A stretch of DNA of 64,000 nucleotides from Cupriavidus pauculus (GTDB lineage Bacteria > Pseudomonadota > Gammaproteobacteria > Burkholderiales > Burkholderiaceae), in NCBI RefSeq assembly GCF_003854935.1, contig NZ_CP033969.1:186001-250000 (forward strand), in the 5' to 3' direction. Positions 1 to 64,000 of this stretch are shown piece by piece (position 1 is the first letter of the stretch; each line of letters begins with the position of its first letter). Under the pieces are notes generated by a model, which was not told the origin of the DNA, did not search any database, and worked only from the letters and a program-made list of their open reading frames with translations. The translations under genes and the position numbers were made by a program.

Positions 1-179
1 AACTGCGCGCGCTGCAGGAAAGCCTGGACGTGCCGATGCTGATGATTTCGCACGACCCCGAGGATGTCGACGTGCTGGGCGACCACGTGCTGGAAATCCG
101 CGAGGGCCGCATCCACGCCAGCGGGCGCGCCCACCGGCACCCGCCGGTCTACGCGCCCGAGACCTCGCCGGTCATCTAG
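1..179 (+). CDS. modC: ABC transporter ATP-binding protein, C-terminal end (probable molybdate importer ModC)
   Basis: Only the last ~59 codons are present; the gene enters from the left edge in the frame starting at base 3 and stops at 177-179. The fragment contains MLMISHDPEDV, the switch/H-loop histidine region that follows Walker B in ABC ATPases, then a short tail ending SPVI. Full-length ModC proteins usually carry a C-terminal Mop/TOBE domain of ~65 residues, which is absent, so this would be a short-form ATPase. The molybdate assignment rests on the adjacent convergent modE and is inference; another substrate cannot be excluded from this fragment. Confidence 0.6.
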   Translation, partial: LRALQESLDVPMLMISHDPEDVDVLGDHVLEIREGRIHASGRAHRHPPVYAPETSPVI

Positions 180-211
180 CCAGCCGGCCGGGCGCCAGCG
201 CGGGCCGTTGC

Positions 212-1015
212 TCAGCCCATCGTGCCAAGGATCACGCTCGACGCCTTGAAGATGGCCAGCGCGCGCGTGCCGGCCTGCAGCGCCAGGTCGGCCACTGCCG
301 CCTGCGTGACGATTGCCGCCACGGTGCCGCCGCCATCAAGCTCCAGCACGACCTCCGCATTGACCGCGCCGGGCACCACCCGGGCCACCGTGCCGGGCAA
401 CTGGTTGCGCGCCGACAGCCGCGCCGGCGGATCGGCCAGGCCGATCAGCACCGACGACGCCTTGACCAGCGCGAACGCTTCGGCGCCGGGCACCAGGCCC
501 AGCGTCTCGACGCTCTCGTGGGTAATCGTGGCGACGATCCGCTGCCCGCCCGGCAGCGCCAGCGTGACTTCGTCGTTGACGGCGCCGGCGCGTACGGTTT
601 CCACGTGGCCGAACAGCTTGTTGCGGGCACTGGTCTGGATCATCATGCGGCGGATCAGGTGAAGGTCTTCGGGATGCGCGTCGGCCATGGCGCCCGCGCG
701 TTCAAGCTGGGCGATGAAGCGCGCGTGCTCGGCCTCCATCGCCCGGTAGGTGGCAATCAGCCGCTCGGCGCGCGCGGTCAGCCGCGTACCGCCGCCGCCC
801 TTGCCACCGGCCGCGCGCACCACCAGCGGCTCGCCGGCGCTGTTGTTCATCGCGTCGATGGCGTCCCACGCACCCTTGTAGCTGATGCCCACCGCGCGCG
901 CGGCGGCCGTGATCGAGCCATGCTCGCCAATGGCGGCCAGCAGCGCGATGCGGTCCTTGCCGCCCCAGTCCTGCTGGCCGGCGCGGAACCAGATGGCGCC
1001 CTGGAGTTCAAGCAT
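212..1015 (-). CDS. modE: Molybdenum-dependent transcriptional regulator ModE
   Basis: 267 residues. An N-terminal winged helix-turn-helix of LysR-like type (around residues 30-85, with GSITAAARAVGISYKGAW) is followed by two tandem Mop domains (about 127-192 and 200-265) that begin with near-identical SARNKL and SARNQL motifs, the molybdate-binding arrangement of ModE. The family senses cytoplasmic molybdate and represses the mod transporter while activating some molybdoenzyme genes. It is convergent with the putative modC, with a 32-bp gap. Start chosen at MLELQG because homology begins there; the frame stays open further upstream without family similarity. A molybdenum formate dehydrogenase operon lies 12 kb away and is a plausible regulon member. 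Confidence 0.9.
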   Translation of the reverse strand: MLELQGAIWFRAGQQDWGGKDRIALLAAIGEHGSITAAARAVGISYKGAWDAIDAMNNSAGEPLVVRAAGGKGGGGTRLTARAERLIATYRAMEAEHARFIAQLERAGAMADAHPEDLHLIRRMMIQTSARNKLFGHVETVRAGAVNDEVTLALPGGQRIVATITHESVETLGLVPGAEAFALVKASSVLIGLADPPARLSARNQLPGTVARVVPGAVNAEVVLELDGGGTVAAIVTQAAVADLALQAGTRALAIFKASSVILGTMG

Positions 1016-1064
1016 TGCGCAAAGCCTGTCTGTGGTGTCGGATGGCCCGTATGGTACCGCCAAC

Positions 1065-1078
1065 GCCGGACGTCCGGC
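1065..1078. promoter_or_regulatory. 14-bp perfect palindrome upstream of modE
   Basis: GCCGGACGTCCGGC reads identically on both strands and lies 50 bp upstream of the modE start, just after the stop of the next upstream minus-strand gene. It could be a protein-binding site or a weak stem. It does not resemble the AT-rich ModE box of E. coli. Function unknown. Confidence 0.3.
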
Positions 1079-1085
1079 GGGGACG

Positions 1086-1328
1086 TCAGCTCTGGTGGGC
1101 GGGGATGTACCAGCGCATGACGCTGCCGGCGAAGTACTGCTTGTCGAACCGTCGCAGCAGGTGCCAGCAGGTGAACGGGTCGACCGCCAGATCCACCCAG
1201 GCCCACGGGTGGTTGGGGTCGCCGTCGCGCACGATCTCCACGGAGTTGACCCGGGCATGGGTCTGGAGCTTGTCGCGCAGCATTTCCTCGGTCACATCAC
1301 GATGTAGCCCGCGGATCAGTACCTGCAT
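1086..1328 (-). CDS. Small RRM-like protein, hypothetical
   Basis: 80 residues from an ATG preceded by a clear GGGAGAGG ribosome binding site. The order of likely secondary structure matches an RNA-recognition-motif fold: strand MQVLIRGL, helix DVTEEMLRDKL, strand VNSVEIVRD, strand WAWVDLAVD, helix CWHLLRRFDKQYFAG, strand SVMRWYIPA. The aromatic/basic RNP1 residues of eukaryotic-type RRMs are poorly kept, so RNA binding is only a possibility. It precedes modE on the same strand by 70 bp. Stand-alone RRM-like proteins of this size occur in betaproteobacteria, generally without known function. Confidence 0.65.
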   Translation of the reverse strand: MQVLIRGLHRDVTEEMLRDKLQTHARVNSVEIVRDGDPNHPWAWVDLAVDPFTCWHLLRRFDKQYFAGSVMRWYIPAHQS

Positions 1329-1416
1329 TGCAGCCTCTCCCTGTTGGAAGTGGTGATGCATGTATTCTAGGCCGCGTGCCGCGGCCCGGCGCCCAACGAT
1401 GCGGCTATCGCACGTT

Positions 1417-2196
1417 TCACGCCATGATGTGCACGCCGCCGTCCACGTACACCGTATTGCCCGACACGCGGCGCGCATAAGGCGTGGCCAGGTAGGCGGT
1501 GGCAAAGCCCACGTCCATGATGTCGACCAGCTCGCCCAGCGGCGCGCGGCCGGCGGCTTCGGCCAGCAGCACGTCGAAATCCTTGAGCCCGGACGCCGCG
1601 CGCGTCTTCAGCGGCCCCGGCGAGATCGCATGCACGCGGATGCCGCGCGGGCCCAGTTCGTAGGCCAGGTAGCGGCAGGTAGCCTCCAGCGCGGCCTTCA
1701 CGGGCCCCATCAGGTCGTAGTTCGGCACCACGCGGTTGGCGCCGTCGTAGCTCATCGCGAACAGCGTGCCACCTTTGTCCATCAGCGGCACGGCCCGGCG
1801 TGCCATGCGGATGAACGAGTGGCACGACACGTCCATGGCCCGCGCAAAGCCCGCCGACGACGAGTTCAGCAGCCCGCCCTGCAAATCCGCCTTGGGCGCG
1901 AACGCCACCGAATGCACGACCGCGTCGAGCCGGCCCCACGTTCTGGCGATGTGGTCGAACAGGGCGTCCATCTGCGCGTCGTCCTCCACGTTCAGCGGCA
2001 TCAGGATCGGCGCGTCCACCCGCTCGGCCAGCGGCGCGACGTGCGGGTACGCCTTGTCGTTCAGGTACGTCAGCGCAATCTCGGCCCCGAGCTCGCGGAA
2101 CGCCCGCGCACAACCCCAGGCAATCGAATCCTCGTTGGCAACGCCGACGATCAGCACGCGTTGCCCGGACAGCGGCGGAGTGGGAACGTGGACCAT
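1417..2196 (-). CDS. fabI: Enoyl-[acyl-carrier-protein] reductase, FabI-like paralogue
   Basis: 259 residues of the short-chain reductase fold. The divergent glycine-rich NAD loop reads GVANEDSIAWG (residues 18-28) and the FabI catalytic region reads SYDGANRVVPNYDLMGPVKAA, with Tyr150, Tyr160 and Lys167 matching the two tyrosines and lysine of E. coli FabI; GPLKTRAASGLKDF follows as in FabI. The family reduces trans-2-enoyl-ACP with NADH in the last step of fatty-acid elongation. Its position beside a PhaC-like hydrolase and a phosphate acyltransferase/acetate kinase pair, away from fatty-acid synthesis genes, suggests a specialised paralogue rather than the housekeeping enzyme. A GGAG lies ~13 bases upstream of the start. 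Confidence 0.82.
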   Translation of the reverse strand: MVHVPTPPLSGQRVLIVGVANEDSIAWGCARAFRELGAEIALTYLNDKAYPHVAPLAERVDAPILMPLNVEDDAQMDALFDHIARTWGRLDAVVHSVAFAPKADLQGGLLNSSSAGFARAMDVSCHSFIRMARRAVPLMDKGGTLFAMSYDGANRVVPNYDLMGPVKAALEATCRYLAYELGPRGIRVHAISPGPLKTRAASGLKDFDVLLAEAAGRAPLGELVDIMDVGFATAYLATPYARRVSGNTVYVDGGVHIMA

Positions 2197-2310
2197 GGTG
2201 GGGGCTCCGGGTTGGGGTGGGTTTTGCTTTCCTGTCTGGCTTGCGGGACAGGGGCTGGGGGGTGAGGGTTAGCGCATCCGGCTGCGGCAACAGCCGAACA
2301 CACCGCCATC

Positions 2311-2613
2311 TTTGCTCCCCTCTCCCGTTTGCGGGAGAAGGGCTGGGGGTGAGGGCCGGCGGTTCCAATGCCGCATGTCGCATCTTGAACGGCTTGCCCT
2401 CTCCCCCGACCCCTCTCCCGCGTTGCGGGAGAGGGGAGATAACCGGCATGTCGCGTCTTGGGCGGCCTGCCCTCTCCCCCGGCCCCTCTCCCGCGTTGCG
2501 GGAGAGGGGAGACAACCGGCCTGTCGCGTCTTGGGCGGCTTGCCCTCTCCCCCGACCCCTCTCCCGCGTTGCGGGAGAGGGGAGACAACCGGACGCGGAA
2601 GGCAAGGCCCCGT
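2311..2613. repeat. REP-like palindrome cluster with three exact-period 73-bp tandem units
   Basis: The fabI/DUF3141 gap holds four hairpins of the type CCCTCTCCCG-loop-CGGGAGAGGGG flanked by a GGGGGWGAGGGC tail. The first (2311-2358) points one way; the other three point the other way and form a tandem array starting at 2395, 2468 and 2541, an exact 73-bp period, each unit including the spacer with GTCGCGTCTTGGGCGG-like sequence. The same element family occurs at 11111-11243 and 58586-58636. The outermost arms (TTTGCTCCCCTCTCCCG and CGGGAGAGGGGAGACAA) are inverted, as in REP doublets (REPINs). This 420-bp gap contains no gene that I can see. Confidence 0.85.
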
Positions 2614-2616
2614 CGA

Positions 2617-4914
2617 CTATTCCGCCTGTGCTTCCTGGGTTGCCTTGCCGTTGCCGTGGTCGGTGCCGAAGGCTTCGGCGACTTCGCGGTAGCGGGCCAG
2701 CCAATCGGCGTCCAGCGGGCCGCCGACGGTCAGGACGCGGTGGGCCAGCACCATGATGCGGCGGCGTTCGCGCATGTCGGGCACCAGGGCCGGCAGCGCC
2801 GCGATGGCGGCCTCGGGGTCCAGGCTGACGATATAGCTCTGCCGTCGCACGGCGTCCTTGAACTGGGCCAGCGTGATGCGCTTCTCGGGCGGGTTCTCGC
2901 GTGCGAGCTTGCGCAGCAGGTTGAACGGCCGCTCCTCGATGGCCGAGCGGCCCTGCGTCACGTACGACAGCACGCGCAGGAAGGCGTCGAGCGCGGTGCC
3001 CGTGCCGATCTCGCGCTCGGCCTCGCGGCGGCGCAGTTCGGCCACCTCCTTGCGCAGCGCGGTCACGGCCGGCGACTCGGGCCGCTTCGGCGTGGTCGTC
3101 ATGCCCAGCATGGCCGGCAGCCACGGCGCGGCATAGATCGATTCGAACATGCGCTCCTGCCAGGCGTCGCGCGCGTCGCGGTACTGGTCCAGCGAGCGCA
3201 CGATCTGGTCGGACATGGCCTGCTGCATCGCCAGGAACGGGTTGTCCGGCGACACCGGCTGGCGCGCGTCGCGCACGGCCGGGGCCATCATGGCGACCCA
3301 TTGCATCCACGGGTTGCCGTCGGCGAACAGCGAGCGCTCCAGCCGCGACGGGTGCATCGCGCGGATCGCCTCGGCCGTGGGCTCGTTCGCCATCGCGCGC
3401 ACCACGGGCGACGCGAACGTGTCGTAGACGTGCTGGTTGATCTCGGCCACGCGCCGCACCACCTCGAACGGCTGCTCGTCGGCCCGGCCGTCGTCCAGCG
3501 CCAGGATGTCGTCGATGGTCCGCCGCTCGAAGCGCACCAGGTAGCGGCCTTCGATCAGCTCGCTGTGCGGCGCGTCGGGCGCGAAGTCCTCGATGCGGGC
3601 CTCGTACAGGCCCGGCGGCAGCACGTCGATCAGGTCCAGCGCGCAGAACAGTTCCGAGTGCTCCTTGTTGGCCACGCTGCCCGACACGAAGATGCCCAGG
3701 TGCCCGATCGACGGATGCAGGCAATAGACGATGGTCTGGTCGTTGGCGACAATCTCGTCGACGCTCGCGTACAGGTCCGGAATCCAGTTCAGCGCCTGCT
3801 GCGGCGGCGTGATGTTGTCGCCCCAGGACGCAAACACGATCACCGGCGAGCGCAGGTTGCGCAGGTCGACCACGGACTGGCCGTCGTTGCTGCGCACGTC
3901 GCCGGCCGTCAGGTGGTTGCCGACGAACAGGTTCTGCACGATCCAGTCGATCTCGGCGCGGTTCATCAGGAAGTGCCCGCCCCACCAGCGCTCGAACTCC
4001 AGGAAGCGCGGCCCTTCGGTATCCACCTTGGCGTAGACGTTGTAGAGCTTTTCCCAGAGCGTGTTCGAAGGGTTCAGCTTCTCGAAGTTCTGCACCAGCC
4101 AGGCACCGTCGAAGCGTCCGTTGCCCAGGTCCGCCGCCAGCGACGACAGCCACGTGCCGCCCAGCAGCCCGCCGGCATAGCGCATCGGGTTCTTGCCGCG
4201 CACGCCCGACCAGTAGGCCACGGGCGCGCCGGCCAGCAGGATGGGGCCGGTCACGTCGGGCGCGGCGGCGGCCAGCATCAGCAGCGCCCAGCCGGCCTGG
4301 CAGTTGCCGATCACGAACGGGCGGCCCGGCGCGTCGGGGTGCCGCTCGGCAACGGCGCGCAGGAAGCGGGCCTCGGTGCGCGCCACGTCCTCGATGGTCT
4401 GGCCCGGGCACGGGTCGCGGTAGAACGTGATGAAGTAGCACGGATGGCCGGTGCGGATGGCGTTGCCGATCTCGCTGTCGGCCTTGAAGCCGCCGATGCC
4501 GGGGCCGTGGCCGGCGCGCGGGTCCATCACCACGAACGCGCGCTTGGTCATGTCGGTGGGATGCGCGGCGGGCGGCACGATGCGCAGCAGCGCGTAGTTC
4601 ACCGGCCGGGGCAGGTCGCGCCCGTCGATCAGCACCTCGTAGTCGAACACCAGCACGGGCGGCATGCCGCCTTTCTCGTGCGTGGCCGTCTCATTGCCGC
4701 GCTGGCGCAGGACGTCGAGGAACAGGATGGATCGCTGCCACGCGTCGATCCCGTATTCCCAGGCGGCCTGGGCCAACGGGTGCAGCGGGAGCGGGGGATA
4801 TGCCGGGGACGGCGCGGAGGGCGATGCGGGCGAGTCAGGCGTTGAGGGCGATGAGGGCGAGGCGGAGGCGCCCTGTCCGGGCGCGCGGCCCGTCACAGGT
4901 TGGCGTGCATTCAT
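2617..4914 (-). CDS. DUF3141-type alpha/beta hydrolase related to PHA synthase
   Basis: 765 residues. The start is placed at MNARQP because AAGGAG lies just upstream. After a Pro/Ser/Ala-rich N-terminus (10-45), an alpha/beta-hydrolase core carries GNCQAG (203-208), a lipase-like box with Cys205 as the apparent nucleophile as in PHA synthases, Asp366 in SWGDNITPP and His405 in HPSIGHLGIF: a Cys-Asp-His triad. The C-terminal ~330 residues are specific to the DUF3141 family and helical. In many proteobacteria such genes sit beside phosphate acetyl/butyryltransferase, acetate kinase and fabI, as here. The biochemical role is not established as far as I know; acyl-thioester chemistry linked to PHB or acyl-phosphate metabolism is inference. 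Confidence 0.85.
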   Translation of the reverse strand: MNARQPVTGRAPGQGASASPSSPSTPDSPASPSAPSPAYPPLPLHPLAQAAWEYGIDAWQRSILFLDVLRQRGNETATHEKGGMPPVLVFDYEVLIDGRDLPRPVNYALLRIVPPAAHPTDMTKRAFVVMDPRAGHGPGIGGFKADSEIGNAIRTGHPCYFITFYRDPCPGQTIEDVARTEARFLRAVAERHPDAPGRPFVIGNCQAGWALLMLAAAAPDVTGPILLAGAPVAYWSGVRGKNPMRYAGGLLGGTWLSSLAADLGNGRFDGAWLVQNFEKLNPSNTLWEKLYNVYAKVDTEGPRFLEFERWWGGHFLMNRAEIDWIVQNLFVGNHLTAGDVRSNDGQSVVDLRNLRSPVIVFASWGDNITPPQQALNWIPDLYASVDEIVANDQTIVYCLHPSIGHLGIFVSGSVANKEHSELFCALDLIDVLPPGLYEARIEDFAPDAPHSELIEGRYLVRFERRTIDDILALDDGRADEQPFEVVRRVAEINQHVYDTFASPVVRAMANEPTAEAIRAMHPSRLERSLFADGNPWMQWVAMMAPAVRDARQPVSPDNPFLAMQQAMSDQIVRSLDQYRDARDAWQERMFESIYAAPWLPAMLGMTTTPKRPESPAVTALRKEVAELRRREAEREIGTGTALDAFLRVLSYVTQGRSAIEERPFNLLRKLARENPPEKRITLAQFKDAVRRQSYIVSLDPEAAIAALPALVPDMRERRRIMVLAHRVLTVGGPLDADWLARYREVAEAFGTDHGNGKATQEAQAE

Positions 4915-5198
4915 TTCCGTTTCTCCTTGGGGATAGGCGGAGTCCGATGGCGTGCAGCGGGGGCCGATGCGGGCGTGGTGCGGGCGTCGCTTGCTGCGAT
5001 GCAACAGCAAAAATCTACCAGCCTCGGCCCGGCATGACAACCGTTACCAAAGGCCAATCCCGCTGACGGCGCCGTATATGACAAGCGCAAGACATTCCAA
5101 TGGCACGGGTGCGTCGCCTATACTGCGTCGAGACGTTTGCGCAACGCAGCATCCGCCTCCGCTGTCGCGGCTGCTGCCCAGCCGGAGCCCGTACGCCC

Positions 5199-6146
5199 AT
5201 GCCGACCCCGCCGTCCGACGACAAGTACGCCAGGCTGCTCGCCCGCTGCGAGGGCCTGCCGCCCATTCCCACCGCCGTGGCCCACCCCTGCGACGCGTCG
5301 TCGCTGGACGGGGCGCTCGAAGCGGCCCGGCTGGGGCTGATCGTGCCGATCCTGTGCGGGCCGGCCGCCCGCATCCGCGCCGTGGCCCAGGAGCAGGGGC
5401 TGGCGCTGGACAACGTGGAGATCATCGACGCGCCGCACAGCCACGCGTCCGCCGAAAGTGCGGTCGAGGCCGTGCGCACCGGCCGCGCCGAGCTGCTGAT
5501 GAAAGGCAGCCTGCACAGCGACGAGATCCTGCACGCCGTGGCGCGCAGCGCCAGCGGCCTGCGCACCGGGCGGCGCCTGTCGCACGTCTTTGCCATGGAC
5601 GTGCCGAACTACCACAAGCCGCTGTTCATCACCGACGCGGCGGTCAACATCTTTCCCACGCTGATCGAGAAGGCCGACATCGTGCGCAACGCGATCGACC
5701 TCGTGCGCGTGCTGGGCGTCGAGCGGCCCAAGGTGGCCATCCTGTCAGCCGTGGAAACCGTGACCGACAAGATCCCGTCGACCATCGAGGCCGCGGCGCT
5801 GTGCAAGATGAGCGAGCGCGGCCAGATCGAGGGCGGGCTGCTGGACGGCCCGCTGGCATTCGACAACGCCATCAGCAAGGCCGCGGCCGAGACCAAGGGC
5901 ATCCGCTCCGAGGTGGCCGGCGACCCGGACATCCTGCTGGTGCCCGACCTGGAAGCCGGCAACATGCTGGCCAAGCAGTTGACCTTCCTGGCCGGCGCCG
6001 AGGCGGCCGGCATCGTGCTGGGCGCCCGCGTGCCGATCATCCTGACCAGCCGCGCCGACAGCGTGCGCGCGCGCATCGGCAGTTGCGCCATCGCGGTGCT
6101 GCTGGCCCATTCGCGCCGCACCGCCCAGGTTGCGGTGCCCGCCTGA
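5199..6146 (+). CDS. Phosphate acetyl/butyryltransferase
   Basis: 315 residues of the Pta/Ptb family, which transfers an acyl group between CoA and phosphate. Recognisable stretches are LLMKGSLHSDEIL, RLSHVFAMDVP, LFITDAAVNI and a C-terminal LEAGNMLAKQLTFLAGAEAAGIVLGA, typical of the single-domain enzymes. It is divergent from the DUF3141 gene and followed 12 bp later by acetate kinase, so together they could interconvert acyl-CoA, acyl-phosphate and acid plus ATP. The start is the first ATG that fits the family length; the frame stays open ~100 bases further upstream. A TATACT at 5119-5124 is a possible -10 element. Confidence 0.88.
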   Translation: MPTPPSDDKYARLLARCEGLPPIPTAVAHPCDASSLDGALEAARLGLIVPILCGPAARIRAVAQEQGLALDNVEIIDAPHSHASAESAVEAVRTGRAELLMKGSLHSDEILHAVARSASGLRTGRRLSHVFAMDVPNYHKPLFITDAAVNIFPTLIEKADIVRNAIDLVRVLGVERPKVAILSAVETVTDKIPSTIEAAALCKMSERGQIEGGLLDGPLAFDNAISKAAAETKGIRSEVAGDPDILLVPDLEAGNMLAKQLTFLAGAEAAGIVLGARVPIILTSRADSVRARIGSCAIAVLLAHSRRTAQVAVPA

Positions 6147-6158
6147 GGAGCGATCCGC

Positions 6159-7382
6159 GTGAGCACACCCCATCCCGTCATCCTCGTCGTCAACGCCGGT
6201 TCGTCCAGCGTCAAGGTGTCGATCTACGCGGTGCCCGAGGCCGCGCACAGCAACGTCGACATCCAGCCCACGCTGGCCGCGCACGGCCAGATCGAAGGCA
6301 TCGGCGTGGCGCCGCGCCTGGTGGCGCGCATGGCCGACGGCCGCGAAGTGACTGATCAGAAATTTCCAGTGGAGCAGGTGGCGGACCACGACGCCGCGTT
6401 CCGGCTGATCCGGCTGACGCTGAGCGTGGCGCTGCGCGACACGCCGCCGGTGGCCATCGGCCATCGCGTGGTGCATGGCGGCAGCGAGTTTGCCGATGCC
6501 GTGCGCATCGACGACGACGTGATCGCCCGGCTGGAGGCGCTGGTGCCGCTGGCGCCACTGCACCAGCCGCACAACCTGACCGCAATCCGCGCCATCCGTG
6601 GCGCCGTGCCCGACCTGCTGCAGGTGGCCTGCTTCGACACCGCGTTCCACGCCGGGCGCGATCCGCTGACGCAGCTCATGGCGCTGCCGTACGCCTACTA
6701 CGAGCAGGGCGTGCGCCGCTATGGCTTTCACGGGCTGTCGTACGCCTATATCGCGCGGCGGCTGCGGCAGGTGGCGCCGGACCTGGCCGACGGCCGCGTG
6801 GTCGTGGCGCACCTGGGCAATGGCGCCAGCCTGTGCGCCATGCGCGGCGGCCGGAGCGTGGATTCGACGATGGGACTGACCGCGCTGGACGGCATGCCCA
6901 TGGGCACGCGCTGCGGGTCGATCGATCCCGGCGCGGTGCTGTACCTGGCCGCGCAGGGCATGGCGCCCGACGCGATCCAGGCCATGCTGTACGGGCAATC
7001 GGGCCTGAAGGGCATCTCCGGCATCAGCAGCGACATGCGTGCCCTGCTGGCCAGCGACACGCCGCGCGCCAGGCTGGCGGTGGACTTCTACGCGTGGCGC
7101 GCCGCGCAGGAAGTCGGCAAGCTGGCGGTCACGCTGGGCGGGCTGGACGCGCTGGTCTTCACGGCCGGCATCGGCGCCAACGCGCCGGACGTGCGCGCCC
7201 GCATCTGCGCGCACCTGGCCGAACTGTTCGGCATCGCGCTCGACCCCGCGGCCAATGGCGACAACTGCCAGCGCATCAGCCACGACACCAGCCGCGTGCC
7301 GGTGCTGGTGCTGCCGACCGACGAGGAAGGCATGATCGCGCTGTCGACGGCCCGCATCCTGCGCGAGACCGGCGGGCTATGA
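6159..7382 (+). CDS. ackA: Acetate (acyl) kinase AckA
   Basis: 407 residues, starting with GTG behind GAGGAG. The N-terminal ASKHA signature VVNAGSSSVKVSIY, the GHRVVHGG stretch, FDTAFH, YGFHGLSY, AHLGNGASLCA and the C-terminal FTAGIGANA are all present, the full set of acetate kinase motifs. The enzyme makes ATP and acetate (or another short acid) from acyl phosphate. It lies 12 bp after the phosphate acyltransferase and is almost certainly co-transcribed with it. Its last 6 bp overlap the convergent phosphatase gene. Confidence 0.95.
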   Translation: MSTPHPVILVVNAGSSSVKVSIYAVPEAAHSNVDIQPTLAAHGQIEGIGVAPRLVARMADGREVTDQKFPVEQVADHDAAFRLIRLTLSVALRDTPPVAIGHRVVHGGSEFADAVRIDDDVIARLEALVPLAPLHQPHNLTAIRAIRGAVPDLLQVACFDTAFHAGRDPLTQLMALPYAYYEQGVRRYGFHGLSYAYIARRLRQVAPDLADGRVVVAHLGNGASLCAMRGGRSVDSTMGLTALDGMPMGTRCGSIDPGAVLYLAAQGMAPDAIQAMLYGQSGLKGISGISSDMRALLASDTPRARLAVDFYAWRAAQEVGKLAVTLGGLDALVFTAGIGANAPDVRARICAHLAELFGIALDPAANGDNCQRISHDTSRVPVLVLPTDEEGMIALSTARILRETGGL

Positions 7383-8153
7383 CGCCAGGTAGTGGCCGCG
7401 CAGGCGGTCCACGTCGACGCGCAGGTCATCGGCCAGGAACCGCTCGACGCTGCCGTAGGTCTGCCTGATCGCATCCATCGACGCCTCGATGTACTCGGGG
7501 CGCACTTCCAGCAGCGGCAGCATCGCGTCGGGCGAGACCCCGAGCTGGCTGGCGCCGGCCAGCAGCTTCTCGTTGAAGCGCTGGTTCCAGTGGTTCGATT
7601 CCAGGTAGTTGGCGACGATGTCGTCCTGGGCCACGCCCAGCGCGCTCAGCAGCAGCAGCGACGCAAAGCCGGTGCGGTCCTTGCCGGCGGTGCAGTGGTA
7701 GAAGAGCGTCTTGCCGGCCTCGGCGTGACGCAGGAACGTGCCGAACGCATCGCGGTAGCGCACCGGAAAGTCGCGGTAGACGTCGAGCATGAAGCCGTGC
7801 ATCTGCGCCGCGTTGCTGGCGCGCAGGCGCGGCATCAGCACGTCCATCGCCATGGTGCCGTCCAGCACGGGTACCGCCAGCCACTGGAAGCGCTCGCCGA
7901 ACGTGGCCTCGGCCGGCGACTTCTCGCCCGGCGAGCGGAAGTCGACCACGATGTCGAGCCGCAATGCGTGCAGCTTGTCAATATCGGCCGCGCAGGCCAG
8001 CGCCGGATTGGCGCTGCGGTACAGGCGGTTCTGGACCACGCGCCGGCCCGCATGGCCGGTCAGGCCGCCAAGGTCGCGCGCGTTGCTGATCGACTCCAGG
8101 TCCAGGCAAGGCCGCAGCGCGGCCGCCATCAGCGTTTCGGAAGGGTTCTGCAT
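7377..8153 (-). CDS. Tyrosine-protein phosphatase (dual-specificity, PTP-like)
   Basis: 258 residues from MQNPSE. The P-loop HCTAGKDRTG gives the CX5R signature (Cys154, Arg160) with the AGKDRTG form typical of bacterial protein-tyrosine/phosphoinositide phosphatases (the Mycobacterium PtpB-like group). Further N-terminal hallmarks are NARDLGG and LYRSANP. Substrate unknown. Two ATGs lie further upstream (8201 and 8210) but neither has a ribosome binding site; AGGA precedes the chosen one. It overlaps ackA tail-to-tail by 6 bp and is divergent from the DASS transporter gene. Confidence 0.85.
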   Translation of the reverse strand: MQNPSETLMAAALRPCLDLESISNARDLGGLTGHAGRRVVQNRLYRSANPALACAADIDKLHALRLDIVVDFRSPGEKSPAEATFGERFQWLAVPVLDGTMAMDVLMPRLRASNAAQMHGFMLDVYRDFPVRYRDAFGTFLRHAEAGKTLFYHCTAGKDRTGFASLLLLSALGVAQDDIVANYLESNHWNQRFNEKLLAGASQLGVSPDAMLPLLEVRPEYIEASMDAIRQTYGSVERFLADDLRVDVDRLRGHYLAS

Positions 8154-8354
8154 ATCGGTCCTGGCGCGCCCATGCGGCACGCTTTCGAAAATGTTCAGCA
8201 TCGGCGTCAATTATTTCAGATCGACGCACTGGGGGACATCCCGCTGGCAACGATACCCCGGGAACCGTTGCGGGTGCTGCAACGGGCCATTTCGCTTGAC
8301 TGTTTCTGACTTCACAGCGATTTGATCTGCCGCAATTTCAAAAGCCGAGTCGGC

Positions 8355-8383
8355 TTGGCGACGCCCGCCCGGCTTCACATAAT
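8355..8383 (+). promoter_or_regulatory. Candidate sigma-70 promoter for the DASS transporter
   Basis: TTGGCG and CATAAT separated by exactly 17 bases, ending ~73 bases before the start codon at 8456. The rest of the 302-bp gap between the phosphatase and transporter genes shows nothing else recognisable. Confidence 0.45.
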
Positions 8384-8455
8384 GAGTCCATGTCGAACGC
8401 CGCGACCTGCGCGTCCCGACGGGTTCGACAGGCTGCTCCTTACCAAGGATTCACC

Positions 8456-9979
8456 ATGCCTGATCCGCAAGTCTCTCCTGCCGGCCCTGGCGGTCCCACC
8501 GCCACGGCTGCCACGCCTGCCGCCCCCAAGTTGCGCATCCACTGGGGCCTCTACCTCGCCGTCGCCGTCCTGCTCCTGCTGGTGGCCTTGCCCATGCCGC
8601 CCGACCTGCCCGTGGCGGGCCAGCGCATGCTGGCCATCCTGGCGTTCGCCGTGGTGGTCTGGATTACCGAGGCCGTCACGTACGAAACCAGCGCCATCAT
8701 GATCACGTCGCTGATGGCGGGGCTGATCGGCTTTGCGCCGATGGTCAACGATCCCAACACCCTCTACGGCACGTCGCGGGCCCTGGGCATGGCGCTGGCC
8801 GGGTTCTCGAACACCGCGCTGGCGCTGGTGGCCGCCGCGCTGTTCATCTCGGCCGCGATGACCGTGACCGGGCTGGACCGGCGCATCGCGCTGGTCACGC
8901 TGTCGGCCATCGGCACCAGCACCCGGCGCATCCTGCTGGGCACCATCGCCGTGACCATCCTGCTGAGCCTCGTGGTGCCCAGCGCCACCGCGCGCAGCGC
9001 CTGTACCGTGCCGATCATGATGGGCGTGATCGCGGCGTTCGGCGTCGACAAGAAGTCGAACATCGCCGCCGGCATCATGATCATGGTGGCCCAGGCCACC
9101 AGCGTCTGGAACGTCGGCATCCAGACCGCCGCCGCGCAGAACCTGCTGACGGCCGGCTTCATGGACAAGCTGCTGGGCGAGCGGGTGACGTGGCTGCAAT
9201 GGCTGGTGGCCGGCGCCCCGTGGGCCATCGTCATGTCGGCCGTGCTGTACTTCCTGGTGCGCTGGCTGCTGCCGCCCGAGACCGACGCCATCGCCGGCGG
9301 CAAGGAAGCCGTGCAGCGCGAGCTGGCCGCGCTGGGGCCGATGACCGGTCCGCAGAAGCGCCTGGCCGCCGTGGCCATCGGCCTGCTGCTGTTCTGGGCC
9401 ACCGAGGGCAAGCTGCATGCGTTCGATACCGCCACCATCACGTTCGTGGGGCTGGTGATCCTGATGATGCCGCGCATCGGCGTGATGGACTGGAAGACGA
9501 TGCAGCAGCGCACACCGTGGGGCACGCTGATCGTGTTCGGCGTGGGTATCAGCCTGGGCAGCGCGCTGCTGACCACGCAAGCCGGCCAGTGGCTGGGCCG
9601 GTTCGTGGTCGAGCATTCGGGCCTGGCCGAGCACGGCACGCTGATGATCTTTGCCGTGCTGGCCGGGTTCCTGATCCTGATCCACCTGGGCTTTGCCAGC
9701 GCCACGGCGCTGACGGCGGCCCTGCTGCCGATTCTGATCTCGGTGCTGCAGCAGCTGCCGGGCGACATCAACCGCGTGGGCATGACGATGCTGCTCGGCT
9801 TTACGGTCAGCTTCGGCTTCATCCTGCCGATCAACGCGCCGCAGAACATGGTGTGCCTGGGTACCGATACCTTCAACGGCAAGCAGTTCGCCCGTGTCGG
9901 CATCCCGGTCACGATCATCGGCTACCTGCTGATGCTGCTGTTCGCCAGCACGTACTGGCGCTGGCTGGGCTGGGTCTGA
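8456..9979 (+). CDS. DASS (SLC13) family sodium/dicarboxylate symporter
   Basis: 507 residues with an AAGGA ribosome binding site. After a Pro/Ala-rich N-terminus the protein has about 11-13 hydrophobic helices, with SLC13 features such as the early WITEAVTYETSAIM stretch and a late FGFILPINAPQNMVCLGT stretch, like the SNT/SNA-type substrate and sodium-binding loops. Members import C4-dicarboxylates, citrate or sulfonates with sodium. The Ldh-type 2-hydroxyacid dehydrogenase 67 bp downstream suggests that the pair handles malate, sulfolactate or a similar hydroxyacid. Substrate is inference. Confidence 0.85.
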   Translation: MPDPQVSPAGPGGPTATAATPAAPKLRIHWGLYLAVAVLLLLVALPMPPDLPVAGQRMLAILAFAVVVWITEAVTYETSAIMITSLMAGLIGFAPMVNDPNTLYGTSRALGMALAGFSNTALALVAAALFISAAMTVTGLDRRIALVTLSAIGTSTRRILLGTIAVTILLSLVVPSATARSACTVPIMMGVIAAFGVDKKSNIAAGIMIMVAQATSVWNVGIQTAAAQNLLTAGFMDKLLGERVTWLQWLVAGAPWAIVMSAVLYFLVRWLLPPETDAIAGGKEAVQRELAALGPMTGPQKRLAAVAIGLLLFWATEGKLHAFDTATITFVGLVILMMPRIGVMDWKTMQQRTPWGTLIVFGVGISLGSALLTTQAGQWLGRFVVEHSGLAEHGTLMIFAVLAGFLILIHLGFASATALTAALLPILISVLQQLPGDINRVGMTMLLGFTVSFGFILPINAPQNMVCLGTDTFNGKQFARVGIPVTIIGYLLMLLFASTYWRWLGWV

Positions 9980-10046
9980 CACCCCGCGCCCGCGCCCCCG
10001 GATCGCCAACACGCCAATCACTTACTGACAACCAAGCGTCCCCATC

Positions 10047-11093
10047 ATGAAACTGTCCCTGGAGGCCGCGCGCGCCTTTGCGCGCAATATTCTGACAGCG
10101 CAGAATGTGCCGATCGACATCGCTGACGATGTCGCCGAGCACCTTGTCGAAGCCGACCGCAGCGGCTACACGAGCCACGGCATCTCGATCCTGCCGAACT
10201 ATCGGCGGGCCATCGACGGCCAGAGCGTCAACCCGGCCGGCCGCGCCGAATGCGTGCTGGATCGCGGCACGCTAATGGTCTTCGACGGCCACGGCGGCTT
10301 TGGCCAGCACGTGGGCAAGACCGTGATGCAGCAGGCCATCGACCGCGTGCGCGAGCACGGCCACTGCATCGTCACGCTGCGCAAGTCGCACCACCTGGGC
10401 CGCATGGGCCACTACGGCGAGATGGTCGCCGCGGCCGGCCTGGTGCTGCTGAGCTTCACCAACGTCATCAACCGGCCGCCAGTGGTGGCACCGTACGGCG
10501 GCCGCGTGGCGCGGCTGACCACCAACCCACTCTGCTTTGCCGGACCGATGCCCAACGGGCGGCCGCCGCTGGTGGTGGACATCGCCACCAGCGCCATCGC
10601 CATCAACAAGGCCCGCGTGCTGGCCGAGAAAGGCGAGCCGGCGCCCGAGCACAGCATCATCGACGCGGATGGCAACCCCACCACCGACGCGTCGGCGATG
10701 TTCGGCGAGCGGCCGGGGTCGCTGCTGCCGTTCGGCCAGCACAAGGGCTACGCGCTGGGCGTGGTGGCCGAGCTGCTGGCCGGCGTGCTGTCCGGCGGCG
10801 GCACCATCCAGCCCGAAAACCCGCGCGGCGGCGTGGCCACGAACAACCTGTTCGCCGTGCTGCTCAACCCCGAGTTCGACCTGGGCCTGAACTGGGAACG
10901 CGGCGAGGTGGAAGCGTTCATCCAGTACCTGCACGACACCCCCACGGCGCCAGGCCACGCGCAGGTGCAGTACCCGGGCGAATACGAAGCCGCCTGCCGC
11001 GCGGCCGCGGATGGGTACCTGGAGATCAATCCGAATATCTGGCGGAATCTGGAGGGGCTGGCGCGGGAGTTGGGGGTGGGGGTGCCGGCGTAG
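10047..11093 (+). CDS. Ldh/malate-sulfolactate family NAD(P)-dependent oxidoreductase
   Basis: 348 residues, full length for the family (MdcH/ComC/YbiC-like, unrelated to classic Rossmann LDH). Landmarks are DRSGYTSHGISILP near residue 36, the catalytic-histidine stretch SHHLGRMGHYGEM, the PYGGRVARLTTNPLCFA cofactor region and GQHKGYALG. It oxidises or reduces a 2-hydroxyacid (malate, lactate, sulfolactate or ureidoglycolate in characterised members). It follows the DASS transporter closely on the same strand, suggesting one uptake-and-oxidation unit. Confidence 0.9.
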   Translation: MKLSLEAARAFARNILTAQNVPIDIADDVAEHLVEADRSGYTSHGISILPNYRRAIDGQSVNPAGRAECVLDRGTLMVFDGHGGFGQHVGKTVMQQAIDRVREHGHCIVTLRKSHHLGRMGHYGEMVAAAGLVLLSFTNVINRPPVVAPYGGRVARLTTNPLCFAGPMPNGRPPLVVDIATSAIAINKARVLAEKGEPAPEHSIIDADGNPTTDASAMFGERPGSLLPFGQHKGYALGVVAELLAGVLSGGGTIQPENPRGGVATNNLFAVLLNPEFDLGLNWERGEVEAFIQYLHDTPTAPGHAQVQYPGEYEAACRAAADGYLEINPNIWRNLEGLARELGVGVPA

Positions 11094-11110
11094 CCAGGAT
11101 CACTGGCAAG

Positions 11111-11243
11111 TTGCTCCCCTCTCCCACCTGTGGGAGAGGGGTTGGGGGAGAGGGCGAGGCGGCACTGCTTGCCGACCTGTCGTGATTTGACCGGCCGGCC
11201 CTCTCCCCCGGCCCCTCTCCCGCCGTGCGGGAGAGGGGAGCAA
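11111..11243. repeat. REPIN-like inverted pair of REP palindromes
   Basis: Two REP units face each other: the left begins TTGCTCCCCTCTCCC at 11111 and the right ends GGGAGAGGGGAGCAA at 11243, so the 133-bp element has 15-bp terminal inverted repeats around two internal hairpins. The layout is that of a REP doublet mobilised by a RAYT transposase in trans; no such transposase is encoded in this window. It fills the gap between the Ldh-type gene and the glycosyltransferase gene. Confidence 0.8.
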
Positions 11244-11291
11244 ACCTTGCCCCCGAGGGCATCCAGACACACCAATGGCACAATACGCGCC

Positions 11292-11987
11292 ATGCAACGT
11301 CTCTGGTCCGCCTTCGTCAAGTTCGTGCTGCTCGCCGTGGTGGGTGGCGCTTTGCTGGTTGCGTTTGCCGTGTTGATGGCCAACCGGCAGCTACCCTCGC
11401 TGGACGCGCTGATGGCGTTCCGGCACAGCGCCGGCTACGTGCGGCTGGCCGATTTTCCCCACACGCTGCCCGAGGCGGTGGTCGCCATCGAGGACGACCG
11501 CTTCTACCTGCACGATGGCGTCGACTACGTGGGCGTGATGCGCGCCGGCATCGCCAACCTGTCCGACGAGCTGTCGCAGGGCGCGTCGACGATCACGATG
11601 CAGGTGGCCCGCAACTTCTTCCTGTCGCGCCAGAAGACCTACACGCGCAAGCTCTACGAGATCCTGCTGGCCTACCGGATCGAGCGCGCGCTGAGCAAGG
11701 ACGAGATCCTGGAGCTCTACCTGAACAAGATCTACCTGGGCCAGGGCGCCTACGGCTTTGGCGAGGCCGCGCAGACCTATTTCGGCAAGCCGGTGGACCA
11801 GCTGACGCTGGCCGAATGCGCGATGCTGGCCGGGCTGCCCAAGGCGCCGTCGGCCAACAATCCCGTGGTCAACCCGCGCCGCGCGCGCCAGCGCCAGACC
11901 TACATCCTGCTGCGGATGATGGAACTGGGCCGCATCACGCGCGCCCAGTACGACGCCGCGCTACTGGAGCCGCTGCGGCTGCGCTGA
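11292..11987 (+). CDS. Membrane-anchored peptidoglycan glycosyltransferase (GT51 domain only)
   Basis: 231 residues: one N-terminal transmembrane helix (about 9-30) and a GT51 domain. The family motifs are present: EDDRFYLHDGVD (catalytic Glu67), QGASTITMQVARNFFLS, ELYLNKIYLGQGAYGFGEAAQTYFGK and AMLAGLPKAPS. These match the N-terminal half of PBP1A-type class A penicillin-binding proteins more than MtgA, but the protein stops right after the glycosyltransferase domain and has no transpeptidase. It should polymerise lipid II into glycan strands. It may be an ancient truncation kept as a stand-alone enzyme; no disrupted transpeptidase remnant follows before the mgtC gene. Confidence 0.87.
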   Translation: MQRLWSAFVKFVLLAVVGGALLVAFAVLMANRQLPSLDALMAFRHSAGYVRLADFPHTLPEAVVAIEDDRFYLHDGVDYVGVMRAGIANLSDELSQGASTITMQVARNFFLSRQKTYTRKLYEILLAYRIERALSKDEILELYLNKIYLGQGAYGFGEAAQTYFGKPVDQLTLAECAMLAGLPKAPSANNPVVNPRRARQRQTYILLRMMELGRITRAQYDAALLEPLRLR

Positions 11988-12076
11988 GCGCCCGCTGTCA
12001 GCGGACGCCCGATGGCGCCGCCCCGCCCTGCCGTGCTAGCCTCCGACGACCAGAAAACCGACAAGAGGACACTGCC

Positions 12077-12550
12077 ATGGAAGGAGTCTGGGGAGAAATC
12101 TACAGCACGCTGCGTTCGGAATTTGCCGACGTGCCCGACGTCAAGGAACTGACGCGCATCCTGCTGCGCCTGACGCTGGCCGTGCTGCTGGGCGGCCTGA
12201 TCGGCTACGAGCGCGAGGCGGCCGGCAAGCCCGCGGGGCTGCGCACGCACATGATGGTGGCGATGGGGTCGGCGCTGTTCGTGCTGGTGCCGCTGCAGGC
12301 CGGCATGCCGCTGAACGACATGAGCCGCGTGCTGCAGGGCCTGATGTCCGGCATCGGCTTCCTGGGCGCCGGGGCCATCATCAAGCACAACGCCAGCGAG
12401 GAAGACATCCGCGGCCTGACCACGGCGGCCAGCATCTGGACCGTGGCCGCCATCGGCGTGGCCTGCGGCATGGGCCGCGAGATGACGGCCGTGATCGCCA
12501 CCGTGTTCGGGCTGGCGATCCTGCAACTGCTCTACCGGCTCAAGAAGTAG
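12077..12550 (+). CDS. MgtC/SapB family membrane protein
   Basis: 157 residues with AGAGGA upstream of ATG. It has four to five hydrophobic segments and the conserved MgtC-N features GYEREAAGKPAGLRTHMMVAMGSALF and GLMSGIGFLGAGAI. It lacks the C-terminal ACT-like domain of Salmonella MgtC, so it is the short SapB/YhiD type. These inner-membrane proteins are linked to magnesium limitation and acid or intracellular survival; activity is not enzymatically defined. It is convergent with fdsD, with a 1-bp gap and no visible terminator between them. Confidence 0.85.
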   Translation: MEGVWGEIYSTLRSEFADVPDVKELTRILLRLTLAVLLGGLIGYEREAAGKPAGLRTHMMVAMGSALFVLVPLQAGMPLNDMSRVLQGLMSGIGFLGAGAIIKHNASEEDIRGLTTAASIWTVAAIGVACGMGREMTAVIATVFGLAILQLLYRLKK

Positions 12551-12551
12551 C

Positions 12552-12797
12552 TCAGGCGGCGGTGGCGGCCAGCGTGACCTCGAAGCGGTCGCGGTGGTGC
12601 GCCACCGCTTCCAGCACGATCGGGTCCACGCCCTCGCCGCCGGCGTCCACGTGCGCCAGGAACGCCCGTTTCATGCGCGGCTCCCAGAACTTCTTCACGT
12701 GCCCGGCGATATCCGCCAGCGCTTCCTCGCGGTCCGGCATCGCCTCGAAGAAGCTGCCGATCTGGTTGGCCATCTTGACCAGGTTCTCGATATGCAT
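12552..12797 (-). CDS. fdsD: NAD-dependent formate dehydrogenase delta subunit FdsD
   Basis: 81 residues matching the small delta subunit in size and position, last gene of the fdsGBACD operon. It starts MHIENLVKMANQIGSFF and includes the characteristic HVKKFWEPRMKRAFLAHVD stretch. GAGAAGG precedes the ATG. The subunit is needed for maturation or activity of the soluble molybdenum formate dehydrogenase in Cupriavidus and Rhodobacter; its exact role is less clear than those of the catalytic subunits. Confidence 0.9.
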   Translation of the reverse strand: MHIENLVKMANQIGSFFEAMPDREEALADIAGHVKKFWEPRMKRAFLAHVDAGGEGVDPIVLEAVAHHRDRFEVTLAATAA

Positions 12798-12814
12798 CGC
12801 TGAGCCTTCTCGCT

Positions 12815-13663
12815 TTACTCGGATTGGATTCGTTGGGGGTGGGCGTAGACCACCATGGTGCCGCCGCGCACAAAGCCGGCCAGCGTCAGCCCGGCCGTCT
12901 CGGCCAGCCGCACCGCCATGGACGTGGGGCCCGACACCGCCGCCAGCACGCCGGCCCCGATGGCGGCGGTCTTCTGCACCATCTCGTAGCTGGCCCGGCT
13001 GGTGACGATGACCGCGCCCCGGGCGATGTCTTCCTGCCCGCCGCGAGCCAGCGCCCCGGCCAGCTTGTCCAGCGCGTTGTGGCGGCCCACGTCCTCGCGC
13101 ACCAGCGCCAGCTCGCCATCGGCGCGCATCCAGGCCGCGGCGTGCGTGGCGCCGGTATCGCGCAGCAGCGCCTGGCGCTTGTGCAGCGCGGCAAACGCAT
13201 GCTCGAACACGCGCGGATCGAACGTGGCCGCGCTGCGCACGGGCTGCGGCATCCGCATCACCTCGTCGAGCGATTCGGTGCCGCAGAGCCCGCAGCCGGT
13301 GCGCCCGGCCAGCGCGCGGCGGCGCCCCTTCAGCTCGACAAAGGCCCCGGTGGCAATCTCCACCTTGACCGTGATGCCCTGCTCCCCCGCTTCCACGTCG
13401 ATGCCGTAGATGTCAGCGGCCTTGCCGACGATGCCCTCGCTCAGGCTGAAGCCGATGGCAAAGTCCTCCAGGTCGGCCGGGGTGGCCAGCATCACCGCGT
13501 GCGAGATGCCGTTGTACTCCAGCGCCACGGGCACTTCCTCGGCCAGGTGGTCCACCTCCGGCGTCATCACGCCGTGGCGCCAGCGCCGCACCGCGAACGT
13601 GCGCTGCGCCGGCACCGCGTCGGTGCCGGCGGCGCTGTCGGGGGATGGCACGTCGCGTTTCAT
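12815..13663 (-). CDS. fdsC: Formate dehydrogenase accessory sulfurtransferase FdsC/FdhD
   Basis: 282 residues from MKRDVP. It carries the FdhD signature GCGLCG (two cysteines that relay sulfur) and the downstream REDVGRHNALDKL and TSRASYEMVQK stretches. FdhD-type proteins bind the bis-MGD cofactor and transfer sulfur from a cysteine desulfurase to give the sulfido ligand of molybdenum, required for FDH activity. The gene sits between fdsA and fdsD, 13 bp after fdsA, as in the Cupriavidus necator order fdsGBACD where it is called fdsC. Two other ATG/GTG codons further upstream fall within fdsA. Confidence 0.92.
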   Translation of the reverse strand: MKRDVPSPDSAAGTDAVPAQRTFAVRRWRHGVMTPEVDHLAEEVPVALEYNGISHAVMLATPADLEDFAIGFSLSEGIVGKAADIYGIDVEAGEQGITVKVEIATGAFVELKGRRRALAGRTGCGLCGTESLDEVMRMPQPVRSAATFDPRVFEHAFAALHKRQALLRDTGATHAAAWMRADGELALVREDVGRHNALDKLAGALARGGQEDIARGAVIVTSRASYEMVQKTAAIGAGVLAAVSGPTSMAVRLAETAGLTLAGFVRGGTMVVYAHPQRIQSE

Positions 13664-13676
13664 CGCCCGCCCCGCG

Positions 13677-16550
13677 TCAGCCGGCCTGCGCCGTCTCGCC
13701 TGCCGCCCGCAGGTGCGCAAGCTGTTCCTCGTTGAACGCCTGGTAGTTGCGCTGCCACGTGGACGGCTGCGCCACCGGCATCACCTGCACCGCGGTCACC
13801 TTGTACTCGGGGCAGTTGGTGGCCCAGTCCGAGTTGTCGGTGGTGATCACGTTGGCGCCAGACTCGGGGAAGTGGAACGTGGTGTACACCACGCCCGGCT
13901 GCATGCGCTGGCTGACGATGGCGCGCAGCACGGTCTCGCCCGCGCGGCTCTGCACGCCCACCCAGTCGCCGTCCTTGATGCCGCGCTCCTCGGCATCGTG
14001 CGGATGCAGCTCCAGCCGGTCCTCGTCGTGCCAGTGCACGTTGTGCGTGCGCCGCGTCTGCGCGCCCACGTTGTACTGCGACAGGATGCGCCCCGTGGTC
14101 AGCAGCAGGGGGTACTTCCTGGTCACCTTCTCGTCGGTCGGCACGTACTTGGTGATGATGAACTTGCCCTTGCCGCGCACGAAGCCGTCGACGTGCATGG
14201 TCGGGGTGCCGTGCGGCGCCTCGGCGTTGCACGGCCACTGGATGCTGCCCAGTTCGTCGAGCTTCTGGTAGCTCACGCCCGAGAACGTCGGCGTCAGCCG
14301 CGCAATCTCGTCCATGATCTCGGACGGATGCGTGTAGTGCATCGGGTAGCCCAGCGCGTTCGACAGCAGGATCGTCGCCTCCCAGTCGGCGTAGCCGGCC
14401 TGCGGCGGCATGACCTTGCGCACGCGCGAGATGCGGCGCTCCGCGTTGGTGAACGTGCCGTCCTTTTCCAGGAACGACGAGCCCGGCAGGAACACGTGCG
14501 CGTACTTGGCCGTCTCGTTCAGGAAGATGTCCTGCACGACGATGCATTCCATCGACGACAGCGCTTCGGACACGTGCTGGGTATTCGGGTCGGACTGGAC
14601 GATGTCCTCGCCCTGGCAGTACAGGCCCTTGAACGAGCCCGTCAGCGCCGCCTCGAACATGTTCGGGATGCGCAGGCCCGGCTCCGGGTTGATCTCCACG
14701 CCCCAGGCCGACTCGAAGCTGCTGCGCACCGTCGAATCGGACACATGGCGGTAGCCCGGCAACTCGTGCGGGAACGAGCCGATATCGCACGACCCCTGCA
14801 CGTTGTTCTGGCCGCGCAGCGGGTTCACGCCCACGCCTTCGCGGCCGACGTTGCCGGTGGCCATGGCCAGGTTGGCAATGCCCATCACCGTGGTGGAACC
14901 CTGCGCATGCTCGGTCACGCCCAGGCCGTAGTAGATGGCCGCGTTGCCGCCCGTGGCGTAGAGCCGGGCCGCGCCGCGCAGCAGGTCGGCCGGCACGCCG
15001 GTGGACGCTTCCAGCGCCTCGGGCGAGTTCTCCGGCAGCGCCACGAAATCGCGCCATTGCTGGAACGCGCGGTCCTCGCAGCGTTCGGCGATGAATTGCT
15101 CGGCCAGCAGGCCCTCGGTGACAATCACGTGCGCCAGCGACGTGACCACGGCCACGTTGGTGCCCGGGCGCAGCTGCAGGTGGTAGTCGGCGCGGATGTG
15201 CGGCGAATCGACCAGGTCGATCTGGCGCGGGTCGATGACGATTAGCTTGGCCCCCGCGCGCAGGCGGCGCTTCATGCGCGAGGCAAACACCGGGTGGCCG
15301 TCGGTCGGGTTGGCGCCGATGACCATGATCACGTCGGCCTTGGCCACCGAGCGGAACGTCTGCGTGCCGGCCGATTCGCCAAGCGTGGTCTTCAGGCCGT
15401 AGCCCGTGGGCGAGTGGCAAACCCGCGCGCAGGTGTCGACGTTGTTGTTGCCGAACGCGGCGCGCACCAGCTTCTGGACCAGGTAGCCTTCCTCGTTCGT
15501 GCAGCGCGACGACACGATGCCGCCGATGGAATCGCGGCCGTGCTCGGCCTGGATGCGGCGGAACTGCGACGCCGCGTAGCCGATGGCTTCCTCCCACGAC
15601 ACCTCGCGCCACGGGTCGGTGATCCTGGCGCGGATCATCGGCTTCAGGATGCGGTCCTTGTGCGTGGCATAGCCCCAGGCAAAGCGGCCCTTCACGCAGG
15701 CGTGGCCCTCGTTGGCGGCGCCGTCCTTGTACGGCACCATGCGGACCACCTCGTTGCCCTTCATCTCGGCCTTGAACGAGCAGCCCACGCCGCAGTACGC
15801 GCACGTGGTGACTACGCTGTGGGACGGCTGGCCAAGCTGGATGACCGACGTTTCGGTCAGCGTGGCGGTCGGGCACGCCTGCACGCAGGCGCCGCACGAC
15901 ACGCAGTCAGACTCCATGAACGGCTGGCTGGTGCCGGCCGCCACGCGCGAGTCGAAGCCGCGGCCGCTGATCGTCAGCGCGAACGTGCCCTGCGTTTCCT
16001 CGCAGGCGCGCACGCAGCGGTTGCAGACGATGCACTTGGACGGGTCGTACGTGAAGTACGGGTTCGACTCGTCCTTCTTCATCTGGGTGTGCGTGGCAAG
16101 CGGCGCGGCCCCGCCGGCGCCGTCGGCATAGCGCACCTCGCGCAGGCCGACCACGCCGGCCATGTCCTGCAGCTCGCAGTTGCCGTTGGTCGGGCAGGTC
16201 AGGCAGTCCAGCGGGTGGTCCGAGATGTACAGCTCCATCACGCCGCGGCGCAGGTCGCCGAGCTTGCCGCTCTGCGTGCGCACCTTCATGCCCGCTTCCA
16301 CGGGCGTGGTGCACGATGCCGGATAGCCGCGCCGGCCCTCGATCTCGACCAGGCACAGCCGGCAGGAGCCGAACGGTTCGAGCGAGTCGGTGGCGCAGAG
16401 CTTGGGCACGCCGATGCCGGCTTCGGCGGCGGCGCGCATGACGGAGGTGCCGGCTGGCACGGTGACGGCAACCCCATCGATTTCCAGCGTGACCTGGAGG
16501 TCGTTGTCGATGGCCGGGGTACCGTAGTCGAAGTCGTCGCGAGCGTTCAA
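13677..16550 (-). CDS. fdsA: NAD-dependent formate dehydrogenase alpha (catalytic Mo) subunit FdsA
   Basis: About 957 residues. The N-terminal NuoG-like part has a [2Fe-2S] ferredoxin domain (FGSCRLCLVEI), the HxxxC motif DHPLDCLTCPTNGNCELQ and two [4Fe-4S] motifs (CIVCNRCVRACEETQ, CVSCGACVQACPTATL). The molybdopterin domain starts with TTCAYCGVGCSF and has the molybdenum-ligand cysteine in RVCHSPTGYGL; a molydopterin-dinucleotide-binding C-terminus follows (HNVHWHDEDRLELHP). It oxidises formate to CO2 at bis-MGD. I place the start at a TTG (16550) because GGGAGA lies 8 bases upstream; the in-frame GTG at 16571 has no such site. Confidence 0.93.
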   Translation of the reverse strand: MNARDDFDYGTPAIDNDLQVTLEIDGVAVTVPAGTSVMRAAAEAGIGVPKLCATDSLEPFGSCRLCLVEIEGRRGYPASCTTPVEAGMKVRTQSGKLGDLRRGVMELYISDHPLDCLTCPTNGNCELQDMAGVVGLREVRYADGAGGAAPLATHTQMKKDESNPYFTYDPSKCIVCNRCVRACEETQGTFALTISGRGFDSRVAAGTSQPFMESDCVSCGACVQACPTATLTETSVIQLGQPSHSVVTTCAYCGVGCSFKAEMKGNEVVRMVPYKDGAANEGHACVKGRFAWGYATHKDRILKPMIRARITDPWREVSWEEAIGYAASQFRRIQAEHGRDSIGGIVSSRCTNEEGYLVQKLVRAAFGNNNVDTCARVCHSPTGYGLKTTLGESAGTQTFRSVAKADVIMVIGANPTDGHPVFASRMKRRLRAGAKLIVIDPRQIDLVDSPHIRADYHLQLRPGTNVAVVTSLAHVIVTEGLLAEQFIAERCEDRAFQQWRDFVALPENSPEALEASTGVPADLLRGAARLYATGGNAAIYYGLGVTEHAQGSTTVMGIANLAMATGNVGREGVGVNPLRGQNNVQGSCDIGSFPHELPGYRHVSDSTVRSSFESAWGVEINPEPGLRIPNMFEAALTGSFKGLYCQGEDIVQSDPNTQHVSEALSSMECIVVQDIFLNETAKYAHVFLPGSSFLEKDGTFTNAERRISRVRKVMPPQAGYADWEATILLSNALGYPMHYTHPSEIMDEIARLTPTFSGVSYQKLDELGSIQWPCNAEAPHGTPTMHVDGFVRGKGKFIITKYVPTDEKVTRKYPLLLTTGRILSQYNVGAQTRRTHNVHWHDEDRLELHPHDAEERGIKDGDWVGVQSRAGETVLRAIVSQRMQPGVVYTTFHFPESGANVITTDNSDWATNCPEYKVTAVQVMPVAQPSTWQRNYQAFNEEQLAHLRAAGETAQAG

Positions 16551-16643
16551 GGGACGTCTCCCGTAATGCACTGCTTTGTAGGGATGCGCGCCCCTGAGAG
16601 GCGCGTCATTCTGGTTGGGTGGCCGTGAGGCGGCGGCCGGCGG

Positions 16644-18200
16644 TCAGGCGGCCCGGGCGGGCTTTGGCGCCAGGCCAAAGTCCTCCGGGAATTCGTCGAG
16701 CGCGGACAGCACCGGGTACGGCGTCATGCCGCCCATCGCGCACAGCGACCCGGCCAGCATGGTGTCGCACAGGTCGCGCACCAGCGCCACGTGCTTCACC
16801 GGCTGGTCGCCCGCCAGGATGCGGTCGATCACCTCCACGCCGCGCGTGGAGCCGATCCGGCACGGCGTGCACTTGCCGCACGACTCGATCGCGCAGAACT
16901 CCATCGCGTACCGGGCCATCCTGGCCATGTCCACCGTCTCGTCGAACACCACGATGCCGCCGTGCCCCACCACCGCGCCGAACGCGGCGTAGGCCTCGTA
17001 GTCCAGCGGCGTGTCGAAGCGCGATTCCGGCAGGTACGCGCCCAGCGGGCCGCCCACCTGCACGGCGCGGATGGCCCGGCCGCTGCGCGTGCCGCCGCCG
17101 AAGTCGAACATCAGCTCGCGCAGCGTCACGCCGAATGCCTTCTCCACCAGCCCGCCCTGCCGGATGTTGCCGGCCAGCTGGAACGGCAGCGTGCCGCGCG
17201 AGCGCCCCATGCCGAAGTCGCGGTAATGCTGCGCGCCGCGCGACAGGATCACCGGCACCGTGGCCAGCGAGATCACGTTGTTGATGACCGTCGGCTGGCC
17301 GAACAGACCCTTGAGCGCCGGCAGCGGCGGCTTGGCGCGCACCACGCCGCGCTTGCCTTCCAGGCTTTCGAGCAGCGCGGTTTCCTCGCCGCACACGTAG
17401 GCGCCGGCGCCCTTGCGCACTTCGAGCGTGAAGCGCCGGCCGCTGCCGCGGATGTTGTCGCCCAGCCAGCCCGCCTGCGTGGCGATGGCGATGGCGGCCT
17501 CGGTGGCGGCAATCGCGTGCGGGTATTCGGAACGGGTGTAGATGTAGCCGGACTCGGCGCCGACGGCCAGGCCGGCGATGGTCATGCCTTCGATCAGCAT
17601 GAACGGGTCGTCCTCCATGACCATGCGGTCCGAGAACGTACCCGAGTCGCCCTCGTCGGCGTTGCAGACGATGTACTTGACCGGCGACTGCGCGGCCAGC
17701 ACCGTCTTCCACTTGATGCCGGTGGGGAACGCCGCGCCACCCCGGCCGCGCAGGCCGGAGTCCAGCACCTCCTGCACGATCTGCTCGGGCGTCATCGACA
17801 GCGCGCGCGTCAGGCCGGCGTAGCCCTCGTGGGCGATGTAGTCGTCCAGCGACAGCGGGTCGGTGATGCCGACGCGGGCAAACGTCAGGCGCTCCTGGCG
17901 CTTCAGGAACGGGATCTCGTCGGTCGGGCCGTGCGCCAGCGCGTGGGCGCCGCCCGCCAGGAAGCCGGCGTCGAACAGCGCGCCAACATCGTCCTCGGTA
18001 ACCGGGCCGTAGGCCACGCGGCCGGCGGGGGTCTGCACCTCGACCAGCGGCTCCAGCCAGAACATGCCGCGCGAGCCGTTGCGCACGATGCGCACGTCGG
18101 CGCCGCGCCGGGCGGCCTCGGCGGCGATGGCCTGGGCCACCTCGTCGGCGCCCAGCGCCAACGCGGTGGAGTCGCGGGGGACAAAGACGGTGGTGGTCAT
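16644..18200 (-). CDS. fdsB: NAD-dependent formate dehydrogenase beta subunit FdsB
   Basis: 518 residues with GAGGAGG upstream. The first ~120 residues include a thioredoxin-like region; then a NuoF-like FMN/NADH module follows with GLRGRGGAAFPTGIKW, CNADEGDSGTFSDR and GAGAYVCGEETALLES, then the [4Fe-4S] motif ESCGKCTPCRIGSTRG. It receives electrons from FdsA and reduces NAD+. The ATG overlaps the fdsG stop (18197-18200), implying translational coupling. It is one of the four to five subunits of the soluble, oxygen-tolerant FdsABG enzyme known from C. necator. Confidence 0.95.
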   Translation of the reverse strand: MTTTVFVPRDSTALALGADEVAQAIAAEAARRGADVRIVRNGSRGMFWLEPLVEVQTPAGRVAYGPVTEDDVGALFDAGFLAGGAHALAHGPTDEIPFLKRQERLTFARVGITDPLSLDDYIAHEGYAGLTRALSMTPEQIVQEVLDSGLRGRGGAAFPTGIKWKTVLAAQSPVKYIVCNADEGDSGTFSDRMVMEDDPFMLIEGMTIAGLAVGAESGYIYTRSEYPHAIAATEAAIAIATQAGWLGDNIRGSGRRFTLEVRKGAGAYVCGEETALLESLEGKRGVVRAKPPLPALKGLFGQPTVINNVISLATVPVILSRGAQHYRDFGMGRSRGTLPFQLAGNIRQGGLVEKAFGVTLRELMFDFGGGTRSGRAIRAVQVGGPLGAYLPESRFDTPLDYEAYAAFGAVVGHGGIVVFDETVDMARMARYAMEFCAIESCGKCTPCRIGSTRGVEVIDRILAGDQPVKHVALVRDLCDTMLAGSLCAMGGMTPYPVLSALDEFPEDFGLAPKPARAA

Positions 18201-18718
18201 GCGCGGACCTCCTCGTCTTCGCGGATGGCGTCCACGAGCCGGTCGAAGCGCCGGGCATCCACGCGGCCGTGCAGCCGCTCGCCGATCATCATCGACGGGC
18301 CGGTGGCGCACTGGCCCAGGCAGTAGACCGGCTCCAGCGTGAACTGGCCGTCGGCCGTGGTCTCATGGAAATCGCAGCCCAGCTTGCGGCAGGCGTGCTC
18401 GGCCAGCGCATCGGCGCCCACCGACTGGCAGGCCTCCGCGCGGCAGACCTGCACCACGTGGCGGCCGGCCGGCTGCTGGCGGAAATGGTGGTAGAACGTG
18501 ATCACGCCATGCACCTCGGCGCGCGACAGGTTCAGTGCCTTGGCAATGACCGGCACCGCGTCGGCCGGGATGAAGCCCTGGCTGTCCTGGATGTCGTGCA
18601 GGATCGGCAGCAGCGCGCCAGGCATGTCACGCCGGGCCGCGACGATGCGCGCAATCTCGGATGCGGGTACGGGGGTGCCACTGCCGGCTGGCGCCGTGGG
18701 GATGGCGGTGTCTGGCAT
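18197..18718 (-). CDS. fdsG: NAD-dependent formate dehydrogenase gamma subunit FdsG
   Basis: 173 residues, NuoE-like, first gene of the operon. The four cysteines of the thioredoxin-like [2Fe-2S] cluster are Cys92, Cys97, Cys133 and Cys137 in VCRAEACQS and YCLGQCATGP. GVITFYHHFR is the other NuoE-type hallmark. The cluster passes electrons between FdsA and FdsB. TGGAGA precedes the ATG. It is divergent from fdsR over a 136-bp gap containing the promoter. Confidence 0.95.
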   Translation of the reverse strand: MPDTAIPTAPAGSGTPVPASEIARIVAARRDMPGALLPILHDIQDSQGFIPADAVPVIAKALNLSRAEVHGVITFYHHFRQQPAGRHVVQVCRAEACQSVGADALAEHACRKLGCDFHETTADGQFTLEPVYCLGQCATGPSMMIGERLHGRVDARRFDRLVDAIREDEEVRA

Positions 18719-18808
18719 GCTGTCTCCATTCTGTTCTGTCGATCCCGATATCGGCTTTCTTATTCATATTCGGGCACATCACAACGGGCGCTTCGGCCTC
18801 TTTGTGCG

Positions 18809-18837
18809 ACTATAGGACCGTGTTTTGCCCCGTTCAA
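18809..18837 (-). promoter_or_regulatory. Sigma-70 promoter of the fdsGBACD operon
   Basis: On the minus strand TTGAAC (18832-18837) and TATAGT (18809-18814) are separated by exactly 17 bases, placing transcription start near 18802, ~85 bases before the fdsG ATG. The -35 box is weak (4 of 6), consistent with a need for an activator; an inverted repeat abuts it immediately upstream. Confidence 0.6.
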
Positions 18838-18856
18838 TATGCTATTTTCCGCATAT
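18837..18856. promoter_or_regulatory. Inverted repeat, candidate FdsR operator
   Basis: ATATGC-N8-GCATAT abuts the -35 box of the fds promoter and reaches over the fdsR ATG (18855). One site could therefore serve both activation of fds and autorepression of fdsR. Assignment to FdsR is inference from position and symmetry. Confidence 0.4.
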
Positions 18857-19946
18857 GCTACGCATCTCGATCCTTCCCCACCTGCAGATCCGCGACGATA
18901 CCGCCCCGGCGCCCGCGCCAGCGCTGGATGTGTCCCGTCTGGTGGCCCTGCTGGGCCTGATCGAATCGACCGGAAACATCGCGCAATCGGCCGAGGCCAT
19001 GGCGTTGTCATATCGCTACGCCTGGGGCATCCTGCGTGACGCCGAAACCCTGTTCGGCGGGGCGCTGATCGCCAAGACGCGCGGCCGGGGGTCCACGCTG
19101 ACCCCGCTGGCCCAGCAGCTCGTGTGGGCCAGCAAGCGCATTGCGGCGCGGCTGACGCCTACGCTGGACAGCCTGGCGTCCGAGCTGGAGATCGAACTCA
19201 AGAAGCTGATGGCGGCCAGCGATCCGGCCGTGCGCATCCACGCCAGCCACGGATTTGCCGTGGCCGCACTCAGGGATTTCCTTGACGAGCAGAAGGTCCG
19301 CCACGACCTGAAGTACTGCGGCAGCCTGGAGGCGGCCGCCGCGCTGTCCGAGGGCGCCTGCAACATCGCCGGCTTCCACGTGCCGATGGGCGAGTTCGAG
19401 GAAGAGACGCTGCGCGGCTTCACGCGCTGGCTGCACCCCGGCAAGCATTGCCTGATCCACCTGGCCACGCGCCAGCAGGGGCTGTTCGTGCGCCCCGGCA
19501 ATCCGCTGCAGATCCACTCGCTGGAAGACCTGACGCGCGCCGACGTGCGCTTTGTCAACCGCCAGCCCGGCTCGGGCACGCGGCTGCTGCTGGACCTGAT
19601 GCTGGCGCGGCGCGGCATCGACAGCAACGCCATCGAGGGCTTCAGCAACGGGGAATTCACCCATGCCGCGGTGGCCGCCTACATCGGCAGCGGCATGGCC
19701 GACGTGGGGTTCGGCGTGGAAACGGCCGCCCGGCGCTTCAACCTGGAGTTCGTGCCGGTGCTCAAGGAGCGCTATTTCTTCGCCCTGGAGACCGAGGCGC
19801 TGGACAGCCCCGCGCTGGTCGGGGCCGTGGCCGCCATGAAGAGCGGCAGCTTCCGCGAGCGCGTCAACGCCCTGCCCGGCTACGACGGCGCGCTGACCGG
19901 CACGGTCCAGAGCTTTGCCGAAGCGTTCCCGGCCGTGCGGCTCTAG
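18855..19946 (+). CDS. fdsR: Transcriptional regulator of the fds operon, FdsR
   Basis: 363 residues. A ModE/LysR-like winged helix-turn-helix (about 25-100, with ALLGLIESTGNIAQSAEAMALSYRYAW) is followed by a periplasmic-binding-protein-like effector domain (about 120-355, including PGSGTRLLLDLML and YIGSGMADVGFGVE). This fusion, divergent from fdsG, matches FdsR of C. necator, described as a formate-responsive regulator of the fds operon. A TTG at 18825 in the same frame is an alternative start, but homology begins at or after the ATG. No good ribosome binding site is visible, suggesting low expression. Confidence 0.88.
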   Translation: MLRISILPHLQIRDDTAPAPAPALDVSRLVALLGLIESTGNIAQSAEAMALSYRYAWGILRDAETLFGGALIAKTRGRGSTLTPLAQQLVWASKRIAARLTPTLDSLASELEIELKKLMAASDPAVRIHASHGFAVAALRDFLDEQKVRHDLKYCGSLEAAAALSEGACNIAGFHVPMGEFEEETLRGFTRWLHPGKHCLIHLATRQQGLFVRPGNPLQIHSLEDLTRADVRFVNRQPGSGTRLLLDLMLARRGIDSNAIEGFSNGEFTHAAVAAYIGSGMADVGFGVETAARRFNLEFVPVLKERYFFALETEALDSPALVGAVAAMKSGSFRERVNALPGYDGALTGTVQSFAEAFPAVRL

Positions 19947-19961
19947 CGGCCGCCGCTGACT

Positions 19962-19985
19962 GGCGCCCGGACCTGCCCGGGCGCC
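19962..19985. terminator. Hairpin between fdsR and the M30 protease gene
   Basis: GGCGCCCGG and CCGGGCGCC form a 9-bp GC stem with a 6-base loop, followed on the plus strand by CCTTT. It lies 15 bp after the fdsR stop and 14 bp before the end of the convergent gene. The T-run is short, so efficiency is uncertain. Confidence 0.5.
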
Positions 19986-19998
19986 CCTTTCCGACGAC

Positions 19999-21720
19999 TC
20001 AGTAGACCACCACCGACAGCGACACGCCGGCCGGCACGCGCACCTTGTCGGTGTACACGCCGCTGGTGTTCGGGCTGCGCGGCGCGATGTAGCTGGCGTT
20101 GCCCTGCAGCATTGACGGCGCGGTGGCCGGCAGCCGGCGCAGCGCCAGGTAGCCCGCCGCCGACGGGTCGATCGCGGGCAGCGTGAGCGTGCCGTCGGTC
20201 CATGCGGGATAGCCGTAGCTGCCCGGCGTGCGGCCCAGCGGCATGTTGCTGTTGGTGGTGGCGCGCCAGTTGACCATCGCCTGGTCGAAGCCCCATTCGG
20301 GCCGGGACGCGCGAATCGCCTCGTCCAGCACCTGGCGCGAGTTCGCCGTGGGCCGGGCCAGCAGGTCGCGGAAGAACCCCACGCCAAGCTGGCGGTTCAG
20401 GAAACCGCCCAGGCTGCCCGACACCGCGTAGCTCTCGCAGGTGGCGCCGAAGCCGGTGAAGACCGTCACGTCGCAGTTGTAGTCGCTGTAGCGGTAGTAG
20501 TCGGCCAGGCGGACGTCCCGGATGGGGTTGTAGCTGGTGCTGATGGCGGCGCTGACGAAGTCTTCCATCTGCATGGCCGTCATTTCCTCCAGCCACGTGT
20601 CGTAGGCGTAGGTGGCGCCCATGCTCACCTGGCGGCGGTAGAAGTTCTGCATGTGCGTGCCTTCGTGCGCCATGGTGGTCTTGACCGACCGCATGCCGTC
20701 GGCGCCGGCCGCCATCGTCTCGCTGTCCAGATACAGCGAGATGGCCTCGTTGCTGTTCGCTTCCTTGCTCTTCAGGAAGTTGTGCACGCCCCAGAAATAG
20801 CCCACGGTGCCGTACGGCTTGCCGTCGCGGTTGAAGTTCAGCACGACGATATCGACCGGCATGCCAGCCGGCAGCATCGACGTGGTGAACGCGTTGGCGC
20901 CCCAGAGCTTGCCGCCCAGGCCCACCAGCCGGTCGTAGACCATGCCGCCGCCCGCGAACGCGCCGCCCAGTTCGGCCACCATGGCATCGCTCACATTGGC
21001 CGCCTCGGCGGTCTCGACCCACAGATTGACCCGGGTACCGTCGCTGGCGGCGAGCTGCTTGCGCAGCGTGGCCGGGCGCTGGGTGCCGTCGATGTGGTAC
21101 CAGTTGCGCGTGGCGCCCTCGCCCATCGCCGTGGTGCCCAGCGACGCCGCCAGCGGTGCCGGCGCCGCCAGCGTGCTGCGCATCGGCTCGCCAGCCGGGC
21201 GGGCGGCATCGGCCCAGCCACTGCGGTTGAATTCGCCGATGGCGCGGTGCATGGCCTCTTCGTCCGACGTCTCGGTCAGCGCCTGCGGCGAGATCATCTC
21301 GGCGGCCACGCGCGACGACAGCCCGCTGGGCATCGCCACCGCGGCGGCGGCCGTGTTGTAGAGCTGGAGCCAGACCGACTTGCCGGCCACGCCCGAGATC
21401 GCGTACTGGACGTCGACGGCAGCGCCGCTGCCGTTGGGGTATCCCCAGACGCCGACGTCGGTGCCCGCATAGCTGCTCGATGTGGCCGCGCCGCAGGCGG
21501 CACACGCCTGGGACAGGCCGTTGACCAGCAGCGGCTCGGCCGCCGTGGGCGAGGTGGGCGCCGGGGCGGCAGACGCCTGGGTGGTCGCGCCGCTGCCGCC
21601 GGCATCGTCGCCCCCGCCTCCGCCGCAGCCGGCCAGGGCAAGCGCGGCCAGCGCCGCCATACCGGTCAATCCGGCGGGGAATCGGGCGCGTGCACCGGCA
21701 CGCAGGGTATTGCGACGCAT
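19999..21720 (-). CDS. Secreted M30 (hyicolysin)-like zinc metalloprotease lipoprotein
   Basis: 573 residues. An N-terminal signal peptide ends in a lipobox LALAG|C (lipidated Cys32) followed by a poly-Gly linker. The zinc-binding HEGTH (His352, Glu353, His356) sits in MAHEGTHMQNF, a form of HExxH, and the surrounding region (VDIVVLNFNRDG, GYFWGVHNF, DTWLEEMTAMQMEDF) resembles peptidase family M30. The Glu in WLEEMTA about 25 residues on could be the third ligand. The mature C-terminus ends VSLSVVVY. Substrate unknown; probably outer-membrane anchored or surface exposed. No operon partner. Confidence 0.75.
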   Translation of the reverse strand: MRRNTLRAGARARFPAGLTGMAALAALALAGCGGGGGDDAGGSGATTQASAAPAPTSPTAAEPLLVNGLSQACAACGAATSSSYAGTDVGVWGYPNGSGAAVDVQYAISGVAGKSVWLQLYNTAAAAVAMPSGLSSRVAAEMISPQALTETSDEEAMHRAIGEFNRSGWADAARPAGEPMRSTLAAPAPLAASLGTTAMGEGATRNWYHIDGTQRPATLRKQLAASDGTRVNLWVETAEAANVSDAMVAELGGAFAGGGMVYDRLVGLGGKLWGANAFTTSMLPAGMPVDIVVLNFNRDGKPYGTVGYFWGVHNFLKSKEANSNEAISLYLDSETMAAGADGMRSVKTTMAHEGTHMQNFYRRQVSMGATYAYDTWLEEMTAMQMEDFVSAAISTSYNPIRDVRLADYYRYSDYNCDVTVFTGFGATCESYAVSGSLGGFLNRQLGVGFFRDLLARPTANSRQVLDEAIRASRPEWGFDQAMVNWRATTNSNMPLGRTPGSYGYPAWTDGTLTLPAIDPSAAGYLALRRLPATAPSMLQGNASYIAPRSPNTSGVYTDKVRVPAGVSLSVVVY

Positions 21721-21909
21721 CTTGGGGACTCCAGAAACAAAGCGACCTCCGGGTCGGGCGCAGGCTCGCGTCCGGCGGAGGGCTCTCCCAATAACGACGC
21801 AGATGGCGTCAGATTGAGCGGCCGTTAGATCGCTTTGGGCAATCTTTCGATGCAACGGCCGTTTCAATCTGTCGTGAAACACACGCAGGCGGGCGTGCGT
21901 GGGCGGGGG

Positions 21910-22860
21910 TCAGTAGACCTCGGGGATGTACATGTTGTCGGGCACCGGTTGCCGCGTGTAATCGGCATGGCGCTCACGCTGGGGCAGCACGATGCTCGCC
22001 TGCGCGGGCTCCACGTACGGCATCTGCTGGAGCAGGTGGTGGATGCAGTTCAGCCGCGCGCGCTTCTTGTCGACGGCCTGCACGACCCACCAGGGCGCCT
22101 CGGGGATGTGGGTCCGCTCCAGCATGACCTCCTTGGCGCGCGTGTAGTCTTCCCAGCGGCGGCGCGACTCCAGGTCCATCGGGCTCAGCTTCCACTGCTT
22201 GAGCGGGTCGTGGATGCGGCTCAGGAAGCGCATGTGCTGCTCGTCGTCGGTGATCGAGAACCAGTACTTGATGACCTGGATGCCCGAGCGCACCAGCATG
22301 CGCTCGAACTCCGGCACCGAGCGGAAGAATTCCTCGTACTGCTCGTCGGTGCAGAAGCCCATCACGTGCTCCACGCCAGCGCGGTTGTACCAGCTACGGT
22401 CGAACAGCACCATCTCGCCGGCCGCCGGCAGGTGCGACACATAGCGCTGGAAGTACCACTGCGTGCGTTCCCGGTCGTTCGGGGCCGGCAGCGCCGCCAC
22501 GCGGCACACGCGCGGGTTGAGCCGCTGCGTGATGCGCTTGATGACCCCGCCCTTGCCGGCCGCGTCGCGGCCCTCGAACAGGATCACCACCTTGTGGCCC
22601 GTGGCCACCACCCAGCTCTGCAGCTTGACCAGTTCGCCCTGCAGGCGGAACAGCTCGCGGAAGTAGCGATGACGCTCGGCGCGCTCGGCCTCGTCGCCGT
22701 TGAGATTGCTGTTGTCGCCAGGGCCGCCCGATTCGCCGGCCAGCACGCTCTGCACCAGCGTCGGGTCGCGGTCTTCCAGTTCGAGTTCCAGTTCCTCGTC
22801 GTAGTAGTCCGCCACCTCGCGGTGGATGCGGCGGATCAGTTCCTCGTCGTTGTAGTTCAT
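21910..22860 (-). CDS. ppk2: Polyphosphate kinase 2 family protein (PPK2)
   Basis: 316 residues with a strong GGAGGA site before MNYNDE. Walker A GRDAAGKGG (97-105) and Walker B DRSWYNRAGVE (from Asp154), plus the lid region RTQWYFQRYV, identify PPK2. These cytoplasmic enzymes use polyphosphate to phosphorylate nucleotides (mostly NDP to NTP for single-domain class I members, NMP to NDP for class II). The sequence looks like class I, but assay would be needed. The N-terminal 60 residues are acidic. The CorA/ZntB-like gene lies 100 bp upstream on the same strand. Confidence 0.9.
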   Translation of the reverse strand: MNYNDEELIRRIHREVADYYDEELELELEDRDPTLVQSVLAGESGGPGDNSNLNGDEAERAERHRYFRELFRLQGELVKLQSWVVATGHKVVILFEGRDAAGKGGVIKRITQRLNPRVCRVAALPAPNDRERTQWYFQRYVSHLPAAGEMVLFDRSWYNRAGVEHVMGFCTDEQYEEFFRSVPEFERMLVRSGIQVIKYWFSITDDEQHMRFLSRIHDPLKQWKLSPMDLESRRRWEDYTRAKEVMLERTHIPEAPWWVVQAVDKKRARLNCIHHLLQQMPYVEPAQASIVLPQRERHADYTRQPVPDNMYIPEVY

Positions 22861-22960
22861 GGCTATCCTCCATTGCACGCGCCGGACGGCGGGCGCCTTG
22901 GTGACCGATCGTACGCCCGCCCCGTGGCAATTCGATGAACTGTCATAGAGGCACGATGCA

Positions 22961-24013
22961 TCACATCATGCCGCCTTCCTGCTTGCGGAACGCCCAACGC
23001 CCCGCCAGCACCGTGAAACTGGCCACCAGCACCACCAGCACCCAGAAGCCGTGCGGGTGTTCGGCCAGCGGGATGCCGCCGACGTTCATGCCGAAGAAGC
23101 CCGCCACGATGTTGATCGGCAGCGCCAGCACCGTGACCAGCGTCAGCGTGAACAGCGTGCGGTTGGTCTGCTCGTTGAGCTTGGCGGCGATTTCTTCCTG
23201 CAGCAGCTTGATCCGCTCCACCAGCGCGGCCAGGTCGCTGAGCACCAGCGAGAACTCCTCGGTCGACTCCCGCAGCTCCTGGAGGTCGCTTTCCTGCAGC
23301 CACGCGGGCGGCCGGTTCAGCAGCCGGAAGAGCGCGCCGGGCTCGGGCGCCAGCAGCCGCTGCAGCCGCACCAGCCCGCGCCGCATCGACCCCAGGTCCG
23401 CCCGGTTCGACTGCAGCCGCTGCGACAGCAACTGGTCTTCGATCTGGTCCACGTTGACGCCGGTCTCACGCACGATCTGCACCAGCACGTCGGCCTGGTC
23501 CTGCAGCAGGTGCACCACCAGTTTCAGCGGCGAGCCGAACATCTCGCCCCGGCGCACGGCGGCGCGCAAGCGGTCTACCGAGCGCAGCGGGCGGGCCCGG
23601 GCGGTGACCACCAGCCGGGAGTCGGCATGGGCCCAGAGTGTCGAAATGTCGGTCGACGTCACCCCAAAGTTGTAGATCACGTCGTTGACCACGGCCAGCA
23701 GCGCGTCGTCCTGGCGTTCGATCCGGGTGGAGCGCGAACCCTGCCGCAGTGCCTCGAAATAGTCCTCGGGCAACGCCAGCTGGGCCCGCATCCAGCGCTC
23801 GCAGGCGCTGTGCGACAGGTTGAAATGCAGCCAGACGAACGGGCGTTCGCCCTGCGTCGCATCGTCCGGCCCGGCCGCGGGATGGCCGCGCAGCCACGCG
23901 GCGGCGCCGTTGGAATCGATCTCGCGCCCGGGCCGCCCCGGCTCGAACAGGAAACCGCTGACCAGCCCGACCGGATCGGAACCATAGCCGGTCTCGACAA
24001 TGCCCGATTGCAT
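22961..24013 (-). CDS. CorA/ZntB family divalent cation transporter
   Basis: 350 residues from MQSGIV with GGGAGGA just upstream. A large cytoplasmic N-domain is followed by two C-terminal helices (about 285-308 and 320-340) linked by the signature loop GMNVGGIPLAE. The GMN motif defines the CorA superfamily; the GGIP continuation is typical of the ZntB branch, associated with zinc transport. FxLHFNLSH-like VWLHFNLSHSACERWM near the N-terminus also fits ZntB. The ion is inferred, not shown. Confidence 0.85.
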   Translation of the reverse strand: MQSGIVETGYGSDPVGLVSGFLFEPGRPGREIDSNGAAAWLRGHPAAGPDDATQGERPFVWLHFNLSHSACERWMRAQLALPEDYFEALRQGSRSTRIERQDDALLAVVNDVIYNFGVTSTDISTLWAHADSRLVVTARARPLRSVDRLRAAVRRGEMFGSPLKLVVHLLQDQADVLVQIVRETGVNVDQIEDQLLSQRLQSNRADLGSMRRGLVRLQRLLAPEPGALFRLLNRPPAWLQESDLQELRESTEEFSLVLSDLAALVERIKLLQEEIAAKLNEQTNRTLFTLTLVTVLALPINIVAGFFGMNVGGIPLAEHPHGFWVLVVLVASFTVLAGRWAFRKQEGGMM

Positions 24014-24073
24014 GCATCCTCCCTTCACGTTGCCTCGCGCGACGGTATCACGCCGCCGTGTCGGTTCGTACGG

Positions 24074-25597
24074 TCAGCCCGCCCCGCGCGCGGCGGCCAG
24101 CTTCTTGTAGAACGCGGCGCGGCTGATGCCCACGCGCGCGGCGGCCTCGGCCACGCGGCCGCCACAGGCATCCAGCGCCTGCGCCAGGAACGTGGCCTCG
24201 AATTGCGCCATGGCATCGGCGTAGGACAGCGGCGGCGCGGGGGCGGGTGCGGCTGGCGGGACCTCGACGGCCACGGCAGCCACGGGTGCCACCGCCGGAA
24301 CCACCTCGCCCGGTCCGGCCGGCGCCGGCTCCGGTGCCAGCGCCGCCATGGCGGGCCGCCGGGCGCCCAGCAGCGGCGCCAGCGCGGTGGCGTCGACCGA
24401 ATCCTCGTCGCAGAGCATCACCGCGCGCTCCAGCACGTTGCGCAGCTCGCGCACGTTGCCAGGCCAGTCGTAGTTGGCCAGCAGCCGCAGCGCATCGTCC
24501 TGCAGGCCAATCGGATGGCGCTCGGCCTTGATGCTCAGTTCCTCGACGATGGCCGACACCAGCGGCAGCAGGTCCGCCCGGCGCGCCCGCAGCGGCGGCA
24601 GCTCGATCGTCAGCACGTTGAGCCGGTAATAGAGATCGGCGCGAAAGCGGCCGTCGGCCACCAGCGCCGGCAGGTCGGCCGAGGTGGCGGCGATGATCCG
24701 CACGTCGCTGCGCACGATCCGGTTCGACCCCAGCGGCTCGAACTCGCGGTCCTGCAGCGCGCGCAGCAGCTTGCTCTGCAGCGCCAGCGGCATGTCGCCG
24801 ATCTCGTCCAGGAACAGCGTGCCGCCGTCGGCCAGCTCGAACTTGCCAACCCGGCCCTTGCGGTCGACGCCCGTGTAGGCGCCCGGCGCCGCGCCGAAGA
24901 ATTCAACCTCCAGCAGCGTCTCGGGGATGGCGGCCACGTTGACGGTCACCAGCGGCCGTTCGGCGCGCGCCGATCCGGCGTGGATGCCGTGGGCCAGCAG
25001 TTCCTTGCCCGTGCCGGTCTCGCCCAGCAGCAGCACCGGCGACTCCACCAGCGCCGCGCGCCGCGCCTGGCGCTTGACCTCCTGCGCGGCCGGGCTGGCG
25101 CCGACAAAGCTGGCGAACGTGTACTTGGCACGGCGGGCATGGTCCAGCGAGCGCCGCGCGGCCGCCAGTTCGGCCTGCACGCGCGAGTAGTGCGCAAAGA
25201 TCGGCGTCAGCGCCTTCAGTTCGTCGAACAGCGCAAAACCCACCGCGCCGATGGTGCGGCCGCTGTCGTCCTTGATCGGCAGCCGCGTCACGATCATCGG
25301 CTCGCGGTCGGTTTCCAGCAGGTCCAGCAGGATCGGCTTGCCGGTGGTCACCACCTCGCGCATCAGGCTGTTCGGAATCACCTGCTCGCAGTCGAGCCCG
25401 ATGGCGTCCTGCGGGTTCGTGAACCCGAAGCGCGCCGCGTAGCGCTTGTTGATCCAGACCACGTGCGCGTGCTCGTCCACCACGAACGTGCCCTCGCTGA
25501 AGTTCTCGAACGTGCGGAACAGCGATTCCATGGCCCGCCGGGCCACGTAGTCGTAGTCCAGCAGCAGGGCGCCACCGGGCTCGGCGATCTTTTGCAT
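24074..25597 (-). CDS. Sigma-54-dependent PAS/AAA+ transcriptional activator
   Basis: 507 residues. PAS-like sensor domain (about 25-130), AAA+ sigma-54 interaction domain (about 163-395) with Walker A GETGTGKE (192-199), the sigma-54 contact loop as GAYTGV (239-244) where GAFTGA is canonical, FLDEIGDM Walker B, then an Ala/Pro-rich linker (about 410-455) and a Fis-type HTH at the C-terminus ([16 protein letters not shown]). It is divergent from the GntP permease gene, whose upstream region has a sigma-54 promoter and inverted repeats, so it very likely activates that operon. The effector is unknown; 3-hydroxybutyrate or a related acid is a guess. Confidence 0.92.
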
Positions 25598-25607
25598 GCG
25601 GGTGTGG

Positions 25608-25627
25608 GTGTCTCGAAGTGAAGACGC
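25608..25627. promoter_or_regulatory. Degenerate third activator-type inverted repeat
   Basis: GTGTCTC-N6-AAGACGC: the left half matches the two perfect sites downstream, the right half is degenerate. It lies 11 bp from the start of the sigma-54 activator gene, so it could mediate autoregulation. Confidence 0.35.
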
Positions 25628-25630
25628 GCA

Positions 25631-25650
25631 GTGTCTCACAACGGAGACAC
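25631..25650. promoter_or_regulatory. Perfect inverted repeat, candidate enhancer site 1
   Basis: GTGTCTC-N6-GAGACAC, a perfect 7-bp dyad. It lies ~110 bp upstream of the sigma-54 promoter at 25741, in the usual range for enhancer-binding proteins. Same half-site and spacing as the site at 25673. Confidence 0.7.
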
Positions 25651-25672
25651 GGGTGGTTCGCCACCGCTTGCG

Positions 25673-25692
25673 TTGTCTCAATGTCGAGACAA
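25673..25692. promoter_or_regulatory. Perfect inverted repeat, candidate enhancer site 2
   Basis: TTGTCTC-N6-GAGACAA, again a perfect 7-bp dyad with a 6-base spacer. Its centre is exactly 42 bp (four helical turns) from that of the site at 25631, placing both on the same face of the DNA. Confidence 0.7.
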
Positions 25693-25740
25693 AAGGGCGT
25701 GGGATACACTTCCAGCGCCTTTTCGACAACGTTTTTGGTG

Positions 25741-25756
25741 TGGCACAGAGCCTGCT
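25741..25756 (+). promoter_or_regulatory. Sigma-54 (-24/-12) promoter of the gntP-hbd operon
   Basis: TGGCACAGAGCCTGCT matches the consensus TGGCACG-N4-TTGCW with full conservation of the -24 TGGCAC and the -12 TGC, with the obligatory GG-to-GC spacing. Transcription would start near 25768, ~95 bases before the permease start codon. Confidence 0.75.
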
Positions 25757-25861
25757 ACTGAAGCGGCCCCTTGTCATCTGCGCGAGGGAATATCGCATTC
25801 GACGGCACGGCCAGGCATCCGCGCTGCTCGACCGCATTCAAGAACAAGCGATGGAGACCCC

Positions 25862-27253
25862 ATGTCCTTTGTAGTAGTGCTCGCCGCACTGGCGTTCCTG
25901 ATGTTCGCCGCCTACCGCGGCTACAGCGTGATCCTGTTTGCCCCGCTGGCCGCCCTGGGCGCCGTGCTGCTGACCGACCCGTCGGCCGTGGCGCCCGTGT
26001 TCTCCGGCATCTTCATGGAGAAGATGGTCGGCTTCGTGAAGCTCTATTTCCCGGTGTTCATGCTCGGCGCCGTGTTCGGCAAGGTCATCGAGCTGTCCGG
26101 CTTTTCCGAATCGATCGTCGCCGCCGCCATCCGCTACATCGGCCGCTCGCGCGCCAACGCGGTCATTGTGGCGGTCTGTGCGCTGCTGACCTACGGCGGC
26201 GTCTCGCTGTTCGTGGTCGTGTTCGCGGTCTACCCGTTCGCGGCCGAGCTCTACCGCCAGAGCAACATCCCCAAGCGCCTGATGCCGGGCGCCATCGCGC
26301 TGGGCGCGTTCTCGTTCACGATGGATTCGCTGCCGGGCACGCCGCAGATCCAGAACATCATCCCGACCACGTTCTTCAACACCACGTCCTGGGCCGCCCC
26401 GGTGCTGGGCGTGGCCGGGTCGCTGTTCATCATCATCGTGGGCCTGTCGTACCTGGAATGGCGCCGCCGCGCCGCCGCCGCGCGCGGCGAGGGCTACGGC
26501 ACCAGCCTCGTCAACGAGCCGCAGCGCATGGAAGGCGGCAAGCTGCCGCCGCCGCTGCTGGCCATCCTGCCGCTGATCGTGGTGGGCGTGTCGAATTTCT
26601 GGCTCACGCGGATGATCCCGCTCTGGTACGGCCAGGCCAACAGCGTGTCGCTGCCGGGCCTGTCCAAGCCGGTGGAAACCAAGATCGCCAGCGTGACGGC
26701 CATCTGGGCCGTCGAGGGCGCCCTGCTGCTGGGCATCGTCGTGGTGCTGGCCACCGCGTTCGGCGCCGTCAAGACCCGTTTTGCCGAAGGCACCAAGAGC
26801 GCCGTGTCAGGCGCGCTGCTGGCATCGATGAACACCGCCTCGGAATACGGCTTCGGCGGCGTCATCGCCGCGCTGCCGGGCTTCCTGGTGGTCAGCGACG
26901 CGCTGCGCAGCATCCCCAACCCGCTGGTCAACGCGGCCGTGTCGGTGAGCACGCTGGCCGGCATCACCGGCTCGGCCTCGGGCGGCATGAGCATCGCGCT
27001 GGCGGCCATGTCCGACGTCTTCATCCAGGGCGCGCAGGCCGCGCAGATTCCGCTGGAAGTGCTGCACCGCGTGGTGTCGATGGCCAGCGGCGGCATGGAC
27101 ACCCTGCCGCACAACGGCGCCGTCATCACGCTGCTGGCCGTCACCGGCCTCACGCACCGCGAGTCGTACCGCGACATCTTCGCCATCACGCTGATCAAGA
27201 CGCTGGCCGTGTTCTTCGTGATCCTGGTGTTCTACCTGACCGGCCTGGTCTGA
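25862..27253 (+). CDS. GntP family permease, probable 3-hydroxybutyrate/short organic acid importer
   Basis: 463 residues, about 12-13 hydrophobic helices; GGAG precedes the ATG. It starts MSFVVVLAALAFLMFAAYRGYSV and includes GGVSLFVVVFAVYP and DSLPGTPQIQNIIPT, typical of the GntP/citrate-proton symporter superfamily. The immediate downstream 3-hydroxybutyrate dehydrogenase (16 bp gap) suggests that it carries a 3-hydroxyacid rather than gluconate. It is the first gene of the sigma-54-controlled operon; substrate is inference from context. Confidence 0.87.
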   Translation: MSFVVVLAALAFLMFAAYRGYSVILFAPLAALGAVLLTDPSAVAPVFSGIFMEKMVGFVKLYFPVFMLGAVFGKVIELSGFSESIVAAAIRYIGRSRANAVIVAVCALLTYGGVSLFVVVFAVYPFAAELYRQSNIPKRLMPGAIALGAFSFTMDSLPGTPQIQNIIPTTFFNTTSWAAPVLGVAGSLFIIIVGLSYLEWRRRAAAARGEGYGTSLVNEPQRMEGGKLPPPLLAILPLIVVGVSNFWLTRMIPLWYGQANSVSLPGLSKPVETKIASVTAIWAVEGALLLGIVVVLATAFGAVKTRFAEGTKSAVSGALLASMNTASEYGFGGVIAALPGFLVVSDALRSIPNPLVNAAVSVSTLAGITGSASGGMSIALAAMSDVFIQGAQAAQIPLEVLHRVVSMASGGMDTLPHNGAVITLLAVTGLTHRESYRDIFAITLIKTLAVFFVILVFYLTGLV

Positions 27254-27269
27254 CAAGCAAGGAGGCATC

Positions 27270-28046
27270 ATGGTCAATCTGCAAGGCAAGACCGCGCTGG
27301 TCACCGGCTCCACGAGCGGCATCGGGCTGGGCATCGCCCAGTCGCTGGCCCAGGCCGGCGCCAACATCGTCCTGAACGGCTTTGGCGACGTGGACGCCGC
27401 GCTGGCGGCCATCGCCGCCACGGGCGCCCAGGCCGTGCACCACCCGGCCGACATGCGCCGCCCCGACGAGATCGAGGCAATGTTCGCGCTGGCGCAGGCG
27501 CGCTTTGGCGGCGTGGACATCCTGGTCAACAACGCCGGCATCCAGCACGTGTCGCCCGTGGAGGACTTTCCGGTCCAGAAGTGGGACGACATCATCGCCA
27601 TCAACCTCAGCTCGGGCTTTCACACCACGCGGCTGGCGCTGCCGGCGATGCGCGCGGCCAACTGGGGCCGGATCGTCAACATCGCGTCGGTCCACGGGCT
27701 GGTCGGCTCGGCCGGCAAGTCGGCCTACGTGGCCGCCAAGCACGGGCTGGTGGGCCTGACGAAGGTCACCGCCCTGGAGACGGCCGCCACCGGCATCACC
27801 TGCAACGCCATCTGCCCCGGCTTCGTGCTGACGCCGCTGGTGGCCGCCCAGATCGACGCCATCGCACAGCGCGAAAACATTTCGCGCGACGCCGCGCAGG
27901 CCCGGCTGCTGTCCGACAAGCAGCCGTCCGGCCAGTTCGTCACCCCCGAACAGCTCGGCGGCCTGGTGCTGATGCTGTGCTCGCCCGCCGGCGAGCAGGT
28001 GCGCGGCGCGGCATGGGCCATGGACGGCGGCTGGACGGCACAGTAA
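27270..28046 (+). CDS. hbdH1: 3-hydroxybutyrate dehydrogenase (SDR family)
   Basis: 258 residues with AAGGAGG upstream. NAD-binding TGSTSGIGLGIA (near residue 12), NNAGIQHVSPVEDFP, and the catalytic Ser-Tyr-Lys set in [22 protein letters not shown], with HGLVG and the ICPGFVLTPLV segment seen in D-3-hydroxybutyrate dehydrogenases. It oxidises D-3-hydroxybutyrate to acetoacetate with NAD+, a step in PHB mobilisation. Second gene of the sigma-54 operon, ended by a strong hairpin terminator 30 bp downstream. Confidence 0.9.
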   Translation: MVNLQGKTALVTGSTSGIGLGIAQSLAQAGANIVLNGFGDVDAALAAIAATGAQAVHHPADMRRPDEIEAMFALAQARFGGVDILVNNAGIQHVSPVEDFPVQKWDDIIAINLSSGFHTTRLALPAMRAANWGRIVNIASVHGLVGSAGKSAYVAAKHGLVGLTKVTALETAATGITCNAICPGFVLTPLVAAQIDAIAQRENISRDAAQARLLSDKQPSGQFVTPEQLGGLVLMLCSPAGEQVRGAAWAMDGGWTAQ

Positions 28047-28075
28047 GCCGCCTGGCACGACCCGATCGGTTCAGG

Positions 28076-28101
28076 AGCCCCGGCGTTGCCGGGGCTTTTT
28101 T
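28076..28101 (+). terminator. Rho-independent terminator after the gntP-hbd operon
   Basis: AGCCCCGG-CGTT-GCCGGGGCT followed by a run of six T. A textbook intrinsic terminator separating this operon from the acetoacetate decarboxylase unit. Confidence 0.88.
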
Positions 28102-28305
28102 GTTTCGTCGCGCCGATGTGCCAGGCAGCGTGATTCCATCCCTCCCCCCAAACCGCTCACCCCCTCATACCTAAGCATCGCGCCGGCGATACGCAGGTGT
28201 AATGGCTTGACGCCTCCGGGCCTTCCAGAATGAATCCGGGCCGCGATGGGCTGCCGTCATCGGGACGGCGGCGTCGCGGCGCGGCATTGTTATGGAGGCC
28301 ATGCC

Positions 28306-29049
28306 ATGGACGTCCAGACCATCCGGGAGCGCGCGTATGCCACGCCGCTGTGCAGCCCGGCCTACCCGATGGGACCGTACCGGTTCCTGCAGCGGGAATA
28401 CCTTGTCATTTCGTACCGCACCGATCCGGACCTGTTGCGCGCGGTGGTGCCCGAGCCGCTGGCGGTGGCCGAGCCCGTCGTCCACTACGAATTCATCCGC
28501 ATGCCCGATTCCACGGGCTTTGGCGACTACACGGAGTCCGGCCAGGTGATTCCGGTGACCTACCAGGGGCGGCCGGGCAACTACACGCACGCGATGTTCC
28601 TGGACGACCATCCGCCGCTGGCGGGCGGCCGCGAGATCTGGGGGTTTCCGAAGAAGCTGGCGAGCCCGCGCCTGTCAGTGGAAAAGGACACGCTGGTGGG
28701 CACGCTCGACTACGGCCCGGTGCGCGTGGCGACCGGGACGATGGGCTACAAGCACCATTGCATCGCGCCAGACCCGGTGCGCGACGCCCTGGCCGGCACG
28801 CCGAACTACCTGCTCAAGATCCTGCCCCACGTCGACGGCACGGCGCGCGTGTGCGAGCTGGTCTGTTTCTTCCTCAAGGACGTGGCCGTGCGGGGCGCCT
28901 GGACCGGCCCCGCTGCCCTGTCGCTCTTTCCCCACGCCCTGGCCCCGGTGGCGTCGCTGCCGGTGCTGGAGGTGCTGGGCGCCAGGCACTACGTGGCCGA
29001 CCTGACGCTGGGCCTCGGCGAGGTCGTGTTCGACTACCTGCAACAGTAA
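28306..29049 (+). CDS. adc: Acetoacetate decarboxylase
   Basis: 247 residues; ATGGAGG precedes the start. The active-site motif EIWGFPKK (residues 110-117) provides the Schiff-base lysine and its neighbour that lowers its pKa, as in clostridial Adc. [21 protein letters not shown] and [11 protein letters not shown] are other family features. The enzyme converts acetoacetate to acetone and CO2. Located between two 3-hydroxybutyrate dehydrogenase genes, it offers a route to dispose of acetoacetate; a decarboxylase-like protein with a different substrate cannot be excluded. It starts a new transcription unit after the terminator at 28076. Confidence 0.88.
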
Positions 29050-29074
29050 GCCAACCCGTTATCCGGAGAACATC

Positions 29075-29857
29075 ATGAAGCTTCAAGGCAAATCGGCCAT
29101 CGTCACGGGCGCCGCCAGCGGCATCGGCAAGGCCATCGCGGAACTGCTGGCCCGGGAGGGCGCGGCCGTGGCCGTGGCCGATCTCAACGAGGAGGCGGCC
29201 GTCAAGGTGGCCCGCGGGATCGAGGCTGCGGGCGGCCTGGCCATGGGCGTGGCGATGGACGTGACCGACGAGCAGGCCGTGGACCGCGCCACCGATGCGG
29301 TGGCGGACCGCTTTGGCGGCGTGGACATCCTGGTCTCGAACGCCGGCATCCAGATCGTCAACCCGATCCACGAGTACAGCTTTGCGGACTGGAAGCGCAT
29401 GCAGGCCATCCACGTGGACGGCGCCTTCCTGACCACGCGCGCGGCGCTGCGCCACATGTACCGCGACAATCGCGGCGGCACGGTGATCTACATGGGCTCC
29501 GTGCACTCGCACGAAGCCTCGCCGCTCAAGTGCGCCTACGTGGCCGCCAAGCACGGGCTGCTGGGCCTGGCGCGCGTGCTGGCCAAGGAAGGCGGCGAGC
29601 ACAACGTGCGCTCGCACGTGATCTGCCCGGGCTTTGTCCGCACGCCGCTGGTCGACAAGCAGATTCCCGAGCAGGCCCGGGAGCTGGGCATCAGCGAGGA
29701 AGAAGTGGTGCGCCGCGTGATGCTGGGCGGCACCGTCGACGGCGTCTTCACCACCGTCGACGACGTGGCGCAGACCGCCCTCTTCCTGTGCGCGTTTCCG
29801 TCGGCCGCGCTCACGGGCCAGTCGTTCGTCGTCAGCCACGGCTGGTACATGCAATAA
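29075..29857 (+). CDS. hbdH2: 3-hydroxybutyrate dehydrogenase, second paralogue (SDR)
   Basis: 260 residues: [15 protein letters not shown] (NAD site), [48 protein letters not shown] with the catalytic Ser, Tyr and Lys, and the [23 protein letters not shown] segment found in 3-hydroxybutyrate dehydrogenases. It lies 25 bp after adc and shares AYVAAKHGL with the dehydrogenase at 27270 but is clearly diverged. It supplies acetoacetate to Adc or runs the reverse reaction. CCGGAG precedes the start. An alternative is another 3-hydroxyacyl substrate. Confidence 0.85.
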
Positions 29858-29928
29858 CGCAGGCGGGCCGCCCGCCCCGGCCCCGGCCGCCGCGCGGGCG
29901 CGCCCCCGTCAGAGCAGGAACACAGATC

Positions 29929-31146
29929 ATGTTTCAAGAGAGACAGGACTTGCAGGGCAGCTCGGGCGCGGCAACCGCGCACACGGCCGTGGACGACCGC
30001 TACGCGGTCAAGGCGCTGGTGCTGCAGGGTGGCGGCGCGCTGGGGTCGTACCAGGCCGGCGTGTACCAGGGGCTGGCCGAGGCCGGCATCACCCCGAACT
30101 GGGTGGCGGGCATCTCCATCGGCGCGCTCAACGCGGCCATCATCGCTGGCAACCCGCCGGCCCGGCGCGTGGACCAGCTACGCGCGTTCTGGCAGCACAT
30201 CTGCCGCCAGCCGTGGCTGCCAAGCCTGGTGCCGTACGACCTGATCGCCGACAGCGCGCAGCACTGGCCAGACACGATGCGGGTCTGGTTCGACGCCATC
30301 GAGGCCGCGCGCGCACTCGTGGAAGGCCAGAACGGCTTTTTCTCGCCCCGGCTGTGGCCCACCGGCTTCGTGCAGCCAGCGGGCGCGCACACCGCCAGCT
30401 ATTACGACACCGGGCCGCTGAAGGCCACGCTGGAACGCTTTGCCGATTTCGACCGCATCAACCGCCCGGACGAACTGCGCGTCTCGGTGGGCGCCGTCAA
30501 CGTGCGCAACGGCAACTTCGCCTACTTCGACAACACCCGGACGCGGCTGCGCGCCGAGCATTTCATGGCGTCGGGCGCGCTGCCGCCGGGCTTTCCGGCC
30601 GTGGAGATCGACGGCGAGTACTACTGGGACGGCGGGCTGGTCTCCAACACGCCGCTGCAGGCCATCCTGCGCGAGCATCCGCGCCGCAACGCGCTGATCT
30701 TCCAGGTGGACCTGTGGAGCGCGCGCGGGCCGCTGCCGCATACGCTCGAAGCGGTGGCCACGCGCCAGAAGGACATCCAGTATTCGAGCCGCACGCGCAA
30801 CATCACGGACCACATGAGCGAGCAGCAGAACTTCCGCCGCCTGCTGGCCGACGTGCTGGCGCTGGTGCCGCCGGCCCGCAGGCAGAGCGAGGCGTACCAG
30901 CGCGCCGCAGCGGATGCCTGCGACGTCCGCCGCAACGTGATCCAGCTCATCTACCGCGACAAGCCGTTCGAAGGCAGCGCCAAGGACTTCCAGTTCGGCC
31001 CGCTGACGATGCGCGAGCACTGGAACAGCGGGCTGGACGATATCCGCGGCACGCTGGCGCATCCCGAATGGCTGGCGATGCCGCCGCACGACGACCCGTT
31101 CGTCACGCACGACATCCACCGCCACCGCAACGCGGGCGGTCAATAG
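29929..31146 (+). CDS. Patatin-like phospholipase (DUF3734-containing)
   Basis: 405 residues. The patatin fold is shown by the oxyanion loop LQGGGALGSYQAGV, nucleophile elbow GISIG (Ser63) and the Asp of DGG at residue 234 (WDGGLVSNTP): a complete Ser-Asp dyad. A C-terminal ~170-residue extension (DUF3734 type) follows. Members are acyl hydrolases; several close relatives occur beside 3-hydroxybutyrate dehydrogenase genes in PHB-producing bacteria, so a link to PHB granule lipid or intracellular depolymerisation is plausible but unproven. AGGA lies 8 bases before the ATG; last gene of the adc unit. Confidence 0.85.
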   Translation: MFQERQDLQGSSGAATAHTAVDDRYAVKALVLQGGGALGSYQAGVYQGLAEAGITPNWVAGISIGALNAAIIAGNPPARRVDQLRAFWQHICRQPWLPSLVPYDLIADSAQHWPDTMRVWFDAIEAARALVEGQNGFFSPRLWPTGFVQPAGAHTASYYDTGPLKATLERFADFDRINRPDELRVSVGAVNVRNGNFAYFDNTRTRLRAEHFMASGALPPGFPAVEIDGEYYWDGGLVSNTPLQAILREHPRRNALIFQVDLWSARGPLPHTLEAVATRQKDIQYSSRTRNITDHMSEQQNFRRLLADVLALVPPARRQSEAYQRAAADACDVRRNVIQLIYRDKPFEGSAKDFQFGPLTMREHWNSGLDDIRGTLAHPEWLAMPPHDDPFVTHDIHRHRNAGGQ

Positions 31147-31150
31147 GCGG

Positions 31151-31912
31151 TCAGTAGGCCGGCACCGGCGGCGCCGCGCGCATGGCCGGGCGCGGCGCCG
31201 GCCCCATCGCCACGGCCGGGGCCGCCGGCGCGGCCGTGGCCAGCGGCGCCATGGCGTTCTGGCCGAGCGTGGGCAGCTCCAGCTCGATGGCCATCTTCAC
31301 CAGGTCCGCGAACGTGCGCGCGGCCATCTTGCGCATGGCCCGGCTGCGGTGGATCTTGATCGTGACCTCGCTGATACCGATGCGCCCGGCAATCTGCTTG
31401 TTCATCAGCCCCGACACCGCCAGCGCCATCACCTCGCGCTCGCGGGCGCTCAGCGTGGCGTAGCGGGCGCGCAGGTCGTCGCAGCACTGCAGCGCCTGGC
31501 GCTTGCAGCGGTCCACGTCGATGGCGCCTGTCACGGCGTCCAGGAAGTCCTGGTCGCGGAACGGCTTGGGCAGGAAGTCGAGCGCGCCGGCCTTCATCGC
31601 GCGCACCGTCATCTCGATGTCGCCGTGCCCGGTGATGAACACCACCGGCAGGCCGATGCCGCGCCGGACCATCTCGCGCTGCACCTCCAGCCCGTTGGCG
31701 CCGCGCAGCCGCACGTCCAGCACCACGCAGCCGGGCACCGGTTCGATCTGCGCGGCCAGGAACGCGTCGGCCGACAGGAACGACCGCGAGCGGATGCCGA
31801 CCGAGGCCAGCAGGTCGGCCAGCGCGTGGTTCAGGCCGGGGTCGTCGTCGACGATGTAGACGACCGGTTCGACGGCTTCGCGGCCGCGCGGGGGCTTGGG
31901 TGTCATGGCGTG
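31151..31912 (-). CDS. FixJ/NarL-type response regulator, orphan
   Basis: About 253 residues. A receiver domain (about 15-130) has acidic DDD, phospho-acceptor Asp66 in VVLDVRLRG and Lys in FLPKPF; a LuxR-type HTH (about 150-207) contains LSAREREVMALAVSGLMNKQIAGRIGISEVTIKIHRSRAMRKM. A 45-residue Ala/Pro-rich tail follows. The start is a GTG six bases after GGAG; an ATG two codons later has no proper site. No kinase is adjacent; the FixL-type kinase at 36248 is the nearest candidate partner. The 23-bp motif lies 103 bp upstream. Confidence 0.87.
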   Translation of the reverse strand, partial: HAMTPKPPRGREAVEPVVYIVDDDPGLNHALADLLASVGIRSRSFLSADAFLAAQIEPVPGCVVLDVRLRGANGLEVQREMVRRGIGLPVVFITGHGDIEMTVRAMKAGALDFLPKPFRDQDFLDAVTGAIDVDRCKRQALQCCDDLRARYATLSAREREVMALAVSGLMNKQIAGRIGISEVTIKIHRSRAMRKMAARTFADLVKMAIELELPTLGQNAMAPLATAAPAAPAVAMGPAPRPAMRAAPPVPAY

Positions 31913-32014
31913 CACGATGGACTCCGGATAACGCTGCAGGCAGGGATGGAACGATGGTGCAACCAGTCTAGAAACCACGCGGCACCGCAACAAGACGCCG
32001 CCGGGGGAGGCCGC

Positions 32015-32037
32015 GTTTCCGTGCGCGCACCAATCGG
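32015..32037 (+). promoter_or_regulatory. 23-bp motif copy 1 (upstream of the FixJ-type regulator)
   Basis: GTTTCC-N6-GCACCAATCGG. One of four intergenic copies in the 31-37 kb cluster, all in the same orientation; here it lies ~105 bp upstream of the minus-strand response regulator gene. Confidence 0.6.
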
Positions 32038-32067
32038 CAGGGCCGGTGGCAGCCCCGCGCGGCACGG

Positions 32068-32106
32068 AAAAAAGGCCGACGCCCCCGGAGGCGGAAGGCG
32101 TCGGCC
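32068..32106 (-). terminator. Rho-independent terminator of the ahpD-cupin transcript
   Basis: On the minus strand GGCCGACGCC, a 13-base loop and GGCGTCGGCC are followed by TTTTTT. Perfect 10-bp stem, 127 bases after the cupin gene stop. The remainder of the 320-bp gap 31913-32232 holds the motif copy above and nothing else I recognise. Confidence 0.85.
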
Positions 32107-32232
32107 AACGGGACCGAACAAGGTCGCTACATGAAGACGGGGGCAGGCATCGGGATGTGGCCGCCGCGCGGGGCGGCGGGCACGGGATGCGCGCGGCAGG
32201 GCCCCGTCTGGGGCCTGCCGGCGTGGGATGGC

Positions 32233-32649
32233 TTACTGGACCGGCGTCAGGATCGGCGCGCCCTGCTTCTTGATCAGGAACACGACGAACTTGGCCGGCT
32301 TGCTCTTGCTGGCGTTGCGACCCACGGTGTGGACGTCGTCCGGGCCTTCGTAGAACGTCTGGCCGGCCTTGAGCGTGACTTCCTTGCCGCCCTTCACGCC
32401 CATGACGATGGTGCCTTCCAGCACGTAGATGAAGCCGTGCGCGTCGTGGCGATGCACGGGGTCGTAGCCGCCCGGCGGGTACTCCACGACGATCATCTCG
32501 ACTTCCTTGCCCGGGTAGTCGGCCAACGCCTGGCGGGTCAGTTCCGTGACCTTGGCGTCGGTGGGCCCGGCCAGCGCGGGCTGCGCGAAGGCCAGCCCGG
32601 CCGCGGCAACCAGCGCCGCGAGCGATGCAAGCGATGCAAAGCGCCTCAT
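32233..32649 (-). CDS. Exported cupin-domain protein
   Basis: 138 residues. An N-terminal signal peptide (about 1-27, ending AQPALA) precedes a single cupin_2 barrel: EYPPGGYDPVHRHDAHGFIYVLEGTIVM gives motif 1 (G-X5-HxH-X-E-like, with Glu of VLEG) and AGQTFYEGPDDVHTVGRN motif 2 with its His. Metal binding by the two His of HRH, Glu and the second His is likely. Such periplasmic cupins are common next to AhpD-like genes; reaction unknown. It begins 4 bp after the AhpD-like gene stop and is co-transcribed with it. Confidence 0.82.
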   Translation of the reverse strand: MRRFASLASLAALVAAAGLAFAQPALAGPTDAKVTELTRQALADYPGKEVEMIVVEYPPGGYDPVHRHDAHGFIYVLEGTIVMGVKGGKEVTLKAGQTFYEGPDDVHTVGRNASKSKPAKFVVFLIKKQGAPILTPVQ

Positions 32650-32653
32650 GGCA

Positions 32654-33133
32654 TCACTCCAGGCCGGCCTTGTCCAGGCCGAACATCTTGTCGGCCGATC
32701 CCGGCACGGTCTGGAACGCCACGTTGAGGCGGTTCCAGGTGTTGATCACGCCGATCTGGAACGTCAGGTCCGACAGTTCCTTTTCCGAGAACTGCGTGCG
32801 CACGCGTTCGTACAGGTCGTCGGGCACGCCGTGCGCGGGCAGCTGGGTCAGCGCCTCGGTCCAGGCCAGCGCGGCGCGCTCGCGCGGGGCGAACAGCGTG
32901 GATTCGCGCCAGATGGCCACGTGGTGCAGGCGCAGCTCGCGCTCGCCGTGGATCTTGGCCTGCTTGATGTGCATGTCGACGCAGAACGCGCAGCCGTTCA
33001 GTTGCGAGGCGCGGATTTCCACGAGTTCGCGGATGTGCTGCTCGATCGTCGTCTTCTGGAACAACCCGCCCAGTTCCACGAGCTTCTTCGACAGTTCCGG
33101 GGATTGCTGAAAGTAGTTCAAACGTTGCGACAT
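32654..33133 (-). CDS. Carboxymuconolactone decarboxylase/AhpD-like alkylhydroperoxidase
   Basis: 159 residues with AGGAGAG before MSQRLN. The AhpD-type redox motif CAFCVDMH (Cys48, Cys51, His55) sits in ASQLNGCAFCVDMHIKQAK, with Glu39 (LVEIRASQ) forming the usual proton relay. Such proteins reduce peroxides using the CXXC pair, though many family members are uncharacterised. It heads a two-gene unit with the cupin and lies upstream-adjacent to ohr, which has the same predicted theme of organic hydroperoxide removal. Confidence 0.85.
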   Translation of the reverse strand: MSQRLNYFQQSPELSKKLVELGGLFQKTTIEQHIRELVEIRASQLNGCAFCVDMHIKQAKIHGERELRLHHVAIWRESTLFAPRERAALAWTEALTQLPAHGVPDDLYERVRTQFSEKELSDLTFQIGVINTWNRLNVAFQTVPGSADKMFGLDKAGLE

Positions 33134-33267
33134 GTGTCTCTCCTGCAGGTGGATGGGAATGTTGCTCGCCGGGCCCCTTTGCACGACCGCGCCAAGGTGG
33201 GCACTGCTTGCATCGAATCGTAGTGCGCCCCGTGGGGCGCGGGTAGTGCCGTGTCGGTGCCCAGTCT

Positions 33268-33290
33268 GTTGCCCTGGGAACACCAATCGG
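33268..33290 (+). promoter_or_regulatory. 23-bp motif copy 2 (upstream of the AhpD-like gene)
   Basis: GTTGCC-N6-ACACCAATCGG, the most divergent copy, ~135 bp upstream of the AhpD-like start and just past the stop of ohr. Confidence 0.55.
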
Positions 33291-33298
33291 CGGGCGGG

Positions 33299-33799
33299 TC
33301 AGTCGATGACGCAGACAATGCTGTGCATGCCCTCGCGCGCCAGCTTGGCGTACGGGCACAGCCGCTCGGTGTTGCGCACCAGTTCCTCGGCCACGGGCCG
33401 TGCCACGCCCGGCATGCGGATGCGGATCTCGGCCACCAGCGCGTAGCCGCCATCCACCGGATCGCGGCCGAACGACACCTGCGCGGCCACCGTCGCCGGC
33501 GTCATGTCGATGCCGGCGCGCCTGGCCAGCAGGCTCAGCGCGCCGTGGAAGCAGGCGGCGTAGCCGGCCGCGAAGAGCTGTTCCGGATTGGTGCCGCTGC
33601 CGGGCCCGCCCAGCGCGGCGGGCAGCCGCAGTTCAAGGATCAGGTTGCCGTCGTCGGAGCGGGCCACGCCCGACGCACGGCCATGCGCGGCCTGGCCGCC
33701 GGCCACGGTGACCGTCGTCGTGTACAGCGCGGTGAATCCCTGACCCAGGTAGCGGTCGAGCAACGTCAATGGCGGGGGCTGTAGCCCCTCGTTCTCCAT
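33299..33799 (-). CDS. ohr: Organic hydroperoxide resistance protein Ohr (OsmC/Ohr family)
   Basis: 166 residues. The two redox cysteines are Cys83 in AACFHGAL and Cys148 in ERLCPYAK, positioned as in Ohr, and the catalytic arginine can be the one in AAHGRASG (about residue 41). Ohr reduces organic hydroperoxides using lipoylated proteins as donors. The N-terminus is ~20 residues longer than usual. The gene starts 18 bp after the SDR gene, suggesting an SDR-ohr operon. The usual ohrR repressor gene is not next to it. Confidence 0.9.
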   Translation of the reverse strand: MENEGLQPPPLTLLDRYLGQGFTALYTTTVTVAGGQAAHGRASGVARSDDGNLILELRLPAALGGPGSGTNPEQLFAAGYAACFHGALSLLARRAGIDMTPATVAAQVSFGRDPVDGGYALVAEIRIRMPGVARPVAEELVRNTERLCPYAKLAREGMHSIVCVID

Positions 33800-33817
33800 G
33801 GAAGTGTCTCCTGGCGG

Positions 33818-34567
33818 CTATTTCTGCTGGGTGCGGATCCAGTCCTCGTAGCGAATGGTGCCCAGGCGCGCGTCGCCCTCGGGCACGAGCGTGCCTTCCT
33901 GCAGCACGGCGCCGAAGTAAGGCGCCGCCGGGTCGCCGCTGACCGCGAGCGGGTTGCCGGTATCGGCCAGGTAGCGCCGCACGATCTCGTGCATGCGAAA
34001 GCGCTCGGGGCCGGCGGTCTCGACGATGCCGTTGACGGGCAGCGCCAGCGCGGCATCGGCCACGGCCTGCGCCACGTCGTCGGAGGCCATCGGCTGGATG
34101 TAGGCGGTGGTGATGCGCAGCGTGTCGGCGCCGCCGGCGGACTGCGCGATGGCGCCCAGGAATTCCAGGAACTGGGTGGCGCGCACGATGGTGTACGGCA
34201 CGCCCGCGCCGCGGATCAGCGCTTCCTGGGCGTTCTTGGCGCGGAAGTAGCCGCTCTGTTCGAGCTTGTCGGTGCCCACCACGGACAGCGCCACGTGATG
34301 CGACACGCCGGCCACCTTCTCGGCCGCCGCCAGGTTGCGGCCCGACGCCTCGAAGAATTCCAGCACCGCCTTGTCCTCGAACGACGGCGAGTTCGCCACG
34401 TCGACCACCACCTGGGCGCCGTTCAGCGCCTGCGCCAGCCCTTCGCCGGTCACCGCGTTGACGCCGCTGGCCGGCGACGCCGCCAGCACCTGGTGCCCCT
34501 GCGCCTGCAGGCGCGCCACCACTTTCTTGCCGATCAGGCCCGTGCCGCCAATCACTACGATGTTCAT
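33818..34567 (-). CDS. Atypical SDR, NAD(P)H-binding protein (NmrA/quinone-reductase-like)
   Basis: 249 residues with GGAGAG upstream of ATG. The Rossmann motif VVIGGTGLIGKKVV starts at residue 4; the rest (VDVANSPSFEDKAVLEFFEAS, HHVALSVVGTDKLEQSGYFRAKNAQE, YTIVRATQFLEFL) is the pattern of atypical SDRs with YxxxK replaced by YFRAK. Related proteins are NADPH sensors or quinone/aldehyde reductases. Grouping with ohr and AhpD suggests defence against redox-active electrophiles; substrate unknown. Confidence 0.82.
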   Translation of the reverse strand: MNIVVIGGTGLIGKKVVARLQAQGHQVLAASPASGVNAVTGEGLAQALNGAQVVVDVANSPSFEDKAVLEFFEASGRNLAAAEKVAGVSHHVALSVVGTDKLEQSGYFRAKNAQEALIRGAGVPYTIVRATQFLEFLGAIAQSAGGADTLRITTAYIQPMASDDVAQAVADAALALPVNGIVETAGPERFRMHEIVRRYLADTGNPLAVSGDPAAPYFGAVLQEGTLVPEGDARLGTIRYEDWIRTQQK

Positions 34568-34661
34568 GATGTCTCTCTCCATGCTGGGGTGGACCGCGTC
34601 CACATACCGGCATGCTAGGTGGCGCCGCCGCGCCGCGCCAGACTGGCGCCGGACGCACCAT

Positions 34662-34684
34662 GTTTCCCAAAAAGCATCAATCGG
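34662..34684 (+). promoter_or_regulatory. 23-bp motif copy 3 (upstream of SDR-ohr)
   Basis: GTTTCC-N6-GCATCAATCGG, ~95 bp upstream of the SDR start, within the 141-bp gap after the GlxA-type regulator gene. Confidence 0.6.
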
Positions 34685-34708
34685 ATCGCGGGCCGGCCGG
34701 GGCCGGCG

Positions 34709-35725
34709 CTAGCGGTTGATCTTGAGGCGATACTCGCTCGGCGACAGCCCGAAGTGGCGCTGAAACGTCACGCGCATCCGTTCCTCGCTGCCAAAGCCGC
34801 AGTCGCGGGCGATCACCTCGATGGGCCGGTCCAGGTCCTGCAGCTGGCGCCGCGCCGCTTCCACGCGAAAGTGCTCCACGCCCTTGGCCGGCGTCCGCCC
34901 GGTCTTTTCCTTGTAGACCCGGGCGAAGTTGCGCGGACTCATGCCGACGTGCTCGGCCAGTTGCTCCACGGACAGCTCCGCGCGCGACAGGTTCTGCATG
35001 ATCCACAGGTGCAGCGATTCGAACACCGGCACCTGGCGGCTCTGCGAGATCAGGATCTCGCTGATCTGTGGCTGGGCGCCGGGCCGCTTCATGTACACGG
35101 CCAGTTCCTTGGCCGAGTTCAGCGCCACCTCGTGGCCGTAGTCGGCCTCCACCATCGCCAGCGCCAGGTCGATGCCGGTGGTCACGCCCGCCGACGTCCA
35201 CAGGTTCTGCTGCCGCACGAAGATGGCGTCCGGGTCCAGGTCGACGGTCGGAAACAGTTCGCGAAAGCGGCCCAGCATGGCCCAGTGCGTGGTGGCGCGC
35301 TTGCCGTCGAGCAGGCCCGCGAAGGCCAGCAGGAACGCCCCGCTGCACACCGACGCCATGTTGCGCACCGTGCCGGCCGCGCCGGCCAGCCACCCGATCA
35401 GCGCGGTCTCGGTGCGGGCCACTTCGAGGATGGTTGGCGACCCCGGCACGATGACCGTATCGACCATGCGCAGGTCGAACGACGCCAGCGAGACCGAATC
35501 GAGCGTGGTGCCCTCCACGGTTGCCACGGGGCCGCCCGCATAGCTGGCCGTATGGCAGCGGTATCCGGCCATGCCGCGCGCCCGCGCGTAGTTCGACGCG
35601 GCCCAGAACACGGTCTGGGGTCCGGCAAGGTCGAGCAGGCTGACGTCGGGGTATGCCACGAACAGGACGTTGCGCGGCATGTCTTCAATGTTTCCCGGGG
35701 CGGGGGGCGGCTGGTTCGGAAGCAT
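34709..35725 (-). CDS. GlxA-type transcriptional regulator (DJ-1/PfpI + AraC HTH)
   Basis: 338 residues. The N-terminal DJ-1/PfpI-like domain (about 18-185) has the nucleophile-elbow cysteine region ASVCSGAFLLAFAGLLDGKRATTHW; the C-terminal ~100 residues are a double AraC HTH (SVEQLAEHVGMSPRNFARVYKEKTGRTP and PIEVIARDCGFGSEERMRVTFQRHFGLSPSEYR). Family members often control amine or osmolyte catabolism, or the adjacent genes. It lies upstream of the SDR-ohr unit on the same strand. MPRNV at 35680 is an alternative start; neither has a strong ribosome binding site. Confidence 0.88.
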   Translation of the reverse strand: MLPNQPPPAPGNIEDMPRNVLFVAYPDVSLLDLAGPQTVFWAASNYARARGMAGYRCHTASYAGGPVATVEGTTLDSVSLASFDLRMVDTVIVPGSPTILEVARTETALIGWLAGAAGTVRNMASVCSGAFLLAFAGLLDGKRATTHWAMLGRFRELFPTVDLDPDAIFVRQQNLWTSAGVTTGIDLALAMVEADYGHEVALNSAKELAVYMKRPGAQPQISEILISQSRQVPVFESLHLWIMQNLSRAELSVEQLAEHVGMSPRNFARVYKEKTGRTPAKGVEHFRVEAARRQLQDLDRPIEVIARDCGFGSEERMRVTFQRHFGLSPSEYRLKINR

Positions 35726-36247
35726 GGCAGGTAAGGCGGTGGACGGTGGATGCTATGACAGCGGGGCAGTCCCGCGCAAGCTTGCGCGCGGTGCGTGACA
35801 CGGCCGGGGCGGGGCGGCCCCGCCGCGACGCGGCAAACGGTTGGAGGGGCCGCGTGGGCACGGGCAGGGTTGTCATCGTTTTTTGGCTCCCGTCTGTCAG
35901 GTCCGGTGGCGTCGCACGACGGCCGGGCATGGGCCGGGCGTCCCCGCGGCACGTGGCGGGTTGTCGGTGCGACAGGACAAATCGGGGAGCGAGTCTAGTG
36001 AGCGGCGGGCCCGGTCACAAGCGGCCGGCGCGAGCCACGCCGTTTCCACTTTTGCACCAATCGGCGACGAAATCGCACTGAAGTGCCGCGCCCGGCTGGC
36101 CGTCTGGCAGGAAACACGGGAACGCTGTCATTTACGGCATATTAAGCGCTTATTAACATCGAACGCACCGGTCCATACGGGTGTTCGGGGTGTGCGGGAA
36201 GGTGTCCTGCCGAGCCGGCGGCGTGACCGAAATCAGCGAGAGAAGCA
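35726..36247. other. 522-bp intergenic region between the GlxA-type regulator and sensor-less kinase genes
   Basis: No gene seen. It holds a perfect 16-bp palindrome CGCGCAAGCTTGCGCG at 35773-35788, GC-rich hairpin-prone sequence near 35800-35830, the fourth 23-bp motif copy at 36042-36064, and an AT-rich patch near 36130-36160 containing the palindrome TAAGCGCTTA, the likeliest place for the kinase promoter. Confidence 0.6.
36042..36064 (+). promoter_or_regulatory. 23-bp motif copy 4 (upstream of the FixL-type kinase and GlxA-type regulator)
   Basis: GTTTCC-N6-GCACCAATCGG, with the same 11-base right half as copy 1. It lies 184 bp upstream of the plus-strand kinase gene and 317 bp upstream of the minus-strand regulator gene. 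Confidence 0.6.
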
Positions 36248-37039
36248 ATGAATGACGCAGTTCGCGTGGCGGTGGTGGACCCCAGCGCCTCCGCGCCGGC
36301 GCCCCCGGCTGCCGATGCCGATGGCCGCCGCGCGCTGCATGCCGATCGCCTGGCCGTGCTGGGCCGCAGCGTGGCGATGATCGTGCACGACGTGGTGCAG
36401 CCGGTGGCGTCCGTCGCCACGCGCGGACAGGGCGCGCTGCGCTGGCTGCGCCAGGAGCCGCCCGACGTGGCCCGCGCCATTGCCTCGCTCGAATCGCTGG
36501 TGGCCGATGCCGGACGCGCCGGCACCGTGCTGGCGGACCTGCGCGCGCTGGCGTGCCCGCAGGCGCGGCCGCCGCAGCCAGTGCCGCTGGATGGCGTGCT
36601 GCGCGACACGCTGCGCTGGCTCGACGACGACCTGCGCCGCCACGGCGTGACGGCGGCGCTGGACCTGCCGGCCGCGCCGCTGCCCGTGCTGGGCGAGCGC
36701 GCGGCGCTGCAGCAGCTCTTCGTCAACCTCGTGGTCAACGCAATCGAGGCCATGGCCGGCACCGACGCCGCGCCACGCGCCGCGCGCCCGTTGACCGTCA
36801 CGCTGCGTGCCGACGGCCGCGCGGCCGTGGCGACCATCAGCGACCGGGGCTGCGGCCTTGCCGCGGACGCCCTGCCCCGGCTGTTCGAGCCGTTCCAGAC
36901 GACCAAGGCGGATGGCATGGGCGTGGGGCTGTCGATCTGCCGGCGCATCGTGGCCGACCACGGCGGCACCATCGACGCCATGGCGCGGCCCGGCGGCGGG
37001 ACAACCTTCGTGGTGCGCCTGCCCTGCGCCGCCGCGTAG
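36248..37039 (+). CDS. Sensor-less FixL-type histidine kinase
   Basis: 263 residues with GAGAGAAG upstream. The H-box MIVHDVVQPVASVATRGQGALRWLRQ places the phospho-acceptor at His47 and has the HDxxQPxxxxxxxxxAxxRWL pattern of the FixL/TodS-type kinases. The HATPase domain follows with N-box NLVVNAIEAM, G1 DRGCGL and G2 GMGVGLSICRRI. There is no PAS, HAMP or membrane segment; only ~30 disordered Ala/Pro residues precede the H-box. Input must come from another protein or be direct. Not next to a regulator gene; the FixJ-type regulator 4.3 kb away is the obvious candidate partner. Confidence 0.85.
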   Translation: MNDAVRVAVVDPSASAPAPPAADADGRRALHADRLAVLGRSVAMIVHDVVQPVASVATRGQGALRWLRQEPPDVARAIASLESLVADAGRAGTVLADLRALACPQARPPQPVPLDGVLRDTLRWLDDDLRRHGVTAALDLPAAPLPVLGERAALQQLFVNLVVNAIEAMAGTDAAPRAARPLTVTLRADGRAAVATISDRGCGLAADALPRLFEPFQTTKADGMGVGLSICRRIVADHGGTIDAMARPGGGTTFVVRLPCAAA

Positions 37040-37144
37040 CAGCCCGGCCGCACACACGCCGCCAAGCAGCGGGCCACGCCCGCAAGACTCGCTTACAGGG
37101 CATTGCCGCGACGGACGGCGCCCGATTGCATCAGGGGAAGGAAT

Positions 37145-38263
37145 ATGGGATCGACACACACCACACCACCGGAATCACCAGATTTACCGGAATCACAGGA
37201 CTTACCGGAGGCGGCGGAACCGGCGCCGTCATCCGACGCGGCGGAGCGCAGTTTCCGGCTCAGCCTGCCGAACCACGCCGACGCGCTGTCGACCAGTTTC
37301 GCCGCCAGCTACGCCGGCATCATGGCGTTCATGGCCGTGGCCAGCGAGGGCAGCTTTGCCAAGGCCGGCGAGCGGCTCGGCATCGGCCGCTCGGCCGTCA
37401 GCCGCAACGTGCAGAAGCTGGAAACCCAGCTCAGCACGCGGCTGTTCCTGCGCACCACGCGCAGCACGCAGCTCACGCGCGAGGGGCAGCGCTTCTTCGA
37501 CAACTGCCACCAGGGCGTGACGCACATCGTCGAGGCGATGAACGACATGCTGGAGCTGCGCCAGGGCCCGCCGCGCGGCCTGGTGCGCATCAGCTCGACG
37601 GTGGGCTTCGGCCGCAAGGTGGTGGCGCCGCTGCTGGACAAGTTCGTCAAGGTCTACCCGGATATCGCCATCGACCTGCTGCTCGACGACCGGCCCACCG
37701 ACTTTGCGTCCGAGCAGATCGACGTGGCGTTCCGCAACGGCCGCATCGAGGACTCCAGCATCATCGCCAAGCAGCTGATACCGATGCAGATGGCGCTGTG
37801 CGCGGCGCCGTCGTACGTGGCCACCCACGGGCTGCCGCAGACGCTGGACGAACTGGCGCAGCACGAATGCATCAACTTCCGCTTCTCCAGCGGGCGCATC
37901 TTCGAATGGGAGTTCAAGGTGGACGGCGTGGTGCGCAAGTACATGCCCCGGGCGCGGATGACGTTCAACGACGCCGACCTGGTGCTGCACGCGGTGCTGG
38001 AAGGCTGGGGCATCGCCCAGATGGCCGGCTACCAGATCTGCCAGCCGCTGGCGGACCAGCAACTCGTGGTGGCGCTGCGCCGGCACGCGCCCGACGACCG
38101 CGGCCACTACATCTGCTACCTGAGCCGCCAGCACCTGCCCACGCGCATCCGCGTGTTCATCGACTTCATGACCGACCACATCCGCGCCATGCGGCTGAAC
38201 TGCCTGACCGATTTCAACCTGCTGGCCGACGAAGACACGGCCGCCCCCGGAGTACTCGCATGA
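37145..38263 (+). CDS. LysR family transcriptional regulator
   Basis: 372 residues, with AAGGAAT just before the ATG. An unusual ~60-residue acidic, Pro/Glu/Ser-rich N-terminal tail with repeated PES/PDL/PEA units precedes the winged HTH (about 60-120: AVASEGSFAKAGERLGIGRSAVSRNVQKLE). The LysR substrate domain follows. It overlaps the EamA permease gene by 4 bp (ATGA), so regulator and exporter are translationally coupled; LysR/EamA pairs commonly control export of amino acids or related compounds. Confidence 0.88.
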   Translation: MGSTHTTPPESPDLPESQDLPEAAEPAPSSDAAERSFRLSLPNHADALSTSFAASYAGIMAFMAVASEGSFAKAGERLGIGRSAVSRNVQKLETQLSTRLFLRTTRSTQLTREGQRFFDNCHQGVTHIVEAMNDMLELRQGPPRGLVRISSTVGFGRKVVAPLLDKFVKVYPDIAIDLLLDDRPTDFASEQIDVAFRNGRIEDSSIIAKQLIPMQMALCAAPSYVATHGLPQTLDELAQHECINFRFSSGRIFEWEFKVDGVVRKYMPRARMTFNDADLVLHAVLEGWGIAQMAGYQICQPLADQQLVVALRRHAPDDRGHYICYLSRQHLPTRIRVFIDFMTDHIRAMRLNCLTDFNLLADEDTAAPGVLA

Positions 38264-39132
38264 CCCTGGCCGCATGGCTCGGCGCCGCTGGCGCCATCGT
38301 TCTCTGGGCGTCGTTCGCGACGCTGGTGTCCCGCGCGCCCGACGTGCCGCCGCTGCTGCTGACCGGCCTGGCCCTGTGCGCGGGCAGCCTCACCTGCGTG
38401 CACCGGTTGCGCGACTGGCGCGTGCCGCTGCGCACGCTGGCCTTCGGCGTGGCGTGCCTGTTCGTCTACAACGCGGGGCTGGTGATGGCGTTCCGGCTGG
38501 CGCCGATCGCCGAGGCCAACCTGATCAACTACCTGTGGCCGCTGATCCTGGTGCTGCTCGGCACGCCGGTCTGGCGCGGCGCCGATGGCGTGGCGAAGAT
38601 CGCCGGCGCGCTGCTGGGGTTCGGCGGCTGCATCGTGGCGATCCTGTCCGGCCCGGGCGGCGTCGCGTTCAGCCCCGCGTACGCGGCCGGCTACGCGATG
38701 GCGCTGCTGGCCGCCGTGGTCTGGGCCGTCTACTCGCTGGGCGCTCGCTGGCTGCCGCCGTTCTCGTCGTGGGCCGTCGGCGGCTTCTGCCTGGGCGCCG
38801 GGCTGCTGGCCATCGCCAGCCATCTGGTGCTGGAACCGCCGGCCGCCCTGCCGCTGGCAAGCCTGGGCTGGGTGCTGGCCATCGGCCTGGGCCCGCTCGG
38901 CATCGCGTTCGTGCTGTGGGACTACGCCATGCGGCACGGCAACGCGGCGCAGATCGGCGTCCTGGGCTACGGCACCCCGGTGCTGTCGATGCTGGGCCTG
39001 GCGCTGGCCGGCCACGTCAGGGACCGCGACTGGTCGATGGTCTTCCTGGCCTGCACGCTGATCGTGGCCGGCGTGGCGCTGGCGTCGACGGGCGCGGTGG
39101 CGTGGCGGCGGCGGTTGCGGCAGGTGTCCTGA
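38260..39132 (+). CDS. EamA/DMT superfamily exporter
   Basis: 290 residues, ten predicted helices in two EamA repeats: early WASFATLVSRAPDVPPLLLTGLALCAG, EANLINYLWPLILVLLG (end of the first repeat) and GYGTPVLSMLGLALAGH in the second. The NYLWP stretch resembles the YtfF/YddG-type aromatic amino acid exporters. Start overlaps the LysR stop. The gene ends 30 bp before a bidirectional terminator. Confidence 0.87.
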   Translation: MTLAAWLGAAGAIVLWASFATLVSRAPDVPPLLLTGLALCAGSLTCVHRLRDWRVPLRTLAFGVACLFVYNAGLVMAFRLAPIAEANLINYLWPLILVLLGTPVWRGADGVAKIAGALLGFGGCIVAILSGPGGVAFSPAYAAGYAMALLAAVVWAVYSLGARWLPPFSSWAVGGFCLGAGLLAIASHLVLEPPAALPLASLGWVLAIGLGPLGIAFVLWDYAMRHGNAAQIGVLGYGTPVLSMLGLALAGHVRDRDWSMVFLACTLIVAGVALASTGAVAWRRRLRQVS

Positions 39133-39162
39133 GGGGCGGATCGGCGGGGCTGCGCAAAGCAA

Positions 39163-39186
39163 AAAGCCCCGGCTGGCCGGGGCTTT
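39163..39186. terminator. Bidirectional intrinsic terminator between the EamA gene and sodB
   Basis: AAAGCCCCGGC-TG-GCCGGGGCTTT: an 11-bp perfect stem with A-run on one side and T-run on the other, serving both convergent genes. Confidence 0.85.
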
Positions 39187-39207
39187 CATGCTGGGCTACA
39201 GGTTCGC

Positions 39208-39786
39208 TCAGGCGAAGTTCTTCGCGGCGAAGTCCCAGTTCACGACGTTCCAGAATGCCTCGACGTACTTCGGGCGGGCATTGCGGTAGTCGATGTAGTA
39301 GGCGTGTTCCCACACGTCGCAGGTCAGCAGGGCCTTGGCGTCGGTGGTCAGCGGGGTGGCGGCGTTCGAGGTGGACACCAGGTCCAGCGAGCCGTCAGCC
39401 TTCTTGACCAGCCAGGCCCAGCCCGAACCGAAGGTGCCCACGGCCACCTTCGTGAATTCTTCCTTGAACTTGTCGAACGAACCCCACTTGGCGTTGATCG
39501 CGTCGGCCAGGGCGCCGGTCGGCTGGCCGCCGCCGTTCGGCTTCATCGATTCCCAGTAGAACGTGTGGTTCCACACCTGGGCCGCGTTGTTGAAGATGCC
39601 GCCCGACGACTTCTTGACGATCTCTTCCAGCGACGCGTTCTCGAACTCGGTGCCCTTGATCAGGTTGTTCAGGTTCGTGACGTAGGTCTGGTGATGCTTG
39701 TCATGATGGAACTCCAGGGTCTCCTTGGAGATGTGCGGAGCCAGGGCATCATGCGCGTACGGGAGCGGGGGGAGCTTGTGTTCCAT
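39208..39786 (-). CDS. sodB: Superoxide dismutase [Fe]
   Basis: 192 residues, full length. Metal ligands are His27 ([11 protein letters not shown] region), His74 in QVWNHTFYW, and the Asp and His of [18 protein letters not shown]. The [11 protein letters not shown] and FGSGWAWL patterns are those of the iron (SodB) branch rather than manganese. Cytoplasmic enzyme converting superoxide to peroxide and oxygen. It lies downstream of xseA on the same strand with a 171-bp gap, a common order in Burkholderiales. Confidence 0.97.
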
Positions 39787-39957
39787 TGTTCTGTCTCGGT
39801 TTTGGGTGGGGAGAACGGACGATTGTAGGTGACTTGCCAGACCCGCGCAAACGGCCCCGGAAAGCCCCCTGCCCTCATGTTAGTTTCCCCGGCGGCGGGC
39901 CGGGGAAGCGCCTGGGGTCGACTGAGAATCAGTCGCAGCAGGGCGCGTCGCGGGGCA

Positions 39958-41343
39958 TCAGAATGTCGCCAGCTTGGCCTGCACGCCGGCGATTTCCACG
40001 TCGGCGGTACCGTCCGCCAGATGGGCCTCGACGATGCTGCCCGGGCGCAGTTCGTGCGGCGAGCGCAGCGCCCGGCCGCGCGCATCGAGCAGCACGGCGT
40101 AGCCGCGTTCCAGCGTGCGCTGGGGCGCCAGCAGCTCCAGCGCGCCGGCCGCGCGCGCCAGCCGCTGGGTGTCGCGCTCGTGGCGCCGCTCCAGCGCCAT
40201 GTCCATGCGCGCGGCAAGGCGGTCCAGCGTCTGCTGTTGCAGGGCGGCGTCCGGCTTGCAGGCGCGCCAGCGCATCGCCAGCACGTCGTGGCGGTGGCGC
40301 TGCGCCGACACCGTGTCGCGCAATGCCGCCCGCAGGTGTCGCGCCAGATTGTCGACGTGCGCCCGGCGCTCCTGCAACTGGGCCTGCGGGCTGCGCAACT
40401 GGCGCGTCAGCCATTGCAGGTGCTGCGCGCGGCGGGCGAGCTGGCGGTCCATGCATTGCGCCAGCGCGTCGCGGGCGCGGCGGGCGGCCTGCAGCAAGTG
40501 GTCGCGGTCGGGGCTGACCAGCTCGGCGGCACCGGTGGGCGTCGGTGCGCGCACGTCGGCCACGAAATCGGCAATCGTCACATCGGTCTCGTGGCCCACA
40601 CCGGCCACCACGGGCACACGGCTGCGGGCGATGGCGTGGGCCACCACTTCCTCGTTGAACGACCACAGGTCCTCGATGCTGCCGCCGCCGCGGCACAGGA
40701 TCAGCACGTCGCATTCGGCCCGCTCGCTGGCCACGTCGAGCATCGCCGCGATCTTGTCGGCGGCACCGGCGCCCTGCACCGGCACCGGATAGACGATGAC
40801 CGGCACGTGCGGCGCGCGCCGCCGCAGCGTGGTCAGCACGTCGCGCATGGCCGCCGCCTGCAGCGACGTGACCACGCCGATCGTGCGCGGATGGCGCGGA
40901 ATCGGCCGCTTGCGTGCGCTATCGAACAGACCGGCCTGCGCGAGCTTGTCCTTGAGCCGCAGGAACGCTTCGTAGAGGTTGCCCAGGCCGGCGCGGCGCA
41001 TGGCTTCCACGCCAAGCTGCAACTCGCCGCGCGCCTCGTACATCGACACCACGGCGCGTACCTCCACGGCCTCGCCCTCGCGCGGCGTGAAGTCGACATG
41101 CTGGTTGCGGCCGCGGAACATCACGCAGCGGATCTGCGCGCGGGCGTCTTTCAGCGAGAAATACCAGTGGCCACTGGCCGCGCGCGTGAAGTTCGAGATT
41201 TCGCCCCGCACCCACGCCAGCGGAAAGCTGCGTTCGAGCACGCCGGCGATGGCATGGTTCAGTTCGCTGACCGGGATCACGTCGCGCGTGCGCGAAGGCG
41301 CCTGGGACGGCGCAAAACGCGAAAGGTTCTCGTTCTCTGGCAT
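39958..41343 (-). CDS. xseA: Exodeoxyribonuclease VII large subunit
   Basis: 461 residues: N-terminal OB-fold (about 20-115, [17 protein letters not shown]), catalytic core with [37 protein letters not shown] and [28 protein letters not shown], then a long coiled-coil helix region (about 275-400) and a short C-terminal beta segment (GYAVL). The nuclease degrades single-stranded DNA with XseB, which is not encoded here. The gene's upstream side is the unusual 1-kb repeat region. Confidence 0.96.
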
Positions 41344-41774
41344 GGGGCACGGCCGCGCAGGCGGCGTGGGATGGACATGTCCACAGCATAACCGCTATGT
41401 CAAGAGGCATCGCGCGGTGCACACGGCAGGCCCCGGAATCCGCATGAATCCGTACAAGCCTTTGATTCTGTTGAAGATTCGCCCCGGTCCAAAAAACAGG
41501 CAATGTAAGAGAAAACCTTACGCGTCAACGACTTACCAAAATCCGGGGACGCTTGTTCACAAAGTTATCCACAGAAGCTTTGGATAATGGATTTGTCAAG
41601 CGTCGGATCTGTGGACAACGTATACGTGACAGGCCAGAGCCGGCTGTGGTAACGGCCTGGGGCCCCGGATTGTCGACCGCGACGCACAAGGCACGTGAGC
41701 CTACGTTTGCACAAAATTTAGGCAGAAACGTATACGTCGTTATGGATCAACGGGTTAGCCCGCTTCTCCCCGGT

Positions 41775-41821
41775 TTATCCACAACCGATCCACAATCCTT
41801 TCCTGCCCCGGTGTGGAAAGC
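41775..41821 (+). repeat. DnaA-box-like module 1
   Basis: TCCACA-N5-TCCACA-N17-TGTGGAAAGC over 47 bp, the first core being part of a perfect TTATCCACA. Core starts 41778, 41789 and 41812 (intervals 11 and 23). Confidence 0.85.
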
Positions 41822-41935
41822 GTCGCCCCGCCAGCAGGCTGTTTGGCGCCCGGATCGCGGCGTGCGATTGCCCAATAATTAGGCACGAAACAGCTTTTCG
41901 TTTCGGATCAATGGTTTACGTAGAATCTTCAAAGG

Positions 41936-41982
41936 CTTTCCACAGCCCGTCCACAGCCGTGTCCCGTGCAAATGTGGAAAGC
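41936..41982 (+). repeat. DnaA-box-like module 2
   Basis: Same 47-bp geometry: core starts 41939, 41950 and 41973 (intervals 11 and 23). Here the outer arms GCTTTCCACA and TGTGGAAAGC are a perfect 10-bp inverted repeat. Confidence 0.85.
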
Positions 41983-42139
41983 TGCCCATTCAGGGGCTGG
42001 GAGCGCCCGCAGACCGTCCGCAAACCCTGTTCGGCAAGGAAAGCGGGCGCCACATGGCCGCTTTGCCCCGCTTGCCCAAAAAACAAGCAATCGACCCGAG
42101 GCCCTTTGCAATCAAAGGTTTACGCGACCTTTCCGAAGG

Positions 42140-42186
42140 CTGTCCACAACCGGTCCACAATCCTGTCCCGGTTATGTGTGGAAAGC
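42140..42186 (+). repeat. DnaA-box-like module 3
   Basis: Same 47-bp geometry: core starts 42143, 42154 and 42177 (intervals 11 and 23). Internal sequence ACAACCGGTCCACAATCC is close to module 1. Confidence 0.85.
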
Positions 42187-42375
42187 CGCAGACAGCGGCC
42201 GGTGTGCGTGGCTTGCCGCGCTGGCGGCGGGCGGGTTAGAGTGGCGCCTGCAATTTTTCGAGCATCGCCGGTGCGGCGCGCGTTGGGCGCGACCCGCATC
42301 AAAGGCTGCCACGTCGTTCGTGCTTCAAGCCGTCCATTTCGGGTCTGTCGTCTACGTAGAATTTCGGGGGTCCAC

Positions 42376-42996
42376 GTGTTTTCCATCATTCAAGCGGCCG
42401 GCTGGCCGATCTGGCCGCTGCTGCTGGCCTCGGTCATCGCGCTGGCGCTGATCGTCGAACGCTTCATCTCCCTCAAGCGCAGCAAGATCCTGCCGCCGCG
42501 GCTGTACGAGGAGGCGCTTTCCGCCGCCCAGCAGCGCAAGGCCACGCCCGAGGTGGTCAACACGCTCGAAAAGAATTCACCGCTGGGCCGCGTGCTGGCC
42601 GCCGGCCTGCGCCACGTGGTGCTGCAGCCGCAGACGTCGCGCGACGCCGCCAAGGATGTGGTGGAAGAAGCCGGCCGGGTGGTGGCGCACGACCTGGAGC
42701 GCTACCTGAACGCGCTGGGCACGATTGCGTCGGTGGCGCCGCTGATGGGCCTGCTGGGCACCGTGATCGGCATGATCGAGATCTTCGGCAGCCAGGGCGG
42801 CACCGGCGCCAACCCCGAACAGCTGGCGCACGGCATCTCGGTGGCGCTCTACAACACGGCCTTCGGCCTGATCGTGGCGATTCCGGCCCTGATCTTCTGG
42901 CGCTACTTCCGCCGGCTCGTGGACGACTACGTGGCCGAGCTGGAATTCCGCGCCACCGCGTTCCTGGACGCCATCCTGCCGCAGCGGCGGGCCTGA
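42376..42996 (+). CDS. exbB: ExbB/MotA/TolQ-type proton channel protein
   Basis: 206 residues from a GTG start preceded by GGGGGT. Three transmembrane helices (about 8-30, 105-130, 150-175); the family stretch VAPLMGLLGTVIGMIEIFGSQGG and the last-helix ALYNTAFGLIVAIPALIFWRYFRR are typical of ExbB. With ExbD it uses the proton gradient to energise TonB-dependent uptake or related envelope processes. It is followed by exbD after 18 bp. No tonB gene is near; the lpxK neighbour suggests an envelope role. Confidence 0.9.
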   Translation: MFSIIQAAGWPIWPLLLASVIALALIVERFISLKRSKILPPRLYEEALSAAQQRKATPEVVNTLEKNSPLGRVLAAGLRHVVLQPQTSRDAAKDVVEEAGRVVAHDLERYLNALGTIASVAPLMGLLGTVIGMIEIFGSQGGTGANPEQLAHGISVALYNTAFGLIVAIPALIFWRYFRRLVDDYVAELEFRATAFLDAILPQRRA

Positions 42997-43014
42997 CGCG
43001 GCCGGGAGCACGCC

Positions 43015-43446
43015 ATGCGTTTCCGTTCCCGCCAGCGGCGCGAGGAGCCCGAGATCAACCTGATCCCGCTCATCGACGTGCTGCTCGTGATCCTGATCTT
43101 CCTGATGATCACGACCACGTACTCGCGCTTCACCGAGCTGCAGATCCAGCTACCCACCGCCGATGCCGACCGCGCGCAGCAGCATCCGACCGAGATCGTC
43201 GTCTCGGTATCGGCGCGCGGCGTCTATTCCGTCAACAAGCAGGTGCTGGAGCAGAAGGACGTGACCAGCCTGGCCGACCAGCTGCGCAGCGCCGCCGGCC
43301 CGGCCGGCAGCGGCCAGCAGCCCGTGGTGATCGTCAATGCCGACGCCCAGGCCACCCACCAGGCCGTGATCAACGTGATGGAGGCCGCGCGCGTGGCCGG
43401 CCTGTCGCGGCTGACCTTCGCCACGCAGAGTTCGCAGCCGCGCTAG
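43015..43446 (+). CDS. exbD: ExbD/TolR-type biopolymer transport protein
   Basis: 143 residues: short cytoplasmic N-terminus (RQRREEPEINLIPLIDV), one helix (about 18-38, LIDVLLVILIFLMITTTY) containing the essential proton-carrying Asp in PLIDVLLV, then a periplasmic domain ending in IVNADAQATHQAVINVMEAARVAGLSRLTFAT. Partner of ExbB. CGGGAG precedes the ATG. Confidence 0.93.
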   Translation: MRFRSRQRREEPEINLIPLIDVLLVILIFLMITTTYSRFTELQIQLPTADADRAQQHPTEIVVSVSARGVYSVNKQVLEQKDVTSLADQLRSAAGPAGSGQQPVVIVNADAQATHQAVINVMEAARVAGLSRLTFATQSSQPR

Positions 43447-43566
43447 CCGGCGGCCACGGCCGGCGCCACGCTTGGGCGCGTGCGCCGCGCCATGCATAAT
43501 GTCCGCATTCGGCCGGCGCCGCCCATCCAGCCCTGGACGGCGGCCCGGCCTGCTTCCCTCCCTTTC

Positions 43567-44688
43567 ATGCCCGCACCCCGACACGCCCTTGCCGACTTCG
43601 TCACCGCCCAGTGGCAGCGCCGCGGCTGGTTTGCCTGGCTGATGTGGCCGCTGTCGCTGCTGTTCGGCCTGGTGGCGCGCATCCGCCGCCATGGCTACCA
43701 GCGCGGCTGGTTCCAGTCCACGCGGCTGCCGATGCCGGTGATCGTCGTCGGCAACGTCACCGTGGGCGGCACCGGCAAGACGCCCGCCGTCATCGCGCTG
43801 GCCCATGCGCTGTCGGAAGCGGGCCTGCGCCCGGGCGTGGTCTCGCGCGGCTACGGGGTGACGCTCACGCATCCGCGCCGGGTCAAGCCAACGTCCAGGG
43901 CGGCCGACGTGGGCGACGAGCCGCTGCTGATTGCGCGCGCCACCGACGTGCCGGTCTGGGTCTTTCCGGACCGGGCGCTGTGCGCGCAGACCATGCTGGT
44001 GTCGCATCCGGGCGTCAACGTGCTGCTGCTCGACGATGGATTGCAGCACTACCGGCTGCAGCGCGACTTCGAGATCGTCATGTTCGACGCGCGCATGGGC
44101 GGCAACGGCATGCTGCTGCCGGCCGGGCCGCTGCGCGAGCCGCTGGACCGCCCGCGCGACGCCACGCTGATCAACGACCCGCACTTCCGCGCCACGCCCG
44201 ACAAGCCCGACGTCTACGGCATGCGGCTGGAACTTGCCGATGCCTGGCAGCTTGCCGACCCGACGATGGCGCGCCCGGTGGCGCGGTTCGCGGGCCAGCG
44301 CGTGCTGGCCGCGGCCGGCATCGGCAATCCGGAACGCTTCTTCGCCAGCCTGCGCGCGGCGGGCCTGACGTCGATCGCCACGCTGCCGCTGCCGGACCAC
44401 TACGACTTTGCCGCCGACCCGTTCGCGGACAACGACGCCGCGCTGCATGCCGACGTGATCCTGATCACCGAGAAGGATGCCGTAAAATGCGAGCGCTTTG
44501 ACGACCCGAGGATCTGGGTCGTCCCCACCACGCCCGTGATCGACGCGGGCCTGATCGATAAAATCCGCCGCGCCGTGCTGGCGCGCAACCCGGCCGTCGC
44601 CACGCCCGTCACCACGGGACAATCCGCCGCCAGCGGCACGACGACCGGGCTCGACAAGGAACACCAGGATGGACAACCGGCTGCTTGA
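43567..44688 (+). CDS. lpxK: Tetraacyldisaccharide 4'-kinase LpxK
   Basis: 373 residues. N-terminal membrane-associated helix ([21 protein letters not shown]), P-loop VGGTGKTP (about 66-73), [19 protein letters not shown] and [11 protein letters not shown] are LpxK hallmarks. It phosphorylates the lipid A disaccharide at the 4' position. The start MPAPRH at 43567 is chosen by family length; the frame is open upstream. It overlaps the next gene by 20 bp. Order exbB-exbD-lpxK-Trm112-like gene-kdsB-adk is conserved in related bacteria. Confidence 0.95.
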
Positions 44689-44869
44689 AATCCTCGTCTG
44701 CCCGCTCTGCAAGGGCAAGCTGGAATACGACCGCGCCGCCCAGGAACTGATCTGCCACGCCGACAAGCTGGCCTATCCGATCCGCGACGGCATTCCGGTC
44801 ATGCTGGCCGACGAGGCCCGCCAGTCGGTGCCCGGCCGCGTGGTGCCCGTGGAGCCGTCCGGCAACTGA
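44669..44869 (+). CDS. Trm112/YcaR family small protein
   Basis: 66 residues: [21 protein letters not shown] with CPLC, then [27 protein letters not shown], the standard YcaR/UPF0434 pattern. Only three of the four zinc-binding cysteines of Trm112 are seen (Cys, Cys, Cys of ICHA), as often in bacteria. Function in bacteria unclear. It overlaps lpxK by 20 bp, indicating translational coupling. Confidence 0.9.
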
Positions 44870-44913
44870 GCCCGCGCCCCCCGCCCCTTCCGTCTTCCGC
44901 CCTCCCGCGCATC

Positions 44914-45723
44914 ATGAGCATTCCCGCATTCACCGTCGTCATTCCGGCGCGGCTGGCCTCCACGCGGCTGCCGAACAAGCCGCTGGCCGACATCGGCGGC
45001 CATCCGATGGTCGTCCGCGTGGCCGAGCGGGCGCACGCGTCGTCGGCCCGGCGCACCGTGGTGGCCACCGACGCCCCCGAGGTGGCCGCGGCCTGCGCGG
45101 CGCATGCCGTCGAGGCCGTCATCACGCGGGCCGATCACCCCTCGGGCACCGACCGCCTGTCGGAAGTTGCCACGCTGCTCGGGCTCGATGACGACGCCAT
45201 CGTGGTCAACGTGCAGGGCGACGAGCCGCTGATCGATCCGAACCTGATCGACGCCGTGGCGCTGCACCTGGCCGCGCACCCGGACTGCGCCATCGCCACC
45301 GCCGCGCATCCGCTGGACGACGTGGCCGAGGTCTTCAATCCCAACGTGGTGAAGGTGGTGTGCGACAACGCGGGCCGGGCGCTGTATTTCTCGCGCGCGC
45401 CGATCCCGTGGGCGCGCGACGCCTGGTCGGCGGTGCCCACGCAGCCGGCCGCGTTGGCCAGCGTGCCGCTGCCGGACATGCCCGTGCTGCGCCATATCGG
45501 CCTGTACGCCTACCGCGCGGGCTTCCTGCGCCGCTTCCCGACGCTGGCGATCTCGCCGGTGGAACAGGTGGAGGCGCTGGAACAGCTGCGCGCGATGTGG
45601 CATGGCGAGCGCATCGGCGTGATGGTCACGGCCGCCGCCCCGGCACCGGGCGTGGACACCCCGGCCGACCTGGAACGCGTGCGCGCGCTGTGGACGCAGG
45701 GCATGGCGCAGGAAGGCCCCTGA
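44914..45723 (+). CDS. kdsB: 3-deoxy-manno-octulosonate cytidylyltransferase KdsB
   Basis: 269 residues. Nucleotide-binding [21 protein letters not shown] at the N-terminus, [32 protein letters not shown] (metal-binding Asp) and the [15 protein letters not shown] and [13 protein letters not shown] stretches are all KdsB signatures. It activates KDO as CMP-KDO for lipopolysaccharide core synthesis. Fourth gene of the exbB-lpxK operon. Confidence 0.96.
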
Positions 45724-45738
45724 CGGCGGCTGCCGTAG

Positions 45739-45759
45739 ACCCCGGTTTCACGCCGGGGT
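45739..45759 (+). terminator. Hairpin after kdsB
   Basis: ACCCCGG-TTTCACG-CCGGGGT, a 7-bp stem 15 bp after the stop codon, without a clear T-run. Likely end of the lpxK-kdsB transcript but weak. Confidence 0.4.
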
Positions 45760-46057
45760 TCATACTGCTGCAACCTGGACGAAGGCCGAACCGGCATCGC
45801 CCGTGGCATAATGCCTGCCGATACAGAGCCCGCAGACCGTGAGAGGCACGGCTGCAAAGGCTCGGTGGGGAGATAGAGAGATCGAGCCAGCCCGGATGCG
45901 CGTTGCCGCCGCGCCGGGCGCCGCATGAGCGGACGCCGGCACATGCCTGGGCACGCGCCCTACGGCACGCACCGCGTAAGTCCCGCGTCAAGTTGCGGCG
46001 GTACCCTCCTTCCATACCCCCCGCCAGACCGAATTCAAATACCTTGAGGACCCGTAA
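45760..46057. other. Intergenic region upstream of adk
   Basis: No gene seen. It contains the palindrome GGCATAATGCC (45805-45815), whose CATAAT could be a -10 element, and a possible stem GGCTCG (45859-45864) with CGAGCC (45883-45888). About 240 bases would be left as an adk leader if the promoter is here. Confidence 0.4.
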
Positions 46058-46723
<666 letters not shown>

Positions 46724-46747
46724 TCCTGGCGCATCCCCGCCCGTGAC

Positions 46748-46776
46748 AAACGGCTCAGCTTCGGCTGGGCCGTTTT
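46748..46776 (+). terminator. Intrinsic terminator after adk
   Basis: AAACGGCTCAGC with GGCTGGGCCGTTTT: an imperfect ~11-bp stem with a TTC loop followed by TTTT, 25 bases after the stop. Confidence 0.75.
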
Positions 46777-46824
46777 GCTTTCCGGCCGGGGCTCCGTATC
46801 GATGCGGGTTCCGCCGCCCGGCGA

Positions 46825-46840
46825 TTTACGTTAACGTAAA
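46825..46840. promoter_or_regulatory. 16-bp perfect palindrome, LiuR-like operator upstream of the SDR gene
   Basis: TTTACGTTAACGTAAA is perfectly symmetric and 56 bp before the SDR start. It resembles the motif reported for the MerR-family regulator LiuR of branched-chain amino acid and fatty-acid breakdown in proteobacteria, as I recall it (TTTACGT-N2-ACGTAAA). No such regulator is encoded in this window. Confidence 0.6.
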
Positions 46841-46895
46841 CGGCATGCGATGCGGGACCCCCACAGCACGCAACAATGAACAAGGAGACGGACGG

Positions 46896-47654
46896 ATGGA
46901 CATCCAGGGCAACGTATTCATCGTGACCGGTGGCGCCTCGGGGCTGGGCGAAGGCACGGCGCGGATGCTGGCCAAGGCCGGCGGCAAGGTGGTCATCGCC
47001 GACCTGAACGAGGCGGCCGGCACGGCGCTGGCGCAGGAACTGGGCGGCCAGTTCGTCCGGTGCGATGTCAGCGCCGAGGCCGACGGCCAGGCGGCAGTGG
47101 ACGCGGCCGTGAAGCTGGGCCGGCTGGCCGGGCTGGTCAACTGCGCGGGCATTGCCGTGGCGTCGAAGACGGTGGGCAAGAACGGCCCGCACCCGCTGGA
47201 CGCGTTCGAGAAGACGATCCGCGTGAACCTGATCGGCACGTTCAACATGATCCGGCTGGCGGCGGCGGCCATGGTGCAGAACACGCCCGACGCCGAGGGC
47301 GAGCGCGGCGTGATCATCAATACCGCGTCGGTGGCTGCGTTCGATGGGCAGATCGGCCAGGCCGCCTATGCGGCGTCGAAAGGTGGCGTGGTCGGCATGA
47401 CGCTGGCCATCGCCCGCGACCTGGCCCGCGACGGCGTGCGCTGCATGACCATCGCGCCGGGCCTGTTCGAGACGCCGATGCTGCTGGGCATGCCGCCCGA
47501 AGTGCAGGACGCGCTGGGCAAGATGGTGCCGTTCCCGCCGCGCCTGGGCCGCCCGGCCGAGTTTGCGCGGCTGGCGCAGGCCATCATTGGCAATACGATG
47601 ATGAACGGCGAGGTGATCCGGCTGGACGGCGCGATCCGGATGCAGCCGAAGTAA
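46896..47654 (+). CDS. SDR, probable 3-hydroxyacyl-CoA dehydrogenase type II (HSD17B10-like)
   Basis: 252 residues with AAGGAGA upstream. NAD motif [54 protein letters not shown], and catalytic Ser-Tyr-Lys in [36 protein letters not shown] closely follow the type II 3-hydroxyacyl-CoA dehydrogenase pattern. Likely oxidises 2-methyl-3-hydroxybutyryl-CoA (isoleucine breakdown) or short 3-hydroxyacyl-CoAs. The LiuR-like palindrome upstream agrees with that pathway. Single-gene unit. Confidence 0.88.
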
Positions 47655-47681
47655 GGCTGGATACCGCCGGGGACGGGCTGA

Positions 47682-48584
47682 TCAGCCCGCCGCCTCGGCG
47701 GGGATCGGCAGGTTCCGGACCAGCTCCCAGACCGCCGCGGCCGCCGGCGACAGCGAGCGGTCCTCGCGGCGGACCATGACGATGCTGCGCTCCTCGCGCG
47801 GCGTCAGCGGGCGGGACACCAGCGGCGACGCTTCCGGCAGCGGCAGCGAGAACGACGGCAGCACCGACGCCCCGATGCCCGCCTCCACCATGCCGAACAC
47901 GCTGGCCGAGTGGCCCAGCTCCTGCACCACCTGCGGCGCCACGCCGTGGCGCGCCAGTATCCGGTCGATCAGCGGCCGGCTGCCCGACGCAAAGTCCAGC
48001 AGCACCAGCCGCTCGCCATGCAGCGCGCTCCACGGCACCGATTCGGCCTGCGCCAGCGGATGGTCGCGCCGGCAGACGAAGCAAAACGGATCGGTCGCCA
48101 GCGGCGCGATGGTCAGCCCCTCGCGCGCCAGCGGATCGATCAGCACCCCGAAGTCCACCGCGCCGGCCCGGATCTGCTCCAGGCCGTCGGCCTGGACGTT
48201 GTCGCGCACGAACAGCCGGATCTCCGGGTACTGGCTGGCGCAGGCCGACACGTACAGCGGCATCAGCCGCGCCGAGATCGTCGGCGCACTGGCTATCACC
48301 ACCCTCCCCCGATAGCGCTCGCCTAATTGGCGGGTTTCTTCGAGCGTGTCATCGAGCTGGCCCAAAAGTCGCTCCAGTGCCGGAACGAGCGCGGTGCCGG
48401 CATCGGTCAGCACCACCTCGCGGGTCGTGCGATCGAGCAGCCGGACGCCCAGCGCGTCTTCCAGCTCGGCCACACCACGGCTCACGGCCGGCTGGGTGAG
48501 TCCCACGGCATCCGCCGCCCGGCTGAAGCTGCCGTGCGCCGCCACCGCCAGGAAGACCCTTAATTGCCGCAGTGTGTAATTCAT
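47682..48584 (-). CDS. LysR family transcriptional regulator
   Basis: 300 residues from MNYTLR. HTH at about 5-65 (AVAAHGSFSRAADAVGLTQPAVSRGVAELEDALG), then the effector domain with GRVVIASAPTISARLMP, AGAVDFGVLIDP and HSASVFGMVEAGIGASVLP. Divergent from the bile-acid/sodium symporter-like gene over 94 bp; probably controls it in response to its substrate. Confidence 0.92.
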   Translation of the reverse strand: MNYTLRQLRVFLAVAAHGSFSRAADAVGLTQPAVSRGVAELEDALGVRLLDRTTREVVLTDAGTALVPALERLLGQLDDTLEETRQLGERYRGRVVIASAPTISARLMPLYVSACASQYPEIRLFVRDNVQADGLEQIRAGAVDFGVLIDPLAREGLTIAPLATDPFCFVCRRDHPLAQAESVPWSALHGERLVLLDFASGSRPLIDRILARHGVAPQVVQELGHSASVFGMVEAGIGASVLPSFSLPLPEASPLVSRPLTPREERSIVMVRREDRSLSPAAAAVWELVRNLPIPAEAAG

Positions 48585-48603
48585 GCAACGAAGCGATAGA
48601 TAG

Positions 48604-48624
48604 ATGCAATAAATGAATTTGCAT
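48604..48624. promoter_or_regulatory. Inverted repeat, candidate LysR operator
   Basis: ATGCAA-N9-TTGCAT in the gap between the LysR gene and the symporter gene, 19 bp upstream of the LysR start; size and position fit a LysR recognition site (T-N11-A type). Confidence 0.5.
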
Positions 48625-48678
48625 TCTAAGCAAGACAAGCGTCCAATACCAAGCGGAAACCCTTAAGCACTATCCCCG

Positions 48679-49704
48679 ATGTCTGCCTTCCTAGCTCCTT
48701 TCAAGAAAGCCTACGACCTGATCGACGGGTTCGTTCTGATCATGCTGTGCGCCATCGCCGTGGCGCTGCTCGCGCCCGAGATCGGCGCCGGCGACGGCCC
48801 GCTCCACCTCGGCATCGTCACCAACCTGGGTGTCGCGCTGGTCTTCTTCCTGCACGGCGCCGCGCTGTCGCGCGAAAAGCTGGTGGCCGGGGCCAAGCAC
48901 TGGCGGCTGCACACGTTCGTGCAGGCGTTCACCTATGTGGTGTTCCCGATCGTGGGTGCACTGCTGATGCTGTCGCTGCGCAACACGCTGCCGCCGGAGC
49001 TGCTGCTGGGCGTGTTCTACCTGTGCGCGCTGCCGTCCACGGTGTCGTCGTCGGTCGCCATGACGTCGATGGCGCGCGGCAATGTGCCCGGCGCCATCTT
49101 CAACGCCACCATCTCGGGGCTTATCGGCATGGCGCTGACTCCGCTGCTGATGGGCCTGGTGATCAGCGCCAGCGGCGCGTCGATGCCGCTGGGCCGCGCG
49201 CTGATGGGCGTGGCGCTGCAACTGCTGCTGCCGTTCGCGCTGGGCCAGGCGTTCCGGCCGCTGATCGGCAACTGGCTGGCCAGGAGGAAGCAGATCACCA
49301 ACAAGATCGACCGCGGCGTGATCGTGCTGATCGTGTATTCGTCGTTTTGCGATGCCACCGCTGCGGGCCTGTGGCATCAGTATTCGTGGCAGACCATTGG
49401 CGCCGTGATGGGCATCGCCGCCATCCTGCTGTTCGTGATCCTGGGCACGACCACGTTCACGGCGCGCCGGCTGGGCTTCTCGGTGGAAGACGAGATCACG
49501 GCGGTGTTCTGCGGCTCCAAGAAGAGCCTGGCCAACGGCATCCCGATGGCCAAGATCCTGTTCGCCGGCCACCCGGCGCTGGGCCTGCTGGTGTTGCCGC
49601 TGATGGTCTACCACCAGCTCCAGCTGATCGTCTGCTCGGTGCTGGCCGCCCGCTACGCCAGCCGCGACGACGTGAAGGAAGCCCGCAACACGGTACGGGC
49701 CTGA
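48679..49704 (+). CDS. Bile acid:sodium symporter-like (SBF/DUF4137) membrane protein
   Basis: 341 residues with ten hydrophobic helices. GVALVFFLHGAALSREKL, YLCALPSTVSSSVAMTSMARGN and DEITAVFCGSKKSLANGIPMAKILF are the family's conserved regions (YfeH-like). Substrate unknown; not necessarily bile acids. The usual LysR-divergent arrangement suggests uptake or export of an organic anion. Followed by a strong bidirectional terminator. Confidence 0.87.
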   Translation: MSAFLAPFKKAYDLIDGFVLIMLCAIAVALLAPEIGAGDGPLHLGIVTNLGVALVFFLHGAALSREKLVAGAKHWRLHTFVQAFTYVVFPIVGALLMLSLRNTLPPELLLGVFYLCALPSTVSSSVAMTSMARGNVPGAIFNATISGLIGMALTPLLMGLVISASGASMPLGRALMGVALQLLLPFALGQAFRPLIGNWLARRKQITNKIDRGVIVLIVYSSFCDATAAGLWHQYSWQTIGAVMGIAAILLFVILGTTTFTARRLGFSVEDEITAVFCGSKKSLANGIPMAKILFAGHPALGLLVLPLMVYHQLQLIVCSVLAARYASRDDVKEARNTVRA

Positions 49705-49720
49705 GCGGTCCTGCCCATGA

Positions 49721-49748
49721 AAAAACCGGCGCCTCGGCGCCGGTTTTT
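49721..49748. terminator. Bidirectional intrinsic terminator
   Basis: AAAAACCGGCGCC-TC-GGCGCCGGTTTTT, a perfect 13-bp stem serving the symporter gene on one strand and amiC on the other. Confidence 0.9.
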
Positions 49749-49777
49749 GTTTGGTGGTGCGGGTGTTGTGGCGCCGC

Positions 49778-51280
49778 CTACACCGACGGATTCCGCGACA
49801 GCGGCGGGTTCTTGGCGAAGTAGGCCTTGATGCCGCGCAGGATGGCGTTGGCCAGTTGTTCCTGGTGGGCGTCGTCGTTGAGCTTGCGCTCTTCCTCGGG
49901 GTTCGAGATGAAGGCGGTCTCGATCAGGATCGACGGAATGTCCGGCGCCTTGAGCACCGCAAACCCGGCCTGTTCGACGCTGCCCTTGTGCAGCTTGTTG
50001 ATGCCGCCGATCTCGGCCAGCACCGACTTGCCCACCTGCATGCTGTCGTTGATCTGGGCCGTGGTCGACAGGTCCAGCAGCACGCGCGACACCTGGGCGT
50101 CCTTGTTGCCCATGTTGGTGCCGCCGATCAGGTCGGCGTTGTTTTCCTTGTTGGCCAGCCAGCGCGCGGCGGAGCTCGACGCGCCGCGCTCGGACAGCGC
50201 GAAGACCGACGCCCCGCGCGCCTCGGGCGAGACGAACGCGTCGGCGTGGATCGACACGAACAGGTCCGCCTGCACGCGCCGGGCCTTCTGCACGCGCACG
50301 TTCAGCGGCACGAAGAAGTCCGAGTCGCGCGTCATCATCGCGCGCATGTTCGGTTCGTTGTCGATCTTCTTGCGCAGCCGGGTGGCAATCTGCAGCACCA
50401 CGTCCTTCTCGCGCGATCCGGCCGCGCCGATGGCGCCGGGGTCCTCGCCGCCGTGGCCGGGGTCCAGCGCCACGGTCAGCAGCCGGCGCATCTTGAACTG
50501 GCTGGGCGGCGGCACATTGGTCTGGGCCAGCGGCGGCGGCGCGGGCGGCGCGGACGGCTTGTCCGGTGCCGACGGCTTCGGCCTCACGGTCGCCACCACG
50601 GGCGGCGGCGCGGTGGTGGCCGGCGGCAACTGGTCGCGGTCCTCGAACTTGCGCACGATGGCGCCGATGGCGTCTTCCTCGGCCCCGGCGGGCGCGCCCG
50701 CGATGGCGGCGTCGGTGCCCGCGGGCGGCGGATTCGACGCAAAGCGGCGCTGCTTGTCCTCGGTGTCGCGCACGAGCTTCCAGAGCGGGTCGGGCGGATT
50801 CACCGGATACAGGTCGAACACGAGCCGGTTCTTGTACTCGGCGATCGGCAGCAGCGTGAACACCTGCGGCGAGACGTCTTCCTTCAGGTCGAACACCATC
50901 CGCACCACGCGCGGCCGGTTCTGGCCCACGCGCACCGACTGGATGTATGGGTCGTTCGGCGTGATCTTGGCCACCAGCTCGCGCAGCGTCGGCGACAGGT
51001 CGAGCCCGTCGATGTCGACCACCAGCCGGTCCGGGTTGCGGATCATCTGATGCACGGCCACGAGCTTCTCGTCGGACTCGATGGTGACCCGGGTGTAGTC
51101 CTCGGCCGGCCAGACGCGCACGGCCACGATGCCGGCGCCGAACGCGATCTGCGGGCCCGCGAGCGACAGGACGACCGTTCCGGCGCCCACCTTCAGGGCC
51201 TGCGCCATCCATTTCCGGCGGGCCTGCAGCAGGCCGTCGGGTCCATCGGGTCGGTCAGTGGCAAGTCGCTTGATCAGCAT
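49778..51280 (-). CDS. amiC: N-acetylmuramoyl-L-alanine amidase AmiC
   Basis: 500 residues. A twin-arginine-like N-terminus (LLQARRKWMAQALKVGAGTVVLSLAGPQIAFGA) suggests export by Tat. An AMIN domain (about 50-150) targets it to the septum; a Pro/Ala-rich linker (about 180-265) leads to the Amidase_3 domain (about 273-495) with ALDPGHGGEDPGA (zinc His), FVSIHADAF, and IPSILIETAFISNPEEE with the catalytic Glu. It splits daughter-cell peptidoglycan. It overlaps tsaE by 7 bp, which is the usual order tsaE-amiC. Confidence 0.95.
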   Translation of the reverse strand: MLIKRLATDRPDGPDGLLQARRKWMAQALKVGAGTVVLSLAGPQIAFGAGIVAVRVWPAEDYTRVTIESDEKLVAVHQMIRNPDRLVVDIDGLDLSPTLRELVAKITPNDPYIQSVRVGQNRPRVVRMVFDLKEDVSPQVFTLLPIAEYKNRLVFDLYPVNPPDPLWKLVRDTEDKQRRFASNPPPAGTDAAIAGAPAGAEEDAIGAIVRKFEDRDQLPPATTAPPPVVATVRPKPSAPDKPSAPPAPPPLAQTNVPPPSQFKMRRLLTVALDPGHGGEDPGAIGAAGSREKDVVLQIATRLRKKIDNEPNMRAMMTRDSDFFVPLNVRVQKARRVQADLFVSIHADAFVSPEARGASVFALSERGASSSAARWLANKENNADLIGGTNMGNKDAQVSRVLLDLSTTAQINDSMQVGKSVLAEIGGINKLHKGSVEQAGFAVLKAPDIPSILIETAFISNPEEERKLNDDAHQEQLANAILRGIKAYFAKNPPLSRNPSV

Positions 51281-51819
51281 GCGTTCAGCAGGATAAGTCC
51301 AGTGGGAGTATAGGCGCGCAACGTCGCCATGCGGCGATCCGCGTCGTCATCGGCACCGTTATCGGCACGATTGTCGCCAGAATGCAGCACGCGGCTGTCC
51401 GGTTGGAGCCACACGTGCAGGTCCGGTTCCCCGAGCAGGCGCCCGGCCTTCTCGGGCCATTCCACCAGGTTGAAGGCCGGCTCGGCAAAACAGTCCCGGA
51501 AACCGGCGTCGATCCACTCCTCGGGATCGGCAAAGCGGTACAGGTCGAAGTGGTAGACGGTCAGCGCCGAGCCATCGGCGCGCTGCACCGGATACGGCTC
51601 GCACAGCGTGTAGGTGGGGCTGCGGACCTTGCCGGCGTGGCCCAGCGCGCGCAGCACGGCCCGGGACAGCGTGGTCTTGCCGGCGCCCAGGTCGCCGGAA
51701 AGCTGCACGTGCACCGTGCGCGGCGGCATGGCGCGCACGGCCCCGGCCAGCGCGGCGCCCAGCCGGCCGGTGGCGGCTTCGTCGGGCAGCGGGAGGATGC
51801 GTTCTTCAAGCAGGGGCAT
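51274..51819 (-). CDS. tsaE: tRNA threonylcarbamoyladenosine biosynthesis ATPase TsaE
   Basis: 181 residues. Walker A SGDLGAGKTTLSRAVLRALG (about 41-60), SPTYTLCEPYPV, VYHFDLYRFADPEEWIDAGF and LVEWPEKAG are TsaE motifs. It works with TsaB and TsaD to make the t6A37 modification of ANN-decoding tRNAs. The C-terminal ~45 residues (DNRADNGADDDADRR) are unusually acidic and extend beyond the core. It is divergent from queG with only 16 bp between start codons, so the two promoters must overlap each other's coding regions or share TACAAT at 51825. Confidence 0.93.
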   Translation of the reverse strand: MPLLEERILPLPDEAATGRLGAALAGAVRAMPPRTVHVQLSGDLGAGKTTLSRAVLRALGHAGKVRSPTYTLCEPYPVQRADGSALTVYHFDLYRFADPEEWIDAGFRDCFAEPAFNLVEWPEKAGRLLGEPDLHVWLQPDSRVLHSGDNRADNGADDDADRRMATLRAYTPTGLILLNAC

Positions 51820-51835
51820 TGCGTACAATTCAGGG

Positions 51836-53035
51836 ATGATCGACCGTGCAGTGCCCGCCCCCACCCCGCCGAGCCGCGGGAATCCGCCCGCGCAAGACGC
51901 CGTCCCGACGCCCGCCGCCACCGCCCCCGTCATCGGGCAGGCGGCGCTGGACTCGCTCGCGGTGGCGTTGCGCGGGTGGGGACGCGAGCTGGGTTTCGAC
52001 GAGATCCGGGTGGCCGACGTCGACCTGCGGCACGCCGAGGCGGGCCTGCTCGCGTGGTTGCAGGCGGGCTGCCACGGCGACATGGATTATATGGCGAACC
52101 ACGGCACACGGCGCGCGCGGCCGCATGAACTGGTGCCGGGCACGGTGCGCGCCATCGTCGCACGGATGCCCTATCTGCCGGCCGACGGCCCCGCCGACTG
52201 GCGGCGCCACGAGCTGGCCCGGCTGGACGATCCGGCCACGGCCGTCGTCTCGCTGTACGCGCGCGGCCGGGACTATCACAAGGTGCTGCGCAACCGGCTG
52301 CAGCAACTGGCGGCCCGCATCGAGACCGAGATCGGCAGGTTCGGGTATCGCGTGTTCACCGACTCGGCGCCGGTGATGGAGGTGGCGCTGGCCAGCCAGG
52401 GCGGGCTGGGCTGGCGCGGCAAGCATACGCTGCTGCTGGACCGCGAAGGGGGGTCGATGTTCTTCCTGGGCGAGATCCTGGTCGATATCCCGCTGCCGGC
52501 GGACCCGGCCGAAGCCCCGCACTGCGGAAGCTGCCGCCGCTGCATCGATATCTGCCCCACCGGCGCTATCCTGGAGCCATACCGGCTGGACGCGCGCCGC
52601 TGCATCTCGTACCTGACCATCGAGCACAAGGGGCCGATTCCCGAGCCGCTGCGCGCGCCGATGGGCAACCGCGTCTATGGCTGCGACGACTGCCAGCTGG
52701 CCTGCCCGTGGAACAAGTTCGCGCACCGTGCCACGCTGCCCGATTTCGACGTCCGCAACGGCTTTGACGCGCCGGACATGGTCGACCTGTTCGGCTGGAC
52801 GGAAGCCGAGTTCAACCAGCGGCTGGAAGGCAGCCCGATCCGGCGCATCGGCCACGAACGCTGGCTGCGCAACCTGGCCGTGGGGCTGGGCAACAGCCTG
52901 CGGCGGGCGGCGGCGGACGATCCGGCGCTGGCCGCGCGCATCCGCGCCGCGCTGCGGGCCTGCCAGGACACGGCCACGCCGCTGGTGCGCGAGCATGTCG
53001 ACTGGGCGCTGGCCCAGGACCCCGCCGCAGACTGA
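51836..53035 (+). CDS. queG: Epoxyqueuosine reductase QueG
   Basis: 399 residues. The N-terminal ~35 residues (Pro/Ala-rich) are an extension. The cobalamin-binding region includes YMANHGTRRARPHELVPGTVRAIV and VFTDSAPVMEVALASQGGLGWRGKHTLLL; two [4Fe-4S] motifs are CGSCRRCIDICPTGAI and CDDCQLACPWN. It reduces epoxyqueuosine to queuosine in tRNA, the last step of the pathway. The ATG is the first one after TCAGGG; the tsaE-queG arrangement is common in the family. Confidence 0.95.
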   Translation: MIDRAVPAPTPPSRGNPPAQDAVPTPAATAPVIGQAALDSLAVALRGWGRELGFDEIRVADVDLRHAEAGLLAWLQAGCHGDMDYMANHGTRRARPHELVPGTVRAIVARMPYLPADGPADWRRHELARLDDPATAVVSLYARGRDYHKVLRNRLQQLAARIETEIGRFGYRVFTDSAPVMEVALASQGGLGWRGKHTLLLDREGGSMFFLGEILVDIPLPADPAEAPHCGSCRRCIDICPTGAILEPYRLDARRCISYLTIEHKGPIPEPLRAPMGNRVYGCDDCQLACPWNKFAHRATLPDFDVRNGFDAPDMVDLFGWTEAEFNQRLEGSPIRRIGHERWLRNLAVGLGNSLRRAAADDPALAARIRAALRACQDTATPLVREHVDWALAQDPAAD

Positions 53036-53039
53036 TCGA

Positions 53040-53933
53040 CTAGCTGACCAGCGAGAGCCAGACCGGCGTGGTGACCACGGCCGCGACGGTCATCGCCGAG
53101 ATGGTGGCCGCCACCATCGGTCCGTTGCCGCCCATGCGCACGGCCAGGATGTAGGCGCTGGACGCGGTCGGCAGCGCGGCGTAGACCACCACGATCTCGT
53201 ACTGCAGCGTGGTCAGCGGCAGGTGGCGCCCGGCCAGCCAGGCGAAGCACGGCATGGCCAGCAGCTTGACGGCCGTCCACCACGCCATCGGCCCCACTGC
53301 CCCCGTGGCGCCGCTCAGTTGCAGCCCGGCGCCCACCGTCATCAGGCCCAGCGCCGTGGACGCCGAGCCCAGGCGGCCCAGCGTCATGCCGACCACCTCG
53401 GGCGGATGCAGGCCCAGCAGGTTGGTCGCCAGCCCGATGGCCGTGGCCAGGATCAGCGGGTTGCGCGCCAGTTCGCGCAGCAGCCGTGCCTCGCCCTGCC
53501 GGGCCAGCGCCCAGACCGCCGCCACGTTGCAGATGGGCACGGTGATGCCGACGACCAGCGCCATCAGCGCCAGCCCCTCGCCACCGCCGATGCGGGACGC
53601 CAGCGCCAGGCCGATATAGGAATTGAAACGGAACGCGGTCTGGAAGCCCGAGGCGAAGTCCACCGGGTCAGGCCGCAGGACGAACCTGACCAGGAAGCCG
53701 GTGACCATGCCGAAGGCCATCGTGGCCAGCGCCAGGCCCAGCATGGCCGAGGTGGTGGAGAAATCGAACCGCGCACTGTTGGTCGACTGCAACAGCAGCG
53801 CGGGAAACAGGACGAAATAGACCAGGCGCTCGACGCCAGCCCAGAACGTGCGGTCAAACGGGGTATATCGGACCAGCAGCCAGCCGATCAGGATCAGGCT
53901 GAAGTCCGGCACGAGCAGCAGGGCGGCAGACAT
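53040..53933 (-). CDS. AEC family transporter (auxin efflux carrier-like)
   Basis: 297 residues with about ten helices in two five-helix units. FPALLLQSTNSARFD near residue 45, GFQTAFRFNSYIGLALASRIGG and AALPTASSAYILAVRMGGNG are AEC motifs. Members include malate/malonate permeases. Convergent with queG (4 bp gap). Substrate unknown. Alternative start 16 codons upstream at 53981. Confidence 0.88.
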   Translation of the reverse strand: MSAALLLVPDFSLILIGWLLVRYTPFDRTFWAGVERLVYFVLFPALLLQSTNSARFDFSTTSAMLGLALATMAFGMVTGFLVRFVLRPDPVDFASGFQTAFRFNSYIGLALASRIGGGEGLALMALVVGITVPICNVAAVWALARQGEARLLRELARNPLILATAIGLATNLLGLHPPEVVGMTLGRLGSASTALGLMTVGAGLQLSGATGAVGPMAWWTAVKLLAMPCFAWLAGRHLPLTTLQYEIVVVYAALPTASSAYILAVRMGGNGPMVAATISAMTVAAVVTTPVWLSLVS

Positions 53934-54096
53934 GTCTCGAATGTTGTCGTTATCGTCCGGCCCGACGGCAGGCTTCGTCAAAAGTGAAGCCTAGGGCAGA
54001 TACGGATGGGTATTTTTTCAGATTTCATGCACGATGGCACGCTGAATTTGCCTTGCCCTCGGTTTTGCACCGCCCGCCGCAACCGCCTGTCGCACC

Positions 54097-54714
54097 ATGA
54101 AGTCCGAGCCGTCTTCGTCCCGCCGCGCCCTGCTTTCCCGCCGCCTTGCCGTCTCGCTGTGCGCGTCGCTGGCGTTCGGCCTGCTGCTGCCGGCGGCATC
54201 GGCCATGGAGATCGAGGGCGTGCGGTTCGACGACATGGCGCGCCTGGGCGGCAAGCAGTTGCCGCTGAACGGCACCGGGCTGCGGCAGGTGTTCGTGATC
54301 AAGGGCTACGCGGCGGCGCTGTACCTGCCCGAGCGGGCGCGCAACGCCACGGTGGCGCTGGGATCGCCGGGGCCGAAACGGCTGCAGATCCGGCCGCTGC
54401 GCGAGGTGGAATCGGCCCAGTTCGTGAAGGCCCTTAACGAAGGGCTGCGCGAGAACCATTCCGAGCTGCAGTTGCAGCTTCTGTCAGACCGGGTGCTGCT
54501 GCTGGAACGCACGATGACCCAGTTGGGCACGGCGCAGCGCGGCGACATCATCAATTTCGACTTCACCCCCGATGGTGGCACCGCGGTCACGCTGAACGGC
54601 ATTCCGCGCGGCCAGGCCATCCCGGGCGAGGATTTCTATCAGGCCGTGCTGCGGATCTTCCTGGGCGAACACCCGGTGGACCGCAACCTGAAGCGCGGCC
54701 TGCTGGGCGGCTGA
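54097..54714 (+). CDS. Exported chalcone isomerase-like protein
   Basis: 205 residues. N-terminal signal (about 1-36; RRLAVSLCASLAFGLLLPAASA) then a chalcone-isomerase-like domain (EIEGVRFDDMARLGGKQLPLNGTGLRQVFVIKGYAAALYLPE, RLQIRPLREVESAQFVKALNEGLREN). Bacterial members are periplasmic and uncharacterised; the plant enzyme's chemistry should not be assumed. Single gene followed by a GC-rich dyad. Confidence 0.85.
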   Translation: MKSEPSSSRRALLSRRLAVSLCASLAFGLLLPAASAMEIEGVRFDDMARLGGKQLPLNGTGLRQVFVIKGYAAALYLPERARNATVALGSPGPKRLQIRPLREVESAQFVKALNEGLRENHSELQLQLLSDRVLLLERTMTQLGTAQRGDIINFDFTPDGGTAVTLNGIPRGQAIPGEDFYQAVLRIFLGEHPVDRNLKRGLLGG

Positions 54715-54723
54715 TCCAAGCAC

Positions 54724-54754
54724 GCCGGCGCCTCACGCCATCCGTGGCGCCGGT
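54724..54754 (+). terminator. GC-rich hairpin after the chalcone isomerase-like gene
   Basis: GCCGGCGCC and GGCGCCGGT pair over 8-9 bp with a 13-base loop. No T-run, so termination is uncertain. Confidence 0.35.
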
Positions 54755-54810
54755 GATTCATGACCTCCCCGGGCGACCTGCCCGGCTTTTACGACGGGAG
54801 ACCCTCATCC

Positions 54811-55791
54811 ATGCAAGCTGTAAAGACCGCACTGACCCTGGCCATCGCGGCCACCGCGTCCGTGGCATCGATTGCGCACGCGCAGAGCAACTACCCTAGC
54901 AAGCCCATCCGCCTGATCATCCCGTTCGCGCCGGGCGGCACGACCGACATCGTCGGCCGCGGCGTGGCCGACCAGATGAGCCGCATCCTGGGCCAGCCGG
55001 TGGTGGTGGAAAACCGCGCCGGCGGGGGCGGCTCGATTGGCGCCGACGCCATCGCCAAGTCGGCCCCGGACGGCTACACGATCGGCATCTCCACGGTGTC
55101 GACCATGGCCGTCAACCCGGCCTGCAACCCCAAGCTGTCGTACGACCCGATCAAGGACTTCAAGCCCATCGCCAACGTGGCGAACGTGGCCAACGTGATC
55201 GCGGTGAACCCGAGCTTCCCGGCCAAGGACTACAAGGAATTCCTGGCCGTGCTGAAGGCCAATCCGGGCAAGTACTCGTACGCGTCGTCGGGCACCTGCG
55301 GCTTCGGCCACATGCTGGGCGAGCAGTTCAAGGTGTCGACCAAGACCTTCATGGTCCACATTCCGTACCGTGGCGCGGGCCCGGCGCTGAACGACGTGCT
55401 GGCCGGCCAGGTGCCGATCATGGTCGACAACCTGCCGTCGTCGATGCCGTACATCAAGGCCGGCAAGCTGCGCCCGATCGTGGTGGCCTGGAACAAGCGC
55501 GTGGAGGGCCTGCCCAACGTGCCGACCTTTGGCGAAATGGGCCTGAAGGAGCCGAACGACCCGGCCTGGTACGGCCTGGTGGCCCCGGCCGGCACGCCTG
55601 ACGACGTGATCGCCAAGCTGAACGGCGCCGTGGTCAAGGCGCTGCAGGACAAGGGCTTTGTCGACCGCCTGCAGGCTGCCGGCGCCGAGCCGTCGGGCAA
55701 CACCCCGGCCCAGCACGCCGCCGAGATCAAGAAGGAATTCGACAAGATGAAAAACCTGGTCAAGGTGCAGAACATCAAGCTGGAGCAGTAA
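54811..55791 (+). CDS. Bug family tripartite tricarboxylate receptor (extracytoplasmic solute-binding protein)
   Basis: 326 residues. Signal peptide of ~25 residues ends SIAHA|QS; then YPSKPIRLIIPFAPGGTTDIVGR, VVVENRAGGGGSIGADAIAKSAPDGYTI, and AWYGLVAPAGTPDDVIAKLN are the Bug (TctC-like) hallmarks. A small internal NVANVANV repeat occurs around residue 118. Bug proteins bind carboxylates in the periplasm and are very numerous in Burkholderiales; no TctA/TctB transporter genes are adjacent, so this is an orphan receptor. Followed by a strong terminator. Confidence 0.92.
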   Translation: MQAVKTALTLAIAATASVASIAHAQSNYPSKPIRLIIPFAPGGTTDIVGRGVADQMSRILGQPVVVENRAGGGGSIGADAIAKSAPDGYTIGISTVSTMAVNPACNPKLSYDPIKDFKPIANVANVANVIAVNPSFPAKDYKEFLAVLKANPGKYSYASSGTCGFGHMLGEQFKVSTKTFMVHIPYRGAGPALNDVLAGQVPIMVDNLPSSMPYIKAGKLRPIVVAWNKRVEGLPNVPTFGEMGLKEPNDPAWYGLVAPAGTPDDVIAKLNGAVVKALQDKGFVDRLQAAGAEPSGNTPAQHAAEIKKEFDKMKNLVKVQNIKLEQ

Positions 55792-55823
55792 GCCAGCGGC
55801 GGATGCACCCACCCGCCGACGAC

Positions 55824-55850
55824 AAAAACCACCGCGCGCCGGTGGTTTTT
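55824..55850 (+). terminator. Intrinsic terminator after the Bug gene
   Basis: AAAAACCACC-GCGCGCC-GGTGGTTTTT: perfect 10-bp stem with T-run, 33 bases after the stop. Confidence 0.88.
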
Positions 55851-55946
55851 CTTTTCCGGGCGGCGGGCTGGCGGCGAGGGTCCTGGCGCCGGCCCGCCAG
55901 AATCGGCATAAAATCGGGGCCTCGCCTTCGTTCCTGCCCCGCCGCC

Positions 55947-56426
55947 ATGTCACGTCCCTTCGATGCCGTCCTGCCCGCGCCCTTCGGCAAGGTCGGCGTG
56001 CGCGTCGAGGGCGGGCAGGTGCGGGAAATCGTCTACCTGCCCGAATCGTTCGCCGACATCGCCCCGGCCGACGCGCTGACCCGCCAGGTTGCCGCCCAGC
56101 TGGACGCCTACTACGCCAACCCCGACGTCGTGTTCGACTTGCCGCTGGCCACGCGCGGCACCGACTTCCAGCGCAAGGTCTGGCAGGCGATCAGCGCCAT
56201 CCCGCGCGGCGGGCTGACCACCTACGGCACCATCGCGCGCGGGCTGCAGAGCATGCCGCGCGCCGTGGGCCAGGCGTGCGGCCAGAACTGGTTTCCGATC
56301 GTGATTCCGTGCCACCGCGTGGTGGCCGCCAACGGGCTGGGCGGCTTTGCCCACCATGGCGAAGAAGGCTTCCACCTGGGCGTCAAGCGCTGGCTGCTGC
56401 GGCACGAAGGGGCGATGCTGCTATGA
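55947..56426 (+). CDS. ogt: Methylated-DNA-protein cysteine methyltransferase (Ogt/AGT)
   Basis: 159 residues. The acceptor-cysteine motif PCHRVV (Cys122) with the preceding FPIVI, the DNA-binding helix region AISAIPRGGLTTYGTIARGL and FQRKVW are AGT signatures. It directly reverses O6-alkylguanine. It lies 4 bp into xerD (ATGA overlap), so the two are translationally coupled, an unusual but recurrent order in this group. Confidence 0.93.
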   Translation: MSRPFDAVLPAPFGKVGVRVEGGQVREIVYLPESFADIAPADALTRQVAAQLDAYYANPDVVFDLPLATRGTDFQRKVWQAISAIPRGGLTTYGTIARGLQSMPRAVGQACGQNWFPIVIPCHRVVAANGLGGFAHHGEEGFHLGVKRWLLRHEGAMLL

Positions 56427-57331
56427 GCGCCACGCTGGACGAGGACCTGGCGCTGATCGACCGGTTCTGCGACGCCCTGTGGCTGGAGGACGGCCTGTCG
56501 CGCAACAGCATCGACGCCTACCGCCGCGACCTGGCGCTGCTGGCGCGCTGGCTGCACGAGACCGGCACCAGCGCGCTGCTGGCCGTGGACGATACGGCGC
56601 TGTCGGGCTACTTCTCGGCGCGCCATACGGAAACGCGCGCGTCGTCGGCCAACCGGCGGCTCACCGTATTCCGCCGCTTCTACCAGTGGGCGCTGCGCGA
56701 GCACATGATCGAGGCCGACCCCTGCCTGCTGCTGCGGCCGGCCAAGCAGCCGCCGCGCTTTCCGAAGACGCTGTCCGAGGCGCAGGTGGAAGCCCTGCTC
56801 GAAGCGCCCGACACCGGCACGCCGCTGGGCCTGCGCGACCGCACGATGCTGGAGCTGATGTACGCGAGCGGGCTGCGAGTCTCCGAACTCACCGGCATGA
56901 AGACGATCGAGATCGGCCTGAACGAGGGCGTGGCGCGCGTGGTGGGCGGCAAGGGCAACAAGGAGCGGCTGGTGCCGTTCGGCGCCCAGGCTGGCGACTG
57001 GCTGCGCCAGTACCTGGCCGAGGGCCGTCCCGCGCTGCTGGCCGGCCGCGCCAGCGACGCGCTGTTCGTGACCCAGCGCGGCGAGGGCATGACGCGCCAG
57101 GCGTTCTGGCACCTGATCAAGAAGCACGCGCGCGACGCCGGCATCCATGCGCCGCTGTCGCCGCACACGCTGCGGCACGCGTTTGCCACGCACCTGCTCA
57201 ACCATGGCGCCGACCTGCGCGTGGTGCAGCTGCTGCTGGGCCACGCCGACATCTCCACGACGCAGATCTACACGCACGTGGCGCGCGAGCGCCTGCGCGA
57301 GCTGCACCTGCACCACCATCCGCGCGGCTGA
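56423..57331 (+). CDS. xerD: Site-specific tyrosine recombinase XerD
   Basis: 302 residues. N-terminal SAM-like domain (about 1-95); catalytic residues Arg152 (ASGLRVSEL), Lys177 (GGKGNKE), His248 and Arg251 (HTLRH), His274 (LGHADISTTQIYTHV) and nucleophile Tyr283. The full chromosomal XerD length and the context (ogt, ybaK, plsY) rather than any mobile element genes support the housekeeping dimer-resolution enzyme that acts with XerC at dif. Confidence 0.96.
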   Translation: MSATLDEDLALIDRFCDALWLEDGLSRNSIDAYRRDLALLARWLHETGTSALLAVDDTALSGYFSARHTETRASSANRRLTVFRRFYQWALREHMIEADPCLLLRPAKQPPRFPKTLSEAQVEALLEAPDTGTPLGLRDRTMLELMYASGLRVSELTGMKTIEIGLNEGVARVVGGKGNKERLVPFGAQAGDWLRQYLAEGRPALLAGRASDALFVTQRGEGMTRQAFWHLIKKHARDAGIHAPLSPHTLRHAFATHLLNHGADLRVVQLLLGHADISTTQIYTHVARERLRELHLHHHPRG

Positions 57332-57353
57332 CGCCAGCGCGGGCTTGCATCCC

Positions 57354-57845
57354 ATGAGCAAACAGAAACACGTCTCCGAGACCCCGGCCACGCAGTTGCT
57401 GCGCAAGCGCGGCGTGGTCTTCGGCGAGCATCCCTACGACTATGTCGACCACGGCGGCACCGGCGAATCGGCGCGCCAGCTTGGCGTGCCCGAGCACAAC
57501 GTGGTCAAGACGCTGGTCATGGAGGACGAGGCCGCCCGGCCGCTGATCGTGCTGATGCACGGCGACTGCTCGGTGTCGACCAAGAACCTGGCGCGCCAGA
57601 TCGGCGCCAAGAGCGTGCAGCCGTGCAAGCCCGAGGTGGCGCAGCGGCACAGCGGCTACCTGGTGGGCGGCACGTCGCCGTTCGGCACGAAGAAGCGGAT
57701 GCCGGTGTACGTGGAAGGCAGCGTGCTGGCGCTGGAAACGATCTATATCAATGGCGGGCGGCGCGGCTATCTGGTCAGCATCGCGCCGGCCGTGCTGACC
57801 GACGTGCTGGAAGCCAGCCCGGTGGCCTGCGCGCTGCCGGACTGA
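57354..57845 (+). CDS. ybaK: Cys-tRNA(Pro)/Cys-tRNA(Cys) deacylase YbaK/EbsC
   Basis: 163 residues. YbaK-type editing domain with VVKTLVMEDEAARPLIVLMHGDCSVSTKNLARQ, Lys46-like KTL, and the GYLVGGTSPFGTKKRMPVYVE loop. It hydrolyses Cys mischarged on tRNA-Pro. The start is the first ATG after xerD, 22 bp from its stop. Confidence 0.92.
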   Translation: MSKQKHVSETPATQLLRKRGVVFGEHPYDYVDHGGTGESARQLGVPEHNVVKTLVMEDEAARPLIVLMHGDCSVSTKNLARQIGAKSVQPCKPEVAQRHSGYLVGGTSPFGTKKRMPVYVEGSVLALETIYINGGRRGYLVSIAPAVLTDVLEASPVACALPD

Positions 57846-57950
57846 GCCCGATGGCCGGCCCGTGGCCCGTGGGGTAACCCCGGAGTCAACGGCCCCGCTG
57901 CCGCGCTACAATCGCGCCAGCCTGAAATTCCTTGTCTTCATCACCCAACA

Positions 57951-58559
57951 ATGGTCAACCTGATTTCTGCCGTCATCGCCTACCTGATCGGATCGGTGTC
58001 GTTCGCCGTCGTGGTCAGCAAGGTCATGGGCCTGCCCGACCCGCACAGCTACGGCTCGGGCAACCCCGGCGCCACCAATGTCCTGCGCACCGGCAACAAG
58101 AAGGCCGCCATCCTGACGCTGCTGGGCGACGGCCTGAAGGGCTACGTGGCGGTCATGCTGGCCCGGTACGTCGGCGCGCGCTATGGCATCGACGACACCG
58201 GCATCGCGCTGGCGGCGCTGGCCGTGTTCCTGGGCCACCTGTTCCCGGTCTTCCACCGCTTCGCGGGCGGCAAGGGCGTGGCCACGGCGGCCGGCATCCT
58301 GTTCGCCATCGACCCGATCCTGGGCGCGGGCACGCTGGCCACGTGGCTGATCATCGCGTTCTTCTTCCGCTATTCGTCGCTGGCCGCGCTGGTGGCCGCG
58401 ATCTTCGCGCCGTTCTTCTACGTGCTGACGTCCGGCGTGGACATCATCGCCGGCGCCGTGCTGGTCATCAGCATCCTGCTGATCGCCCGCCACCGCGCCA
58501 ACATCGCCAAGCTGCTGGCCGGCAAGGAAAGCCGGATCGGGGAGAAGAAGAAGGCTTGA
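57951..58559 (+). CDS. plsY: Glycerol-3-phosphate acyltransferase PlsY
   Basis: 202 residues, five or more transmembrane helices. PlsY motifs: [51 protein letters not shown] (motif 1/2), [23 protein letters not shown] (motif 3). It uses acyl-phosphate to acylate glycerol-3-phosphate, starting phospholipid synthesis. Its partner PlsX is not in the window. Confidence 0.97.
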
Positions 58560-58585
58560 GGGGGCGGCCAGTCGCTGACTGGACG

Positions 58586-58636
58586 GCCGGCCCTCTCCCC
58601 CGCCCCTCTCCCGCGTGCGGGAGAGGGGCGCAAACC
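58586..58636. repeat. Single REP-like unit
   Basis: GGCCGGCCCTCTCCCC, CCCTCTCCCG and CGGGAGAGGGG form the same hairpin family as at 2311-2613 and 11111-11243; here only one unit, in the same orientation as the right-hand arm of the REPIN at 11243. It lies in the gap between plsY and the kinase gene and could act as their terminator. Confidence 0.8.
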
Positions 58637-58655
58637 AGCGCAATATCTACGCGAC

Positions 58656-59939
58656 CTAGGCGGCCTGGGCCAGTGCCGTGAACGGGAACACCATTTCCAC
58701 GCGCAGGCCGCCTTCCTCGCGGTTGCTGATGGTCAGGCGGCCGCCGCCCTGGCGGACCAGCCGGTCGACAATCGCCAGGCCCAGCCCTGAGTGGGCGTTG
58801 CCGCCACGGGCCGGGTCCAGCCGGACGAACGGCATGGTCACGCGCTCGATGGCTTCCGCCGGGATGCCCGGCCCCTGGTCTTCCACGGTCAGCCGCCAGC
58901 CCTCCTGGGTGCGGGCCGTCGCCACGCACACGGGCGGCGCGCCGTAGGCGTAGGCGTTGTCCACGAGGTTGCCGATGATGCGGTCCAGTTGCGTGGCGAT
59001 CATCCGGAAACCGTCGCCGGCGGCCAGTTCCAGCACCACCTGACGGTCCTGTTCCTGCAGCGACGCGGCCAGTTCGCCGATGCGCTTGTCCACCGGCACC
59101 GGGCGGGCGGTGGGCTCGCTGCTCTGGGCGAAGCTCAGGAACTGCTCGACGATGGCCGACATCGAGTCGACGTCGCGCGTCACCCCGGCCGCCGCCTTGG
59201 GATCGGACAGCATCTCGGCGCGCAGCCGCAGCCGGGCCAGCGGGGTCTTCAGGTCGTGGGCGATGCCCGCCAGCATCGTGTTGCGTTCCTGGTCGATGCG
59301 GAACAGGTCGGCCACCATGCGATTGAAACGCTCGATCAACTGGCGCAGCTCGTGCGGCCCGCGCTCGCGCAGCGGCGGCACCACTTGCTGGCGCGACACC
59401 TTCTCGGCCGCCTCGGCCATGTCGCGCACCGGGCGCTGGATCTGCCACGCCACGAACAGCGCGAACACGATGGCCACGCCCACCACCAGCACCACGCCCG
59501 GCATCAGCCGGTTGTCGGGCGGCGGGTTGTGCACGAACAGGATCGGCATGGCGATCCAGCGGCTGCGGTTCGGCAGCTTGATCCAGAGCCGGGGCGTGGA
59601 CAGCTCGTCCTCCAGCCGCACCTCGGACCCCGGCGGCAGGCGGCCCGTGAACTGCTCCACCAGCCGGCGCGGGCGGCCGGCCTTGGCCGGACCGGCGTGC
59701 TCGTCGGCGGCGGCCGTGTCCGCCACCTCCACCAGGCTGGGCAGCGGCACCGGCGGCCTGGCGTCCAGCGCGCGCTGGATGCTGTCGAGCTGGAACAGCA
59801 TCTGTTCCACCGAATAGTCGATCTGCTGCTGGCGCCGGTCCATGCGCAGGATGGCCAGCCACGAGAAATGGCTGATCACCAGCACGGCGGCAATCAGCAG
59901 CGCCATCCGCCCGAACAGGGTATCGATTCTCAGCTTCAT
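58656..59939 (-). CDS. EnvZ/RisS-like membrane sensor histidine kinase
   Basis: 427 residues. Two transmembrane helices (about 10-30 and 147-168) enclose a ~110-residue periplasmic sensor; a HAMP segment (QIQRPVRDMAEAAEKVSRQQVVPPL), H-box GIAHDLKTPLARLRLRAEML (His228) and HATPase motifs NLVDNAYAYG, DQGPGIP, GLGLAIV follow. The EnvZ-like kinase is encoded 9 bp after its regulator gene. The pattern is close to RisS of other Burkholderiales; ligand unknown. It is divergent from the mdtAB pump genes. Confidence 0.9.
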   Translation of the reverse strand: MKLRIDTLFGRMALLIAAVLVISHFSWLAILRMDRRQQQIDYSVEQMLFQLDSIQRALDARPPVPLPSLVEVADTAAADEHAGPAKAGRPRRLVEQFTGRLPPGSEVRLEDELSTPRLWIKLPNRSRWIAMPILFVHNPPPDNRLMPGVVLVVGVAIVFALFVAWQIQRPVRDMAEAAEKVSRQQVVPPLRERGPHELRQLIERFNRMVADLFRIDQERNTMLAGIAHDLKTPLARLRLRAEMLSDPKAAAGVTRDVDSMSAIVEQFLSFAQSSEPTARPVPVDKRIGELAASLQEQDRQVVLELAAGDGFRMIATQLDRIIGNLVDNAYAYGAPPVCVATARTQEGWRLTVEDQGPGIPAEAIERVTMPFVRLDPARGGNAHSGLGLAIVDRLVRQGGGRLTISNREEGGLRVEMVFPFTALAQAA

Positions 59940-59948
59940 GCCAGGAAG

Positions 59949-60683
59949 TTATTGCGGGACGCTGTCTTCGGCCTCGTCCGGCACGAAGGTGTAGCCGCGG
60001 CCACGGACGGTCTGGATATAGCGCGGGCGCTGCGCGTCCTCGTCCAGCAGGCGGCGCAGGCGCCAGATCTGCACGTCGATGCCGCGGTCGCTGATGCCGT
60101 TGGCGGTGCCGTACATCAGCTCCACGATCCGCTCGCGCGACAGCACCTCCAGCGGATGCATCAGCAGCAGCTTCAGCAGCGCGAACTCGGTGTCGCTGAT
60201 GTTGACGGCCTGCCCGCTGCGTTCCAGCGAGCGCTGGCGGAAGTTCACGCGGAACGGGCCGAAAGCCACCGATTCGCGGTCCTCGGGCGCGGCGGCGGGC
60301 CGGGCCAGCTTGCGGCGCAGCACCGCGTTGATCCGCGCCAGCAGCTCGCGCGGCGAGAACGGCTTGCCCAGGTAGTCGTCGGCGCCAATCTCCAGCCCGA
60401 CGATCCGGTCGATCTCGTCGCTCCGGGCGGTCAGCAGGATCACGGGGATGTCGTCGTTCTTGGCACGCAGGTTGCGAAGGGCCGTGAGGCCATCGACCTT
60501 GGGCATCATCAGGTCCAGCACGATCAGGGCGGGGCGCTCGCGCTCCAGCCGGGCCTGCAGGCCGTCGCCGTCGTGCAGCACCGACACGGCAAAGCCTTGC
60601 GATGTCAGGTACTCGCGCAGCAGGTCGCGCAGTTCGGGGTCGTCGTCGACGACAAGGATCTGGGTGGGCTGGTTTGTACGCAT
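59949..60683 (-). CDS. OmpR/RisA-like response regulator
   Basis: 244 residues. Receiver domain with acidic pocket VVDDDPELRD, phospho-acceptor Asp57 in IVLDLMMPK, Thr in ILLTARSDE and Lys in YLGKPFSP; C-terminal winged HTH with SRERIVELMYG and DRGIDVQIWRLRRLL and RGRGYTFVP. Cognate to the kinase immediately downstream. The start at MRTNQP lacks a strong ribosome binding site; an in-frame ATG lies 10 codons upstream. Confidence 0.93.
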   Translation of the reverse strand: MRTNQPTQILVVDDDPELRDLLREYLTSQGFAVSVLHDGDGLQARLERERPALIVLDLMMPKVDGLTALRNLRAKNDDIPVILLTARSDEIDRIVGLEIGADDYLGKPFSPRELLARINAVLRRKLARPAAAPEDRESVAFGPFRVNFRQRSLERSGQAVNISDTEFALLKLLLMHPLEVLSRERIVELMYGTANGISDRGIDVQIWRLRRLLDEDAQRPRYIQTVRGRGYTFVPDEAEDSVPQ

Positions 60684-60992
60684 AGGCACATGATAGTCAG
60701 GACCGGCATGCAACTTTGCAAACCGCGCCGGGCGTTTTGTTTCTGGAGGTTACACCCGCGCCGCCCGTAACCCGGTGTAATAAAAGCGGGAAGGCGCGAA
60801 ATACGGGGGCTGACGGCTGCACATTATCCTTCAACCCGTGTCGCGCCCATGCCGGGCGCCATCCCATCCGACGGCGGGTCGCCCTGCCCCCGCGATGCGG
60901 CATACTTCTGCCACTTCGCCGTCACAACCGCTGTGCGATACGTTTGGCACGCGCCCCCTTTTTTCGTCGTGCCGGTTCCCAGGATTCCGTTC
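60684..60992. other. Divergent intergenic region between the OmpR-like regulator and mdtA
   Basis: 309 bp without a gene. It contains the inverted repeat TTACACC (60750-60756) with GGTGTAA (60774-60780), 17-base spacer, a candidate operator for the adjacent regulator, and a T-rich stretch (CCCCTTTTTT) near 60960. No clear sigma-70 promoter was recognised. Confidence 0.4.
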
Positions 60993-62489
60993 ATGTCCAA
61001 CCCACAACAAGGTCAGCCTCTCCCCCCCACCCCGCCGCGCGGTCCGTCGCGCCCGCGCCGCCGCACCTGGATTGCCGCCGCCGTGATCGTCGTGCTGGCG
61101 GGTGCCGCCTGGTACTGGTACGGCCACCGCGCGGACACCCCGGCAGCCGGGGCCGCCGCCGGGGGCGCCAGTGGCGCGCCGGGCATGGGCGCGGGCCGGC
61201 GGGGGCCGGGCGGGGCGAACGCGATGCCGCGCTCGCCGGTGGTGGTCAGCACGGTCACCCGGCGCAACATGGACGTGGTGCTCAACGGGCTGGGCAACGT
61301 CACGCCGGTGGCCAACGTGACGGTGCGGGCCCAGGTGTCGGGGCCGCTTCTCAAGGTGCTGTTCAAGGAAGGCCAGATGGTCAAGGCCGGCGACGTGCTG
61401 GCCGAGATCGATCCGCGCCCGTTCCAGGCCGCGCTGGACCAGGCCGTGGGCCAGCTTGCGCGCGACCAGGCGCTGCTGCAGAACGCCCGGCTGGACCAGC
61501 AGCGCTACAAGACGCTGCTGGCGCAGGATTCGATCTCGAAGCAGCAGGTGGACACCCAGGACGCACTGGTGCGCCAGTACGAGGGCGTGGTCAAGACCGA
61601 CCAGGGCAACGTCGACAACGCGCGGCTGAACCTGGGCTACACGCGGATCGTGGCGCCCACGTCGGGCCGCATCGGCCTGCGCCAGGTGGATCCGGGCAAC
61701 ATCGTCAACACCGGCGACACCAACGGCATCGCGCTGATCACGCAGATCCAGCCGATCACCGTGCTCTACACGATTCCCGAGGACAACCTGCCGTCGGTGC
61801 TCAGGAAGCTCAACGCCGGCGAGAAGCTGGCCGTGCAGGCCTGGGACCGCCAGATGCGCAACCAGCTTGCCGAAGGCACGCTGCTGACGACCGATAACCA
61901 GATCGACACCACCACCGGCACGGTCAAGCTCAAGGCGATCTTTCAGAACACCGACGGGATGCTGTTCCCGAACCAGTTCGTCAACGTGCGCACGCGCGTG
62001 GACACCATGGAGGATGCCACCGTGATCCCCGTGGCCGCCATCCAGCGTGGCCAGCAGGGCACCTTTGTCTACGTGGTGGGCGACGACAGCGCCGTGAAGG
62101 TCCAGGTGGTGACGCTGGGACCGACCGACGGCACCCGCACCGTCGTGCTGAAGGGCCTGGAGCCGGGCCAGCGCGTGGTCGTGGACGGCGCCGACCGGCT
62201 CAAGGAAGGCATGGTCGTGGAGGCGGTAGACCCGGCCGCCCGGGCCGCGCAGTTGCAGCCGTCCAGCGCGCCGCGCGCGCGGGGCCGGCGCGGCAACTGG
62301 GGCGGCGCCAGCGGCGCGCACGGTGCCAGCGGTGCCCACGGGGCCAGCGCGGCGCATGGCGCGGCCAGCGATGCCGCCGGGCTGCCCGGCGAGCGCCGCC
62401 GCCTGCGCGACGCCGACACCAATCCCAACCCGACCACGAACTCGCCGGCCAACCCGGGCGCCAGCGTCGGTCAGCGGCCGCAGCAGTAA
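60993..62489 (+). CDS. mdtA: RND efflux periplasmic adaptor MdtA
   Basis: 498 residues, with AGGA upstream of MSNPQQ. N-terminal anchor helix (about 26-42), Gly/Ala-rich spacer, then the membrane-fusion-protein pattern: VTVRAQVSGPLLKVLFKEGQMVKAGDVLAEIDPRPFQAALDQA, coiled-coil helices, YTRIVAPTSGRIGLRQVDPGNIV, VLYTIPEDNLP, and the MdtA-like TVKLKAIFQNTDGMLFPNQFVNVRTRV. A low-complexity C-terminal tail (about 430-470) with repeated GASGAHGAS-type units is absent from E. coli MdtA. It links the inner-membrane RND pump to an outer-membrane channel. Confidence 0.93.
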   Translation: MSNPQQGQPLPPTPPRGPSRPRRRTWIAAAVIVVLAGAAWYWYGHRADTPAAGAAAGGASGAPGMGAGRRGPGGANAMPRSPVVVSTVTRRNMDVVLNGLGNVTPVANVTVRAQVSGPLLKVLFKEGQMVKAGDVLAEIDPRPFQAALDQAVGQLARDQALLQNARLDQQRYKTLLAQDSISKQQVDTQDALVRQYEGVVKTDQGNVDNARLNLGYTRIVAPTSGRIGLRQVDPGNIVNTGDTNGIALITQIQPITVLYTIPEDNLPSVLRKLNAGEKLAVQAWDRQMRNQLAEGTLLTTDNQIDTTTGTVKLKAIFQNTDGMLFPNQFVNVRTRVDTMEDATVIPVAAIQRGQQGTFVYVVGDDSAVKVQVVTLGPTDGTRTVVLKGLEPGQRVVVDGADRLKEGMVVEAVDPAARAAQLQPSSAPRARGRRGNWGGASGAHGASGAHGASAAHGAASDAAGLPGERRRLRDADTNPNPTTNSPANPGASVGQRPQQ

Positions 62490-62507
62490 GCGCAGGACGG
62501 GCAAGGC

Positions 62508-64000
62508 ATGAATCCTTCACGCATCTTCATCGAGCGGCCGGTCGCCACGGCGCTGCTGATGCTGGCCATCCTGCTGTCGGGGCTGGTCGCATTCAAGCTG
62601 CTGCCGCTTTCCGCGCTGCCTGAGGTCGACTACCCGACCATCCAGGTGACCACGCTCTACCCCGGCGCCAGCCCCGACGTGATGACGTCGTCGGTCACCG
62701 CGCCGCTGGAGCGCCAGTTCGGCCAGATGCCGGGCCTGAAGCAGATGTCGTCGTCGTCCTCGGGCGGCGCGTCGGTGATCACGCTGCAGTTCGAGCTGTC
62801 GCTGTCGCTCGACGTGGCCGAGCAGGAGGTGCAGGCCGCCATCAACGCCGGCGGCAACCTGCTGCCGGCCGACCTGCCGATGCCGCCCGTCTACAGCAAG
62901 GTCAACCCGGCCGACGCGCCGATCATGACGCTGGCGATGACGTCCGACACGCTGCCGCTGCCCAAGCTGCAGGACATGGTGGACACCCGCGTGGCGGCCA
63001 AGATCTCGCAGATCCAGGGCGTGGGGCTGGTGACGATCAGCGGCGGCCAGCGCCCGGCCGTGCGCATCCAGGCCAACCCGACGGCGCTGGCCAACCTGGG
63101 CATGTCGATCGACGACCTGCGCACGGCCATCGGCAGCGCCAACGTGAACGGCGCCAAGGGCAGCTTCGACGGCCCGTCGCGCGCGTCCACCATCGACGCC
63201 AACGACCAGCTCAAGTCCGCCGACGAGTACCGGCAGATCATCATCGGCTACCAGAACGGCGCGCCGATCCGCATCACCGACGTGGCCGAGATCGTCGACG
63301 GCCCCGAGAACAGCCGCCTGGCCGCCTGGGCCAACGCCAGGCCGGCCATCGTCGTGAACATCCAGCGCCAGCCCGGCGCCAACGTGATCGAGGTGGTAGA
63401 CCGCATCAAGACGCTGCTGCCGCAGCTGCAGGCGGCGCTGCCGGCGTCGGTCCACGTGCAGTTGCTGACCGACCGCACGACCACCATCCGGGCCTCGGTG
63501 CGCGACGTGGAGTTCGAGCTGCTGCTGGCCATCGCGCTGGTGGTGATGGTGATCTTCATCTTCCTGCGCAACGTGTCGGCCACGATCATCCCGGGCGTGG
63601 CGGTGCCGCTGTCGCTGGTGGGCACGTTCGGCGTGATGTACCTGGCCGGCTTCTCGATCAACAACCTCACGCTGATGGCGCTGACCATCGCCACGGGCTT
63701 CGTGGTGGACGACGCCATCGTGATGATCGAGAACATCATGCGCTACATCGAGGAAGGCGATTCCCCGATGGCGGCCGCGCTCAAGGGGTCCAAGCAGATC
63801 GGCTTCACGATCATCTCGCTGACGTTCTCGCTGGTGGCCGTGCTGATCCCGCTGCTGTTCATGGGCGACGTGGTGGGCCGGCTGTTCCGCGAGTTCGCCA
63901 TCACGCTGGCGGTCTCCATCCTGATCTCGGCCGTGGTGTCGCTGACACTGACGCCGATGATGTGCGCGCGGCTGCTGCGCCACGTGCCCGAGTCCGAACA
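62508..64000 (+). CDS. mdtB: RND efflux pump transporter MdtB (incomplete at window end)
   Basis: The gene starts 18 bp after mdtA behind GCAAGG and runs off the right edge after 497 codons, about half of the ~1,030-residue protein. It begins [25 protein letters not shown] and includes the first-half landmarks of MdtB/AcrB pumps: [33 protein letters not shown], the periplasmic porter domain, and [21 protein letters not shown] with the proton-relay Asp pair in transmembrane helix 4. The second pump protomer mdtC is expected just outside the window. Confidence 0.95.

Follow-up and report, generated by a model that had tools for sequence, protein, structure and literature searches.

Why should the gap between xseA and exbB in Cupriavidus pauculus hold a regular array of sites that resemble the box of DnaA, the protein that starts chromosome copying? 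The gap occupies 1,034 bp (41344-42377, 58% G+C) of the 64,000-nucleotide stretch analysed here (the window) and adjoins xseA (39958-41343, minus strand). Pfam identified exonuclease VII large subunit, ExbB, ExbD and LpxK around it, in agreement with the neighbours named in an earlier, sequence-only reading of this DNA, and the four named loci whose XseA is closest to that of the window, at 87-92% identity in the best segment, belong to Cupriavidus (three) and to a strain that carries the label Ralstonia sp. 25mfcol4.1. That reading had counted twelve TCCACA/TGTGGA hexamers in the gap, far above chance, and the excess was borne out: 2000 dinucleotide shuffles gave a mean of 0.41 and a maximum of 4, and it is confined to the gap, with 20 hexamers observed in the whole window against 21.3 expected. 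The three modules TCCACA-N5-TCCACA-N17-TGTGGAAAGC begin at 41778, 41939 and 42143 with exact 11- and 23-bp intervals, as had been claimed; none of the 2000 gap shuffles contained even one, and the 6.18-Mb genome holds just these three. The two perfect DnaA box cores, TTATCCACA, were likewise found, at 41565 and 41775. Searches of plasmids and of Rfam with the gap as query returned no match. Features beyond those of the earlier reading are a triple of boxes of the DARS type (41553-41587), sites for Fis and IHF, and a conserved CTGTCC between boxes 2 and 3 of the modules. Near the xseA start, TGTCCACAGCATAACCGCTATGTCAA (41377-41403) carries a hexamer 187-188 bp before the box II hexamer in 22/22 genus gaps reaching that far; its reverse strand reads TTGACA, and it perhaps belongs to the xseA promoter.

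The reactivation of DnaA at DARS sites has been elucidated in E. coli, and its distribution has been followed mainly within the gammaproteobacteria. In the MG1655 record, DARS1 and DARS2 both run from box I over 14 bp to an inverted box II and over a further 12 bp to box III, and the triple at 41553..41587 (minus strand), termed unit 0, has this same anatomy. Box III, TTGTTCACA (41553-41561), and box II, TTATCCACA (41565-41573), point rightwards, and box I, TTTGGATAA (41579-41587), is inverted; the stretch reads TTGTTCACA-AAG-TTATCCACA-GAAGC-TTTGGATAA, with 9-mer starts spaced by 12 and 14 and box I opposite II and III, which is the geometry of DARS1 and DARS2, identical in spacing, on the opposite strand. 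When mismatches of the three 9-mers against TTWTNCACA were summed, unit 0 scored 2 (one each in box III and box I), DARS1 2 and DARS2 3, and at up to 3 mismatches unit 0, located some 210 bp upstream of where xseA starts, was the single match in the 6.18-Mb genome. The accessible parts of two reviews describe one spacing shared by DARS1 and DARS2, a box I that faces the other way from II and III, and a head-to-head pair that is essential (PMC5742627, PMC10380432). Unit 0 is thus likely a DARS member by anatomy. DARS2 (rppH-mutH gap) is like it in the 14/12 bp three-box core with inverted box I, in its distance from oriC and in carrying sites for IHF and Fis beyond box III, but differs in that the present array lies at xseA and has further units in Cupriavidus and Ralstonia; DARS1 (bioD-uvrB gap) has a core of identical geometry, but in a scan its gap lacked an IHF consensus and showed no exact Fis consensus near the core. 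A further DnaA-box-like site, TTGTCCACA read on the minus strand (41610..41618), stands 42 bp past box II, hexamer to hexamer, and is retained in part of the genus only.

By comparison of upstream sequences, the core is old and has been kept upstream of xseA in many betaproteobacterial families, far beyond the genus. A draw of 120 genomes from the order, 118 of them with xseA, yielded 59 upstream stretches, roughly one for each family and some additional ones (f27, at 427 bp, was too short, f9 gave a weak XseA match and f51 none, and f7 was undrawn). DARS geometry was present at up to 3 mismatches in 33 of 58 loci, representing 29 of 47 families, and at up to 5 in 43, the score exceeding 5 in 15/58. 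Every core at up to 3 mismatches has the orientation seen in the window, the opposite orientation scoring 4 at best. Among 1408 combinations of spacing and orientation, the 12/14 geometry came first with its 33 loci, against a mean of 0.1 and runners-up of 15 and 10 loci, both of which contain the 14-bp head-to-head step; shuffled loci gave 0/58 cores in each of 20 rounds. A set of named loci, partly of the same species (78 usable of 80 kept, from 562 found), had the core in 39/78 at up to 3 mismatches and 49/78 at up to 5, or 27/62 and 34/62 once the first 16 close kin were removed. At the stricter threshold it was found in 10/13 Nitrosomonas loci and in all 8 loci listed by name for Nitrosospira, Nitrosovibrio, Thiobacillus, Sulfuricella and Sideroxydans, and it was missing from 15/15 usable loci of Methylotenera and other Methylophilaceae type; Polynucleobacter keeps boxes III and II and has lost box I (6/6 loci), and the Nitrotoga loci are split, two with a core and two without.

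Genome-wide, the core pattern matched at least once in 10/12 genomes of other families, and of 62 loci checked among model matches, 14 lay at xseA or exbB and 48 elsewhere. One genome of another family (G030) has five DARS-type cores, two at xseA, a second pair elsewhere and one single (C1:1427779-1428027, 5094449-5094948 and 1644942). The cores of the order are often joined by a fourth box, which precedes box III by 9 or 11 bp (21/14 geometry in 10/58 loci, 23/14 in 15/58), the 23/14 form containing the same 11-bp step that leads from box 1 to box 2 in the triplets. On another contig of the window's own genome, at C3:1693521-1693543, between response regulator and phospholipase-D-like genes, two perfect DnaA boxes face each other across the 14-bp step of DARS, but a third box was absent at up to 1 mismatch.

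The three modules, units 1-3, are built differently. Unit 1 (41775..41820, plus strand) comprises TTATCCACA at 41775, CGATCCACA at 41786, a lattice slot CTTTCCTGC at 41798 and an inverted TGTGGAAAG at 41812; unit 2 (41936..41981, plus strand) has CTTTCCACA at 41936, CCGTCCACA at 41947, the slot GTGTCCCGT at 41959 and the inverted TGTGGAAAG at 41973; and unit 3 (42140..42185, plus strand) has CTGTCCACA at 42140, CGGTCCACA at 42151, the slot CTGTCCCGG at 42163 and the inverted TGTGGAAAG at 42177. Their 9-mers start at 0, 11, (23) and 37, against 0, 12 and 26 in the core, and the 11/23 modules are therefore without the 12/14 spacing of DARS. The slot holds CTGTCC, conserved at 1.80 bits, and because its start falls exactly 12 bp past box 2 and 14 bp ahead of box 3, which are the DARS steps, units 1-3 look like a DARS core in which the slot of box II has been replaced. 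In Ralstonia and other kin, where units were found by the exact triplet, CTGTCC was present in 12/13 units and the remaining one had CTATCC. The possibility that the slot is a plain weak DnaA box was tried and dropped: its 9-mer has 5 mismatches to the box in 62/68 genus units, and the mean of 4.93 was no better than the 4.57 found one base on, so that it is conservation and lattice position that speak for the slot. As the units were picked by their box hexamers, the information content of the hexamers is uninformative; the Fis and IHF sites and CTGTCC lie outside the picking.

Predicted sites for IHF and Fis, called by match to the consensus alone (consensus from the accessible parts of PMC4585315 and PMC8682772), are laid out around the boxes in fixed phase. 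In each further unit a Fis site is followed after 36 bp by an IHF site and after another 33 bp by the first box hexamer: GCACAAAATTTAGGC (41709..41723, exact) and GATCAACGGGTTA (41745..41757, plus strand, 1 mismatch) in unit 1, GCCCAATAATTAGGC (41870..41884, exact) and GATCAATGGTTTA (41906..41918, plus strand, 1 mismatch) in unit 2, and GCCCAAAAAACAAGC (42074..42088, 1 mismatch) and AATCAAAGGTTTA (42110..42122, plus strand, exact) in unit 3. Across the 68 triplet units of 23 genus gaps, a site with at most 1 mismatch occurs at -33 from the first hexamer for IHF in 67 (33 exact) and at -69 for Fis in 65 (30 exact), and both are present with 0-1 mismatch in all 13 units from Ralstonia and other kin. 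Mean information in units 1-3 is 1.23 bits for Fis and 1.37 bits for IHF; three spacer stretches have 0.20-0.27 bits and three others 0.59-0.88. Unit 0 has a Fis-like site, GTCCAAAAAACAGGC (41487..41501, 1 mismatch), and a weak IHF-like site, CGTCAACGACTTA (41523..41535, plus strand, 2 mismatches), at the same distances as in units 1-3, the former kept at up to 1 mismatch in 18/22 genus sequences and the latter at up to 2 in 20/22; it also has an outer IHF site in reverse, CAAGCCTTTGATT (41455..41467, minus strand), which matches YAANNNNTTGATW exactly and is exact in 22/22 genus sequences at -98/-97 from box III.

The outer part of this scaffold can be followed through the order. The Fis consensus was exact at -66/-65 in 16/42 core loci, any other pair of offsets reaching 2 at most, an IHF site with up to 1 mismatch lay at -100 to -96 in 29/42 core loci with enough flank, and 19/42 had both, one mismatch being allowed for Fis; the position of the weak IHF-like site of unit 0 showed no order-wide enrichment. 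A Fis homologue was found in the genome itself (41% identity) and in 7/7 other genomes tried. Predicted IHF and Fis sites thus stand beside the core, as at DARS2, and are phased in both genus and order, but here the sequence is core-Fis (-66)-IHF (-98), whereas E. coli DARS2 follows the order core-IHF-Fis, with IHF-like sites from -59 to -87 in a consensus scan and an exact Fis match beyond them. According to the accessible text of PMC4245941, IHF and Fis bind DARS2 in E. coli and activate ADP release, and the placement of their sites matters.

Within the genus the gap was matched in 22/23 relatives, the one miss (G012) being a genome that is 54% complete, and with the window's own gap included, 22 of 23 gaps have three triplets and one has two (in one of the 23, L011, which begins at the edge of a contig, exbB is the only neighbour present). 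Among 300 genomes drawn from the family, a model of the triplet matched three or four times in all 41 listed genus members, own genome included, two to four times in 16 listed members of a sister genus (g40; E below 1e-16), and twice in one genome of a further genus (g20; E below 1e-16), the remaining matches among those listed having E values of 5e-7 or weaker; a model of the core was concordant for the 41 genus members and 15 listed genomes of the sister genus. The core pattern itself was at the array in 17/18 same-genus genomes, four of the 17 having one additional match elsewhere, and a reversed-pattern control gave 0 in all 31 genomes. The 11/23 spacing is exact across the genus. In the genomes sampled, triplets were confined to Cupriavidus, Ralstonia and near kin; in the named set none lay beyond the first 16 loci, each of them from Cupriavidus, Ralstonia or an unnamed member of the Burkholderiaceae. 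The array of Cupriavidus and Ralstonia is, by its sequence, the core joined by further units, three as a rule, that share the predicted scaffold.

A second or relocated replication origin would also bring DnaA, IHF and Fis sites together, since all three occur at oriC (accessible part of PMC4585315), and DnaA, IHF and Fis are used at the oriC of E. coli; we regard this as very improbable. The array core lies at C2:227.55 kb and dnaA at C2:788.6 kb, 561 kb apart, and the GC skew, which is noisy with local reversals in 20-kb samples, switches from minus to plus at about C2:880-890 kb, where a cluster of DnaA boxes is found; this places the array some 660 kb from the switch, about 18% of the contig taken as the whole replicon. 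The array is therefore not the origin, and its core boxes are head-to-head, in which it also differs from oriC. In 11 of the 12 further genus genomes inspected, the distance from dnaA to the array is 572-809 kb (G003 counted across the contig end; G171 and two g40 genomes left out), a position that, for the genus, is distant from the origin and conserved, as with DARS.

The remaining explanations have to account for the same sites. E. coli datA has five boxes with an IHF site and brings about ATP-DnaA hydrolysis, and the many boxes of the array, with an IHF-like site in every unit, would suit a sink that titrates DnaA or a datA-like element that with IHF promotes such hydrolysis, the conserved CTGTCC slot (12 bp after box 2, 14 before box 3) then perhaps being a site for ATP-DnaA alone. 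This is unlikely, however, as plain titration needs neither exact head-to-head spacing nor Fis sites, and the E. coli datA region shows neither geometry, its best fit to 12/14 having 6 mismatches and that to 11/26 having 9. The suggestion of a datA- or DARS-like site is supported on sequence grounds, and DARS is favoured over datA because of the core geometry of unit 0, the lack of either geometry in datA, and conservation beyond the genus. Control of an xseA and/or exbB promoter by DnaA, IHF and Fis would fit a core about 210 bp upstream of xseA that stays there across families, but we consider it improbable: repression needs neither four units over 700 bp nor DARS geometry, a site of this type is missing from the guaB-xseA gap of E. 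coli, where the best fit has 10 mismatches, and no sigma-70-like promoter was found in 41250-42450 against 0.4 in shuffles, a weak test. That the array encodes a structured leader RNA or a row of hairpins is hardly credible, even though the folds of units 2 and 3 score better than those of shuffles (z -3.8 and -3.2 on the plus strand, -2.7 and -3.7 on the minus), unit 0 has a z of -2.1, and stem pairing and covariation are slightly above shuffles (8/500 reach each; 2/500 for cells changed on both sides). Unit 1 has z values of -1.3 and -0.3, Rfam gave no match, six of nine pairs are invariant, and paired DnaA boxes explain the pairing pattern equally. The earlier preference for protein binding over an RNA stem holds, with the caveat of that slight excess of pairing: the two pairs that vary fail to form in 13 and 21 of the 47 sequences, and protein sites of three classes are conserved in phase.

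We therefore consider it probable that the locus is a DARS2-like, DnaA-reactivating site governed by IHF and Fis and expanded by three variant units. Against a DARS site stand the 15/58 loci of the order that exceed 5 mismatches, the missing core of the Methylophilaceae-type loci and the lost box I of Polynucleobacter, the single mismatches in boxes III and I of unit 0, an order of IHF and Fis unlike that of E. coli DARS2, and the cores that some genomes carry away from xseA. Units 1-3 moreover deviate from the 12/14 spacing and lack a strong box II, part of the head-to-head pair called essential in the accessible part of PMC10380432. DnaA, IHF and Fis would be expected to bind at the array, and ADP to be released there: by bending the DNA, IHF and Fis would bring the ADP-DnaA bound to boxes I-III together head to head, ADP would be lost, and the apo-DnaA released would bind ATP, raising ATP-DnaA before initiation. 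Units 1-3 might load and hand over more DnaA, as an amplifier, or set a threshold. More tentatively, the array could be a composite nucleotide switch for DnaA, in which the old betaproteobacterial DARS core is combined, in Cupriavidus and Ralstonia, with IHF/Fis-gated units of a new class whose conserved, non-consensus CTGTCC slot, lying on the same DnaA lattice, is filled only by ATP-DnaA, shutting the site off when ATP-DnaA is high; on and off control would then lie within one array.

The first comparison of DARS sequences is reportedly that of Fujimitsu in 2009. In the accessible parts of their texts, Kasho 2014 described the DARS2 core as conserved among gammaproteobacteria related to E. 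coli (PMC4245941), a 2017 review put DARS conservation at E. coli-proximal beta or gamma (PMC5742627), and a 2023 review spoke of similar sequences in many proteobacteria (PMC10380432). A search of the literature for DARS or DnaA reactivation in betaproteobacteria and for DnaA boxes at xseA found no report of the xseA locus in the accessible text (subscription papers were outside its scope), and the accessible parts of a 2025 paper on DnaA titration (PMC12371093) and of a paper on methylation in Ralstonia (PMC11460718) held nothing on the xseA-exbB locus. The array likely constitutes a new variant of DARS-type site, unit 0 being likely of the known kind by anatomy. With a core at a fixed locus in many betaproteobacterial families, the recharging of DnaA becomes testable in laboratory strains, Cupriavidus necator H16 being one. 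The array of Cupriavidus and Ralstonia would be a natural multi-unit DARS in bacteria whose genomes comprise at least two large replicons.

GTWWAC, known from Ralstonia and Burkholderia as a motif that is methylated (accessible parts of PMC5390034 and PMC7364216), was considered as a component of the array and dropped, the gap of the window having four and 8/23 genus gaps none; its mean density in genus gaps is 1.15 per kb, which does not depart far from the 0.65 that composition would give. In C. metallidurans CH34, similarly, about 90 kb separate dnaA from the skew switch, which has three perfect boxes next to it (accessible part of PMC2864759). The segment at C2:889.1-890.8 kb, outside the window, with the GC-skew switch and perfect DnaA boxes, is likely the origin of chromosome 1, and its 1.7 kb hold 14 GTWWAC sites (12 of them GTATAC), compared with a density of 0.071 per kb over the 464 kb that were sampled; a control of the origin resembling that by GATC and SeqA may merit consideration there.
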